Positions 1 to 64,000 of a DNA stretch of 64,000 nucleotides are shown here, piece after piece (the first letter of the stretch is position 1; the number at the start of each line of letters is the position of its first letter). The DNA lies in contig JABLTG010000068.1 of assembly GCA_016618085.1 (NCBI GenBank), positions 32,026 to 96,025 on the forward strand, read 5' to 3'. Below the pieces are notes generated by a model. That model made no database searches. It saw only the letters and a list, made by a program, of their open reading frames with translations, and was not told the DNA's origin. The position numbers and the translations under genes are program-made. This DNA comes from Neovahlkampfia damariscottae. Its lineage: Eukaryota; Heterolobosea; Selenaionea; Neovahlkampfiida; Neovahlkampfiidae.

Positions 1-399
1 TTGTTCAAAGTTCTTTAACTCTTGAAGCCAAAGGTCATTAAATTTTTGTCCTGATCCAGAAGAAGCAACTAATACTACATTTTTTCCACCTTTAAAATTA
101 ATTTCTTGTTTGTTATCCATTAAATTTTCAAACTTATAAAGTTTTGGAAATTTTGAACCAAGGTTATTGAAACTATCAGGAGATTTTAAGAATTTTCCTT
201 CAATTTGAGTCATCATACGGTATTGTGCATAAATTGAACCTTCAAATTTTCCAGAACCTTGAACTAGTTTTTTTTGTTTTTCATTCCATTCCGCTTCCAT
301 TTTTGCTTTCAATTCTTTATTCTTTTTTTTCATGAATAAACTAAAAAAATCTCTTCTGAAAGATTTATTTTGTTGCTGTGTGATTTTCTTCAACAACAT
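1..399 (-). CDS. ATP10-like mitochondrial ATP synthase assembly factor (N-terminal part)
   Basis: The reading frame is open from an ATG at 399 to the window edge, so the C-terminus is missing. The first 30 residues are rich in K and R (MLLKKITQQQNKSFRRDFFS), as in a mitochondrial presequence. They are followed by a charged stretch and then a hydrophobic strand after KGGKNVVLVASSGSG and DLWLQEL. In ATP10, which helps assemble the Fo sector of ATP synthase, a thioredoxin-like fold begins in the same way after a basic linker. The match is by pattern only, so the name is tentative. It is divergent from ORC3 with 42 bp between the two starts, and a CCAATCAG lies in that gap. Confidence 0.5.
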   Translation of the reverse strand, partial: MLLKKITQQQNKSFRRDFFSLFMKKKNKELKAKMEAEWNEKQKKLVQGSGKFEGSIYAQYRMMTQIEGKFLKSPDSFNNLGSKFPKLYKFENLMDNKQEINFKGGKNVVLVASSGSGQKFNDLWLQELKNFEQ

Positions 400-441
400 T
401 GGTAACTTCAACAATAAGTTCTGATTGGATAACCGAATTTG

Positions 442-2427
442 ATGAAGAACTTCTCTGAAGTGAAACATCAGACTTCATTCAATTTATTTTCTTCTTCAAA
501 TGAAAATAATAATAGATTAAGAAAGGAATATTATTCAAAATTAAGACAAGAATTAAACGAAAAAGTCGAAACTATCATAAAGAGTTCAAACAAAGAAATC
601 AATGAAAATATTGAGAATTTTATTGAAAATTTTAGGAATAATTTAGTCGTAACTAATTCCAAAAAGATTCAAGTCATTTTTGTTTCATGTTTTTTTTTTT
701 TTTTTTTTTTTACATTTTTCTCAGCATCAAGTCAAACATTATTTGAAAAATTCTTCAATAATGAAACAAATTTAAGTCAAATAGAGAAAATAAAATACAT
801 CAATTGTTTCATTAAATCACAAGAAATTAACAATTTGAACAAATTAACATTGAGATTAATCAAAGCACTTCTTCCTGTATTTATTTTTTTGATAATTAAT
901 TTTTAAAGAATTTAAAAAAGAAAGAAGTTAAATTTAGTTATTTAATAGAAATATACAAAGATATAATTTTAGAAAAATGTAAAAAAAATAATCAAAAACC
1001 AATACCAATAATGATGTTTTTACCAAAAATTGAAAAAATGGATTTAAATGTTTTGAACAATTTCATGAGTCTATATTATGAAAGTATTCATGAAATTCCA
1101 ATAATATTCGTATTTGAAGAAGTCAAATCAAATATATTCTCTCCAAAAGTAAATTAAACAAATTGTATTTTTGACAATTAAAAATAGTTGAATTCAAAGA
1201 TTAAATTGAATTATTTTCCTTCATTATTTTCAGATAAAACTATATTTTACATTGTCATTGAAAAAGTATGTCAATTATTGATTCTTAATCAAATAGTTAT
1301 TTTTAGATCAAAAAAGTACCTTCCCATTTCGTTTAGGATATAATTCATTAAAAAAATTGATAGATATTGGACAATATAAATCATTTGATTACTTCACTTT
1401 GATACAAAACATATTAGTATGATTGATTTATTGAATTAATTTTTTAGTTTGATATAGCAAATCATTTAAGAGATATTTCTGTTTCATATCTTACAGATAA
1501 TATTAGATATATGACTAGAATGAAATTTATAAAGGCTGTTAATAATTTATCAGAGAAAGAATTGATTGAATTGAAAAAATATTCAAGATCATATAATGAA
1601 CTTTTGGAACCTTTTCAAGAATATGTAATGAAGGAATGTGTTGAAATAATCACATATTTTCATTTACATGATGTTGGAAATCAAATATTTAGTATTTATT
1701 ATTCAAATATTATTGGAAGTTCAAAGAGTTCTTCTGAGTTGAGAGTTAATATTTTATTAGATTCTTTGAAATCTAATGATATTAAATATTCAAATACATA
1801 TATCGAAATCCGTAAGAAGATCTTTGAAATGAATGAAAAAGAAAAAAAATTAGAGAATGAATTAACATCAAAAAAATTTCAAGACACAAAATCAAAAGAA
1901 GAGAAATTATCCGATTTAAAAATTAAATCTACTAAATTAATAGAAAATATAAAAATGGATTTGATATGTTACATCAATAGTCTGAATATTGATGAACATC
2001 AAGATTTATTGGATCAAGTTAAAAATCTGAATGGATTTAAAGAGTTAATTGGGATTTTAGATTTTATTATTGATATTGATTATATGGATAATTATAAATC
2101 AAATGAATTTTATCAATTGTTTTATGTTGAATGTGATCCAAATGATATTCCAACATTAAAAAATATTAGGAATGATTTATTTCTTGATTTAGAAAATACA
2201 GAATTGAATGATTCGGAAGAAATTAATGATATTGTTGCAATGTATGTCAATATTTTTGTTAATTCTTCTTTTTTAGGTATCAAACTCGACAAGGGAAATC
2301 TGCGCCAGATGCTGATTGGTTTAAAGATTTTTGTAATTATCAAAAAATACCAATTGATGAAGGTGCAAAATTTAGATTCTACACACAATATAAAACTTTA
2401 ATTCATTTGGGAATTTTGAAAAAATAA
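442..2427 (+). CDS. ORC3: Origin recognition complex subunit 3
   Basis: ORC3 is a structural subunit of the complex that marks replication origins in the nucleus. The gene is split by several short introns. The N-terminal exon (FNLFSSSNENNNRLRKEYYS) is followed by an exon at about 985-1155 with IPIMMFLPKIEKMDLNVLNN and IPIIFVFEE, which matches the ORC3 segment PPVVVILKDMESF...FPLILIFG. FPFRLGYNSLKKLIDI matches FPFKINEKVLQVL. The last exon gives the winged-helix end DWFKDFCNYQKIPIDEG...LIHLGILKK, stop at 2425-2427. An intron near 680-726 contains a 20-base T tract. ATG at 442 is chosen because an in-frame upstream TTG is not a likely start. Exact exon borders in the middle were not all resolved. 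Confidence 0.75.
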
Positions 2428-2434
2428 ACTGTTT

Positions 2435-3497
2435 TTAATTAATAATACAAGTTTCTTGTTCTCCTTTTTCAAGTTTCATGAATTGAATAATGGTATCTTG
2501 ATTTAATTCTTCACCATATTCTAAAATAATAGGATCTTTCTTTTTCAATGTTGGTGATAATTCATTCAATTTTTTATCATTTGGTAATCTATTTATGGTT
2601 AAAAAAAATGAAATTATTACTTTGTTCCATTTCTCAAATGAAAAAGACTTAATTTTTTTTCCGGATCAGTTTCTCTCAAATTATTATTGATAATTTTTCC
2701 TTCTTTACAAATTAAATCCAAAATCTTTCCAATTTTCCATTTCTGATCAAAAAACATATGAATTGGTTGAATATGATTTTTCATTGGAAAATAAACATCT
2801 AATTCGAATTTATCTTCATAATCTATATTTGAAGAACCAATTGGTTTCAATTTTGAATTGGAAAAATTTTTTTCAATCATTTTTTTTGCATTCAATTTTG
2901 TTGGTTTTTTTGATTCATTCTTTTTCTTTTCTCTTTGCTCTTTATTTTCTTTATGAATAAGTCCTAATTGCTTTCCAAGATCATAAGTATGATCTAAAAT
3001 TGTTTTTTCTTCTTCTGGTTTTTTACATTCATGATCTTCAGGGAAACGATGTTTTGAACAAAAACCTAAGCCACATGTTTTACAATTCAGCATTATTGGT
3101 TCTGAGCACCTTTTTTGATTACATTTATTTACTTTTTTAACTTCTTTTACTTTTTGACAACCTCTTTGAATGTGTCTTTCAACCTACAAGTTTAACAAAA
3201 AAAAAAATTTACAACTAAATTTGCATCCTGGCCTGATAATAACAAAACTAATTCTTTTAATTAAATTATTTCTTACTATCTTGAGAACATATTGGACAAG
3301 TTACAAATGATTTTTGTATTTGTTTATGTTTTTCTGGACAATTATGAGCATCTAAACCCTTGTGTTCTGCACAAACAGTTCTCTGACAAAAATCACAAGT
3401 ATAAGGAAGAAAGTCTTTCAGATTACCTTCAAAATATTAATTTAATCATCCACTTACAGACATAACAGTGCTTACCAACATGTTCAAATTCTGTCAT
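2435..3497 (-). CDS. ZFAND1: AN1-type zinc finger protein, ZFAND1-like
   Basis: The protein has two AN1 zinc fingers followed by a ubiquitin-like C-terminal region. The first finger is built from exons starting at ATG 3497: EFEHVGKHCYVC, then LKDFLPYTCDFCQRTVCAEH and HNCPE. The second is MLNCKTCGLGFCSKHRFPEDHECKK. This two-finger order and spacing matches ZFAND1, which works with p97 and the proteasome on stress granules in animals. An intron at about 2593-2620 joins NGT to KLPNDKK, and the stop is at 2435-2437. The gene converges on ORC3 with 7 bp between them. A CCAATCA lies immediately before the start codon. Confidence 0.8.
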
Positions 3498-3652
3498 TTT
3501 GATTGGTTACAAATTCCGCGGAATTGAAAATACTTCACATTGTTTTTTTCATGTATTTTTTCTAAAATTATTCAATAAAATTTTTTTAAACCAATTCGAA
3601 TTCAATTTTTTTCGCCAATCAGATAACAGCATAAACTGAAGAAAAACTAATC

Positions 3653-4937
3653 ATGTCTCTTGTTCAAAAAATTAAAGAAGTCGAAGATGAAGTAAGTTTT
3701 AAAAAAAAACAAAATTAAAAAACAAAAGATGGCTAGAACACAAAAAAATAAAGCTACCTCAGCACATTTAGGTATGCTTAAAGCAAAACTTGCAAAACTC
3801 AAAAGAGAACTTATTGGAGGTGGTTCGTCAGGAGCAAAACAATCAAAAGGAGAAGGTAAACAAAAAATTTAAAATCTAAAAAAAAGATGGATTTGATGTT
3901 TCAAAATCTGGAGACGCAAGGTAATAAAAAAAAAAAAAAAACTTAAATTTGTTCAGAGTTGGTCTGGTAGGATTTCCGTCAGTCGGAAAATCAACACTTT
4001 TAAATAAAATGACAAATACTTTTTCTGAAGTTGCTTCATATGAATTTACAACACTTACTTGTATTCCTGGTGTTATTCAATATAAAGGAGCTAAAATTCA
4101 ATTATTAGATCTTCCTGGTATTATTGAAGGAGCTAAAGATGGTAAAGGTAGAGGTAGACAAGTCATTTCAACAGCTAGAACATGTGGTCTTATTCTCATT
4201 GTATTAGATTGTTTGAAACCAATGACACATAAAAGACTCATTGAAAAAGAACTTGAAGGATTTGGTATTCGTTTAAACAAAACACCACCTGATATCACAT
4301 TCAAAAAAAAAGAAAAAGGAGGTCTTAACCTTTCATCAAACGTAAAAAAAAAAAAATAATATTTTAAACCAATAGATTTCACAAACATATTTGAATGAAG
4401 ATACTGTCAAAGCTATTTTAAAAGAATATAAAATTGCTAATGCAGATGTTATTTTAAGATGTGATGCAACAGTTGATGATTTAATTGATGCTATTGAAGG
4501 AAATAGAGTTTATATTCCATGTGTTTATGCATTAAATAAAATTGATCAAATTACAGTTGAAGAATTAGATTTATTAGATAGAATTCCACATACATGTCCA
4601 ATTTCAGCACATCATCAATGGAATTTAGATTCTTTATTAGAAATGATTTGGACAGATTTAGATTTAATTAGATTGTAAGTTTTTGAAAAAAAGATGTTTT
4701 AATATTTTTAGATATACAAAACCAAAAGGTCAATTAACAGATTTTGATGAACCTGTTGTTTTAAAAAGAGAGAAAGCTACTATTAAATACTTTTGTAATA
4801 GAATTCATAAAGGTATTTTACCAAAATTCAAATATGCTTATGTTTGGGGTGCTTCTGTTAAACATAATCCACAGAAAGTTGGAAAGGATCATGTTTTAGT
4901 TGATGAAGATATTGTTCAAATTGTGAAAAGAGTTTAA
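3653..4937 (+). CDS. DRG1: Developmentally regulated GTP-binding protein 1
   Basis: DRG1 is a conserved cytoplasmic GTPase of the Obg/HflX group that associates with translating ribosomes together with DFRP1. Six exons give [20 protein letters not shown], then the G1 loop GFPSVGKS, the switch region with TTLTCIPG, the G3 DLPGIIEGA, the G4 NKID, and a C-terminal TGS domain ([18 protein letters not shown] to VQIVKRV). Introns start after residue 13, before and after the short exon [12 protein letters not shown], after the inserted helical domain, and before the TGS domain. All are about 30-45 nt. The length (about 365 residues) is normal and no lesion is seen. Confidence 0.93.
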
Positions 4938-4954
4938 ATAAATGTCTTTGTTTA

Positions 4955-6094
4955 TTAAATTTGTGTATTTCCTCTTTTTTCTTGTAATTTTTCAATTGCT
5001 TCATATAAAGCACTAATATTTCCTTTTCCAAATCCATCTGCAAAATTTCTTTGAATTATTTCAAAATAAAATGTTGGTCTGTTTGTTAATGGTGTTGTAA
5101 ATGTTTGTAAAAGATATTTATATGTATCTTCTTCAAAATATCCATCAACTAATATTCTCATTTTGAAGATATCTTTCCAATCTTCTTTGATATTTTTAAA
5201 TTCTTTTTTCAATTTCCATTTTTCATAATAATCATCTAAAATGGAGACAAATTCAATTCCAGATGTTCTAATTTCATCAATTGCATTAATTATATCATTT
5301 GTTGATAATGCTGCATGAGTAACACCTGGTCCAGAATGATAATCAAGAAATTCTTGAATTTGACTCTTTTTCTTTCCATCTATTGGTTGAATGAATACAC
5401 ATTTGAATTCTTCTGATGCTTGTAATACAGCTACATTCATTCCACTATTTTTATTTTTTATGGTTAGTGTAGCATCATCATGTGAAATAAATTGTGAAAA
5501 TCCAAATGCAGTTATGTACCATTCTGTCACATCCATCAGTGTATCTTTCTCCAATGCAATTGCTAAATGATCTATTCTATTTAATTTTTGTTTCAATTTT
5601 TTTGATTCAATTTTATGGATTGTATAGTTTGGAAGATATGTTCCTTTGTAATTTTTCAATTCTATTAAGGTATGTTTCCAAGGTGCAAAAGGTGGTTGAA
5701 CAACTGCTATAGTGATAAAACCGAATTCATCTTCAATTTTAGTTGGTTTTTGAATTGATTTTGCACCTGCTTTAGTTGTTCTTTCATAAAGTTCTTCAAT
5801 ATTTTCCTAAACAGAAAATCAAAAGGAAAATTCTCGTCTTACAACTGAAAAAGCAATATCAAAAATTGATAAGTCTCCGTGTTTTCTATAATATTCATGA
5901 AATTCTTCGTCATTTGGTGAAGTAGAAGAAGTAAAAGACATGATAATTTGGTTTTGTTTTAATGTTTCTGTAAATCTATCTCCGGAAGTGTTGAATGCAT
6001 ATTTTATGAAATTAAACTCTTTACAAAAGGATTTGGTTGTTGATATTGTATTTCCAACACAAAAATTTAAATGATGTATGTTCAGAATACTCAT
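4955..6094 (-). CDS. HPD: 4-hydroxyphenylpyruvate dioxygenase
   Basis: The enzyme converts 4-hydroxyphenylpyruvate to homogentisate in tyrosine degradation. Two VOC-fold halves are visible. The iron ligands are seen as His in RIDHLAIALE, His in GPGVTHAAL and Glu in FYFEIIQR, in the expected order. The C-terminal helix FADGFGKGNISALYEAIEK is also typical. One intron at about 5809-5840 separates the N-terminal exon (MSILNIHHLNFCVGN) from the rest. The ATG at 6094 is preferred over an in-frame TTG 30 bases upstream. An ATTGG lies about 25 bases upstream of the start. Confidence 0.9.
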
Positions 6095-6253
6095 CAAAAA
6101 AATGTGAAGTGTTTGAAAAGCCAATCAAAAATTTTCCGATTTCAAAATTTGGACACCAACAGAGCAATTCAATTTTCTATTAAAATGTTTAAAGTAATCA
6201 ACCTTTGATAGAAGGGGGGTTTTTATTGATGTTTTTTTTTTTCTCCAATCAAA

Positions 6254-8791
6254 ATGAGTTTTTATCTTCACTACGAAGAAAGTGCACCAGAATTTACTGT
6301 AAAAGTTTCTTTGAACGATGAATTTAATGAAAAAAATCTTGTCAAAGTTTATAATTCATTTCTTATTCACTCATTTTCCAGGATTTTATTCAAAAATACA
6401 GTTCAAATCATCAAAAAGAATTAAATGAAAAAGAAGAATTGATCATTGTTAATGAAAAGTAAAACAAATATCACTTATCCATTTATAGAAATATTCTTGT
6501 CAAAAATCCAAAAAACAAACAAGATTTATTCATTGTTCCAAAATCAAAACAAAACCAACTTGTTCAAATCCAAAAACCAAAAGTTGAAGAAAAACAAATC
6601 AAAAAAGAACAAGTTAAAAAGATAGAATTAAATGAAAAACCAAAAACAGTTATTCAAAAAAAAGACACAACAACAGAACCAGAACTTCCATCAAATTTGT
6701 ACTTTTTTTTTGTTTTAATTTTTGAATAGAGATATGGAACAAATTCAACAATTGATTTCTAAAACAGCTCAAGAAGCAGAACAAAATTTTCAAAAAAAAT
6801 ATTTTAGAGTAAAAAAAAAAAGTAAATATTTTAAACATCGTTTTCAAAGAAAGCCATTGCTCAATATGAACAATTAATGAAAGTAGGCGTTGATAAACAT
6901 GGTTGTTTGATCAATTTAGGAACAGTTTGTTTGGCAGCTGAACAATTCAAACGAGCATATGGTTATTTTTCAGATGCCTTAAAAATCAAACCAAAAGAAT
7001 TTAAAGATTATTTGAGACAAGGTGATGCATTATTTGGAATGAAACAATATAATGAAGCTATTAAATCATACTCAATTGCACATAGTCTTTTAGAATCATC
7101 TGTCAAATCTAACCCTCAAAATTCACAAATTCTTTATGAATTTTTAAACTCAAAAGTTGGAATGGGAAAGTGCTTATTTGAAACAGGAGAAGTTCAATCT
7201 GCCATGGCAATGTATCAATCTATCTTTCAAATCACACAAGAGCATTATGAAACTTTGATTGAATATTCAAGAGTCTTGTATTCACTTGAGAAATATGAAG
7301 AAGCATTTGAGATTTTATTAGTTATTTTTGTTAAACAAAACCGTAAGATTTTTGAAATTCTTAAAAAAAAAAGAAAATAAAACTGTTAGAGAATTAGTAT
7401 CAAATATTATAAAGAAAAAAGGTGTTGATATTTTCTTGAAACAATTAAAACAAGGTAAAATTGCAGCAGCTGTTGCATTTTTAGCAAATATGATAAAAGA
7501 ACATGGTGCTATTAAAGAGTCAATTGAATTATTTGAAGTTGCATTAAAAGAAGAACCATCTAATGTTTCTTATTGTCTTAATCTTATTCATACTCTTGAA
7601 ATTACATTGGAATATCAAAAGGCTATCAATGTTGTTGTCAAATTTTTGGAATCAAATCCAAATCTAACTATTGGTAATTACTTCAAATCAAGTGATTTTG
7701 TCAAAGTTTTATTTTATCATTTTTTTAACTATTTAAAGATTATTTCATGTGTTGATAACGTTCACTCTGATAAATGGTCTTCTGGTGAAGATGCTGTTAA
7801 ATTTAGAGAAGGAAATTATTCACTCATTAGAGAAGAAGATGGTAAAAACAAAATTTATTTAAATATTTTTAGAATCTATTCATTTATTTAAAGATGACAT
7901 TGAAATTTCAAATGAATTTAAAACATACTTAAAAGAATATACTTCAGAAGAATTAGATCTTTTGGCTCTTTATTTCACTACAGTTAAAATTCTCTATTTG
8001 AATGGATATTTATCTTTGATTCCATTTTTAATGAATTTATTAGAACCAGCAAAAAAAGGTAGAAATTTACATCAAACTGTTATTAGAAATGAACAAGCTT
8101 ATTATGCAGAAATTTCTCAATTGATGACTTTGACTGCTCAAAAATTACCATTAGTTCAACATGATACAATTTATGTTTGTGGAGATTCTCATTCTTTAAG
8201 CTCAGCTTGGAATTCAATAAAAATCAAAGAATCAGGGTCATTATTAAAATCAGTATTAGTTACAGGTTTAAAAACATGGCATTTAAGAAAAGAATCAACA
8301 TTTTATCCAAAATCAAACTTCTACAATGCCTTGGCATCAAGTAAATTTATCATTTCATTTTAAATAAGTTATCATCAGTTCCAAAGAAATCAAAAGTAAT
8401 ATTTTTATTTGGAGAAATCGATTGTAGAGAGGGATTCTTATTGGCTGTTGAAAAAATGAAATATGAAAATATTGAAGAAGCAATTGATTTTGCTGTTGAT
8501 ATTTACATTGATGTTTTGAAATCTGTTGAACAAAAATATTCATTTGATATTTATGTTCATCCAGTGTTACCTGTTTTAGACATTACAAGACCAATGGTGA
8601 TTGAATTCAACAAAGTTCTTGAAAAAAAAATATTAAAAGTGAATCAATCAAAAATGAGATTAAAATGGTTGGATTTCTTCCCTTCACTATTAGATGCAGA
8701 AGGAAAATTGAAAAAGAAGTATGAGTTAGACGGAACACATATTCATCCAAATTACATTTCTTTAATTGAAGATTCAATCAATAAATTTTAA
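6254..8791 (+). CDS. TPR protein with C-terminal SGNH-hydrolase-like domain
   Basis: The gene is spliced from at least seven exons. The N-terminal domain (MSFYLHYEESAPEFTVKVSL) and a K-rich linker lead into TPR units such as ACLINLGTVCLAAEQFKRAYGYF, DYLRQGDALFGMKQYNEAIKSY and AMAMYQSIFQITQEHYETL. The last third looks like an SGNH esterase: YVCGDSHSLSSAW holds the candidate serine (block I), FLFGEIDCRE may be block III, and DGTHIHPNY supplies the Asp-x-x-His pair (block V). A TPR scaffold fused to such a hydrolase could target it to a partner, but the substrate cannot be told. Domain calls are by motif only. Confidence 0.65.
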
Positions 8792-8794
8792 TTT

Positions 8795-10597
8795 TTATTC
8801 AAAAGATACATTTCTTAGACTTGTTGGTGCTGTTTTTATATATTCTTTCCATTTTTTCATGTACATTTGAGAATCTTCAATCAATTTTTCATCCTTTTCA
8901 TTATTCAATAATTTCTCAATCAACTTTGCAGCAATTTCAAGTTCTTCATAAATATTAATAGATTTCTTCAATGGAGTTGTATTTATCATTTTTCCATTTG
9001 AAAACATTGCATTTGGTATGCAATTTTTTATAACTGATGAAGTCCAAACCTCATCATCATTTATATTATCCAAATTTTTATCTAATGTCATTAAAAATTC
9101 TGCCGGTAGGTTATGTCTTTTTGCACGAGCAACAACATCATTATCATCTGATATTAAAATGACATTTCCTGAAGAATTAAACAAATCATTCCATGATAAA
9201 GCAATTTCAATCAAAATTAAATCATTTTCATGATTTCTATCACTTTTTTCTAAACGATCAAATATTTGATATTCATTTTGTTGATTTAATAATTCACCTT
9301 GATGTGCTCCTAAAACTTCTAAAAATTCAAGTTTCATACATTCACTCAAATAACCTCTTTCTGATTGAATTTGAGGAATGATTAATTTCCTTAAATTATA
9401 ATCCATTTTCTTTCTATAATCAATTTCTTGAATCACAGTATCAGTAATAATCAAATAAACTTTGTCACTTGAATTCTTCATTTCTGCTCCAAATTTTTCT
9501 TCTTTTGCTTTTTCAATCAATTTTTTAAATGTGAAATTCTTGGCAAAACTTCCTTTTGTCTCTTTTGAAGGCGTCAACATTTTAATCAAAGAACAAGTAT
9601 CCAAAAAAATATACAATGGTATTTCCTTTTCTTTTCCTTCAATTATTAAATTTTTCATTTCATTCATTTTTTTAGATTCCGATATTTCTTGATATTGTAA
9701 ATAAAAAACATATAAATGAACTTTTGATTTCTCAGATTTGTATTTATTAACACAAAATGTTGTTCCACATTTTTTTCTATTGACAGCTTCACAAAATGAG
9801 ATATTCAAACTTTTTATGTAAATTTTAGCTTCTTCATAATCAATAAAATTCCATTCTAATCTCAACCATAAAATTTTTGTTTCATGTTTTGAATACCAAT
9901 GATTGTTTGCAATGGAATCAAAAAGATCTTTTGAGCCTTCAAGTTGGATTTTATTATGACTTAAATGAATTTCATCAATCATATAATCACTTTCTTTAAT
10001 TAATTTGGCGATTAATTTTGCTCCTTTATTTCCAATTTTATTCTTCCATAATCGAAGTTTTGTTAAATGAATATACTTTTTTTCTAAAAGAAAATGAATC
10101 AATAATTCAATTGAATCATCATTTAAATTGTTTTCTTGTAAGTCAATATGTAGAAGTATGATTTCTTTTTCTTTTTGTTTCAATTTTTCATTCAATAAAT
10201 TCATGATTGTTTTGATTTCATTTTCATCAATTTGTTGATTTGGTACATCAATCATGAATGAATTTTTCTTTTTTTTCTTCAAACATTTTTCGTATTTGTT
10301 TGATGTTTCTTTATTTTCTTCAATTATTTCATTCAATGATTCTTTCATAGAATTCATATTGAATGATTTTGATTTTTTGTTTTCAGGTTTTGGTTTTGTT
10401 GAAGCATATTTTGAATTGGTTTTAGTATCGTTTGCTTTAACTTTTGATTTTTCTTTTTTTTTTTGATTAGGTTTTTCAGATGATGTTTTTTCGTCTTTTT
10501 TTGATTCAGTTTTTTGTTTTTTACTCTTCTTTTCTTTAGACTTTTGGTTCTTTTTTGTTAATTTTTTGTTTTTTTCTTTCTCTTCTTTGTTTTCCAT
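8795..10597 (-). CDS. Leucine-rich repeat protein with C-terminal PIN-like nuclease domain
   Basis: A single 600-residue frame. The first 90 residues are almost only K, E, S, T and N. Residues about 140-280 hold ribonuclease-inhibitor-type LRRs (LHIDLQENNLNDDSIELLI, LTKLRLWKNKIGNKGAKLI, IDEIHLSHNKIQLEG). The C-terminal part resembles a PIN nuclease: FLDTCSLIKML (first Asp), IITDTVIQEIDYRKK, NDLILIEIAL and VILISDDNDVVARAK supply four acidic positions in the right order. PIN domains cut RNA, so a role in RNA turnover is likely, but the LRR pairing is unusual. ATG 10597 is used; the in-frame TTG at 10624 is unlikely. A CCAATCA is just upstream. Confidence 0.65.
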   Translation of the reverse strand: MENKEEKEKNKKLTKKNQKSKEKKSKKQKTESKKDEKTSSEKPNQKKKEKSKVKANDTKTNSKYASTKPKPENKKSKSFNMNSMKESLNEIIEENKETSNKYEKCLKKKKKNSFMIDVPNQQIDENEIKTIMNLLNEKLKQKEKEIILLHIDLQENNLNDDSIELLIHFLLEKKYIHLTKLRLWKNKIGNKGAKLIAKLIKESDYMIDEIHLSHNKIQLEGSKDLFDSIANNHWYSKHETKILWLRLEWNFIDYEEAKIYIKSLNISFCEAVNRKKCGTTFCVNKYKSEKSKVHLYVFYLQYQEISESKKMNEMKNLIIEGKEKEIPLYIFLDTCSLIKMLTPSKETKGSFAKNFTFKKLIEKAKEEKFGAEMKNSSDKVYLIITDTVIQEIDYRKKMDYNLRKLIIPQIQSERGYLSECMKLEFLEVLGAHQGELLNQQNEYQIFDRLEKSDRNHENDLILIEIALSWNDLFNSSGNVILISDDNDVVARAKRHNLPAEFLMTLDKNLDNINDDEVWTSSVIKNCIPNAMFSNGKMINTTPLKKSINIYEELEIAAKLIEKLLNNEKDEKLIEDSQMYMKKWKEYIKTAPTSLRNVSFE

Positions 10598-10673
10598 TTT
10601 CAAATTGTGTTTTGAATTGACCAATCATTCTGGAATGTATTAGTCAAAGTTGAAAATGAAATGAAATCTAAAA

Positions 10674-12026
10674 TTAAATTCTCATTTCCATCAAGTCAAT
10701 AAAACCATTAAAATCTTTTTTTAAATGAAAAACTAAGAAATAAACAACATCATCAATCACTGTAAATGAATCAGGATGAATAAAACATCCAATTTCATTT
10801 AACTTTGGAATAAAATGTAATTTCTTGCCATTAGGTAAGTATTCTTCTAAAAAACTAATATGAATATTTTTGAAGAATTGATGATTGATTTTGTAAGAAA
10901 TTCCATTTTTAATGAATTTCAAATCTTCATTCTTCAATTGAAGATTTGGAGGCAATGATTTGATATTTTGTTTTTCTAAAATTTCAAATGAATTTGCATC
11001 AATTGTGAAAATCGATTTTCTGATCAATTTTTCTTCACTAAACGAAAAACTGTTTTTTTTCGTGAAATATTTCCATTCGCTGAATTTTTCAAATGAAAAC
11101 TGGAAATTACTATCCAATGAATTATCAGGTAATATTCCCAGTTCTGTGAAATCAAATTCTTCCTTTATAATTTTCATTTCATTTAGTGATTTCTTCTTTT
11201 CAAGTTTCGGAAAATAAATTTTAGGCAATTCAATAAAATCAAAATCTTCTTCATCTGGTAAAATTTCCAAATCTTCTTGAGAGTATTTGGTTGCATAGTT
11301 TTTTAACTTCTTTTCTTTTTGAATTATATACTGAATTGGACTCTCAGGCAAGTTTAAATGAGGTAAGTCTTCAATTTGAAATTGATAGGCATTATCATCC
11401 AAATCCTCTTCATCTGGCAAAATACCCAATTCTTCAATTTCCAAATCCTCAGTAATTTGATTTTTCATCGGTTTTTTTAACTGATTCATTACTTTATCAA
11501 CAAAGTTAGATTTTGGTTTCTCAAAATCATGAATTGATACGATTGATGACCTGAAGTCAAAAGTTGAATGTATATTCTCCTCACAATATATTGATATTCT
11601 ATCGTTTTTTTGGTCAAAAGAATTGATCAAAAATGACACATGACTTGTAGGAATTTCAATCAAAAATTTTTTTTCCCAGTTTTCATGTTTTTTTTGAATC
11701 ATCTCCAAAGAAACTCCTAACTTTGAGTATCTATTTTTTGAAATGGATATTTTTGGATTCAATGAAAGTAAAAATAATTTTTTTTGAGGAATGACGAAAA
11801 CTTGGAAATTATCCAGTTCGTTTAAATCAAATTTGAAAGTTTTAACACTTTTAATTTCATATTTTGAATAGTTTATGCTACATATTTGACGAGATATTAC
11901 TGACTTTGAGTATTTTTCATTAAGAGGAAGAAAATTTAATATTTTGTGCCAAACTAGATCATCAAACACTTGAATGTTCACATTTTTATCATTTTCTCTT
12001 TTTGACTTCAAGAAAATGTTTTTCAT
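10674..12026 (-). CDS. F-box-like protein with repeated acidic ILPDEED motifs
   Basis: The N-terminal segment VFDDLVWHKILNFLPLNEKY looks like an F-box, which would link the protein to an SCF ubiquitin ligase. The rest is not recognised. A short acidic motif recurs in the middle: EELGILPDEEDLDD, DLEILPDEEDFDF and TELGILPDNSLDS. Each is followed by an aromatic/leucine patch, which suggests a repeated peptide-binding or docking site. No membrane segments. The ATG at 12026 is preferred; the frame is open 36 bases further to a TTG. The gene is divergent from the RhoGEF gene with 82 bp between starts and CCAAT motifs facing both ways. Confidence 0.5.
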   Translation of the reverse strand: MKNIFLKSKRENDKNVNIQVFDDLVWHKILNFLPLNEKYSKSVISRQICSINYSKYEIKSVKTFKFDLNELDNFQVFVIPQKKLFLLSLNPKISISKNRYSKLGVSLEMIQKKHENWEKKFLIEIPTSHVSFLINSFDQKNDRISIYCEENIHSTFDFRSSIVSIHDFEKPKSNFVDKVMNQLKKPMKNQITEDLEIEELGILPDEEDLDDNAYQFQIEDLPHLNLPESPIQYIIQKEKKLKNYATKYSQEDLEILPDEEDFDFIELPKIYFPKLEKKKSLNEMKIIKEEFDFTELGILPDNSLDSNFQFSFEKFSEWKYFTKKNSFSFSEEKLIRKSIFTIDANSFEILEKQNIKSLPPNLQLKNEDLKFIKNGISYKINHQFFKNIHISFLEEYLPNGKKLHFIPKLNEIGCFIHPDSFTVIDDVVYFLVFHLKKDFNGFIDLMEMRI

Positions 12027-12108
12027 CAAACTGGATTTGCTGCTCTCTTCAATTTGTATCAAACTTCGTGTGATTGGATCGGAATTTTATTCAACCAATC
12101 CAATCTCA

Positions 12109-13662
12109 ATGACAGAAGAAGCAGTTGATTATAAAGCACTTTTTGAGAAAGAAAAAGAAAAAAACAAAGAAATAGCTCAAGAAAATGAAAGACTCCGAAA
12201 AGGTTATGAAGAATTGGAACATTTCGTTCCAAAACAAAAATTAAAACCAATCTACAAAAGTGAAAAAGAAACGAATTTAGCAATAATACAAAGAGCAATA
12301 AAAAGAAATCAACAAACACATTTAGTTATTAAAACAGTCAATGAATTCAAAAACTCACCTTTGTCTGCCAAAATCGGAAACAGAAATAAAATCATCCAAG
12401 AATTCCTTAAAACAGAAAAAGACTTTGTTTCTACTTTGAATAGTATCATGACAGTAATTTATTCTGATTCTTAATTTTTCATAGTTTTATTTTGACCCAC
12501 TCAAAATTCAATTTTTAAATAAGAAGAAAAAACCACTTGTGAAAGAAAAAGACTTTAAAATTATTTTTTCGAATATTGAACAAATTTTATTGACCCATAC
12601 TTTTATTTTATTGACTTTAGAAATTAAAGTGAGAAATTATCCATTAGCTTCCATTGGTGAAGGTTTTTTAAATCAAGTTAGTTTCTTGAATGTTCACATT
12701 TCTTTCTGCAACAAATTTGATGAATCCAACAGTAAAATTAAAGAATTAACAAAATTTCAACCTGAATTTGCTAAGTTTTTAGAAGAAGCAAGAAAGAAAA
12801 CACCAGGAAATTTTGATTTGAAAAGTTTATTCATTCAACCAATTCAACGTTTACCAAGATATTCATTACTCTTAAAAGTAAGTTTAAATTGTTCTTATGT
12901 TTCAAATTCATAGGAATTGATCAAAAATACTGACGAAGAACACTCAGATTTCGAAAATTTAACTCAAGCAAAACAAAAAGTAGATGAATTATTAACAACT
13001 ATCAATACAAATAAAAAGAAATATGAAATTGGAAATTCAATGCTCAGAGTTACTGAATTCTCATCACAATTGAATGTATGATGTTTTTGAAATTTAACCT
13101 AAAATAGTTAAAACCTGATATGACAAAATTTTTATTGGAAGATATTGCAGATGTTAGAATTATCAAAAAAAAAGATACAGACCAAAAGAGATTCTTAATA
13201 TTCTTCTTTAAAAATGAATTGATTTTTTTTGAATGCGTTTCAAAAAAAGTTGTTGATTATGTATCTGATTACACAGATCCATTATTGAAAACAACTTCAA
13301 AGGTCACCGATCCATTAATGAAAAATAAATATACAACATCTGTTTTGAAAACAACTTCGGGTGTTACAAATTCAATAAAAAAAGTGACGAATCCAATTTC
13401 CGATTTGGCTTCACCTTTGACAGATACAATGAAAAAAACAATTTATGATGAAAAGAATTGTGAACATATAATCTATTCATTCACCTATGAAACAAAAAAT
13501 TGTAAAGTAATTGCTTTTGATCAAAAAACAAAAGAAATTGAAATGGACATTATAGTAAAGAAGAAGGATACATTGAAGTATTTTTTGAAAATTCATGATC
13601 ATCCATTATCGAGTGTAGCAGGAAAATGGCATGAAGAATTGTTGAAATATACGGCAAAATAA
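12109..13662 (+). CDS. Rho guanine nucleotide exchange factor (DH-PH)
   Basis: The product starts with a coiled coil (ALFEKEKEKNKEIAQENERL), followed by a DH domain: RNKIIQEFLKTEKDFVSTLN is the first helix and LKSLFIQPIQRLPRYSLLLK is the conserved core that contacts the GTPase. A PH-like domain follows from about 13090 (FLLEDIADVRIIKKK, FLIFFFKNELIFFEC) and ends with a helix. Introns interrupt at about 12450-12530, 12880-12913 and 13076-13107. Within the PH domain lies an insert of about 60 residues made of short repeats of the type TDPLLKTTSKVTDPLMK. It should activate a Rho/Rac GTPase in actin control. Confidence 0.8.
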
Positions 13663-13677
13663 ACTTTATAATGAAAA

Positions 13678-15264
13678 TTATTCCATTAATAATAAAACTC
13701 CAGGGTGTTCAAAATCATTATTTGAATCGAAGAATTCATCATCACCAACATCACTTGCATCATCATCAACTGTTTGAGTTCCACCATAAATTGTATCATC
13801 CACATAATCAACTGAACAATTGAATTACAAAAACAAAAACATAAATTACCTTCAGGGAGAATTTCAAATTTCTTTCCAACTTCATAAGAGAAATAAAGAT
13901 TATTTAAATCTTTGTATGATTTCAATGGTAAAACGTATAAATTTTTTAACTCTAAAAGTGAAGCTGTCAATGGTTCAACACTTAAGATGTCTTTTTGATT
14001 TTCAAAAGTCATTCCTTTTGATTTTGTTTGAATTTCATTAATTTTAGATCGAATTATTGATTTAAACAATTGACCACCAAATTCAATGACATTTTTTGAT
14101 TGATTCAAAAAACCACGTGGTGAGGCAACTATCAATCAATTTAATGAAACTATTCTTCTTCTTACCAAAAATATGTGTCAATTTTGTCATATTTTCACTG
14201 ATCTTCTTCAAACAAATAAAATGTAAAGTACAAGTGAAATAACCTTCAGTTTCAAATTTATCATTTGTTTTGAAATTTTTAAACTTGATTTTTTGTTTTT
14301 TTTCCCAATCTAAATTTTTGTACATTTCAGGATAACATGGTTTATGAAAATAAACAATTGTACCCTCTTTTGGATCATAATCAATAGTTTCAACTCTTCT
14401 TGTATATCTTGGAGTATTGAATGGAAATACACCTTTGTAAAAGGCTTCTTTGACTATACATTTCCTTTCACTTTCACTATCAACTTTAAATTCTTTTAAT
14501 ATATCCGCAGCAGAATATACTTTACATGTTTCTTTCTCATATTGAAATCCAATAACTTGATTGAAACCAACACACGCAACAGATTCAATATTTTCTGGTA
14601 TAACTCCTTCAATTTTAAAACATGCCGCTTTTGAAAATATTTTACTATTTGGTAGTATATTTTGATTTAAATAAAATATATTTGGATGATTGGTTCCATT
14701 TGAAGAAGCAATCAAATCCCAATTTAAACTGTCCTCTAAAAAAGAATTCATTTGTTTCAATTCTTTATCAGTTATGTAAGGTACATGAAAATCTTCATCT
14801 TTGAAATATAAAATTTTTTGGTGTTTTGTAAAATATTCTTTTTCTTTTTCATCACAAAATTTTGATCTCACAAATCTTGGAAAGAAACTATATTTCAGTT
14901 TTGCTATTAATTCACTCTTTAGGTTTGTAAAAATATCTTTTGATTCTTTTCCAAAATTTTTTTCGTTAATTGTTGCAAATTTATTAAAAAGAGCGAGTCT
15001 TGTTGATTCATGTTCTATAGGTAACTAAATTATTCAAATTATATCAAAATTTACTTGGAATTTTGCATTTTCATGGATGAAATTCACATAAATATCAATA
15101 GTAGTATCAAATTTTTCTTTTTCCGATTTCAAATTTTCCAGTTTACAGATTTTTTCAAGACACAGCAATGTTTTTGTAGATTTCTTTTCATCCAGATATT
15201 TTTTAAAATTATTACCTAATTCTGATTCAGTAAAGATTGAATTGAAGCTCAACACTTTTGCCAT
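13678..15264 (-). CDS. RGS-domain protein with lipid-binding-like (START-like) domain
   Basis: After ATG 15264 the region SIFTESELGNNFKKYLDEKK through LPIEHESTRLALFNKFATIN and IAKLKYSFFPRFV has the helix pattern of an RGS domain, which speeds GTP hydrolysis by G-alpha. One intron (about 15020-15050) lies inside it. Then comes a domain with FLEDSLNWDLIASSNG, YKGVFPFNTPRYTRRVETID, and GTIVYFHKPCYPE, which resembles a START-type lipid pocket. The C-terminal tail is acidic and begins with VDYVDDTIYGGTQTVDDDAS. Introns near 13815-13852 and 14125-14165. The pairing suggests G-protein control at a membrane; the second domain is a tentative call. Confidence 0.6.
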
Positions 15265-15513
15265 CTTGTTGGAAGTATTTTTATTGGTTGCTTTCAATTG
15301 GAATGGTTAAAAAAAAAGTGAATCATTTTTGTTTATCTCTTTTTTCTGATTTGATGATATTGGTCAAATGTAGTGGAGGGAAAAACTAAAAATCATCAGT
15401 GAAAATAAAAATATAAAGAATAATGAACAAATTTCTCATCAACCGAGACAACAACATCTAAAAACAGTTGATTCAAGTTAGAAGAACCTACACGTTGTAG
15501 TTCAAAAAAAAAT
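15265..15513. other. Gene-free stretch between the RGS gene and tRNA-Val
   Basis: No frame of note. An ATTGG at about 15285 on the + strand (CCAAT for the RGS gene) and a T-rich tract occur. The run of A at 15504-15510 on the + strand reads as a T tract just 3' of the tRNA, as expected for RNA polymerase III termination. Confidence 0.5.
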
Positions 15514-15587
15514 TACCGACATTGGGGATTGAACCCAAGACCTACGCGGTGTAAACGCGTCATTCTAACCAACTGAACTATATCGGC
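15514..15587 (-). tRNA. tRNA-Val (anticodon TAC)
   Basis: A complete cloverleaf can be folded. The acceptor strand GCCGATA pairs with TGTCGGT (one G-U at each of two positions), the D arm is GTTCAGTTGGTTAGAAT, the anticodon stem ACGCG/CGCGT encloses the loop TTTACAC with anticodon TAC, and the T arm is TTGGG TTCAATC CCCAA. The discriminator is A and no CCA is encoded. There is no intron. A T tract follows the 3' end. Confidence 0.93.
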
Positions 15588-16046
15588 TTTTGATGTTAGT
15601 CAGACGTTTTTATTGGCTTTGTTGAAACTAGTTACTATTTATTGACCAATGGCTTTTTTCATTTGTTGATATTGAAAATTGTGCAAAATATGGTAAAAAA
15701 ATGCTAAAACCACCAACCTTTTCAAGAAGTTTGTTTTTGATTTTTCTATTCCTAACATTGGTGATTATTGAATGTTTATTTTCTTCTTCAATTTCTGACC
15801 ATAAATTGCTTGACCATTTCCATTTTTTTTCAATTAATTTTTTTATTTAATTGACAAGTATTCTTGAAGTTTTTCTTGAAGTGTTTCCTACATTGTATTT
15901 TTCTGAAACGGAATATTTGATTTTTCTGTTGAAAAGTGACCATTCGGAATCATTTGTGAACTATGTATAGTTTTTTAAAATTCCGAAACTTTATAAATTG
16001 AACTGAAAAAACAAAATAAACACTGAAAAAAAACATCAACAGGTGC
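15588..16046. other. Gene-free stretch upstream of the recombinase fragment
   Basis: About 460 AT-rich bases with no supported gene. ATTGGC/ATTGACCAAT-type elements occur near 15610-15645. It may include 5' flank of the old IS607-type insertion, but no terminal repeat was found. Confidence 0.4.
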
Positions 16047-16388
16047 ATGAGCAATAATGATCAATCTAACGAAAAGTATATCACCAGTAAAAAAGTCAGA
16101 GAACAGTACGGAGTTTCTAATTCAACACTCAAACGATGGTCAAATGAAGGGAAAATCAATAGTATCCGGACTGTTGGAAACAAGCGACTCTATGGATGTG
16201 ATGATATCAAAAGAATCTTTGGAGTTGAAAGTATTGAAAAGAAAAAGAGAAAGTTATGTTATGCCAGAGTCAGTAGTCAAAAACAAAAAGGAGACCTCGA
16301 AAGACAAGTGGAAGACCTTAAAAGAGAATACCCAGAACACGAAATTTCATTTGCCACACCATTAAATATGAATTTGGTTGAAATATAA
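16047..16388 (+). mobile_element. tnpA: Truncated IS607-type serine recombinase (TnpA)
   Basis: The 113-residue frame opens with a MerR-like helix-turn-helix (VREQYGVSNSTLKRWSNEGK, then RTVGNKRLYGCDDI), followed by the start of a serine-recombinase catalytic domain, LCYARVSSQKQKGDLERQ, which contains the active-site serine. IS607 TnpA proteins are about 190-210 residues; here the frame leaves the family after KREYPEHEIS (about position 16352). The missing half holds further catalytic arginines, so it must be inactive. IS607-type elements are bacterial but are also known in giant viruses and some protists, so horizontal transfer is likely. No TnpB/Fanzor partner is visible. Confidence 0.85.
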
Positions 16389-17670
16389 TACGATCTGCAC
16401 TACTTGATCGATCTCTTGGCTTCCCTATTATCGTTCTATTAACAGAAAATACCAAGTCAATAATTTTTGATATTTCTTCTTTTTTTATTGTTTTTGAAGT
16501 ATTTAATTGTTTAATTCCATTGATTTTCCTTTGGAAGTAACTTGTGGAAGAAAAATTAAATTGTTTTCAATATCAATATTTAAATTTAATTTTGAAACAA
16601 ACTACATATCATATAAAAAGGAAGTCTTGATATTATATCTTGAAATTCAAAATTTTCTTTATCGATTTTAATTATTTCATTTAATTTGAATGAATTACAA
16701 AAAATGAATAATGCATACAAATGTAAAGCTGGTATTTTTAATTTTTCATTTAAAATGAATTTTTCAAATCATCATTTTCAAATGAAATATTTTTTGGAAA
16801 TATTTCTTCATCATTTACCAGTTGTTATATATGTTCTTTTTCTAAAGGATGAATTAAAATCCATTCAATGGATGAAGGTGACATATTAGAACCACGATCA
16901 ATCTAAATATTAAAAATACTTTGTTATAAAGAGTTCTTTTTCCAGTTAAATAAAAATCAAAAATAATATCATGTTTTGATAATTCTAATTTTAATGTAAC
17001 CAATGATCCACAAAGTTTTCTTATCAATTCAAAATCTGTTGTGACTTCATCAATATGAAGAAAATAATCATGTTGTTTCATTTCACTAGATGACTTTCCA
17101 TTAAGAGCTAACTCTTCTGAAACTTCATTTTCAAAAATAACAGAAACAATTTTTCTTGCAATCTCATCTTTCTCTTGTACAAAATAATTGAAAAGTTTTG
17201 AACTTTGTTTCATATTGAATATTCTTTCAAGAGTTTTTTCAAAAAAGTCTTTTTCATAATGTTCTTCCATTGAACTCTTTAAATTTTCAATAATTTCTTT
17301 TTTATATTTTGGTGCATGTTTTAATAAATTTTTAATGAGTGTTGTTTTTCCAACTCCATGCATTTGATCTCCAAGATTCTGAATGGTTTTTATGATAATA
17401 ATAGTTCTTTTCAAATCTACAAATAATGGAAACTATTTCTTTTTTTCTATTTACAAAAGGTAATTTAATGGTTTCTTTAAAAATATCCTGGAATGTTGAA
17501 TTTTGAATTTTAAATATTTCTTTATCAAGTTTTGGTGGTTCAATAAACTTTTCAACAGGTTTTTCTTGGTTCATAACTTGAAATTCTTCAGAAACAACAT
17601 TGAAAGGTATTTCAAGTTGAGACATCAAGTGAAAAAAACGAAGTTGTTTAATTGGTGAATTAGTTCTCAT
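16352..17670 (-). pseudogene. Decayed P-loop ATPase, Crinkler/RHS-like
   Basis: From ATG 17670 the frame runs MRTNSPIKQLRFFHLMSQLE to LPFVNRKKEIVS, then must shift frame (or splice out about 53 nt from 17360 to 17412) to reach the Walker A sequence GDQMHGVGKTTLIKNLLK. A Walker-B-like DYFLHIDEVTTDFELI follows. The P-loop after an 'FVNR' box and the later SPSSIEWILIHPLEKEHI are the layout of the ATPase shared by Crinkler and RHS proteins, known as a mobile, multicopy family. Beyond 16890 the frame continues only across stops and shifts (PALHLYALFIFCNSFKLNE, DRIIFQPNSYL). Its 3' end abuts the recombinase fragment at about 16352. Confidence 0.6.
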
Positions 17671-17859
17671 TTAATATAAATCTTCGTGAATTGTTTTAAC
17701 AGTATTTTTCACAAGTATTCCGCATTTACAGATCATCAAAAATCAACCAACCAAAATGAAAATTTATTCAATTTGGATTTTTTCCACAGAACCACAAAAA
17801 AAAAAAATCATATTCAATTAAAGAAACATTATATATTAAACTATAAAACAATAATCGAG
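17671..17859. other. Gene-free stretch upstream of U2 snRNA
   Basis: No frame is supported. AT-rich, with an A9 tract near 17797. It should contain the U2 promoter, but no snRNA promoter element could be recognised. Confidence 0.4.
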
Positions 17860-18066
17860 CATCTTTCTTGGCCTATTGGCTTTGATCAAGTGTAGTATCT
17901 GTTCTTATCAGCGTAACAACTGGTATGTCCCTCATGTAGGGACTAAGATTGTTAAGCTATTTTTTGAAGGGGTTTCAAGATGCACCTCATCTTCTACGGA
18001 GGATTAGAGGTCCTTGCTACATGAGTCTTCTCGGCATTGCACTCTCCGCCTTGCTAGGCTCACCCG
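17860..18066 (+). ncRNA. U2: U2 spliceosomal snRNA
   Basis: The 5' part TTGGCCTATTGGCTTTGATC and AAGTGTAGTATCTGTTCTT is the signature of U2. GTAGTA at about 17892-17897 pairs with the intron branch site. A Sm-type site ATTTTTTGA is at about 17959-17967. The stem III (CACCTCATCTTC/GAGGATTAGAGGT) and stem IV (TGCTACATGAG...) regions follow. The RNA is about 207 nt. A T6 run directly after CACCCG (18067-18072) could be a Pol III terminator, which would be unusual for U2 outside a few protists; alternatively it is chance in AT-rich DNA. Ends are approximate. Confidence 0.93.
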
Positions 18067-18271
18067 TTTTTTAAAAATAATAAAATTCTTTTTGCATTTG
18101 AAATCCAAAAAATAATCAAACAGATTTTCCTGCAAGATTGAAATCAATTGACCAATTAAAATTAAAATGGATGACCGAGAATTTTTAAAACAATGTGGAA
18201 CTAGAGCTCTAGTAATATGGAAAAATTGAAAATCAAATTGCACCATTTTTCAGAAAATAGAAATTCCAAGT

Positions 18272-19790
18272 TTATTCTTCCAAGTCAATCAAACATTCAT
18301 TGCAATGTGCATCAAATACCTCTTGTGGTGTGTTGGATGGAAATGCTTGTTCACAACATCCACAAACTGATAGAATTATTAATAAAATTGCAATTCGAAC
18401 TCAATTTCTTTGTTTTTTGACATTTTTTCAAGTGATCCGAAAACTCTTTTACTGTGGATTCAATCCCTTTGTCACAAGTCGGACAAATTCTAAAAGCTCT
18501 TGGTTCATCATCAGTCAAATCAATTACTTGATGTTGTTCACTTTCTTTGTTAATTTTCTTTATGATAAACTCTTTTTGAGATTCTGGTGTTTGTGAACTT
18601 CCTTTTGACAAAATTTCTTTGGAATCATCAAGATTTTCCGAACCATTTGATGAAGGAAATGCCAAAATTTTTGGTTGACTGAAATGTAAATTCCTTGATG
18701 TTTTTGGTTTGTTTGAAGGTGAAGGACTGATATAATAATCACTTATTTTATCAGGACTATTGAATGAATAACTTGAAGAAGGTATCTCAGTTTTCTTCTT
18801 TGCATATTTGAAAGGTGTAAAAACTTGATTTTCTGATGCAATATCGATAAAATTTGATGACTCCAGTTTTTTCTTTTTGGAAATTGGTTCAACACAATTT
18901 CTCTTTGGAAATAAATTGCCGTTCGGAACAGATTGAATTGCATCTAGAAATCCTTGAACCCTTTGATTCTCATCCTTTTTTACACCATGAATAATTTCAT
19001 AAGATTCATTAATTTCAATGACTTGACTATCTTTTGATTTAATTTCTTTACAAACGTGATTTTCTGATGACAAAATTTTTTCATCACATTTTGAACAAAC
19101 TATCTTCTTTTCAAAAAATTTAGAAATGGAAGGTTGATTTTTTGATTTTGATTTCGTTTTTGTTTTCTTTTCTGGTTCTTTAATTTTCACAAAACTACCA
19201 TTACATTTTGCTTCATGTTCTGCCCACCAACGGTCGTGTTTAGAAGGAGCACGATTCATTGCTCTTTTGATGATCAAAGAACATTTATCACATGACCACC
19301 AATGAACCCTATAATAATCAACTTCATCATGAAATGTATGATAAATTGTAATTTTTGTTCCTTCTTCTTTGTTGATTTTATTCATCCAAGATTGAAAAAT
19401 TTCACCATGATCACTTGAATCTCTCATATTTTTAGTCATGAATAAATAAGCATGTATCATTTCATGCTTTAAAAATTAATTGAATCGTGATATTACCAAT
19501 AACGTATTTTTAGTATCTTCTTTTGGTCGAAACTTTAATAAAGCTTCACTTAAAACTATTTTACATTCACAAATATTTGAGTTATATCCTGCAGAAGAAT
19601 ATTTACAAACACCAGCACCTAAAAACTTTAAAAAAAAAATTTCCAGTACATCTGCGAAAGTTAGAAAAAAAAAAACTTACAGAGTCATTCTTTTGCTCCA
19701 TGAAACTGAAACAGGGTCCAGTTTATTTTCAAAAAATTTTATATTGTAGTAAACAAATAATTGATGAACATCAACAAATGGTTCGTCCAT
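18272..19790 (-). CDS. SPRTN: SprT-type DNA-protein crosslink protease (Spartan)
   Basis: SPRTN cuts proteins crosslinked to DNA during replication. The zinc site HEMIHAYLF is split by an intron just before the first His. FHDEVDYYRVHWWSCDKC and AMNRAPSKHDRWWAEHEAKC match the zinc-binding subdomain. QPSISKFF is a PCNA-binding PIP box. The end has a UBZ4 finger (CPTCDKGIESTVKEFSDHLKKC) and, after a 34-nt intron, a second finger-like unit (CGCCEQAFP...DAHCNEC), stop 18272-18274. Between RMTL and AGVCKY the only canonical splicing that restores the conserved RMTLCAGVC uses an internal exon of just 2 nt (19650-19651). ATG at 19790. Divergent from Lon with 65 bp between. Confidence 0.9.
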
Positions 19791-19855
19791 TTGTTTGATT
19801 TATTTTATCGGAATTAACCAACCAATCAAATAGATTTTTGAAGTTTTGAAAACAA

Positions 19856-22582
19856 ATGTTGAAGCAGAATTTCTCAAAAATTTTAAAGAAAACAAATTTT
19901 ATAAAGAGAGTCAGAGGACCTATTCTGTATAACTTTAACAGAAATGTATTCAAAATTCATTTTAATTTTTATATTTTAGATTCATTTGACGAAATTTTCA
20001 TTTAAGAGTAATAAACTGTTGATTTTAACCATTTCAAGGAGAAAATGAAAGTACGATTGAAATATTAGATTTTGAAGAAGACTATGAAGATGAAGAACAA
20101 CCAAGACGTAAAAAAACCTTTTCAGAAGAAGATATTCAAGTTCCTGAATCAGTTTATGTAGTTCCTTTATATAATAAACCAGCATTCCCAAGAGTTAGCT
20201 TACAAATACAAGTTTCAAATTTTGCATTTTCAAAATTTCTTCAAAAATTATCAAAGGAAGGAAAAAGTAAAAAAAAACAAAATTAAAAAAAAAAATGGCT
20301 AGCCATCGGATTATTTTTAGTAAAAAAGAAAGAAAAGGGAGAACAAATACCAAATATAACAGATATTGATCAAGTTGAAACTGTTGGTGTTTTAGGAAAA
20401 ATCATTAATATTTCAAATGAATTTCCAATTACAAGATTTACATTTACAGGTTTAAAAAGAATTAGAGCATTAGAAAAAGATTCTGGTTCAATAGATAGAT
20501 TATCATTTAAAGTAGAAGAAGTACAAGAACCTGAAATTGATAAAAATGATCAAGTAATAAATGCAAACATAATGGAGATTATTTCATCAGTGAAAGAATT
20601 ATCAATTTTGAATCCATTTTACAAAGAACAATTAAATTTATTATTAGAAGAATTTGATTTAAGAAATCCACTTCATATTGCTGAATTAGCTTCTTATTTA
20701 ACAACAATGGATTCAAAAGAACTACAAGAAGTTCTTGCAACAGAAAATGCTCATGATAGAATCATTAAAGCATTAGTAATTGTTAAATCAGGTTTAGAAA
20801 CAGCAAGAATACAAAAAAACATTCAAGAGAATTTAGAAGAGAAAATCCCAAATCAAAGAAAATATGTTTTAGAAGAACAATTGAGATTAATTCAAAAAGA
20901 ACTTGGAGTTGAATCAGATGATAGGTCAAATTTAATTCAAAAATTTGAAGAAAGATTGAAAGGAAAAACTTTAAATAAAGATGCTGAAAATGCATTCAAA
21001 GAAGAATCAAATAAATTAAAAACACTTGAGGCATCATCCGCAGAGTATAATGTCACAAGAAATTATTTAGATTGGTTAACAATTTTACCATGGGGTGTTT
21101 TTGAAGAAGAAAAATTCAATATTGCAAAATCAAAAAAAATATTGGACAGAGATCATTATGGAATGAAAAAAATTAAAGAAAGAATTTTAGAATTTATTGC
21201 AGTTGGAAAATTAAAAAAAACAGTACAAGGAAAAATTATTTGTTTTGTTGGACCACCAGGTACAGGAAAAACAAGGTATATGAATACAAATGATATTTTT
21301 AATCCCTTTTTTTGATAGTATTGGAAAGTCAATTGCTGCTGCCCTTGGGCGTGAGTTTCATAGATTTTCAGTTGGTGGAATGTCAGATGTTGCTGAAATC
21401 AAAGGTCATAGAAGAACTTATATTGGATCAATGCCTGGAAAAATGATTCAACTTCTAAAACTATCAAAAACAAGTAATCCTGTTGTTATGATTGATGAAA
21501 TTGATAAATTGGGAAGAGGTCATGGTGATCCAGCTTCTGCATTGTTAGAAGTACTTGATCCTGAACAAAATGCATCTTTTCTTGATCATTATTTGGACGT
21601 TCCTTTTGATTTGAGTAAAGTACTATTTGTATGCACAGCAAACTCTTTAGATTCAATTCCAAAACCTTTATTGGATAGAATGGAAGTTTTAAGATTAAGT
21701 GGTTATATTTTAGAAGAAAAAATGCACATTGCAAAAAGTTATTTGATCCCAAAAATTATTGGAGAATCTGGATTGAAAAATTTACATTTTACTGACTCAG
21801 CATTGAATAAAGTCATTAGAGAATATTGTAGAGAAGCAGGAGTTAGAAATTTAGAAAAGAAACTTGAATCAATTTGTAGAAAAGTTGCTCTTGCAAAAGT
21901 TAGAGGAAAAGTTATCAAAACAATTGACGAATCCCATATTGAAACTTATTTAGGTTTACCAATATTCACAACAGATAGATTTTATGAAATTACTCCTCCA
22001 GGTACAACAATGGGATTGGCTTGGACATCAATGGGTGGAGCAACTCTTTATATTGAATCAGTTATTCATCCAACAAAAGAAAAAAAACCATCTTTAAAAT
22101 TAACAGGTCAAATGGGTGATGTAATGAAAGAATCATCAACTATTGCTTATACCTATGCTAAAAATTTTGTTAGAACTAAATTCCCTGAAAATAATTTCTT
22201 CAAAGAAAATGCAATTCATTTACACATTCCAGAAGTACTTTAACTTTTCAAATTTTTATTTTTTTCTTAGGGTGCAACACCAAAGGATGGACCTTCTGCT
22301 GGAGTTACAATGGTGACTTCATTGATCTCTTTAGCATTGAATAAAAATGTCACCAATAATTTGGCAATGACAGGTGAATTAACTTTAACTGGAAAAGTTT
22401 TGGAAATTGGTGGAGTGAAAGAAAAAACAATTGCTGCAAAAAGATCAGGAGTCAAAGATATTCTATTTCCAAAAGGAAATGAAAAAAATTGGAATGAACT
22501 TGAACCAGAAATTCAAAGTGGATTGAATGTTCACTTTTGTGAATATTATGAAGATGTTTATAAACTTGCATTTCGTGAATAA
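19856..22582 (+). CDS. LON: Mitochondrial ATP-dependent Lon protease
   Basis: Lon degrades damaged matrix proteins. The first exon ([20 protein letters not shown]) is a basic presequence. The LAN domain begins with [16 protein letters not shown]. The AAA+ module has Walker [10 protein letters not shown], joined to IGKS across an intron at 21275-21319, and Walker [12 protein letters not shown]. The protease domain has the catalytic Ser in [10 protein letters not shown] and Lys in [10 protein letters not shown]. An intron at about 22230-22270 lies just before [11 protein letters not shown]. Other introns near 19945-19980, 20010-20040 and 20268-20303. The length is a little short for mitochondrial Lon but all catalytic parts are present. 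Confidence 0.93.
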
Positions 22583-22903
22583 ATTTTTTTGATTGTTCTT
22601 TTGATGATATTATTTACACAGATCTCAAAGTGTCATTGCTTGTAGAAGTGTTATTTTTTTACTCAAACTTTCACTGCTTGCACATGAGTTGACTTTGAGT
22701 TTATACCTGGCATTATCTCACAGATCTTAAAGTGTCATCTTTCAAATACCAACAATGTTCAGTTTAGAAAATTTGTATCGAGCAATAAAATATTCCCAGT
22801 TCTGTTGAGAAGGTATGTGAATTTTAGTGACTAGACTGAAGAAAAAAAAATGGAATTAATGATTAATCATTATACTCAAATTATTTTTTATTTGGAATGT
22901 CGA
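22583..22903. other. Gene-free stretch with a 20-bp direct repeat
   Basis: No frame is supported. CACAGATCTCAAAGTGTCAT at about 22617 recurs as CACAGATCTTAAAGTGTCAT at about 22719 (19 of 20 identical). The bases between are less AT-rich than normal spacers here and contain short inverted pieces (TTGACTTTGAG, CTCAAACTTTC). It may hold an unrecognised small RNA or a decayed repeat. Confidence 0.5.
22617..22738. repeat. Direct repeat pair, 102-bp period
   Basis: Two 20-bp copies differing at one base, with starts about 102 bp apart, in the spacer between Lon and the secreted-protein pair. Confidence 0.6.
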
Positions 22904-23566
22904 CTAAATCCTTTTGCCATTTTCGAAAGATTTTGAAAATATTCCATAATGAGCTGGTTGCTTCAATTCATTAAATAAACCAGGTCCTGTTGGTAATTTG
23001 ACACATTTGTCAAGTGGAAATTTATTACCACGAACAACATTTCCTTGACAATCATTTTCATCATAATAATTAATAACATAAACTTTTTCATTTTCATCAT
23101 AAAAAGAACCTTGTGATTTCATATCTTTAGTAGGTCCACCATTCATACAATAAGTATCAGTAATGAATGATCCTGCTTCACCATGAGAAGGAAAAACTTG
23201 ACATTGTGAATTGACATATGAACGAACATAAATACCTTTCTTATTCACTGGTGGAAGTTCTTCTTGACAACTCATTTTCATACCAAAAAAACCTGGAATA
23301 CATTTGTCTTTTGGATAATCCAATTTGTATTGACATTGTGAACAATCTCCATTACAACTACCTGATACTGAAACATGTGTTGAATTACATGTATGTTTTT
23401 GAATACCACCTGGTGTGGTGTGACATTTGTTTGCTTCTGATAATCCTCCATAAACAAATGGATTATCACAGTTGGTGTCTTCTTTTGGATGGATTCGTTG
23501 AACAACATAATTTCCTTGAGTCAAAGCCAATAAGCAGAATAGAAGAATAAAAATTTGCTTCAACAT
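22904..23566 (-). CDS. Secreted cysteine-rich protein, paralogue 1
   Basis: A 220-residue protein with a clear signal peptide (MLKQIFILLFCLLALTQG) and no further membrane segment. It holds about 16 cysteines, many matched in the neighbour at 23763, with shared blocks CNSTHVSVSGSCNGDCSQC, YPKDKCIPGFFGMKMSC and KKGIYVRSYVNSQC. The family is not recognised; such proteins are secreted or stored in vesicles. It is a tandem copy of the next gene, with about 40-45% identity by eye. Intronless. CCAATCA lies about 20 bases upstream of the ATG. Confidence 0.8.
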   Translation of the reverse strand: MLKQIFILLFCLLALTQGNYVVQRIHPKEDTNCDNPFVYGGLSEANKCHTTPGGIQKHTCNSTHVSVSGSCNGDCSQCQYKLDYPKDKCIPGFFGMKMSCQEELPPVNKKGIYVRSYVNSQCQVFPSHGEAGSFITDTYCMNGGPTKDMKSQGSFYDENEKVYVINYYDENDCQGNVVRGNKFPLDKCVKLPTGPGLFNELKQPAHYGIFSKSFENGKRI

Positions 23567-23762
23567 CTCGATTTGTTGAAGTATTGTTAGCTGTGAAGTC
23601 GACCAATCAAAGCATTTTTTAAAGTTTGATCAATTTTTAAACTTGCATCTAACACAAATCTGTTTGGAATAAGAGGTTTGGTTAAGTTAAAAGTCAGTTT
23701 GAGTGAAGAACCGATAAATAAATGCAGCCGAATGATTGGTCATTTCAATACAAAATCAAAGT

Positions 23763-24434
23763 TTATTGGTTTTTTGTGAAAATTGCATGAGGAACTGGTT
23801 GAACAATTTTTTGATAAAACAATTCTGAATATCCAGGATCTGGCATTTTAACACAGATATCAAGTTTGAATTTGTGATTTTGAATCATTGTACCTTTACA
23901 TTCTCTTGCATCAAATGTTTGAAGTTTATAACGTTTTTCATCTTTATCATAAAATGCTCTTGATGATCTAATATTTTTTCCTAAACTAACACCAAATAAA
24001 TTTCTTTGACCAGGTCCAGATTGACAGAATTCGTCAGTGATAAATGTACCAAAGTCACCAGGAACATCATTCTTACATTTTGGGTTGAGGAATTGACGGA
24101 AATAAATTCCTTTTTCTTTAAGTTTTGGAAGTTTTTCTTCACATGAAATCTTGACACCAACGAAACCAGGAACACATTTATCTCTTGGGTATGACATTTT
24201 GTGACCACAAGAAGAACAGTCGGTGTTACATTGAAATTGTACGTTTACATGAGTTGAGTTACATGTTGTTTTTTGATACATACCGATATTAAAACCAGTA
24301 CATTTGTTTTGTTGTGTAAAAGATCCATAAGCAAGTGGTTTTTCACATTTTTCGTCAAAAAGTCTTTGGATGACATAATCCCCATGAACTAAAGCAAATA
24401 AGCATAATAAGACGATGAATAGTTGTTTGAGCAT
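23763..24434 (-). CDS. Secreted cysteine-rich protein, paralogue 2
   Basis: A 223-residue protein with signal peptide MLKQLFIVLLCLFALVHG and the same cysteine plan as the downstream paralogue (CNSTHVNVQFQCNTDCSSC, YPRDKCVPGFVGVKISC, EKGIYFRQFLNPKC). The two extra stretches near GPGQRNLFGVSLGKN differ. Upstream on the minus strand lies TATAAATAG about 45 bases before the ATG, a clear TATA box that most other genes here lack, suggesting strong or regulated transcription. Function unknown. Confidence 0.8.
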   Translation of the reverse strand: MLKQLFIVLLCLFALVHGDYVIQRLFDEKCEKPLAYGSFTQQNKCTGFNIGMYQKTTCNSTHVNVQFQCNTDCSSCGHKMSYPRDKCVPGFVGVKISCEEKLPKLKEKGIYFRQFLNPKCKNDVPGDFGTFITDEFCQSGPGQRNLFGVSLGKNIRSSRAFYDKDEKRYKLQTFDARECKGTMIQNHKFKLDICVKMPDPGYSELFYQKIVQPVPHAIFTKNQ

Positions 24435-24474
24435 TGTTTTCGATTCTGATTTCTGGTTGGCCAGTTACAACCTC

Positions 24475-24486
24475 TCTATTTATAAT
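24475..24486 (-). promoter_or_regulatory. TATA box of secreted-protein paralogue 2
   Basis: On the minus strand the sequence reads ATTATAAATAGAGAGG, about 45 bases before the ATG at 24434. An ATTGG lies about 50 bases further upstream. Confidence 0.5.
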
Positions 24487-24769
24487 TTTTTTACTTGATC
24501 CTTCCACTCTTTCAATTATCCAATAAAAAAAGTTGGAATGCAAAAAAAAGGAAACAAGATTTCTTCCGATTGAAGATCTTGAAATTACCACCATATGCAG
24601 ACCCATATAGATATTTCTGTTTTGAACAAATTCCTAAAAAATGAGTTGTGTTAAAAATTTATAAAAACCTGAAATATTGTATGAACGAATTTCCATACAT
24701 GCATGTTTTACAATGAACTTTTTTATACTTCATTGAATCCTTTGAGAAACTAAAAAAGTTAATTAACTG

Positions 24770-25077
24770 AGTTAATTTTTTTTTTCTGATACATGAACTA
24801 ATTCATGAATTAAGTCTTTAGTTCAACAAAAATTTTTTTATCCTTTAGTTTATTAACGCATAATGTTACAACTTGTTTATTTCCATCATAATGACCACTT
24901 TCTGTGTTTTCACTTTTACAAATTTTACAATTGAAACCATTTTTTAAAACATTTGGGTGCAAATTTGAAATTGAGTTTGCTAACTTTTTAACTTTTTCAT
25001 TATTCTTCAAATCAAACTATAGATGTTCTACAATCATATAGCGTTTGGTTTGAGTCTTGTTTGCTATTTGGAAACAT
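24770..25077 (-). pseudogene. ATP23: ATP23-like mitochondrial metalloprotease, decayed
   Basis: From ATG 25077 the frame MFPNSKQDSNQTLYDC stops early, then a second frame gives NGFNCKICKSENTESGHYDG and QVVTLCVNKLKDKKIFVE, and a third gives LIHELVHVSEK. CxxC, the SGHYD/QVVTLC block and HELVH are in the order of ATP23, which processes Atp6 in the inner membrane. At least two frame changes have no acceptable intron (the gaps would be 12 and 15 nt), and the part after HExxH is not recognisable. A functional copy may exist elsewhere. Sequencing errors could mimic this. Confidence 0.6.
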
Positions 25078-25150
25078 TTTGATTTGTCAAAAAGAAAATG
25101 AATTTTATTTTAAATGAACAAATTGAACAAGTATTATTAAACAAGTAATA

Positions 25151-25722
25151 TTAAAATCTTGAAAAATCTCTTCCAAATAATCTTGTTTTTGTCCAATCTG
25201 AAAATAATGAGTATTTGTTTTTCATTGAAACTTTGTTTGTTCCAATAGAAGCTGGACCAAGCAAAGTAGGTGAAAAATCCAGTGAAAGAATAACCACCTG
25301 CATCTAAAGCAGCTTGTGATCCACCAATATAAGAAAATGATCCACGATGAACATATTTAAAAGCATCTTCTTTTGATTGGTTTAAATTCTTCGCTAAATG
25401 CTCACCATATTGACCAGCAACTTGAGTCAGTGAAGGGCTTTTATTTTACGAGTTAATAATTTAAGAAATTCTTCTTCATCAAAAAATCCATCTCCTGAAG
25501 TATCAAACTTTTCGAATTGTTTTAACACTTCTTTATCCATGTATTTCATTTGAGGACAGATATCTGTACTTTTATCAATGAATTTTTGAAATTCTTTTGA
25601 GATAATTTCCCATCACCATTTGCATCAGCTTGTGAGAATAACTCACTGCACGCATGAACCATTTTATTTTGATAAATTGTTCCACAATCACCAACAGTAT
25701 AAATATTTGGTTTCTCCAATTA
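25151..25722 (-). pseudogene. EF-hand type II NADH dehydrogenase, C-terminal remnant
   Basis: The piece starts at KPNIYTVGDCG, runs through two EF-hands (ADANGDGKLS; FDTSGDGFFDEEEFLKLL), then the post-EF part TQVAGQYGEHLAKNL, GSFSYIGGSQAALDAGGYSF, FTGFFTYFAWSSFYWNKQ and ends VSMKNKYSLFSDWTKTRLFG. This is the second half of external alternative NADH dehydrogenases (NDE/NDB), which feed electrons from NADH to quinone in mitochondria. At least three frameshifts are needed and the FAD-binding half is gone, so it is a pseudogene. Confidence 0.8.
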
Positions 25723-26019
25723 TTTGTAATTATTGTGATTATACTGATTTGAATTTTCTGTGGTCAAGTTTGTTGTCAAAAATGAGATGCGCTCTTGCCA
25801 AATCTTCAGTAAATGATTGGCTCGGAATTTTTTTTGGTAGAAAGTTAGAATATTGATAAAAATGAAATATTCACATTCCTTGAAATTCTTTTATTTTTTT
25901 TCCAAAGCTTCGAATTAGAAGTTGATTCCAATTGGTCAGCCGGAACTACAAAAAGAGTTTTCCGGACTATTTCTATTTGTCCATTTTTTCTTAATTTAAA
26001 AAAACAAAGTAAATAAACA
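25723..26019. other. Gene-free stretch upstream of HSP110
   Basis: No frame is supported. It may contain further debris of the NADH dehydrogenase copy. CCAATTGGTC at about 25928-25937 is the likely promoter element of the HSP110 gene, about 85 bases before its start. Confidence 0.4.
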
Positions 26020-28425
26020 ATGGTTGTGTTAGGAATCGATTTAGGAACATCAACTGGAGTTATCTCCGCGGCAAGAAATAGACAAGTTGAAGTTTGTGTA
26101 AATGAGCTCTCAAAAAGACAAACACCGTAAGAATTCATTTTTTTAAAAAAAAAACTTTTAGAATTTGTGCTTCATTTTCAGATAAAGAAAGATATTTAGG
26201 TGATGCAGGAAAAAATCAAGTAAGACTAAAAAAATAACCACTAAAACCTTTAGATGACTTTTAATTCAAAAAATACTGTTACTGAACTTAAAAGACTGAT
26301 TGGAAAAAAATATAGTCAAATTAAACATCAATTATCAGATTGGACATGCAAACTTAAAGAAGGTGAAAATGATTCAATTTTAATAGAAGTTGAATATTTG
26401 AACAAAGCTACAACATTTACACCTGTTCAATGTTTAGGAATGTGTTTTGAAAAATTTAAATCATTCATTCAAAAAGAAACACAAGATTATACTGCATGTA
26501 GTGCAGTTGTTTCAGTTCCTGGATTTTTCACTGATGAACAAAGATTAGCTGTTATTCAAGCATGTGAAATTGCTCAAATTACAGTTCTTCGTCTCATTAA
26601 TGAATCTTCAGCAACAGCAATTGTCTATGGTGTCTATAATGATGACTTAACAGATGATAAAACATCAACAGTTTGTATTACAGATGTAGGACATTTTAAT
26701 ACTTCATTTACAATTGTCAATTTCACAAAATCTAAATTTCAAATTGTAGGAGCAGAATACGTACCAGAATTAGGAGCTGGAGTTTTTGAAAAAGCTTTAT
26801 TTGATTATTATGTTGTAGAAATTCAAAAAAAATATAAACTTGATGTTCTTTCAAATCCAAAAGCTCAATTAAGACTTAAGGCTGGTTGTGAAAAACTCAA
26901 AAAAGTTTTAAGTGCAAATACAACAGGACAACTTCGTATTGAATGTTTAATGGAAGATACTGATATTAGTTTTACTATGGAAAGATCATTCTTTGAAGAA
27001 ATGTGTGCACCACAATTAGAAAATCTCAAACCTGCAGTTGAAAAATTATTGAAACAAACAAAACTCAAATTAAAAGATATTTCATCTGTTCAATTAATTG
27101 GAGGTGGTTCATATATTCCAATGGTTAAAGCTGCAATTTCTTCAATTTTTAATACAACACCTGGATCAACAATCAATGCAACTGAATCAATTTCAAGAGG
27201 ATGTGGTATTGCTGCTGCAACTTTAAGTAACAAATTTAAATTTGCAAAAGATTTTGAATTGATTGATGCAATTTATTATCCAATTGAATTAGCTTGGCAC
27301 TCATCTTCAGGAGAAAAAAATGATGAAGAAACAAATAAAAAGAGTATTGTTTTCAAACAAGGTGATAAATATCCAAATGCAAAATTATTAAGATTTAAAA
27401 AACAAGAAGATTTTGCTGTTTATGCACAATATTCAGATAATGCAAACTTAGAAGCTGGTTCAAACTTCAAAATTGCAAAATTTTTAATTTCAGGAGTTTC
27501 AAAGAAATCAAAAGTTGATGAAGTTAAAGTTACAATTGAAGTTTCAAAAAGTGGTGTTGTACAAGTTGCAAAAGCTGAAGAAATTGAAGAAAAAGAAATT
27601 GAATATGAAGAAACAACTCCAGCAGAAAAAGAAGGTGGTGAACCAAAAGTTGAAAAAAAAACAAAAAAAGTTACAGAAAAAAGACAATTAACTGTTACTG
27701 CTATTGAACACAAATATTCTGCACATGAAATGGCTGCTTTCAAACAACAAGAATTAGATATGAAAAAACAAGATGAAGCAATTCAATATCTTGCTGAAGT
27801 TAAAAATTCAATTGAAGCTTACATTTATGATTACATGGGTAAAATTGATGGTTCATCTTCTTCATTATATAAATATGGAAAAAAAGAATATCAAGAAAAT
27901 TTCATGAACAAATTAATTGAAAGAGAAGAATGGTTAGGACTTGATGGTGAAGATGCAACAAAAGAAGAATATGAAAAAGTTCTTAAAGAATTACATTCAT
28001 TTGGAGATCCTTTAGTCATGAGAAAAAGAGAAGAAGAAGGAAGATCTTTTGCAATTCAAACTCTTAAATCAGTTTGTGATGAATTCAAAACATTCACAGC
28101 AACAACTGATGAAAAATATGCTCATATTTCAGAAGAAGATAGAAAAACAATTTTAGAAAAAGTAGATGAAGCATTAAATTGGTTAAATGAAAAATTATCT
28201 CAACAAGAAAAATTACAACCATTTGAAGATCCAATAGTCACTATTGAAAATCTTAAAGATAAAACAATGTGGGTTCAAAATATGTGTACTCCAATAAAGA
28301 ATAAACCAAAACCAAAAGAAGAAAAAAAACCAGAACCTGAAAAAGCAGATGAAACATCAACAGAAGATAAAATGGAAGAAGAAAAAAAATCAGAAGAAAA
28401 TGGTGAAAAAATGGATGTTGAATAA
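26020..28425 (+). CDS. HSP110: HSP110/SSE-type chaperone (Hsp70 superfamily)
   Basis: It acts as a nucleotide exchange factor for cytosolic Hsp70. The ATPase domain begins MVVLGIDLGTSTGVISAARN; two introns of about 35 nt (after RQTP and AGKN) precede the long exon. VVSVPGFFTDEQRLAV, RLINESSATAIVYG and LIGGGSYIPMVK are the phosphate, adenosine and connecting motifs in HSP110 style. The C-terminal part has the long acidic loop (EEIEEKEIEYEETTPAEKEG) and ends in an acidic tail, ENGEKMDVE, as HSP110 proteins do. About 780 residues, normal length. Confidence 0.92.
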
Positions 28426-28454
28426 ATTTTTTATTTTTTGAGTCAGTCAGTTTT

Positions 28455-30009
28455 TCATTGTAAATTACAAACAAATTGATCTTTTGATTGCAAATGTAAG
28501 ACATCAACTTCTTCATCTACTGATGTATCTTGATTGATCATGTTTTCAAAATCTTCGTCATCTTCATCATCACTATCATACATTTCTTCTGGTTTTAAAT
28601 TACAAATTGGATTATGTTCAACATTAAAATACATCAAATTTGTCATTTTTTTCATTTTTTTGGAAACTTTTAAAATGGAATTGTTGTTACAATATAATTT
28701 TTTAAGTGAATTCATTTTGTAAAATTTCTTTGGAAATTGACAAACTAGATGAAATGTTAAATAATATTTGATTACTCTGATTATGTGAAATATCCAAAAA
28801 TCTGAGTGATGAACAATCAACTATGGAATCTGGTAATGTTGTTAAATTATTAAATGAAATCTTCAAAACAGTTAAATTTGATAAATTTCCAATAGAATCT
28901 GGAATTGAAAATAATTGGTTATGATCCATTACAATTTGTTTTAAATTTAAACATAAATCAATATCTGGATGAATTGCTCTAATTTCATTTCGAACAGCTG
29001 AAAATTCAATCAATTTTGTCAACTTTCCAATTTCTTGAGATATTTCCGTTAACTTGTTATGAGATACATTCAAACGAACAATATTTTCATATAATTCAAT
29101 TGAAGATAATGAAGATATTAAATTATTTCTAACATCAACATCTTCAACTAATTTTGAATTTGATTGAAAACAATTTGGAATTTCTTCAAATTTATTTCTA
29201 CCAATAAGTAACAATGATATTTGATCTAAATCAAAAAAATCTTTTGGTAAAATTGAAAACTTATTTGATGTTAACATTAAAGATTTTAATTTTGTTAATT
29301 CCAATAACTTTAATAATTCATCATTATGTAAATAATTTCGTTCAAGATTTAAAAGTTCTAATTGATATGAATTTTTAAAATTTGGTATTTTTTTGAATTT
29401 ATTTCTTTGTAATTCAACTTTTTTTAAATTTTTTAAATTTTCAATTTCTTTTGGTAACAATTGTAATTGGTTATCTTTTAAGATTAAATTTTCTAAATTT
29501 TTTAATTCCGATATTTCTTTTGGAATCTCTTTTAAATGATTTCCACCTAAATTAAGTTCAGTCAAATATTTTAAATTCTTTAAATTTCCAGATACATTCA
29601 TTAATTCATTTTGATTTAAATTTAATAAAATTAGTTTTGGTAATAAGAAATAAAACATATCAGGTAATTCTTTTAACTTATTTGATGATACATCTAATGC
29701 AGTTAATCCACTTAAACAAAATATTTCTTTGTTCAAATTTGTTATTTTGTTATAAGCAACATTCAAATATTTTAAATTTTCAAAATTTTCAATTTCTTTT
29801 GGTATTGATAATATTTTATTTCTTGATAAAATTAATGCATCAAGTTCTTTGTGAAGTTCAACTTCTTCAAGAATTTCTTCAGGAAAAGTTGGAAGTGCTT
29901 TATTTTCAAGGGATAAATAATGTGTCTTTTTTGATTCTTCTATTAATTCTTCAATAGTTCTTAAATCAATTGAATTCAAAAATCCTTGAATGGATTGTAA
30001 ATACTCCAT
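28455..30009 (-). CDS. Leucine-rich repeat protein (LRRC40/SHOC2-like)
   Basis: From ATG 30009 almost the whole protein is about 20 LRRs of the 23-residue type (LDALILSRNKILSIPKEIEN, LTELNLGGNHLKEIPKEISE). One intron (about 28771-28802) joins FLDISHNQ to ICQFPKKFYK. The C-terminus is acidic (DSDDEDDEDFENM). The regular NxL..LP pattern is like LRRC40 or SHOC2, which are scaffolds; no catalytic domain is present. Confidence 0.8.
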
Positions 30010-30061
30010 TTTTGTTCAACAAGAAAATAGATTCGTTTTATTGGTTCGGAAAAATAAACGT

Positions 30062-30550
30062 CTAGTTTTTATTTTTTTGTAACTCTTGAACAATTTCTTT
30101 TATGTTTCCATCATACTTTTTGAAGAGTAGATTGATTAATTCTTCATCAGAAACTCCTAAATTTTTCAAAATGTTCTTCTGAAATTCGTAGAGTTTTGCT
30201 GGTTCTTTGGTCATTCTTGGAATTGTAATAGTGATAATGTTTTGATTTAGCCTCGCTTTAAGTTCTTTTTCTTTCATATCTGCTGGAAGTTCAATTTGTC
30301 TCTTCCGATTATTAATCAAAAGAAAAAGGTAGTTCTTCTCTTCGATTTTCTCTGTTTTGATTCTGACAGTAGTTGAATTAATTTTATGTAAAGAATTAAT
30401 GATTATTTCATAATGCTCGTTGTCAGTTTTTTTTTCAATTTTCAGCTCGTTCTTTGGCATTTGGAGTTGTTCACTGAGTTTTGATTCATTGACAGTTTTT
30501 TGTGACATATCTTCAAATGCATGTGCGTTTGGTGGAGCCATATAATGCAT
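30062..30550 (-). CDS. Small protein with CS/Hsp20-like domain and C-terminal UBA-like helix bundle
   Basis: A 162-residue protein. The central part ELKIEKKTDNEHYEIIINSL to NQNIITITIPRM has the beta pattern of a small heat-shock or CS domain (the last strand with I-x-I). The end, NILKNLGVSDEELINLLFKK then GNIKEIVQELQK, resembles a UBA/CUE three-helix unit that binds ubiquitin. A chaperone adaptor is plausible. Two in-frame ATGs (30550 and 30541) could start it. Confidence 0.5.
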   Translation of the reverse strand: MHYMAPPNAHAFEDMSQKTVNESKLSEQLQMPKNELKIEKKTDNEHYEIIINSLHKINSTTVRIKTEKIEEKNYLFLLINNRKRQIELPADMKEKELKARLNQNIITITIPRMTKEPAKLYEFQKNILKNLGVSDEELINLLFKKYDGNIKEIVQELQKNKN

Positions 30551-30779
30551 CTATGATGTTGGTTCTTTCTTGTTGGTTGAAAGAAAAAAAAAGAAAATGG
30601 TCTTCTTTTTTTAGAACTTCATTTCTAATTACATCTCTGAATTGATTCGCCGAAAAAAAGGAAAAAGAAAAAGGAAAAAAAACAAAATATTCAACCCTAA
30701 TGAATAAGAATTTATTCAAATAGTTATTTTGGAAATGTTTTGGAAGGTTGAAAATTAAATGATTGGTTGAACAACAATT

Positions 30780-32375
30780 ATGTTCACAAGCACGAAAGAA
30801 TTTTTCATTGATGACGAAATTTATCATCCTGCATCAGATTCACTACATACACAAATAGGAGAAATGGATTTACCAGAGCCTCCTAAATTTAATTATAAAA
30901 AAGAAATAATTTCATTTTTGTCCATTATTGCTGGACCTATTATTTCTCTACCACTAATGTTTGATATATTCGAAACTGGAAATACAAAAATATCAAGGTG
31001 TGCTGCCATAACATTAATAACCGCAAGTTGGTGGATGTTTGAAACTTTTCCAATTGCTATTACAAGTTTAGCACCTGTTATATTATTTCCACTTTTTAAA
31101 GTTGTAGAAGCTTCAAAAATAAGTGAAGCATACTTTAATGATTTAGTTTTTCTTTTTATTTCAAGTTATATGCTCGCTATTGCATTAGAAGAATGGAATT
31201 TACATCGACGATTTGCTTATAGAGTTTTACAATTGACTTGTAATCAACCAATATTAATTTTAGCTGGTTTTATGTTAATTTCTTTCGTTTTATCAATGTG
31301 GTTGAATAATACCTCCACTACTGCTTTGCTAATTCCAATGGCAAATGCTATTGTTTCTCAATTCGATAAGTCACCAGAAGGATTAAGATTTGCAAAAGGA
31401 TTAATGTTGGCTATACCTTATTCATCAACTATTGGTGGTATTTCAACTTTAACAGGAACAGCAACAAATTTAGTCTTCAAAGCACAATTAGAATATTTAT
31501 TTCCAAAATATGAAGGGTTGACCTATTTTCATTGGATCATTTTTGCTTTTCCATTTTCTGTTTTATTTTTAGTTTTAGTTTGGATATTTTTCATCATATT
31601 TTTTATAAGAGGATACCAATTAAAAAGAAATTCAAATTACATAAAAGAAGAATTATCTAAATTAGGTTACATGAAATATGAAGAATATGTAGTTCTATTT
31701 TTATTTCTTTTGCAAATATTACTTTGGATGTCTAGAAAATTACCATTAGAAGGTAATTTTGGATGGGGTTTTCTTTTTGATAATTTTCCATCTGATGCAA
31801 CTTCGTCCTGTTTGATTGGTTTTTTAATGTTCATTATACCATCATACTCAAGATCAGGTGAGAAAATATTAACTTGGGAAAGAGTTAATGTAAAATTACC
31901 ATGGAGTATTGTTTTATTATTAGGTTCAAGTTTTGCATTCGCAAGAGCATTTGAGTTATCTGGATTTTCAACTTTTGTTACATCAAAATTGATAGAAGCT
32001 GTAAATTTACCTATTCTTTTATTACTTTTTATTATTTGTCTCATTTTATCACTTTTGACTGAATTAATGAGTAATTTAGCAGTTGCTACAATTGCATTAC
32101 CAATTATGGCAAAATTAGCAATTGAAATTTCCCAAAATCCATTATTATTTATGATACCAACAACTATTGTTTGTTCATTAGCTTTTATGACTCCAATTGG
32201 TACACCACCAAACGCCATCGCCTATACTTATGGATATTTCAAAATTAAAGATATGTTAATGACTGGATTCTTTTTAAATATTACTGGAATTTGTTTATCT
32301 CTTGGTTGGGTTTATTTATTTGCTCCATTTTTCTTTGGAATTGTATTGGGTAAAGTTCCTGATTGGGCAAAATAA
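30780..32375 (+). CDS. SLC13/DASS-family anion:sodium symporter
   Basis: An intronless gene for a 531-residue membrane protein with about 11-12 hydrophobic segments. ITASWWMFETFPIAITSLAP, MWLNNTSTTALLIPMANAIV, STIGGISTLTGTATNLVF and LAFMTPIGTPPNAIAY are the paired hairpin motifs (SNT-like) of the divalent anion:Na+ symporters, which import citrate, succinate, sulfate or phosphate. The first 40 residues are cytosolic and acidic. Substrate cannot be fixed from the motifs. Confidence 0.88.
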   Translation: MFTSTKEFFIDDEIYHPASDSLHTQIGEMDLPEPPKFNYKKEIISFLSIIAGPIISLPLMFDIFETGNTKISRCAAITLITASWWMFETFPIAITSLAPVILFPLFKVVEASKISEAYFNDLVFLFISSYMLAIALEEWNLHRRFAYRVLQLTCNQPILILAGFMLISFVLSMWLNNTSTTALLIPMANAIVSQFDKSPEGLRFAKGLMLAIPYSSTIGGISTLTGTATNLVFKAQLEYLFPKYEGLTYFHWIIFAFPFSVLFLVLVWIFFIIFFIRGYQLKRNSNYIKEELSKLGYMKYEEYVVLFLFLLQILLWMSRKLPLEGNFGWGFLFDNFPSDATSSCLIGFLMFIIPSYSRSGEKILTWERVNVKLPWSIVLLLGSSFAFARAFELSGFSTFVTSKLIEAVNLPILLLLFIICLILSLLTELMSNLAVATIALPIMAKLAIEISQNPLLFMIPTTIVCSLAFMTPIGTPPNAIAYTYGYFKIKDMLMTGFFLNITGICLSLGWVYLFAPFFFGIVLGKVPDWAK

Positions 32376-32378
32376 AAT

Positions 32379-33332
32379 TTATTCATTTTCTTGATTTTGT
32401 AAATCTTCATATGAATTTGAATTTCCAAAAGTATCTTCTGTAGTAAAATCAATTTCTGCATCCAATGATAATGTATTAGTTAAACGTCTTGTGAGAGAAG
32501 TGCATGATCCACAAAAGTCTAAGAATTCATTTGGTCGAAATGATATGGTCAAAATAATAAACCCAATAATCTCCAATTGAGCTAATGATAATGAACGAAT
32601 TTTTCTTACATTTGCATCAATTATTAAATGATCAATCAAAAAGAAGAATACATTTGATATTATGAAAAATGTATAAATAACAGTACAAATGAATGAAACA
32701 AGTGCTATTTTCATGTATATTTTTTGATCAACTCTTACTTCTAATGATTTTAATCTGGCAAATAATCCAGTTCCATAGAAAACTAATCCAAAAATGATAA
32801 CACAAGTTAAAATGAATCTAAACATTAATCTAAACATTCTGTATATATCATTATTAAAATTAAATTCAACAAAAAAAATCATGAAAATGCTTAAAATCGT
32901 TGCCAAAATCATAACTAAAATTGTAATTATCCAATAAAGAATAACATATGATCTTTTTGGTAATGTACCTGAATCAGAATGTTTATAATATTGATATGCC
33001 CAAAAGAAAGCAACACTCATGTAAACAGCAAATCCTTTTTTAAGAAATTTAAAAAATTATTTTTTACCAGAACCAAGTGCTAAGTTATCAAAGAATTCCA
33101 TGAATTCTGTCCATATTCTTCCACCACCTGTATATACGAAAAATAGTACAATGAATTGACAACAACGAAGGAAATTGGTCAACAATAAAGTAACATATAA
33201 ATTTGCTTGAAAACTATATCCTCCTTTTAATACTAATAAACCAAAAAGTAGTGCTCCTGCTAAAAGTGCGAAATATTGAACAAGAATACTAGTGATAAAG
33301 AAAAAAAAACTCCAATGTGCAGTCGTTGCCAT
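32379..33332 (-). CDS. Seven-helix membrane protein, function unknown
   Basis: Two exons. The first has MATTAHWSFFFFITSILVQY and a second helix (LLAGALLFGLLVLKGG); a 36-nt intron at 33025-33062 joins LGSG to FAVYMSVAFFWAYQYY. About seven hydrophobic segments are followed by a cytosolic tail with acidic and Ser/Thr residues, a layout like TOM1/THH1 or other seven-helix families. I cannot assign it. It converges with the SLC13 gene with 3 bases between the stops. Confidence 0.6.
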
Positions 33333-33475
33333 TTTTTCAACTCTTCCAATGAATTTTATTGGACAATTACAAAATATAAAATTGAACAGTTAAATATAAT
33401 GTATTTTAGACTTTAAAGTAAACAATTTAAATAGTTCTATATTGTAAACATTTCATTGGTTGCTTTGAATTTTGG

Positions 33476-34538
33476 ATGTATGGTCAAAAGCTGAAACAAA
33501 TTTTGGAAAAGTCATCATTAGATAAATCACCTGCAGTGATAAAATTTTGGAATTCATATAACCATTTGAAAGAAATATCTCAAGAAGAAGAAGAAAATAT
33601 TTTCCAACTTTATTCAACACTTTTTGAATTCATAAAAAAAAGAAATTCATTTTTATCAAAAGAAATGATAAAATTATATTTAATATTTTGGTTAATAACC
33701 TTTGATATTGTTGAAAACAAAAATTTCACACAAACATTAAAAGAGAAATATTTGAATAATTCAAAAATAGAAACCAAGTTGTTTCTTGATAAATTCAAAA
33801 AAAATTCAATGTCAAAATATTTAAAATATTTCATATCGACTACAGGAAATATTAATTCAATTGTTCAAAATTCAATTTTTAATTTCATTTTATCTTTGAT
33901 TTCAATGTCATTTTTAAAAAGAAAAAGACTCATTTTTGGTGGAATTATATTTTTTTTATTGAACAAAATCACATCTGTAACATCATTCATTATACCTAAA
34001 TTTTGAAAAATGTAATTATTTTTCTTTTTATTAATAAACTAATAATAGAGAATAACTCTTTCAACATTCAAGAAATGATTCAAATTATTTCAACTATTGA
34101 TTTAATAAAAAATGAATCAAAATATCAAGATTCTTTAGAAATGAATGATTTGAAATGGTTCAAATATTTTCAATATCTAATTCAATTATGGGAATGGATT
34201 ATCAAAATTTATCAATACAAACCATTTTTTATCAAAATTTCAACATTGAAAATACCCAAAAATCAATTTGATTTGATCTTCTTTCTACCAAAAGTAATGG
34301 ATATACTGGTAAAATAAATCAATATTTTAATCAAAAAAAGAAATCAAAAAATCAAGAATTACCAATCATTAAAAATGTAAAGTTTAGCATTCCTAATTGG
34401 ATTCAACCTTTATTTATCATTTTTCTTCAAAATAAATTCCAAAAAAATGAAGATTATAATTTATTAAAAATATTACAAGAATGTTATATTGAATCATTAA
34501 GAGATCCATTATACTTAAAATTCAATTCAAAAATTTAA
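33476..34538 (+). CDS. Hypothetical helical protein
   Basis: The start MYGQKLKQILEKSSLDKSPA leads a K, N and F-rich helical protein. Exon 1 runs to about 33939 or 34006; the next exon contains ENNSFNIQEMIQIISTIDLI and the last, after a 35-nt intron at 34308-34342, gives QELPIIKNVKFSIPNWIQPL to DPLYLKFNSKI. The first splice is not certain. No known family recognised; low complexity suggests a fast-evolving gene. Confidence 0.45.
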
Positions 34539-34583
34539 AAAATCTCAATTCAATTTATTTGAAATGATTTTTGAAACTAAAAG

Positions 34584-36168
34584 TTAAAAATAACAAATTT
34601 TACATAATCTCAAAATGAGTTGATCATTTTGATCAATTTTTAAAGTATTTAAATAACTTATAAGTATCAATGATCTTTCATACAATATTCTATATTCTTT
34701 TGATGAATTTTCAATATATTCATCAAGTGAAGCTGATTCCATTAAAAAAATTGTGTAATCAAATATTAATTTTTCACATGAAATTTTTTTTTTTTTTTCT
34801 TTTATACAATATTGAATATTTCTTTCATAATCTAAAAATTCATCATATCTTTGTTTAATCCAATATTTTACTTTTTTTTTCAATTTTTTTGATGTCAACT
34901 TACTTGCATTAATTCTTTTTGATTTATAATCACCTTTAATAGAAATATATGATGTATGAAGTAGTTCAATTGATTTTAAATATAAACATGATGCTTCATT
35001 ATATTCATTTTTCTTTGATTTCATAAATGCTAATTCTGCTATTACCCAACTTCTTTTTAAATTTTCTTCAATTGCTTCAATAATAATCAATTCTTCTTGA
35101 TTACTTTTTAAATTTTTAAAATCAAAAATGATTTGTGGATAATTCACTCCTCCAATTGTATTTTTATTATCTAAAATCATTTTTAAAGGCTGAATTTCAA
35201 GTGCATCTTCTATAACAACAATACTATATGTTGATTCAAAATTATTCAAATCTTCTTGACAATAAGTTTCCATTAGTTTTGAAGAACAATTTTTTTTAAC
35301 ATAATCATTATTTAAAACATCATTAATACTAAATCTTTTTTCTGGATCAACTTCAAGTAATCCAGAAATTAATTTTTTTAAAGATGGAGAGAATATTTCA
35401 TTTGGATATTCAAGTGGTTTTTTTGCAATGATATTAATTAATTCCATTAATGAACTTGCATGATAAGGACGATGACCAGCAAGTAATTCATAAAAAATTA
35501 TTCCTATTGACCATAAATCAACTTTGGAATCATATTTCTTTTGATTTAGTACTTCTGGTGCCATATAAAGAGGACTTCCTGCGAATGTCTTTGCTAATTC
35601 ATTATGTTCTAGATGCTTTACAAGTCCAAAATCTTGAAGAAAAAAATATTAAAATTTTTTCGTTTTTTTTTTTTTTTTACCTGCAATTTTTAATCTACCA
35701 CTATTTGAAGTTAATATATTTGCTGGTTTTAAATCACGATGAACAATTTTATTCGCGTTTAAATATTTCAAAGCTTCAACTGAAAAAAAAAAATTAAATT
35801 TTCAAAGAATTACCAATATCTCGTAAGTAAGATATAAATTGTTCTTTGGAAATTAATTCTTCATTTCCAATTGTATCCTCCAATGTTCCATCACATAATT
35901 CAGTTATAATACAAATTTCTTTTTTTCGTTCATAAACATCATAGAGTTTGATGATATTTTCATGATTCATTTTTCTTAAGGTTGATATTTCTAAATCAAG
36001 ATTATTTCTGGTATGTGGTGCAAGTTTTGAGGTCTGTATAACTTTAATTGCGACAGGTAGATTATCATTGATTCTGTAACCACGAAATACTTTTCCAAAT
36101 TGTCCTTGACCCAGTTTTTTATTTTTTTCCAACACATAATCACCCAAAAAAACTGTTGTCTTGGACAT
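34584..36168 (-). CDS. ULK/ATG1-type serine/threonine kinase
   Basis: The kinase domain starts [20 protein letters not shown] (glycine loop), with VAIKVI (ATP lysine), then across introns [11 protein letters not shown] (HRD loop), DFGLVKHL and [11 protein letters not shown]. The activation segment and loop spacing are those of ATG1/ULK kinases, which start autophagy. After the kinase come about 250 helical residues ([33 protein letters not shown]) that resemble the tandem MIT-like EAT domain of ATG1. Introns lie near 35637-35680 and 35780-35813. ATG at 36168, not an upstream TTG. Confidence 0.78.
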
Positions 36169-36370
36169 TGCACCTTTGGAACCTTTTTGATTTATTTTTA
36201 ATTTCTTATCCAATCAAATGTTTTCTAAATTTGAGGTTTTCTTTTTCTTCATTTTTTTGATAAAAATAAGTATTTTTTTAAATGTAAAAAAGGAAAGGAA
36301 ATTAGTCCAATCATACACATCCATTTTTTTTGTAACTGACTTTTGACTTGACATCACTTGATTGTTATTG

Positions 36371-37795
36371 ATGTCTGCAATTATTCAATATTTCAAAGAT
36401 CTTATAACAGAAAGATGGAATAAGAAAAATCGTATACAGAAACTCAAAAACAAAACTCATTCCATTGACAAACTACCCCTTTCAACTTTTTTTTTGAACT
36501 CATTTTTATTTTCACCATTTTTATTACTTTCATTTTTCATTATTGGTCCTTATATGATGGATGATCATATACCTACAATTTGTAAAATGATTTCATTCAC
36601 TTCAAGAAGAGATGGATATTATAAAACTTTTTTCACAAACGTAAATGTAAATTATACATTAGGAACCAATACCTATGGAGGTATTTATAAAACATGCGAA
36701 ACTACCACCTTTAACGCAAGAGAATTATGTGAAAAATCTTTACCTTCACAATTTCAATGTTTCGTTCAAAGAGAACAAATGGCTTCAAAAATACCAACCG
36801 AAAATTATGTTTTAACCATTCAAGATTACTTTGACAACAAGAATACTTTAGTTAGAAATATAGGTATTGGTTATGGTTCATTGGTACTTTTCATTTTGAC
36901 TTGTGCTGCAATTTATTATCTCTCAGATTGGGTTATGGATACTTTTATTCATCGTATAAATGATAGTGATTTAGGTTATGGAAAGATAAATCCAAGTCAA
37001 TTCAACTTAAAAATACAACAACTCAATTTATCCAATGACGAAGTTTATCTTTCAGCACTTCTTTTTGAAAAATCTGTTTTTTCATGGTTAGCTCATACAG
37101 CTCAAGAATCTGAAGAAGAGATTGAATGGTGTGAAAAACCACCATTACTTAGATTATTATTTTCACATGGATGGATTATTGGACCACTTTGTTTATTAGG
37201 TTGTCTTCCTTTGATTCTTTTAATGATTGCTGGTGCTATTTATAGTTTTTTTTATTATTCATTTCAAAATTGGGCACTTCCTGTTATTGAATTTGGTATG
37301 GGTTATATTTTCTTAGTTTATATTTTTTACATTCTTGCTTTAATTTTTGCAGCTAGAGGTACAAGATATTATATAACATCAAAGAGAGGAATTTCAATTA
37401 TTCAATTATTTGGTACACTTTGGATAAATCAAGTTTCATTTAATGATATTGGTTATGTTGATTCTGCAAATAATTCAAATACAGGTGCTATTTTTGTTAG
37501 ATCTAAACATCATCTCATTATGACAAAATTATTTTCATATATTTCAGATGTTGAATATGTTATTTCTTTAATTAAAAATAGATTACCAATTCAATCAGAT
37601 CCATATTCAGAAGAAAAAGATGATTTACAAAAATCAATGAGTAACATTGAAACACATAATACTGGAATTGAAGAAATTCAAGATCCAGAAGAAGAAGGAG
37701 AAAATTTTCCAACACCAATGAGAGGTGATTCTGTACATCAAATTAATGTTGAAAAAGATGAAAATTTACAAGATGTTGAATTGGAAGACATCTAA
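36371..37795 (+). CDS. Multi-pass membrane protein with PH-like domain
   Basis: Intronless, about 475 residues. Hydrophobic segments lie at residues about 40-65, 165-190, 262-290 and 300-325. A luminal loop of about 100 residues has several cysteines. After the last helix, RGTRYYITSKRGISIIQLFG and NTGAIFVRSKHHLIM look like a bacterial-type PH (bPH2) domain facing the cytosol, and the end is strongly acidic. No name can be given. An ATTGG-type element is lost here; the nearest is GTCCAATCATAC at 36305. Confidence 0.55.
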   Translation: MSAIIQYFKDLITERWNKKNRIQKLKNKTHSIDKLPLSTFFLNSFLFSPFLLLSFFIIGPYMMDDHIPTICKMISFTSRRDGYYKTFFTNVNVNYTLGTNTYGGIYKTCETTTFNARELCEKSLPSQFQCFVQREQMASKIPTENYVLTIQDYFDNKNTLVRNIGIGYGSLVLFILTCAAIYYLSDWVMDTFIHRINDSDLGYGKINPSQFNLKIQQLNLSNDEVYLSALLFEKSVFSWLAHTAQESEEEIEWCEKPPLLRLLFSHGWIIGPLCLLGCLPLILLMIAGAIYSFFYYSFQNWALPVIEFGMGYIFLVYIFYILALIFAARGTRYYITSKRGISIIQLFGTLWINQVSFNDIGYVDSANNSNTGAIFVRSKHHLIMTKLFSYISDVEYVISLIKNRLPIQSDPYSEEKDDLQKSMSNIETHNTGIEEIQDPEEEGENFPTPMRGDSVHQINVEKDENLQDVELEDI

Positions 37796-37816
37796 AAAAA
37801 AAACAAATAAAATATT

Positions 37817-40071
37817 TTATTCATCATCATTTTTTAATTTTTCAACTTCTTTCATGACTTTAATCAATGATCCTTTTAGTTTAATTCCATAAGATTCAAA
37901 ATCACTTTCTGAAAGTGCAGAAATGTCATCTGTATCGATAATATCTTCAGAAATTAATTTATCATAAATAGTGAATTCTTTTTTGGTTTTGTTTGTTTTT
38001 GTTGAATCTTTTTCAATATTTTTCTTTTTTTTTTTATCTTTTATTTTTTCAAAGTCTTTTTGTATTATTTTCTCTTCTTCTTTTTCATCTTCCTCTTCAA
38101 CAAATTTTTGATAAAAAATTTTATCAAGTTTTGTTTGTTCAATCCATTCTTTTAAACTTAAAATTTCATTTTCAATCTTTGTAGGTGGATTTTTTAAATA
38201 ATTAATATTTTCATTTGGATTTTCTTTATATTTTTCAAAAAATTGTTTAAATTCATAATGACTATATTTATCTGAACATTCTTCAATAAATTTATCCATA
38301 TTTTTAAATTTTTTACAATATTCTCTGCAATACTTTTGAACAATTTCTTTTGGACATAAATCAAATCCTCTACAAATATCTTTTTGACCAGAAAGCATTC
38401 CAGTTATTAAATTTACTTCTCCTAAGAGTTTAACATTGAAAGTTTGAGTTAAATCATGATCAGAAACATCTTTTATATCCTCTAAATGATAAACTTTTTC
38501 TTTATGAAAATTATCAATATGATGTGAAAGACCTAATCTTTTTAACCAAGTTGAAATGTTAATATTGTCATCATCTTTTTTTAAACTTTCATCAATAAGT
38601 AAATGTGAATTTGAAATAGCAGCTTCTGGATTACCTTTATGTTCAACAAAATGTTTTTGTAAAGTTGCCATGGTGAAGGAATTAGAAGGAACATACTCTA
38701 AAAGTTTCTTTCCTAAATCATCTTTGTTTGGATAAAACTTGTTGAATAATTCTAAAATTTGTACTTTTGAAGCAAATCCAAAATATTTTTTGACGTCACA
38801 TCTTCCAGGTCGGATTAATGCTGAATCTAACTTTTCAATGTGATTTGTAGTCATGAAAAATAACTTTCCTTCTTGACTCGCTACACCATCAATTGCATTT
38901 AGTAAACCAGAAAATGTAACTTTCTTGACACCTGAATCTTTGGAGTCCTAAAAATTGTTAGCGTGAAAAAAAAAGAAACTTGAGCAGTATTTCTGTCAAC
39001 AAAAACAGCATCAACATCTTCTAAAACAATCAAACAACTTGAAGGAACTTCAACTAATCTTTGATTCAAAACTTGATCATCTAAATGGTTTGATGATAAA
39101 TTCAAAACACAAATGTTTAGTTTTAATTCACCAGCTAAACATTGAATAAAACCTAGAGTAAATATTCAAAATCAAAAAAAATGATTACTTGTCCTAAAAA
39201 AGAAAATGTTAAATTTTTTTTTTCGTTCTGGTCTTACTTTCCGCAACCTGGTGGACCATAAAATAAATATCCTCGTCTATATGGCAAACCCATATCTCTG
39301 TACCAATTTGAACGTGATAAGAAATCTTTTGCATCAGAAATCAATTCTTTTGATAAATTCTCATCTAAAATAACTGAACCTAAAGGTCTTGGTGGTTTAG
39401 TAAGAGCTACAGTCCAGTCAGAACCCCATTCATCAAGAATATAAATTTTTGTTTTTCCTTTATCTTTATCAACGCTTTTCTCTTTTGCTTCAATAAATAA
39501 ATCTTCAAATAATTTTTTTTCTCTTCCAAAAGATGACAATGTTATACTTTCATATATAAATGGTTTGTTGTCATATCCTTTTATTTTTTAAATTTATTTC
39601 TGAAAATTACCAGTGGTTGTGACTTTATCACTTGTATATCTGTACATCCACATCAATTGACTTTTATAAAAAAAAAGATGATACCCAGGACCAGGTAGAA
39701 ATTCTAATTGTGCATCTTCATCTCCTTTTTCATCTTCATACCAACGTTTTGGTTGTTTGGATAAATTAAGACTTAAATTTTGAGCACTTAGAAAAGCTTT
39801 GTCATCTCCAACCTGAAATTTATAAGTATGGCAATTTTTCTTTTACCCATCTTGTTACCCATTTGAATGCTTCATTTTTATTGTCAATTGTAACAGAAAT
39901 TACAAAGGAACGAATGAATAAATCATAAAGCTCTTGAGCAATATAGTATACTGAAGTGGCAATTGAACCAACAACAGCTATCCAAATAGCTCCAGTGAAA
40001 AATTGGTTGTTGGTTGGTATGACCATCCAAACAAAGAAGAAGAATTGACCAATAGATTTTTTTTGAGACAT
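37817..40071 (-). CDS. BCS1-like AAA ATPase with C-terminal SAM domains
   Basis: The N-terminus has one membrane helix (FFTGAIWIAVVGSIATSVYY) and the BCS1 region (KPPRPLGSVILDENLSKELI). The Walker A GPPGCGK is completed as GKTSFIQCLAGEL only if a 5-nt exon (39189-39193) between two introns is used. The arginine/sensor part is VTFSGLLNAIDGVAS and ALIRPGRCDVKKYF. BCS1 moves the folded Rieske protein across the mitochondrial inner membrane. Unusually, two SAM-like domains follow (ISTWLKRLGLSHHIDNFHKE; YDKLISEDIIDTDDISALSE). The extra part has no analogue in standard BCS1. ATG 40071. Confidence 0.8.
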
Positions 40072-40220
40072 CAAAATTTAAATTGAACAAAGGATAAATT
40101 CAAAATTCTAAAAACTAGATTTGGTCTCTTTTACAAAGAAAAAAACGAAGTTTTATTTTTAGTGCACAATAAAATGTCCTCGGAGTTGAAATCTCCGAAC
40201 CAATCAACGTTTTTTCACAA

Positions 40221-42519
40221 ATGAGCGATACAGAAACAAACGAAATCGAATCAAGAGTGAACGAAATTATGGCAGAAACAGAAACAAATGTTGAGCCAAT
40301 TGATCAAGAAGAAGTCAAACCGACTGAAGAACCAACTGCAGAAGTCGTTGAAGAAGAAAAACAAGAAGAAACAAAAGAAGAAGTTTTAGAAACGTCAGAA
40401 ACAAATCAAGAAACAAAAGAAGAAGTTACAAAAGAAGAAATAAATGAAAATATAAATCAGGATTATGATAATGATGTGAATGAAGATCCTGCAGATGTTC
40501 CACCTTTAGATTTTTCAAAAAAAAATTCAGAAGAAGATTTGGCAATAGAAACACCATTGAAATTTGTACAAACAACTGAACGTTTATATAATCAAAATCC
40601 TATTCAAATATCATGGGAAGATTTAACCTATACAGTGAAAGTAGGACCATTCTGGAAAAAACAACCCAAACAAATTTTACAACCATTAACAGGATATGTA
40701 GCTCCAGGACAAGTATTAGCTGTTATGGGACCTTCAGGTTCTGGTAAAACTTCATTGTTAAATATTTTGGTAATTACCTAAAAAACAAAATTAATTCTTA
40801 TCAATAGGCTCAAAGAGTTCAAAAGACTAGTGGAAGCATAAAAATCAATAATACAGAAGTTACAAAATCATTCAAAACTGTTTCAGCATATGTTCAACAA
40901 GATGATATTTTAAACGGAAATTTGACAGTTTTTGAGTGTTTAATGTTTACTGCACTTTTAAGAATTCCAGGTTATTCTTTTGCAGAAAAAGCAAGAAGAG
41001 TTAATGATGTTATTGCTGAATTAGGTTTAAACCATACAAAATTCACAAAAATTGGAATTCCAGGTGTTTCAAAAGGAATTAGTGGTGGTGAAAGAAAACG
41101 TGTATCACTCGCAGTTGAAATGTTAACTTCACCATCTGTTTTATTTTTAGATGAACCTACAAGGTAAATAGTAATTTTTATTTTAATCTTTTATCAGTGG
41201 ATTGGATGCAAAAACAGCTTTGAATATTATTGAAACTATTAATAAACTTGCAAAAAGACAAAACAGAACTGTTATATGTACTATCCATCAACCTAGATCC
41301 GACATTTATGGATTATTTGATAAACTTTTACTTTTAGCAAAAGGTAGAGTTGCATTTTTTGGTGATGCTCGTGAAGCACCTGGTTATTTTGATAAACTTG
41401 GATATAAAATGCCAGATCAATATAATCCTGCTGATTTCTTGATTGATCAAATTACACAAGAAGCAAGTGATTTACCACAAAAAGGTTCAATGAAAGAAAA
41501 AGATTCAGAAAGAATTGAACATATTTTAGGAGCATATGAAAGTGTTAAAGTTGAAATTCCACCATTAGAAAATGAAATGACAATGAAAAAGAAATTCAAA
41601 TTTTCAAGTTATTCAACAAATTGGTTTAATGAACTATTTGTTCTTTTCCTCAGAGCAATGATTAATAATTTAAGAGATAAAATGTTAACAGTTGCAAGAT
41701 TATTTCAAGTAGTTAGTATGGGATTAGTTGTTGGTTTATTATATTTACAAATTGACACAAATCAAAAATCAATTCAAGATAGAGTTGGTGCTATATATTT
41801 CATGATGTTAAAGTAAGAAACAAAAAATATCATTTATCATTTCAAGTCAAACAATGGGTAGTTTATTTGGTGCTGTATCTATATTTCAGAAGGAAAAAGA
41901 AGTCTATTTGCGTGAACGGTCCTCAAAAACATACAGAGTTACAACTTATTATTTAGCCAGAACTTTCGCAGAAATACCATTACAAACCCTTTGGGTTACA
42001 ATTTTCGTTTGCATTGCTTATTGGATGGTTGGATTAAATCCTGATCCAGTTCGATTTTTAGTATTTTTATTGATCATCAATATTTTATCATTAACAGCGC
42101 AAGCTTTTGGAACAGTTATTGGAACATTCGTACCAAGTGCTCAAGTTGGTAATGTTATCGCACCTGTAATCATCACTGTTTTTATGATTTTTGGTGGTTT
42201 TTATATCAACAAAGAATCTATTGGATGGTGGTTCATTTGGCTTTATTATTCATCTATTTTCAAATATGCATTTGAAGCTTTAGTCATTAATCAATTCACA
42301 GGAATGACATTTACATGTTTACCATCTGAACTTGTTACAGCCGCACCTGGTGTAACAATCTGTCCAGTCACTGATGGTCAACAAGTTATCAATTCATTAT
42401 CAATGGTTGATGGTAGCATGTGGTTGAATGTTGTTCTTTTGATTGGAATGTTCTTTATGTTCAGAATTATTGGATATTTGTTTATCAGATTTTTACAAAA
42501 ACCAAAAATTAAAAGATAA
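40221..42519 (+). CDS. ABCG half-transporter
   Basis: A long acidic N-terminus (about 100 residues of E and T) precedes the ATPase. Walker A MGPSGSGKTSLLN, signature ISGGERKRVSLAVEM, Walker B VLFLDEPT and the SGLDAKTALNII D-loop cross three introns (about 40773-40807, 41164-41198 and 41815-41850). The membrane part has six helices with the G-subfamily order, e.g. RAMINNLRDKMLTVARLFQV and FLVFLLIINILSLTAQAFGT, and a C-terminal loop with cysteines. It should form a dimer and export lipid or small hydrophobic molecules. Confidence 0.9.
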
Positions 42520-42610
42520 ATTCAATAGTGTTAAATATGATCAATAAATTTTTTAAATTTTCTCAAAAATAATTGACCAACCAAATTGTCATCCATTTTG
42601 AGAATTGACA

Positions 42611-43776
42611 ATGAAATATCCAAAGTATAAATACTCATTGGTACCAGGACCTACCAATGTTTCAGATGAAGTTAAAAAAATTTATACCATTGAATTTCCA
42701 TCTCCAGATTTAGAAGATGACTTTTTTGAACTTTATTTGTAAAAAAAAAAAAAATAATTTTTTTTATACCATTTTGAAGAAATACTCAAGATTTATTGAA
42801 GGAAATTTTAAGAGCAAAAGAATCAGAAATTATAATTCAATCAGGAGAAGCAATGGTTTCTTTATGGGGTTCATTAAAATCAATTACAAAACCAAATGAT
42901 AAAGTTCTTGTTCTTTCAACAGGTTTATTTGGATCAGGATTTGGTGAAATGGCTAAAAAATTAAATTGTCAAATAGAAAATATCAATTATGAATACGATG
43001 AAGTAATTTCTGATTTAGAAAATATCAGAAACAAAGCTATTGCATTCCAACCTAAAATTATAACTGTTGTTCATTGTGAAACACCTTGTGGTTCGAAATT
43101 TAAATTTTAACAAAAAGGAACATTAAATCCAATTGAAGGATTAGGATCAATTGCCAAAGAAGTCAATGCTTTGTTGTATGTGGATTTTGTTTCATCTGCC
43201 ATTGGAACAGAAGTCAAATGTGATGAGTGGGGAATTGATATAGGTTTATTAGGTACACAAAAAGCATTAAGTCTTCCACCTGATCTTGGTATCATTACAG
43301 TTAGTAAAAAAGCGATGAAAATTGTTGAAGAAATTGATTATTCAGGATATGATGCATTATTACCTTTCAAAAATGCAGTTTCTCAAAAATATATGCCATA
43401 TACACATAATTGGAGAGCAATAGCAGCATTGAACTATAGATGTGATGAATTATTGAAAAATGGACTCGAAAATTCATTCAAAAAACATCAAGAAGTCTCT
43501 GAGTATTGCATTAAAAGAATCAAAGGAATGAATTTGAAATTATTTGCTAAAGATGAAAAAAGTTCAGCTCCAACCTTGACTGCTGTTTATGTTCCTGAAA
43601 ATTGGACCTGGGATGAATTGAATAAAGAATTGAAAAGTAAAGGAGTTTGCTTTGGAGGGAATTATGGAAAATTGGCTGGAAAAATATTTAGAATTGGACA
43701 TCTTGGATCACAAGCGGATTTGAATCTTGTTTCCAATGCATTAGATATTTTAGAAAAAATTATAAAATCAAAATAA
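42611..43776 (+). CDS. AGXT: Class V aminotransferase, alanine-glyoxylate/serine-pyruvate type
   Basis: MKYPKYKYSLVPGPTNVSDE is the usual start of this family, and the PLP lysine is in LLGTQKALSLPPDLG. VVHCETPCG and LLYVDFVSSAIGTEVK carry the PLP-phosphate and aspartate contacts. Introns at about 42738-42782 and 43093-43113. The intron before TLNPIEGLG is short (about 21 nt by the best splicing). It probably detoxifies glyoxylate or handles serine. No peroxisomal C-terminal signal is obvious (the end is KSK). Confidence 0.85.
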
Positions 43777-44044
43777 ATTTTCGGTTGAGTTTGATAGACG
43801 TTCGTCATTTTGATCTTCAATTTCGGAGTTTATTAAACTAATTTGATTGGTCTTCATTTCCACACCAAATTTTTTTGATTCAATTATTGTGAATAGAGTT
43901 TAAACTCCAAATTGAAGACAGACATTTTGCCAATAAGAAAAGTTCTAAAACTCGGCAACTTTTTATTGGTTGTTTAAAAATAATTGACCAATAAGAGTTT
44001 TTTTAGTCAATTTTTTCAACCAAAGCCTCAAACATAAACCAAAC
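43777..44044. promoter_or_regulatory. Intergenic promoter region of Rab1
   Basis: No frame is supported. ATTGG/CCAAT copies occur at about 43848, 43932, 43967 and 43986, the last within 60 bases of the Rab1 ATG. Confidence 0.4.
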
Positions 44045-44772
44045 ATGAACGCTGAATAGTAAGAAAATATAATTGACCTCACAAATAAGTGATTACCTTT
44101 TCAAACTTTTACTTATTGGAGACAGTGGTGTAGGGAAAAGTTGTCTCTTATTACGTTTTGCAGTAAAAAAAAAAAAAAAAAAATTTAATTTTAATCAAAT
44201 AGGACGACACTTATACTGAAAGTCACATCAGTACAATCGGAGTAGATTTTAAAATTAGAACTATTGAACTTGATGGAAAAACTATTAAATTACAAATTTG
44301 GGATACTGCTGGTAAAGAAAAGTTTTTGAATTTATATTTATTTTTTTTAGGTCAAGAACGTTTCCGTACAATTACATCATCATATTATAGAGGTGCTCAT
44401 GGAATTATTATTGTTTATGATACAACAGATCAAGAAACTTTTGATAACGTTAAACAATGGCTCAACGAAATTGATAGATATGCAAACGAAAATGTTAATA
44501 AACTCTTAGTCGGAAATAAGAGCGATTTGGTTAATAAAAAAGCAATTGATACAAATACTGCTCAAGAATTTGCAACTGGTTTAAGTGTGCCTTTCCTTGA
44601 AACAAGTGCTAAAAATTCAACTAACGTTGAACAAGCTTTTATCACTATGGCTGCTGAAATTAAAAATAGACTCGCTAATCAACCAGTTCTCTCACAAGAT
44701 GGAGGAAATGGATCAAAACCAATTGTAAGTCAACCACTAAACCAAAATAAATCTGGAGGATGTTGTGGTTAA
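44045..44772 (+). CDS. RAB1: Rab1-family small GTPase
   Basis: Rab1 acts in ER-to-Golgi transport. A 14-nt exon (MNAEY) is followed by exons that give [20 protein letters not shown], then [37 protein letters not shown], and NKSDL, ETSAK. The effector and switch regions match Rab1. The C-terminus GGCCG contains two cysteines for geranylgeranylation but ends in an extra glycine. Introns of about 30-45 nt at 44059, 44163 and 44313. Confidence 0.93.
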
Positions 44773-44862
44773 TAAAAAAATAAATATTTGTAATCCAAAA
44801 AAAAAAAGTGAAAATAATTGATCTGTTGTGATTGGTAAACTCTGATCTTTGTGAAACATTTA

Positions 44863-45588
44863 ATGAACTTCTTACAAGGAACTGAATTATTTCTTCCTGA
44901 AGTACTTCACCAGATTATTGAGTATCTATCAATTAAAGATTATACTTCTTTTTTAAAGACTTCAAAATTGTTTTATCACACTTTTTTTGAAACACCATTT
45001 TCTGTAGTTTACAAGTTCAAGAAGGAATACAGAAATTTATCAAAGTATCATCAATATGTCATAAACCAACAAATGAATATCATCATTCAAAAACAACATG
45101 AAAGTTTGAAAGATGTGGAGGGAGAAATTATGTTTTGGAAAAAATGGAGAGAGATATTTGTTCAAATAGATGGGGGTGGAACAAATTATTATTATGTGCC
45201 AAATTTTAAAGATGAAACAATTCAAGAAATTAAGAAATTAATGAAAACTTCGAAAATAATAAAGATTGATAGAATGGATAGAAACCAAAAATGCAAATTG
45301 GAATTGAATTCATTCCTGTTGGAATTTACTGCGGACATATTATTTTGGAATGTGAAACACAATTCAAAATATTTAATCAATTTTAAAATGGATATGTATC
45401 ACAACATACAATCATTTGATATTGATTTTCAAGAAATATCTATTGTACTAAAAAACTATAATTTCAAATTTGATAAATTAGAAGTGATTGATTTTTTTAA
45501 TATTTTATCATTTTCATGTGTCAATTTTTTAGATTTTGAATCATCTTCATCAGTCGAATATAAATATTTGAATAAAAATGAATTATAA
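44863..45588 (+). CDS. F-box-like protein
   Basis: The region LFLPEVLHQIIEYLSIKDYT through FLKTSKLFYHTFF has the F-box helix pattern. The rest is not recognised (FWKKWREIFVQIDGGGTNYY). It converges with the phospholipase gene with only 2 bases between stop codons. ATG 44863 is the first in frame (upstream GTG rejected). ATTGG is 30 bases upstream. Confidence 0.55.
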   Translation: MNFLQGTELFLPEVLHQIIEYLSIKDYTSFLKTSKLFYHTFFETPFSVVYKFKKEYRNLSKYHQYVINQQMNIIIQKQHESLKDVEGEIMFWKKWREIFVQIDGGGTNYYYVPNFKDETIQEIKKLMKTSKIIKIDRMDRNQKCKLELNSFLLEFTADILFWNVKHNSKYLINFKMDMYHNIQSFDIDFQEISIVLKNYNFKFDKLEVIDFFNILSFSCVNFLDFESSSSVEYKYLNKNEL

Positions 45589-45590
45589 AT

Positions 45591-47750
45591 TTATTTTTCA
45601 ATGGTATTAATCAATTCAATTTTTTCTTGTTCAAATTCAATTTCTGGTTCATTCCATGGAATTGGTGTATTTGCATTCTCTATAACTTCATCATTTGTAT
45701 TTTCCATAAATTTTTTTTGTAATGCTTTTATCATTTTTCCTTGATCACTTTCACAACTATTTTCAAAATCATCTTCAAATTGTTGTAATAATAATGAATT
45801 TAATGTATTTTTTTTTCCTAATCTTTTTTCATAAACCCATTTTAAACAAGCAAATGATTTAGATGCAATAATCCATCCCCTTGGATTTTCCAACAAAATT
45901 TTAATTGTCTCTTTTGGAATATTTTCATTTTTATATTCAATTTTATATATTTCATTCAATTTCTCTTGAAGTTTAAATGGATCTGGCATTTCTTTTAATT
46001 TTCTTGGTTTTGTTAAATTTAAAACATCATCAAATGTATTAGCATGAAAAACTCTTTCTGATAGACATTCTGGTAAATCAAATAGTTTAGTCAAAGTTGC
46101 AGGAATAGAACAATGATCAAATAATCTTTGATCAATAGTTCCTTTTTTAATATGAGGATTTATAGCAATTGCAGGAACTCTAAAACCTAATGTTGAAAAT
46201 ACTCCACTATTTAAATGTTTAACTTTATCATTCATTTTTGGTACTTTTGGTGGTTGAACATGATCCCAAAATCCACCTTAAATCAAAAAAAATATTAATA
46301 TAAAATTCATAAAGTACTATACCATGTTCATCATAAACAATTAAAAATAAAGTTTCTTCAAATTGTTTTTCATTTGATAATAAAGCTGTATAAATATCAA
46401 GAATAAGTTGTTCTCCAGGTCTAATATCATGTGGTGGATGTTGATCTTGTGCTACATCTTTACCTGATGTAAAATAACAAGGTTCTAAAAATGTATATTT
46501 TGGTAATGTTCCATCTTTTGCAGATTTATAAAAGTTATGAAATGGTTCAATATTTTCAGTTTTTTTATCTTTTAATTTTTTTAACATGTTTAAATTCAAA
46601 ATTGCTGTTCCTGATACATCATGATAATAAATTTTCCATTCATCATCTTTGAATAGATCAAATATGATTTTTGATTTATTCACTTCAAAATTGGTTAAAA
46701 CACCATCACTTTTTAATTTGAATTTTTGATTTTTTTTTTTTGAGTTTACCTTGTTCCACAATGCATAAACCAACGATTTGGATGAGTTGGTCCTGCTAAT
46801 GAAGCATGCCATGATTCAAATACACAGAATTCTTTTGCTAATGTTGAAATGATTGGAATTTGTTCTGGCTTAAAACAATGCATACAAGTTTCTGATTCTA
46901 TTTTTACAAATTTTTCAGGTGGAAGATAAAGATTTTTTAAAGGCCATTTTTTTGAAATTAATTGTTTATAAGCAACTGAATAAGCATCTGATATCCATTC
47001 ACCTATTTAGTATTAATTGACTTTAAAAAATTTGATAAGTTTACCTTTGAGTTGTTTTTGAGCATGTTCAACTTCATGACCTAAATCTATTAGTTGAATA
47101 TATTGAGCTTTTGGGCATGGTTTTACACCATCAACTGCCAATTCTTCTTCTTTTCCTTCGACACCATTGACACCTTTCATGTATCCAAAAAAATGATCGA
47201 AACTTCTATTTTCCATACATAAAACAACAACTTTTTTAATGATTCCTTCAACAGGTTTTGGTTCCAAACGAAATTGTAAATGAATTTTTCCTTTAACGCC
47301 TGGATTTAATTTACCCGGTTTTAAATCAAACCATAAATCTATACTATTGAATATTTAATTTAAATTACCATCTGTTTGGATTTTTTTAAGCTCTGATATT
47401 TTTAAATTTACATATCCTAATCTTTTATGACCAACAAGAAGTCCATCTCTGACGGAAATTTTAATTTCTGAATCTTGAGTCACTCTTTTGTTTTTTTTTA
47501 ATTTTTAAATAGATTACTTGAATTTGAATATTTGAAAAAATTTTGGATTATTTTTTTTGGTAATAACTTTACTGGATTGTTTTTGTTCTCCAACTTCAAA
47601 ATGAACGTGAGTATGAGGCTCACCGTTGATGCTCCATCTTTCTCTTATCCCTTTACATTCTATTAAACCAATTTCTAGTACTACTGGAACATCTGAAATA
47701 TTCTCCAAAGGAACATAATTTTGTTTTTCTTTGTCTGTTAAGAAAAACAT
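45591..47750 (-). CDS. C2-domain phosphoesterase, phospholipase C type
   Basis: The N-terminal 150 residues look like a C2 domain (VPVVLEIGLIECKGIRERWS, EIKISVRDGLLVGHKRLGYV). The catalytic part carries the signatures of the PF04185 phosphoesterases: ENRSFDHFFGYMKG, SLAGPTHPNRWFMHCG, and YDEHGGFWDHVQPPKVP, built from several exons (introns near 46745-46790, 46278-46322, 46999-47043, 47345-47385 and 47480-47515). These residues bind the metal and phosphate. The C-terminus is acidic. It would hydrolyse phospholipids at membranes, with the C2 domain providing calcium or lipid targeting. Confidence 0.83.
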
Positions 47751-47903
47751 TCACAACAGATACATATCCGTGATTGGTCAATCTGTTTAAATTAATACCC
47801 TTTTGATTTATACTTATTTTAATAATTTTTTAAATAAAACATTTCAAATTTTTTTTTAAATTTTCAACCGTCTTCATTGGCCAATTATACCTTTGCAAAC
47901 AAA

Positions 47904-49237
47904 ATGAAAAGAATTAGCAGACGTATTTTAGTAACTTCAAGTTTGAAGAAAGTAAGAGTTTCTTTTAAAACTAAAATACAAAAAAGCAAACTCCTTTGAT
48001 TTTTTCTATAAAACAAAATAATTTTTCAACATTCAAAAAAACTCAACAAAAACTTCCAACAACAAATTTCAACAAAAAATTCGTACGTTCATATGGAACA
48101 GAGAAAAATTTCCCTGTTCCACAAATGGGTGACTCTATTACAGAAGGTACATTGGCTGAATGGCTTGTTGGTAAGTTTTTAACATTTTTTTTTTTAAAAT
48201 GCTTAAAAACAGAGGAAAACAGTCTTGTTAAAGAAGATGATGTTATTGCTAAAATTGAAACTGATAAAGTTACAGTTGAAATTAGAGCACCTGAAAACGG
48301 AACTTTATTGAAAAGGATGGCAGAAACTGATGATACAGTTGAAGTTGGTCAAGATTTATTTGTTTATTCAACAGACTTTGATGCATCAGCAGCAGAAGCA
48401 GCAAAAAAATCAGAAGCACCTAAAGAAGAAGTTAAACAAGAGAAAAAAGAAGAGAAAAAAGAAACTCCAAAAGAAGAGAAAAAACCAGCACCAAAGACTG
48501 AAACACGTTCACCAAAAACAGAAACAGTAGTATCATCAGAAGATAAACAAAGAAGAGTACCAATGACAAGAATTAGACAAACAATTTCAAAAAGATTAAA
48601 AGATAGTCAAAATACTTATGCTATGCTTACAACTTTCAATGAAGTTGATATGTCAGCTTTGATGAATCTTAGAAATGAATTTAAAGATGAATTTCAAAAG
48701 AAACATGGAGTTAAATTTGGTTTTATGTCAGCTTTTATGAAAGCATCAACTTATGCTTTAATGGATCAACCTTCTGTTAATGCAGTTATTGAAGGAAAAG
48801 ATATTGTTTATCGTGATTACGTTGATATTAGTGTTGCAGTTGCTACACCAACAGGTTTAGTTGTACCAGTTATACGTAATTGTCAAGATTTATCACTTGC
48901 TGACCTTGAAAAATCAATGGCTACTTTAGGAGACAAAGCAAGAAAGAATCAAATCACATTAGCTGATATGCAAGGAGGTACATTCACTATTTCAAATGGA
49001 GGTGTTTTTGGTTCAATGATGGGTACTCCAATCATTAATCCACCACAATCCGCAATCTTAGGTATGCACGGAATTAAAAAAAGAGCAGTAGTTGTTGGTG
49101 ATAAAATTGAAATTCGACCAATGATGTATCTTGCTCTCACTTATGACCACAGATTAATTGATGGCAGAGAAGCTGTTCTCTTTTTAGTTAAAGTTAAAAA
49201 CTTAATTGAAAATCCAAATGCAATGTTATTGGAATAA
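47904..49237 (+). CDS. DLST: 2-oxoglutarate dehydrogenase E2 (dihydrolipoyl succinyltransferase)
   Basis: The E2 core of the TCA-cycle 2-oxoglutarate complex. Exon 1 (MKRISRRILVTSSLKK) plus the next residues form a mitochondrial presequence. The lipoyl domain has FPVPQMGDSITEGTLAEW and the modified lysine in KIETDKVTVEI; an intron cuts between WLV and EENSL. A K/E/P-rich linker replaces the peripheral binding domain. The catalytic domain starts RRVPMTRIRQTISKRLKDSQ and ends with the active-site motif YDHRLIDGREAVLF. Complete and unremarkable. Confidence 0.92.
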
Positions 49238-49320
49238 ATTTTTAACCAGACGTTCATTTCAAAATATCTTCTTCTTTTTTTCAACTCTGAATTTGAGATT
49301 TTTTTTGATTGGATAATAAC

Positions 49321-50351
49321 ATGAAAATAACTGATCAAGTGAGAAGTAAATTTGTCAAAGACAACAATTTACCGATACCTTTGATATCAGAACCATATTT
49401 TTCTTATTTTATTGATCTTTATGATACAGTCTTCAATACAAAATCAAAACTTGAAAAATTTTTATCAGCTTTAGAAGAAGTGGGTTCTGATCAGTCATTC
49501 TTTTCAAAGTCAAAAGAATTTTCAAATGAAGTTGTGAATAAAATTTCAGAAAATCAAGCCTACAAAGATTACACATCAGGAGATATGTCAAAATATCAAA
49601 TCAAAAAACCAGTTTCTTCGAAGAATGTTTATTGTTCAGACAATTTGAATCGATTCTTGATTTCAATTGATATGTCAAGTGCTAATTTTAATGCTTTAAA
49701 ATTTCATAATCCAGAAATTGTAAAAAAAAAAAAACGATTAAAGACAAAGGTACTTGGTTGTGAAAGTTATAAAGAATTAGTTTCAAAATTCACAGAAATT
49801 AAGCCATTTACTGAATCAAAACAAATCAGACAAGTCATTTTTGGTCATTTGAACCCAAAAAGACAACAAACTATTCAAAAGTATATGATGAGTCTTGTTG
49901 TAGATCTTTTAGATGTAAATGGATTTGAAAGGAGTAGATTTCTTACAGCATCAAGTGATGAAGTTGTATTATGTTCGAAATATTATAATTCTAATTCATA
50001 ATTTTTGTAGTATCAACTAAAGATAAAATTGAAGATGAAATGAAATCCATTTCTACAATAATCAATGAAAAGTAAAAAAAAAGAAATCTATTTAATATTA
50101 ATTTGAGATTATTAAAAGGTGTTTTTACTGTTGAAGGATTCATGTTAAATTGTGTTAGATCTACAAAAACTGAAAAAGTATTTGGGTATGTCAAAGAATT
50201 TGTTGGATCAGAGAAGGTGGAATTTAAGACAGTTCCAGCTTATATGTTTGCACAAGTTTACAAAAAATATTTCAATTTAAAAATTGAAGAAATTGATAGA
50301 AAATTCACATTTGAGGGAATGATTGCAACATTTGATATTTCAATTGAATAA
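49321..50351 (+). CDS. Protein with DNA-polymerase-A-like motif order, function unknown
   Basis: Three exons. The protein has LISIDMSSANFNALKFH, then KQIRQVIFGHLNPKRQQTIQ, then LTASSDEVVL. These three blocks resemble, in order and spacing, motifs A, B (a basic O-helix with IFG) and C (xDE) of family A polymerases. The 5' exonuclease domains are absent and the protein has only about 315 residues. Introns at about 49976-50013 and 50069-50105; the first is a best guess. I recall similar proteins in giant viruses, but this needs confirming. The last 80 residues hold hydrophobic strands. Confidence 0.4.
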
Positions 50352-50523
50352 AATTGCAAATTCACGAAATTATTTTGATTCGTCCACAGAAATGAAGTTT
50401 CCAATTTTTGGATTTTGAAATCATTATTTCCTTAAAAATGAGTATTTTAGATCTAAACAACAAAATTTTTTGTTATTGAATTGGAAACATAAACACTTCT
50501 TATTGGTTGTTCAGATTGGAAAC

Positions 50524-50891
50524 ATGAGTAATAATTTCGAACAATTGAAAGTCATTTCTCTGTCAGAAGTGAAAGAGAAAAATGAAAAAGGAAAAATCTG
50601 GACTGTTATAGATGGAAGAGTGTTTGATTTAACAGAATTTAGCATGGCGCATCCTGGTAAAAAAAAAAAAAAATTAAAAAACAATTTCAATAGGTGGAAG
50701 CTCTGTTTTAGAAGGAGGTTTGAAATGATATATTTTAAATTCTAGAGGACGATAAAAAAGACCATTTTTTAGACGCTGGTCATTCAGAATCAGCTTATAA
50801 AGACTCGAAAAATTATATTATTGGAAGATTACCGAACGCTAAAGAGGATTCAATTTTTGAAAAAAAAGATGGAGGATGTATAATTTCTTAA
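50524..50891 (+). CDS. Cytochrome b5-like protein with C-terminal CaaX box
   Basis: Three exons: MSNNFEQLKVISLSEVKEKN to MAHPG, then GSSVLEG (a 24-nt exon between two introns), then EDDKKDHFLDAGHSESAYKD to the stop. The heme axial histidines are in HPGG and AGHS. TVIDGRVFDLTEF is the usual b5 strand. The end is KDGGCIIS, which fits a CaaX prenylation site. Typical cytochrome b5 is anchored by a C-terminal helix; here lipid attachment seems to do this. It carries electrons for desaturation or similar reactions. Confidence 0.85.
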
Positions 50892-50998
50892 ATAAAACAA
50901 ATTCAAATTGAAGTTGTTCAATTTTAAAATTGACTCTTTAATTCATCCAATCAAATAGTTTCCAACAAAAAGAGGAGTTTGTGGATAACGCAAGAAAT

Positions 50999-52264
50999 AT
51001 GTCAGAGAATAAAAATCGAATATTAATTCGAGAGTTTACAAAAAGTAAATCACAAGTCTACTCCAAACTTGATCGTTTAAAAAAATTTGGAATTTTAAAA
51101 CACTCTTTAACCTCAACAGACATTAAAGAGAACAAAGAATTATTTTTGAATGAAAACTCTAATATTTTTGAAACATTAGAATTTTATGGTGATTCTGTTC
51201 TTTATGAAAGAATTACAAGAAATTTAACAATAACAAAAAGATTTTGTTCACCACATTTACTATCAACAATTAGATCAAGTACAATTTGTAACAAAACATT
51301 ATCATCTGTTTATGAATCATTAGAGTTATATAAATTATCAAATTGTTCATTCTCTCCTTCATTTTTAGATATAAAACAAAAAGCTGATATTGTTGAATCA
51401 ATTATTGGAGAAATTTCTCAATATTTGAATTCAAAGTCTTTATTAGATCATATTAATAAGTTATGTGAAGATTCTTTGGATGATTTAATTTCATATATTT
51501 CATATGCAGGTGAAGCTTCTTATTTTTATACTATTGCTCATAATATGAATGAATCAAAAAAAGTTAATTCCAAAAAAAAAGTAGATGAAAAGAAAGATAA
51601 TGTTATGAAAAATGATATTTCATTGATAGTTTGTTTTAATTGTGGTGAAAAAGGTCATTTTGCCAAGAATTGTGAAAATGAAATATTATCAAAAGGGAAA
51701 GAAATTAAATCAGTTAACACATCATCAATTGGGAAATTTGCACCTGTTAGGGATTCAATAAAATTTGATGATGAAATAAAAAATGAAGAAGAGATTAAAA
51801 TTGAAGAAGAAGAAGAAGAAATTGAAATGGAGGAGAAGATTGTTCTTGATAGAAAAGAAAACAATAAAAAAGAAATTGAATCATTTGATAGTTTTAAGTT
51901 TTCTGATAATTTTCAAAAAAATTATAAACTAAATCAACCATTTCATTTTAAAAATGAATTTACCTTTGATGAAGGTATTGTGAATAAATTTGGGACAAAT
52001 GAAATAAAAATTGATTACGATGTAATTGAACAAAAATTGGAAGCAAAAAATCGAAAAGAAAAAAAAAAAGAAACAAAACAGAAAATTAAAAATTCAAATC
52101 AAAAAATCAATGTGATGAAAGTAGAAGAAGAAAAAATTATTGATTTTGATGATTTTTTGAATGAAGATGAAGAAAATGTAATTTATTTACCAAAAATATT
52201 CAGATCTGATTCAAAATTGAAATTGGAAAAAACATCAAATTTACATCTTGATGATTTTTTTTAG
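50999..52264 (+). CDS. RNase III-like protein with CCHC zinc knuckle
   Basis: Intronless. The first 150 residues resemble an RNase III domain: NIFETLEFYGDSVLYERITR is the signature helix, and KQKADIVESIIGEISQYL the second acidic helix. A CCHC zinc knuckle follows, CFNCGEKGHFAKNC. The rest is acidic and low-complexity (KNEEEIKIEEEEEEIEME) with a short acidic LDDFF end. dsRNA-binding domains are absent. A Dicer-like or rRNA-processing role is possible, or an inactive dimer partner: the family glutamates are present but not in perfect spacing. Confidence 0.65.
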   Translation: MSENKNRILIREFTKSKSQVYSKLDRLKKFGILKHSLTSTDIKENKELFLNENSNIFETLEFYGDSVLYERITRNLTITKRFCSPHLLSTIRSSTICNKTLSSVYESLELYKLSNCSFSPSFLDIKQKADIVESIIGEISQYLNSKSLLDHINKLCEDSLDDLISYISYAGEASYFYTIAHNMNESKKVNSKKKVDEKKDNVMKNDISLIVCFNCGEKGHFAKNCENEILSKGKEIKSVNTSSIGKFAPVRDSIKFDDEIKNEEEIKIEEEEEEIEMEEKIVLDRKENNKKEIESFDSFKFSDNFQKNYKLNQPFHFKNEFTFDEGIVNKFGTNEIKIDYDVIEQKLEAKNRKEKKKETKQKIKNSNQKINVMKVEEEKIIDFDDFLNEDEENVIYLPKIFRSDSKLKLEKTSNLHLDDFF

Positions 52265-52267
52265 AAA

Positions 52268-52950
52268 CTAGTTTGTAAATAAGAAAATTATAAAATTATC
52301 GTTAATTTGATTCAATTTTTTCAAAATTTCATTTGTTGACATTCTCTCCATTGGATTTTGTGATAATAAATTCATCACTAATTTTCTGAAATCTTTTGAA
52401 TAACTTTGATGATCAATCAAAATTTTTCCATTTTTTAAACAATCAATATACAAAATCTTTTCATTATTATACATCATTTGATAAAAGATAACTCCTAAAC
52501 TCCAAATATCACTTTTAAATGTATGATCAGTTTCATTTAAAATAACTTCAGGAGAAATATACATTAATGATCCAAGAATAGATGATGAATATCCTTCAAT
52601 TTCTGTGTATCCAAAATCTCCAATTCTCAAAATTACATCTTCTAAATTATCTTGTTTCGGATTATAAAATATATTTTCACATTTCAAGTCAGTATGTATA
52701 ATTTGATTCTCATGAAGATAATTCAACCCTTTTGTGATTTTGCATCTTTTTCATCATTATAATCATAATCTAAAAACTGACTTATCTCTTTGTTTAATTT
52801 TTCTTTTAAATAATCCAGTAAATCATCATAAGACTCAAACATTTCAGGTGGGTGTGGATATACACCACTATCATAACGATGTTTATAATCATCTTCATAT
52901 TCAATTATTGTTAAATACCACATTATATACTTATTATATATATTAAATTC
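52268..52950 (-). pseudogene. Protein kinase, C-lobe fragment left of the element
   Basis: A kinase C-lobe: GLNYLHENQIIHTDLKCENI (HRD is HTD), GDFGYTEIEG, LGSLMYISPEVIL, and SDIWSLGVIFYQMM. Upstream, DDLLDYLKEKLN and the hinge strand WYLTIIEYEDD belong to the same gene but a one-base frame change separates the two frames. The glycine loop and ATP lysine are missing at this side and are found as a separate piece at 57.9 kb, beyond the viral element. The gene was therefore probably split by the insertion. Confidence 0.7.
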
Positions 52951-52952
52951 TA

Positions 52953-54738
52953 TTAACATCCACAAATATTTTCATTGCAATCACTACAAACAATTTTGTT
53001 GATTGGTTCTATTTTCACATTTTTGTTTTCATATTCAACTTTCAATTTTCCGATACAATCAGATGTTTCAAGTTTAATATCTCCAGAACAAATAAATCCA
53101 TCTGTATTGATTCTATAAACATCATCAATTATTTCATAAACTTCATCAAATATCATTTTTCGTCCTGCTGATGTAATAAATGGAAATATTCTGACGTAAT
53201 TAGTTTTTAAATACTTTTTCATAATTAAATGTTTCTAATAAATTATATTCCTTTGGTCTTTTCAATACATTGTCAATTACATTTACATTTACATTTACAT
53301 CATCAGTTGTTCTGTAAATTTTATGATTCTTTTCACATAATGCTCCCCATAAAATATTTAATACAATTTTCATATCTTTGTCTTCCTTTTTCCATTTGTA
53401 AGTATCTTCAACAAAATCAAAAAACAAATTGTTAGCTCATGTTGAACTATCATAAATTAATGCATTTGCTTGTCCATCTTAAATTAATTTTATTTTACAA
53501 TTCAATTTAATTAATTGCTGTTTGAATGTCAAAATGAGTATAATAATTCAATTTGTTTCTTTGGAATAATCTTTCATCAAAATCAGTTATTTCACATCTA
53601 TAAATTCTGTAATTTATTATCTCCCCAAATTCTTTAACATTTGTAAATTCACCTTGTTTTATTGGAAATGCTAACTTTTTCATTATGAATGGATACATTG
53701 AATTGAAATCATATCATTTAACATTTTTATATTCCCCTTTTGATGCATACATTAATCCACCTTTTAATGAATTTATTATCCATTTTGCTTCCAATGGTCC
53801 TATTTCATCAGCTTCATAGCATCTTGATTTTAAATAAAAATATCTTATTGCTTCTCTCTATACATATTTCTTAATAAATTTATATTTCCATTTAATATTT
53901 TACTCATTTTCTGAGCAAGAACCATATAATTATCATAATCTTCTTTTAATTGTGTTTTTGATGGAATATATAAATATTTTGATTTAATATTTCTTTAATC
54001 CATAAATTCTTTGTATGGAATTTCACCGTATTTTGTTCCGTCATAATATTTTACAACTTTGTAATCTGATGTAAATGTTCTTAATTTTTTCTCTTTTTTG
54101 TTAATTGGATTCATTAATTCAAATGATTTTTTCTTTCTCAATGTATAATGAGAATCTTTCAATTGCATATTGATGGTTCTAACATATTTGTTTTGTGATG
54201 TATATTGATGGTCCTTAACAATATTGATGTTCAAGTTGTATTTTTTTTCAACTTCTAGTATTTTGTCAATTGAAAATAAATCCTTTCTTGGAATTTTGAA
54301 ATATTTCTTAAAACTACTTGGCTGAATATTGGGGAATCTTGTAACTCCTTTTCTTAAAGCCAAAAAGAAACAATCATTTAATTCTCCTTTTCCTCTTTTA
54401 CTTGGTGAAACATCACAAACATAAATTAAAACTTCTTTCACTTTTGCTGATTTCCAGTCATAATCTCCATCATATATTTCATAAGTTGATGGGTCAAATA
54501 TTTCAATACTATCATCATCTGAATATTTAAAAAATCTTCCACTCTTATATTGCCTATTTTCGAATAAAGTTGTTATTTTTACTATTTTCTTGTCTTTTGG
54601 AAAACTTTTAAATAATTTTGGGATTGATTGTTTTATATCTTCTGTATTTGCATCTTTATTCACTGTAAATGCTAACTTTTTTATTGGGATCCAATTTTGT
54701 TTTATTTTTAAATTATTTTTCCTATCAAAATTGAACAT
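52953..54738 (-). pseudogene. Polinton/virophage-type DNA polymerase B with OTU-like N-terminus, decayed
   Basis: From ATG 54738 the first 247 residues include an OTU-cysteine-protease-like box, KGELNDCFFLALRKG, with a late His (KDSHYTL). After an in-frame TAA the polymerase follows in pieces: EADEIGPLEAKWIINSLKGG, motif A DFNSMYPFIMKK, motif B KIVLNILWGALCEK, and motif C YRINTDGFICSG. This is the layout of protein-primed family B polymerases of Polintons, virophages and related viruses. Stops of all three types and at least two frameshifts interrupt it, e.g. TGA just before motif A. All fragments are on the minus strand. Inactive. Confidence 0.8.
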
Positions 54739-54800
54739 TCTATATTTTTACTATATATTTTTATTTTTTAAGTATTTATTACATTTAAAAAAATCTATAT
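54739..54800 (-). promoter_or_regulatory. Viral promoter module before the polymerase gene
   Basis: On the minus strand the spacer has TATATAGATTTTTTTAAATG, then TACTTAAAAAATAAAAATATATAG shortly before the start codon. The same arrangement is seen before the genes at 55404, 57124 and 57560. Confidence 0.6.
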
Positions 54801-54825
54801 ACTTTAATTTTTCTTTTTTTTTTTA

Positions 54826-54975
54826 AAATTTATTAAAGGTAGAATATTAAAATTTAATTTAAAATGACAATTAGAGTATGCAAAATCAATATCTAAATCT
54901 TTTTTTGTTGTTTTAGTATATTTCTTTCATCTTTATCTGGTTTTTTACATTTTATATTGTAAAAAATGTTTTTGT
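54826..54975 (-). pseudogene. Small viral gene remnant
   Basis: The minus-strand frame reads KCKKPDKDERNILKQQKK and, after a one-base shift, DLDIDFAYSNCHFKLNFNIL. No family is recognised. It is preceded by a copy of the promoter module (54986-55028). Confidence 0.3.
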
Positions 54976-55028
54976 CTTCCGTTTTATATTATTACTATAT
55001 ATTTTAATTTTTTATATATTTTTTATAT
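54976..55028 (-). promoter_or_regulatory. Viral promoter module copy
   Basis: On the minus strand the sequence around TTTAAATATAAAAAATATAT and AAAATATATAGTAATAATAT is repeated almost base for base at 55405-55467, over about 48 bp. Confidence 0.6.
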
Positions 55029-55404
55029 TTAAAAAATTAAAATATATTTATGTTCAAACTTCCCATCCATCAGTATATGCATCTTCAAATATATCATCAA
55101 TATCAAGCCTATATTCATTTGATATATTATAACTATATTTCATTTTTTCCTTTAAATGTTCAAATCTGGATTTCATTATATTAATATATTTATTTTTTTT
55201 TATTTTCAAAGTATCTTGATAAAAACAGTCATCATAACCTGGATGATCACCATAATAAACTGTATAAATATTGTAACCAAAAATAGAACGCCAATATATA
55301 TTCTAATTTTCCAAATCTATAAAATTACTATTATATCCTATTAAATTCATAATTTCATCAACCATTTTTTTATCAGAAATTCTTACATTTCCTTCAACGT
55401 CCAT
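55029..55404 (-). pseudogene. Small viral gene with an in-frame stop
   Basis: ATG 55404 opens MDVEGNVRISDKKMVDEIMN and the same frame continues after one TAG (codon 34) as IYWRSIFGYNIYTVYYGDHP and on to KYILIF, stop at 55029-55031. The acidic end (YRLDIDDIFEDAYTD) suggests a real old gene of about 120 residues. Unknown family. Confidence 0.5.
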
Positions 55405-55467
55405 CACTATATATTATTACTATATATTTTAATTTTTTATATATTTTTTATATTTAAAAAATTAACT
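55405..55467 (-). promoter_or_regulatory. Viral promoter module before the 55404 gene
   Basis: Contains TATATAGTGATGG at the start codon and the repeated 48-bp AT-rich block that is also at 54976-55028. Confidence 0.6.
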
Positions 55468-57124
55468 TTACAAAAAATCAACAATTAAAGGTTCTTCATC
55501 TTCTTTTTCAACATTTTTGGTTTTCTTTTTACTTTCTTTTTGGATGTCTTCAATAATTTTTAGTTTAATTTTTAATTGGTTATAATTTCTTTCAAGTTCT
55601 TGATATTTAATTAATAATTCATCATATTTGGTTTTATAATTTGGTTTATTTTTGTTTTCAATTTCTGAATCTGATTCATTGTTTTCACTAAATTTAACAC
55701 CAAGTTAACAACCTTTTAATTTTTTGTATTTGAATGTTCCTTCATATCTAAGACTTTTATCTTTTAAACTATTAATTAATTGCATGCAAGTAATCAAAGA
55801 TTTTGAATTTGTTAATTTATAATATTTCATCATTTCATCTCTTCCAATTCTATCTTTTTCATCATCTGTAATAATTAAATTTACATCAATATAATCTTGA
55901 ATTATATCATTTGAACTTGTAATACATTCTTTAGTATCTTTAAAATTTTGTGTGGATTCATATCTTATTCCTTTGTAATATTTCTTTGTGTAATTTGCAA
56001 TATATTTTAGAAATGCATTTGCCATTTTAATACCTCTCATTTTTTCTTCTAAATATTTGTCTTTCAAATAAATATTATTTTCTTTTTCAACAAATTCTAA
56101 CTTGTAAGTGTGTGATTTAATACGGCGAACAACTCCAGAATCTATTTTAATGCTTGGAAGTGTATTTGCTGTAATCATAATCAAAGCATTCATTTGAATT
56201 TCTGTAACTCCATCTTGAAATAATCTTGTTGTTTGTGCTGTTCCTTCACATACAGATTTGAATAATGAATCATTCATTTTTTTATCTACCAATTCATTGA
56301 CCCATATTAATCTTGTGTGAGGTTTTTCCAGCAAAGTATTTAATATTTTATCTGCTTTTTGATTTCCTATCACAAAAGTATTAGATTTCAATTTTACAAA
56401 ATATATTCCAATTGAATTTTTTAACATTTTCATAATTGTTGATTTTCCGGACGAGTCTTTACTCAAAAGAAACAATATTGACTGGTCCATTGCTGCAATT
56501 CCACATAATGCAGTTGCTATTATTATCATTAAATAATTTTTATCATCTTTATTTGGATAAATCATACTTATTATTTCTTTTACTTTTTTCATTGAATCTT
56601 TTTTTGGTTTTTTGTAATTTCTGTCAATACAATCTGTAATTCTACAATATTCTTCTCTTTCTTTAAATTCTCCAGTTTTTAAATCAAAATATTCATTCAA
56701 AAAGTGAATTTCATTCATATGTTGTTTATCAAAATTCTTTGTATTTGTTAATTCAACTTTCAATTGAGAAAAATACTTCAAAATACTTCCATTTTAAAAA
56801 ATTGCTTCAAAACCTTTTTATAAGTTTCCAGATTGTCTTTAGAAACTTGTTTTAAATTTTCATAAGACTCTTTTATCAACAAAGATACAATATAAATTAC
56901 TTTGTTATTGCATTGTTCCTTGTCTTTATACGTTTGCTTTTTATACAATTTTAATTTTCTGTCATACAAATAAAATTCATTTCCTTGAATTATTAATGTT
57001 TTATTCAATTTTGTTAATATTATTTTTGCTTTATCAATTGCAATTTTTTCTGTAATGTGACCCTTTTTAATTCTTCATAAGTTAATAAATCTTCTTTAAC
57101 AAATTTAATATCTTTTGATAACAT
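55468..57124 (-). pseudogene. SF3 helicase (D5-like primase-helicase), decayed
   Basis: ATG 57124 gives MLSKDIKFVKEDLLTYEELK; frame changes near 57060 and 56785 lead into the long part with Walker A LSKDSSGKSTIMKMLK, Walker B LIWVNEL, and the sensor and arginine region TANTLPSIKIDSGVVRRIKS. This is the helicase of large DNA viruses, virophages and Polinton-like viruses, used with the polymerase in genome replication. The end KYKKLKGC is followed by TAA, and the same frame then continues as a coiled coil to LIVDFL (stop 55468), so the true C-terminus was longer. At least three lesions. Confidence 0.82.
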
Positions 57125-57188
57125 TTTCTATATATTAATCTTGAGATATTTTTTTAAGTAGTTTTTATATTTAAAAAATCTATATATT
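57125..57188 (-). promoter_or_regulatory. Viral promoter module before the helicase gene
   Basis: On the minus strand: ATATATAGATTTTTTAAATA, ACTACTTAAAAAAATATC and ATATATAGAAAATG, i.e. the start codon sits 5 bases after TATATAG. Nearly identical to the module at 57561-57625. Confidence 0.65.
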
Positions 57189-57560
57189 TTAAAATAAATA
57201 TACTGCATTTTCTTCAAGATTTAAATCACCATATAAAGCACATTTAAAACACCATTTATTTTGTTCCTGATTGAAATAATAATAATATATTATGGTGTCA
57301 AACAATCCATATCTACTACATATTATACGATGACCACTGTTTGGTTTGATTGTGTCATTATTATAATAATTATTTTCTTTGCCGATTTCTAGTATAGAAT
57401 CATTTCTCTTTACAATATCAATAGTATCTTTAAATTTCTTATAAGGTAAAAGCCAACAACCACGTTCATAATTATAAAAACATCCAATTTTTAATTTTTT
57501 CACTTCATTTTTATTTCCATATTTCACATTACATCTAATATAAACTTTGTTGCAATCCAT
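57189..57560 (-). CDS. Uncharacterised viral protein
   Basis: A 123-residue protein, intact frame, starting MDCNKVYIRCNVKYGNKNEV and ending LNLEENAVYLF. It has repeated aromatic/basic strands (CFYNYERGCWLLPYKKF; IIYYYYFNQEQNKWCFKCAL) and several cysteines. No match recognised. It is the only viral frame here without a visible lesion, but it is short. Confidence 0.5.
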   Translation of the reverse strand: MDCNKVYIRCNVKYGNKNEVKKLKIGCFYNYERGCWLLPYKKFKDTIDIVKRNDSILEIGKENNYYNNDTIKPNSGHRIICSRYGLFDTIIYYYYFNQEQNKWCFKCALYGDLNLEENAVYLF

Positions 57561-57625
57561 TTTCTATATATTATATATAGAAATATTTTTTTAAGTAGTT
57601 TTTAAATTTAAAAATTCTATATATT
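57561..57625 (-). promoter_or_regulatory. Viral promoter module before the 57560 gene
   Basis: On the minus strand: TATATAGAATTTTTAAATTT, AAAAACTACTTAAAAAAATA and AATATATAGAAAATG. About 50 of 65 bases match the module before the helicase gene. Confidence 0.65.
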
Positions 57626-57895
57626 TTTTTTTCTTTTTTTAACAATAGTTGAACCAATATATTTTTGACCATCTTTTATTTCAATTTTTGGTGTTTCTAT
57701 CTTTCTTAATTGATTTTTTGTGTAATTTGCTGGAATTCCTTTTAATTAATAAAATGGTGACTGCTTTGGTGCTAATATTATATTTTCAATTTTGTGGAGT
57801 TCTTCGCTCCATCTGATATCTGTTTTTCTAAATTTTGAATCAAGTTTTTTTCCAGTTGCTGGATCTATTGGACACCCATTTTCTATTGGTTCTTC
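57619..57895 (-). pseudogene. Viral gene remnant, right end of the element
   Basis: The frame reads RIEEPIENGCPIDPATGKKL, then RKTDIRWSEELHKIENIILA, then KQSPFY, a TAA, and LKGIPANYTKNQLRKIE, stop 57619-57621. I do not recognise the family. The conserved-looking stretch 'NGCPIDPATGKK' and its place beside the polymerase-helicase pair suggest an element gene. It overlaps the next promoter module at its end. Confidence 0.45.
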
Positions 57896-58292
57896 TATTC
57901 TTTAATTCTTCTTTGTATTTTTTTTAGCGCATAAATTTTTTTGTTCAATTTATTTTTGACTTTATAAACTGCTCTTTTTGAATTTGAATAAATTTGTTTT
58001 TCAAAAAAGATAATTCTTTTCATTTGAACAATTTTCGATTATTTTTAATTTTTCTTCATCTAATTTTAAATATTGATTTAATTTATTTAATTCTAAAATT
58101 GATTTTTCATTTCCAAATTTTAAACTTTCTTCAAAATAAAATTTTGATTTTTTAAAATCTTTTTTATTTCCATAAAAATTAATTTTACCCAATTGAAATG
58201 CTGCTTCACCAATCAATTTTTGTTTCTTTGAATATTTATCCATACATAAAAATAGGTATAATTTCATCTTCAGAGTATCCTTGTCTTTTCAT
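57895..58292 (-). pseudogene. Sel1-like repeats and kinase N-lobe fragment, right of the element
   Basis: Frames from ATG 58292/58243 give MDKYSKKQKLIGEAAFQLGK, NKKDFKKSKFYFEESLKFGN (Sel1/TPR-like units), and after a one-base shift VYKVKNKLNKKIYALKKIQ, which looks like the kinase glycine-loop strand and the ATP lysine. The frame stops at 57895 where element sequence begins. The rest of the kinase is at 52.3-52.95 kb, so the two pieces flank the element. The glycine loop itself is poorly conserved. Confidence 0.55.
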
Positions 58293-59340
58293 TGTAATCC
58301 AATTGAATGTAATATTTCATATGGTAAATTCTTTTGATTTAATAAATTTTGATTGGATCGAAAAGCCTGTAAAAAAAATATTGGATCTTCTTTAATCATT
58401 TTATAATTTATAAATTCAATAAATATTGAAGAATCTCTTTGAATACAATCCATTAAAATATTTTTATCTTGTTTAAATATTTCAGGTAAATGTTTTAATA
58501 ATTTTGGATCTTTTTTTAAAATTAATTTGTTGATTTCTTCATCATATTTTAATTCATCTGATATAAATTTAATGGAAAGAGGATTAGATTGAATTGCTTC
58601 TAATACAATTTCTTTGTCATTTCTTAATCGTTTTGAAACAAATTCTAATGACATTCCATCTTTTTTTACACTTGATATACAAATATCTCTATCATTTTTT
58701 AATCTTTCACTGGCAAAATTTAAAGGTAAAGATGTATTAAAGAATATATTTTTTCCTTTTGACTTTGTTGAAACTGCAGTCAATACAATATCTTTGTTAT
58801 CTCTTAATTTTGAAGAAGCATGCTTAATTGATAATCCATTTTGTTTTACTGCTTTCATTACAATTTCATAATCATCTTCAAAAAATGGTAAGTATTTTAA
58901 AGCTAATCCATTTTGTTTAATGGCTTCTGTCACAATGAGTCGATCTTTTTTGAGTTCTTCTGAAACAAAGTTTAATTTCAAACCGTTCATTTTTGTAAAA
59001 CTGTCTCACGGTCATTATTCTTTGTGTCCATCAATAACTCGAATTGTTCTTTTTTTGAAATTAAAACAGTGAATTGTTTGTTATGCATAAACCGAGAAGC
59101 AGCATATCTAGTTGAAGAAATATCTTGTCTTGATGCTTCGTATATTATTCTTTTGTTTTGTTTTAATTCTTCCGACGCATATTTGATAGTTTGACCATTT
59201 CTTTTTACTGCTTCCAAAACAATATCAAAATCATTTTTCAATTCATCTGAAGCATATTGAAGATTCCAAGGATCAGATTTTATCAATTCCATCAACACCT
59301 TTTTGTCTTCATACATCCATGTGTCATTCTGTATTTTCAT
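58289..59340 (-). CDS. DUF4116 repeat protein
   Basis: About ten repeats of roughly 24 residues such as LQYASDELKNDFDIVLEAVK, IKYASEELKQNKRIIYEASR and LEFVSKRLRNDKEIVLEAIQ. DUF4116 is abundant in heterolobosean amoebae and in some giant viruses and intracellular bacteria; its function is unknown. A 38-nt intron (about 59010) gives KKEQFDFTKMNGLKLNFVSE; without it two overlapping frames would be needed. The TGA stop overlaps the ATG of the Sel1-kinase fragment by 4 bases, so the two might once have been one gene. Confidence 0.75.
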
Positions 59341-59374
59341 TGGTTAAAAAAATTAGTGCGACAACATTCAATTT

Positions 59375-62300
59375 TTATTCTTTTAGTTGAATTTTATTGA
59401 TTTTTTCAACAATTATTGATTGATTTGACAAATCACTTTGACAGAAATATTTAAAAAAAGAAATGATTTCTTCCTCATTTTCATATTTTTGTTTTTTTGA
59501 TTGAGGTTCTTCAACCATTTTATCATCATTAAAATCTTCCAATTCATCTAATTTCCTCTTTGCCAACTATATTTTAAATCATAAACTATTTCTTACTTGA
59601 ATTACAGGTTTAGGGAATTTGGCTAATTCTGCAACTTGAATTCCAAAAGATTGATGAGAAACACCTGATTTTACTTCATACATCATAATCAATTTGTTTT
59701 CAATTTCCTTTGCCTCCATATGATAGTTTGCAACTGATTTATGATTCTTTTCAAGACTACTTAATTCATGGAAATGTGTGGCGAATAAACAAATACTCTT
59801 AATATTTTCAATGATATACTTTGAAATTGAATAAGCTAATCCAAAACCATCATATGTGGAAGTACCCCTTCCTAATTCATCGACAATTACAATTGAATAT
59901 TTTGTTGCACTCTAAAAAATAAATTTGAAATTGGAATTACATGTAAAATAGTAGATGTTTCAATCATTTCTGCCATAAATGTTGATAGTCCTCTTTGTTG
60001 GTAATCACTTGCTCCTACTCTTGAATAAATTGCATCCTTCACTGATATAATTGCTCTAGAGAAATATTTAATTCAAAATTGAAGTTACTCATCACAAGGG
60101 ACAAATGATCCAATTTGACTCATCAAAACAATTAATGCTACTTGTTTAATAAATGTTGATTTTCCTCCCATATTGCATCCAGTTAAAATAATGAATGATT
60201 TATCATCTTTTTTCAATTCAATATCATTTGAGATTACTTCCAAAGAATCAATTGCTTCTAAACAAGGATGTCTTGATTTCTTTAAAATGATATCCATTTC
60301 TTCTTTATTTTGCATTGTTGGTCTAACATATGGAATGCTTGAATTTAATCCAACAATTGCAAAAGTTGATAATATATCCAATTCAGAAATTAATTCTGAT
60401 GATTCTTCAATAAGAGGAACATATGTTGATATGCAATCAGTTAATTTACTCTCAATTTCTTTTTGTTTCTTTTGATAAACTTTATAACATTCATCATATT
60501 TTTGTGAGAATGTTAAGAATTTATCATTCACAAATTTGAGTCCAACCTTTGTTTTGTTCACAATTTTATATTTTGCATCTTTCACAATTTTCTCTTTCTA
60601 TTGAATGTTTAACTGATGAATGTCTTACACTTTGTGGAACTCTTAAATGTTTTCCATGAGCTTCGTCTGACTTCAATTCAACAGACAATCCTAAATTCTC
60701 TTCTGCTTTTTTTCTGATTACTTCCAATTTTTCAAAATAACCATTCATTTCTTCATCAATTTCCAACAGTTCAGGATCGTATTTTGGATGAATTATATAT
60801 TCATTTTCATCTGCTTTTTCCAAATCAACCATTTTCTCAATAATTTCTTTTAATTTGTCAAAATCAACCATGAATACTTCAAAATTAGATAAATATCTCT
60901 CCCAAATTTCATTTTCATTGTTTTTTAAATACTCCAAAATATTTCTCAAATTTTCAATAAATTGATAAATCTCAACTGCATCCTTCATATTTTAGTTTAT
61001 CCACATAAAATTTACTTTAATTTTTGCACGTTTTGTTTGATATTTTCTACTCAACTTATCCAAATCAGGTATTTTTTTCATTGATTCTTCAATAAAAATT
61101 CTTGATTCAAAATCTTGATAAAAATGATCAACTACATCATGTCTTTTTTCTATTTTGAATTAATTCTCATTTTTTCTCTTACTAATTTCTTCAACATCAA
61201 GAAGTGGTTTTCTAATCCATTCTTCTAATCTTCTTGTCCCAATTTTTGATTTACATTTGTTCAAAATTTTAAACAAGTAAACATCTGTATCATCATATGT
61301 ATTTTTAAAAATATTGAATGATCGAAGCACTGTATTATCAATCCTCATAAATTCTTCAAATTTATAAAAATCGAAATGAAAGTAATTCTCATTTGATTCT
61401 TCATCAAGTAACTTATTAAATTCAGAATTCATTCTTCAACTTACACTTAAATATTCAATCAAAATGAATAAACATTTCATTGCTTCTTTCAAATTCAATG
61501 CATCTAGGGAGTAAAAATTAATATTAATTTTTTACCATGATTTGTGTATTTTTTTTGAATGATTTTGTGGACATCTTCCATTTGAACTGATGTATTATAA
61601 CTCTCTATTAATTTGTTAGCTCATTTTCTTTATTTTTACTAATTTGTGTCTTTGTAATTTCACAACGTTCAAATACATCAACTAAATAACGATATTGAGA
61701 ATCTTTTTCATTCATTGAATAAATACATTCTTTTGAACAGGATTGAACTAAAATGGATTCCAAAATTGAAAATTGATGATTATCAACAAATTCACATGAT
61801 TGTATTCTTGACATTGAAGTATTGATTAATGATATTCCAACAAACTAATTCACAAGTTAAGTATTGATTTCACAAACATTTTGATTATTTTTTGTGGTAA
61901 CTTTAACACAAGCCAAACAATTAGAATCACCTGAGCTTTCACCAAATATTATTTCTTCAAAATCTTGAACATTTCCTGGAGTTGCCTTTGATTTTAATAT
62001 TGTCACTTGGAATCTTACTTTTTTTGAAAGTTCAAATGTTCCATTTTTTGTTGCTTTCCACAATTCAACTTTTTTGTTTTTATTTAAAAGAAGATCTTTA
62101 ATTGCATTTTCAAATGCTAATTGCGAAATAGATCTTAATTCAATTCCACTTTCAAAGGTTTAGTTTGAATATTTATTTTTACTTGATGGTTTTGATACCA
62201 GCTGTACCAAATTCATATGTTTCCGCATAATATATTGCATCTTCTTTATGTATGGTATAATAGAAAGGATTTGTATCTCTATTTGGAAGAGAAGACTAGA

Positions 62301-62450
62301 AGAATTTTAGTTTTCTTTTTTTTTTAACTTTTCTTCGAAAGAACTGTATGGTGTTCAAAGGTTTCTAAAATTTAAAAGTGAAGGACTTACGTTTTGGAGT
62401 GCAGACAAAAATTTTAATTCTTGTGCACTGATGTCAGGTGTTTCGCTCAT
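59375..62450 (-). CDS. MSH2: DNA mismatch repair protein MutS homologue 2
   Basis: MSH2 pairs with MSH6 or MSH3 to recognise mismatches. Exons give [20 protein letters not shown], an N-terminal mismatch-domain region ([20 protein letters not shown]), [19 protein letters not shown], the lever ([18 protein letters not shown]), [20 protein letters not shown], Walker [21 protein letters not shown], Walker [30 protein letters not shown], and the end [15 protein letters not shown]. At least eight short introns. Apparent frame breaks at 61.1, 61.4, 61.6 and 61.85 kb all resolve as canonical introns of 33-35 nt, so the gene looks intact. ATG 62450. Confidence 0.92.
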
Positions 62451-62750
62451 TTAAATTGAAAACAGTTGACCAATGAGGATAATTGGCTCCAAAAATTAAT
62501 AAAAAATTATTTGAATCGTTGTTTCATTCCAAACAATGAAACGCAAAAAAGACCTAAAACCATAATATAATTTCAAAAAAATTAATTTTGATTTTTCTTT
62601 GTAAAATAAACTAGTTTTTAGTCGATGAAGAAGACAACTACAGATGTCTACAGAAGCACAAAATCGTGTTTGAAAAAACAAGAGTCAAGCACTGAGACGT
62701 TTTATCTTTTTTATTCGTTTGACTTATCCACCAATGATCTACTACTTTGA
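62451..62750. promoter_or_regulatory. Divergent promoter region between MSH2 and the 62751 gene
   Basis: About 300 bases with no supported frame. CCAAT (minus side, at about 62471-62485) and CCACCAATGATC at about 62728 (plus side) are in promoter position. The middle is AT-rich with some less AT-rich bases (AGACAACTACAGATGTC). Confidence 0.4.
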
Positions 62751-63797
62751 ATGGAAAAATTGAAGCAGAAGTTGGCAGGAACAAATTTTTTTCAAAGTAG
62801 ATTCAAATTATATCAGCTATGGAATCGTTTAAGAATCAGTGAAATTCAAAAAAAGAACCCAAATTTGAATTCAATTGATTTACGACAAATTCAAATTGTT
62901 GAAGAATTTCCTTCTTTTAGAAAGCAAAGAAAATTTTGTCAAGACATATTGTTAAAAGAATTAATTCATAGATTAAAAGTAATCAAAAATATTGATGATG
63001 TGCTGCCAACAAGTTTAGAAATGTACGAAAAGAAATATTCAAAAAAATATTTGAAAGATTCCAAATTAGAAGAGTACAATGATTTATATTTGAAAAAAGA
63101 TCCAAAAGATTCCGAATTCATATTTAAAAGTGGAAGGAATCTCAAAATTTTAGACGAATTACAAAAACAAAATGACCTTGAAAATTTAAAACGACTACAA
63201 TTATTGGAAGAAGAAAGAATGATCATTGTTAGAGATAAATTGAAAGAAATTCAACATTGGTCATTATTCTCCAAACAGAACAAATTATTCATTGATGGAA
63301 AATGTAAAATTGGAAATATCATTGGAATTAATCCAGGAATGATTTATCATCATAATTTAAAGAAATACATTCCAATCTCTAAAATAATCTTGAAAATGAA
63401 TTATGGTGAAATTTTGAATGTGAATTTAAAAGAAGAAATTTTCTTTAATTCATTTAATAATTATTCAGATAACATTCCAAAACTACAAAAAAATGAAAAT
63501 TCAAAATTATCATTTTTTGAAAAATTGAAAAAAATAAATGAAGATGAAAATGATGAATTATGTGAATTTGAAAATTTAATGGGTATGAAATTTATGAATC
63601 CAATTTCAATTTTGAATGATTTTAGAAGTTCAAAATTACCAAATGTTTTAGATTTTTCTTTATTAATTCCAAATGATTTTCCTCAAGATTTATTACCTTT
63701 TATACCAAATAAGTATTTTAGTCATCCAGATGGTATCATTCAATGTTCTTTGATGATTAATATTAGAAATTTGAAAAATGAAGAAATTTTAAAATAA
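62751..63797 (+). CDS. Hypothetical protein, K/E-rich
   Basis: A 348-residue intronless frame. The first 100 residues are basic and helical (SRFKLYQLWNRLRISEIQKK, FPSFRKQRKFCQDILLKELI), then a coiled stretch (LDELQKQNDLENLKRLQLLE), and a C-terminal part with FLLP... replaced by LDFSLLIPNDFPQDLLPFIP. No family recognised. The basic start could be a mitochondrial targeting region, but this is not certain. CCAAT is 20 bases upstream. Confidence 0.5.
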   Translation: MEKLKQKLAGTNFFQSRFKLYQLWNRLRISEIQKKNPNLNSIDLRQIQIVEEFPSFRKQRKFCQDILLKELIHRLKVIKNIDDVLPTSLEMYEKKYSKKYLKDSKLEEYNDLYLKKDPKDSEFIFKSGRNLKILDELQKQNDLENLKRLQLLEEERMIIVRDKLKEIQHWSLFSKQNKLFIDGKCKIGNIIGINPGMIYHHNLKKYIPISKIILKMNYGEILNVNLKEEIFFNSFNNYSDNIPKLQKNENSKLSFFEKLKKINEDENDELCEFENLMGMKFMNPISILNDFRSSKLPNVLDFSLLIPNDFPQDLLPFIPNKYFSHPDGIIQCSLMINIRNLKNEEILK

Positions 63798-63881
63798 ATT
63801 CTATGAATAAATTTGAATATTTTAATGTCTTTTCAATTTTTCAAAGTCAATAAATTTTATTTGTATCTTGAATCCGCTATC

Positions 63882-64000
63882 TTAAAACTGACTTTTCCGT
63901 TCATTCTGATTAATCAGACCAGACATTAAAATCAAGGTTTCTTTCGGGATAGGACCGTCGCCAGCAGTACTGGCAGTTTTTGGATTTCCAATAAAATTTT
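63882..64000 (-). CDS. Partial C-terminus of an unidentified protein
   Basis: The minus-strand frame FIGNPKTASTAGDGPIPKET, then LILMSGLINQNERKSQF, stop at 63882-63884, is open to the window edge. Base composition is less AT-rich than spacers here, which supports coding. Too short to identify. Confidence 0.5.
   Translation of the reverse strand, partial: NFIGNPKTASTAGDGPIPKETLILMSGLINQNERKSQF

Follow-up and report, generated by a model that had tools for sequence, protein, structure and literature searches.

Evidence for a decayed, doubly truncated endogenous virophage fragment within a protein kinase gene of Neovahlkampfia damariscottae

A window of 64,000 nucleotides from the genome of the heterolobosean Neovahlkampfia damariscottae (contig JABLTG010000068.1) contains a stretch of about 5 kb in which viral-type replication genes are interrupted by stops and frameshifts. 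The question raised by this locus is what kind of element these genes belonged to, and whether it is dead and old. These genes very probably come from an endogenous virophage (class Maveriviricetes), of which 5.2 kb remain here; the copy has lost both ends, lies within a kinase gene and has decayed without selection.

Nucleotide matches to the related contig C188 stopped at 52744, and those to C268, C176, C188, C69 and C217 stopped at 57911, where the integrase match of the element (tblastn with the C188 integrase) begins. The location given in the original prediction, 52950..57900, could thus be corrected to approximately 52744-57911, with one part of a kinase gene on either side (Table 1). 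Besides small ORFs, the element carries a C-terminal piece of an integrase, a helicase of D5/SF3 type and a PolB of the protein-primed type, the last with an OTU-like Cys/His domain. Its recognisable genes all lie on the minus strand, as predicted. Both ends fall within genes that continue in relatives, and the window copy has no terminal repeats. A capsid, an integrase and a packaging ATPase had all been reported as missing. The absence of a major capsid protein (MCP) from the fragment was borne out, so an MCP screen would miss this fragment, but an integrase fragment with one stop is present. It aligns with the C188 protein over residues 164-178 and 226-308, and the complete C188 integrase matched PF00665 at 3.6e-8 (34.0 bits; cut-off 32.6). 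Small ORF W1 had a single match in the genome, which was itself, and does not occur between integrase and helicase in the remaining 10 of the 11 copies mapped.

Table 1. Features of the virophage fragment and its flanks (positions within the window)
Feature	Position	Strand	Basis
Host protein kinase, C-terminal lobe	52268..52743	-	Pkinase 2.1e-27, profile positions 111-259 of 263
Whole element fragment, both ends truncated	52744..57911	-	Nucleotide matches and integrase match
Small ORF after PolB, cut at 52744, continuing into kinase sequence	52744..52971	-	Match to C188 ending at 52744
Protein-primed-type PolB with N-terminal OTU-like domain, broken	52956..54744	-	4 frames, 5 internal stops
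26-nt motif before PolB	54764..54789	-	
Remnant of another small ORF preceding PolB	54804..54926	-	Open stretch, flanked by upstream motifs
26-nt motif before ORF remnant	55008..55033	-	
Small ORF W2, broken	55054..55413	-	Also in copy C106
26-nt motif before W2	55433..55458	-	
D5/SF3-type helicase, broken	55471..57124	-	3 frames, 2 internal stops
26-nt motif before helicase	57150..57175	-	
Small ORF W1, 123 codons from ATG	57189..57563	-	Open frame
26-nt motif before W1	57587..57612	-	
rve integrase C-terminal fragment, internal deletion and one stop	57620..57911	-	tblastn with C188 integrase
Probable host kinase N-terminal lobe	57912..58038	-	47-residue piece, weak PDB matches

Assessment of the putative N-terminal lobe of the kinase revealed kinases in 20 of the 21 PDB matches listed, 19 of them CDK2 constructs, at weak E-values of 0.63-1.9; the piece had no Pfam match. 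The kinase gene is short of roughly 65-75 residues, and when the genome was searched for another copy of the kinase flank, or for an empty one, only the flank itself was found. Since both viral ends are internal, the insertion may represent the capture of a viral fragment when a DNA break was repaired, or a complete insertion from which both ends and some host sequence were subsequently lost together. The window copy would have lost its terminal repeats, capsid genes and packaging genes with the ends, and would have decayed without selection since insertion. A PDB search at 1e-100 with the HSP70 encoded in the window gave no match.

Breaks in the helicase and PolB were counted against relatives with open frames. 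The helicase piece of the window gave a best match of 3.4e-20 among phage primase/helicase families. The complete helicase of C188 matched TIGR01613 at 3.2e-21, its 75.5 bits falling short of the curated 108.7, and the helicase scores against Pfam and TIGR models were under the curated cut-offs. Within the same 20.4 Mb genome, 12 further contigs carry helicase relatives, five of them with open frames of 556-560 codons. PolB motifs A (YDFNSMYP), B (KIVLNILWGALC) and C (NTDG) could all be confirmed, each in a separate open frame, and the motif A piece matched Pfam DNA_pol_B_2 at 3.5e-7, above the cut-off. PolB frames are open elsewhere in the genome over 611 codons on C268 and 595 on C227. The claim that nearly every frame is broken held for the main genes of the element but not for a 358-codon helicase piece, a 247-codon N-terminal PolB piece and the 123-codon small ORF, which remain open in the window.

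Among 44 aligned PolB members, the OTU Cys was conserved in 39/39 and the His in 40/40 of those with a residue at that position, the first Asp of motif C was missing in 44/44, and approximately 147 residues separate the OTU His from motif A. Judged from the alignment, this PolB appears to carry the OTU Cys/His pair and to have no full exonuclease, and it occurs with a separate SF3 helicase and an rve integrase. According to the available text of PMC11071308, mavirus PolB has a TP-vOTU-palm arrangement in which the bulk of the exonuclease is missing, as is the first Asp of motif C, alongside a separate SF3 helicase. The PolB family has exactly this architecture, which was counted in favour of a virophage. 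The element is best explained as part of an endogenous virophage whose replication module is of the mavirus type; both the OTU-type polymerase and the Polinton/virophage-like origin of the original prediction were supported.

Elsewhere in the assembly, the 17,071-bp contig C188 carries replication and capsid genes together. It encodes a GIY-YIG-like gene, the rve integrase, the helicase and PolB, a major capsid protein of Sputnik type and a penton, and in addition a protease and a packaging ATPase, both predicted. The C188 MCP scored 37.9 bits against Sputnik_MCP_1st and 40.8 bits against MCP_V20_C, both exceeding the Pfam cut-off of 27, and matched PDB 3j26_A at 7.6e-16 (2e-34 as a profile); the relatives thus carry the virophage-type MCP of Maveriviricetes. 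A virophage-type penton, which is expected but not required in this class, was also found (C188 against 3j26_N, 2.5e-13 over residues 12-360). The protease and ATPase were predicted from position and from motifs read by eye. The candidate protease is a 190-residue protein adjoining the penton, with a conserved Cys and His seen by eye, a Peptidase_C39 match at 0.0086, below the cut-off, and no match in the PDB; the candidate ATPase has a P-loop seen by eye and AAA-type Pfam matches below the cut-offs. The class was taken to comprise elements of 15-45 kb with terminal repeats; no copy was seen with both ends, and terminal sequence is common to C245, C226 and, inverted, C69. In the whole genome, 33 MCP matches were located on 24 contigs, and 21 virophage MCPs from N. 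damariscottae are reported in the available text of PMC10120064. Scans of IMG/VR with the C188 MCP, the C227 PolB, the PolB alignment A1, P0002 and P0047 gave no confirmed relative. In phage records searched in protein mode, PolB P0002 found only three distant records (21-25% identity), and MCP and ATPase had no match. PADLOC gave one weak match only, to a P-loop cargo gene. The NCLDV capsid family PF04451 had no match in the genome, but its control gave none anywhere either, so this absence carries no weight.

Among known virophages, major capsid protein and penton are shared with Sputnik. In the PDB, the capsid protein and penton of this family matched Sputnik, with no mavirus capsid chain among the matches; membership of the mavirus family, Maviroviridae, would call for capsid genes closest to those of mavirus. 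Mavirus capsids are represented in the PDB. Mavirus and the endogenous mavirus-like elements (EMALEs) of Cafeteria share with this family the rve integrase, a protein-primed PolB that has little of the exonuclease and no first Asp in motif C, the separate helicase, insertion in coding regions and probably terminal inverted repeats, as far as these are described in the text seen of PMC11071308 and PMC8547959; the host and the upstream motif differ. Sputnik is said to be replicated by a PolA-S3H fusion (PMC11071308, available text), whereas PolB and a separate helicase occur here. Rumen virophages (RVP/RMV) also combine a virophage capsid gene with a Polinton-type PolB; in the accessible part of PMC4409740, however, the rumen PolB is assigned to Polinton family 2, which does not include mavirus, and the rumen penton is unrecognisable, unlike the penton found here.

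The decay of the window copy was evaluated against its relatives. It carries 68 private substitutions across the 2,893 columns in which the relatives used for comparison are identical. Those in the helicase were 16 non-synonymous to 4 synonymous with a codon-position pattern of 8/4/8, compared with 5 to 14 in the open copies C106 and C188 together (Fisher p 0.0012), a pair picked afterwards. The open helicase of C199, with 9 non-synonymous to 6 synonymous private changes, counts against this argument. Changes from GC to AT outnumbered the reverse by 31:21; the same excess occurs in the broken copies C217, C189 and C226 and is absent in seven copies whose helicase is open or nearly so. Only 2 CpG sites were among those scored, too few for a claim of CpG decay. 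The description of the element as old and dead could be upheld in its second part. The element is dead, but "old" is unsupported because its helicase ORF is 88.8-93.9% identical to 10/10 copies compared, 93.9% being the nearest.

Some of the breaks could be assembly errors, artefacts of this kind in repeats having been described in the available text of PMC10120064, and the similarity of the relatives to the window copy is in favour of this. A copy that is undamaged in the cell, with stops and shifts that all arose in assembly, is nevertheless very unlikely, as transitions exceed transversions (47:21), the bias of the changes towards AT is shared with other broken copies, the 8/4/8 codon-position pattern speaks against it, and the truncation of the ends holds whatever the base errors. 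The transition/transversion ratio alone is not a clean test because the open copies C268 (24:25), C199 (18:17) and C227 (14:12) have nearly equal numbers. Introns, raised in the original prediction as a refuting cause, programmed frameshifts or a changed genetic code might explain several breaks within one gene. However, relatives at 91-94% identity are open at the same places in the standard code, which rules out introns as the cause of the breaks. For helicase and PolB this explanation is refuted, provided that the relatives are of the same kind, and it is extremely improbable overall.

The element had also been described as either a remnant or a minimal replicon of transpoviron size, of which the remnant stood. 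A capsid-less replicon, transpoviron-like or a linear plasmid, which was once independent and then died, would agree with a window copy holding only replication genes, some integrase and small ORFs. Against it, both ends cut genes that continue in relatives, C188 extends in the same gene order to capsid genes and has integrase and predicted packaging genes, and the window copy has no terminal repeats while C245, C226 and C69 have shared terminal sequence. This reading is largely refuted and very unlikely. A transpoviron was likewise rejected: transpovirons are capsid-less linear plasmids with a pPolB-SF1 helicase fusion, whereas the helicase here is of a separate SF3/D5 type and the relatives have capsid genes.

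The virophage family is further marked by the 26-nt upstream motif. With one mismatch or fewer, 29/29 genome-wide matches were on contigs with genes of this family, while the reversed pattern gave 0 matches genome-wide; the motif may act as a promoter. Literature searches, within the text available, found no description of the motif or of the gene cassettes considered next. It is conceivable, if rather unlikely, that these virophages are built as one-gene cassettes, each behind a near-identical 55-95-nt repeat serving as both promoter and recombination site, with small genes swapped between integrase, helicase and PolB, and with the promoter read by an infecting giant virus and not by the host. 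In the favoured explanation, live relatives would integrate via the rve integrase, would replicate as linear DNA using the protein-primed PolB, its OTU-like protease domain replacing the exonuclease, plus the separate SF3 helicase, and would pack their DNA into a Sputnik-type capsid.

That virophages fill protist genomes is a general phenomenon already published. Here, a puzzling dead 5-kb stretch becomes one copy, dated in relative and not absolute terms, from a family of endogenous virophages whose relatives are numerous in a single protist genome of 20 Mb. The upstream motif specific to this family offers a direct handle on when the proviruses switch on, and the small-gene slots, variable amid fixed genes, hint at the way gene turnover proceeds in virophages.

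The window has a G+C content of 0.262 and represents one end of contig C272 (96,025 bp) in a genome of 20.4 Mb and 307 contigs. The element within it is a truncated endogenous virophage lying in a kinase gene, an ordinary and well-documented relic of a known kind. Measured against open-frame relatives, its helicase was spread over three frames with two internal stops, and its PolB over four frames with five internal stops. The helicase P-loop read SKDSSGKST in the window versus GKGSSGKST in relatives, a difference at the first glycine-pair residue and the one beside it.

Coordinates of the element, its surroundings and related loci of the same genome (W1 and W2, small ORFs of the element; L numbers, related loci)
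Feature	Location	Details
Virophage-like element	window, ~57911 to 52744, minus strand	in order: integrase C-terminal fragment, W1, D5/SF3-type helicase, broken W2, ORF remnant, PolB, small ORF cut at 52744
Kinase C-lobe	window, from 52743 down	same frame; Pkinase 2.1e-27, profile positions 111-259 of 263
Kinase N-lobe-like stretch	window, upstream from 57912	47 residues, AVYKVKNKLNKKIYALKKI
DUF4116-repeat protein	window, 58289-59340	same strand, just upstream of the interrupted kinase; first ORF 6.8e-57
Host ORF	window, 37817-38854	BCS1-type AAA lid and SAM domain
SAM-domain/P-loop ATPase slot	L020:1870-3843; L012:3-1708; L016:2-1135	C245; C188; C227
Fibre-like protein gene	L021:905-2369; L013:7060-8268	
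Shared contig start	L010:1; L014:1	C176; C69; within integrase region

The host kinase gene was likely interrupted by the element, and the upstream stretch is tentatively assigned to the N-lobe. Pfam did not recognise this upstream piece; in a PDB search, 20 of the 21 sequences listed were kinases, 19 of these being CDK2 constructs (E 0.63-1.9). Approximately 65-75 kinase residues were absent, as estimated from the Pfam position and by eye, and a genome search for a further copy of the kinase C-lobe DNA revealed no second one. The viral ends fall within the integrase and within the small gene after PolB; therefore, no integrase-made ends are visible at this insertion.

Over the 1,077-nt helicase ORF, the window copy was 93.9% identical to that of contig C268 and 88.8-92.1% identical to nine others. 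Its private changes numbered 8, 4 and 8 at codon positions 1, 2 and 3 (16 non-synonymous, 4 synonymous), compared with 5 non-synonymous and 14 synonymous in the open copies of C106 and C188 pooled, a pair picked after the fact (Fisher p 0.0012). The open copy of C199 had 9 non-synonymous and 6 synonymous changes, so constraint was not apparent in every open copy. Across the element, 68 private substitutions were counted in 2,893 columns (47 transitions, 21 transversions), with 31 GC-to-AT and 21 AT-to-GC. The same lean was seen in the broken copies of C217 (40:28), C189 (48:24) and C226 (50:10), while C245, broken too, was even (13:12). Seven copies leaned the opposite way (C268, C176, C106, C188, C199, C69 and C227), of which C69 and C227 each carried a helicase frame shift. 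This division supports real post-insertion decay of the window copy under an AT-ward mutation bias; no absolute date is derivable.

Relatives of the element occur elsewhere in this genome. The helicase piece matched 12 other contigs, with an open frame of 556-560 codons in five, and the PolB N-terminal piece matched six others. A single contig, C188 (17,071 bp), carried a GIY-YIG-like gene, an rve integrase, helicase, PolB (broken by a stop), fibre-like protein, major capsid protein (MCP), penton, predicted protease and predicted ATPase. With its integrase as query, no fewer than 17 other contigs, among them that of the window, gave matches of 57% identity or higher; four more contigs gave distant matches. 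Its MCP gave 33 matches spread over 24 contigs, and for several of these the identity was no higher than 44-51%; therefore, the genome contains virophages of more than one lineage. These divergent capsid lineages occurred on C133, C104, C274, C7, C303, C252 and others, some of them large contigs. PMC10120064 gives 21 virophage MCPs for Neovahlkampfia damariscottae, a count with which the MCP number found here agrees. On C245, a broken copy lies between two host genes, one encoding a guanylate-cyclase-domain protein and the other an enolase. This enolase matched PDB 7ugh_A, probably a Naegleria structure, far better than other entries (556 bits versus 359), and the host is accordingly taken to be a probable heterolobosean. 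The identical starts of C176 and C69 suggest that the assembly broke at a repeat.

Both the MCP (Pfam and PDB) and the penton were of the Sputnik type, and no closer named virus was found for the MCP among metagenome proteins, IMG/VR viral contigs and phage records, where four metagenome MCPs were recovered at 49-53% identity. The family therefore joins Sputnik-type capsid proteins to a replication module of the mavirus type. Rumen virophages are comparable in combining a virophage capsid with a Polinton-type PolB (PMC4409740). The fibre-like gene, divergent from the MCP and very variable in its C-terminal half, matched 71 sites genome-wide; its product may be a virion attachment protein.

Using the C227 PolB as query, 45 metagenome proteins were collected, and residues were counted in the 44 aligned (P0041 excluded). 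The OTU-like Cys was kept in 39/39 and the His in 40/40 members with a residue there, and the motif A Asp and second motif C Asp in all 44. The first motif C residue was never Asp (37 His, 2 Asn, 2 Gln, 2 Tyr, 1 Arg). The window PolB retains the same Cys and His, and NTDG. Only about 147 residues separate the His from motif A, which is too short for a full exonuclease; the family profile matched phi29 polymerase (1xhx, 2.8e-5). In live relatives, the polymerase would be expected to follow the mechanism described in the literature.

The two ends were not seen together in any copy. A terminal sequence starting near TGTGGCGGGAAGTTGT was shared between C245 and C226 at their left ends and recurred, inverted, where the C69 copy ends on the right (315 nt at 88.6%, 145 nt at 93.1%); its TG...CA terminus would be consistent with rve integrase activity. 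Several copies carried, at their left end inside the terminal repeat, a SAM-domain gene and a P-loop ATPase gene, possibly defence cargo. The ATPase in this slot came from two different families, depending on the copy; for one family, weak nSTAND3/AAA_16 and PADLOC mads_8 matches were obtained. The SAM-ATPase pairing of the host ORF in the window recalls this cargo.

A 26-nt motif, TTTAAATATAAAAAMTAYWTAAAAAA, precedes the replication genes. It occurred five times in the window (up to 3 mismatches), always within the element, against 0.04 expected, and five or more were reached in 0/100 shuffles. Genome-wide (up to 1 mismatch) there were 29 occurrences on 11 contigs, every one with a gene of this family (on C247 the fibre-like gene only, on C181 an integrase); the reversed motif gave none at the same threshold. 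It was present in 13/14 mapped loci (up to 3 mismatches), ahead of the helicase in 10 of the 11 copies having that junction (the exception being C106) and ahead of PolB in all seven with a PolB start. Capsid-side genes had just a short TATATA-type stretch ahead of the ATG. W1, present in the window copy alone, was bounded by two motifs. Between helicase and PolB, the window and C106 had W2, whereas C188, C199 and C227 had a coiled-coil-like gene there and C268, C189 and C226 had other sequence; two identical 56-nt copies flanked W2. Motif placement, variable slots and the identical copies suggest promoter-led cassettes that may be swapped by recombination. In endogenous mavirus-like elements, promoters are thought to indicate their giant viruses, according to PMC8547959. 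What merits further attention in the window element is this pattern of motif and cassettes.
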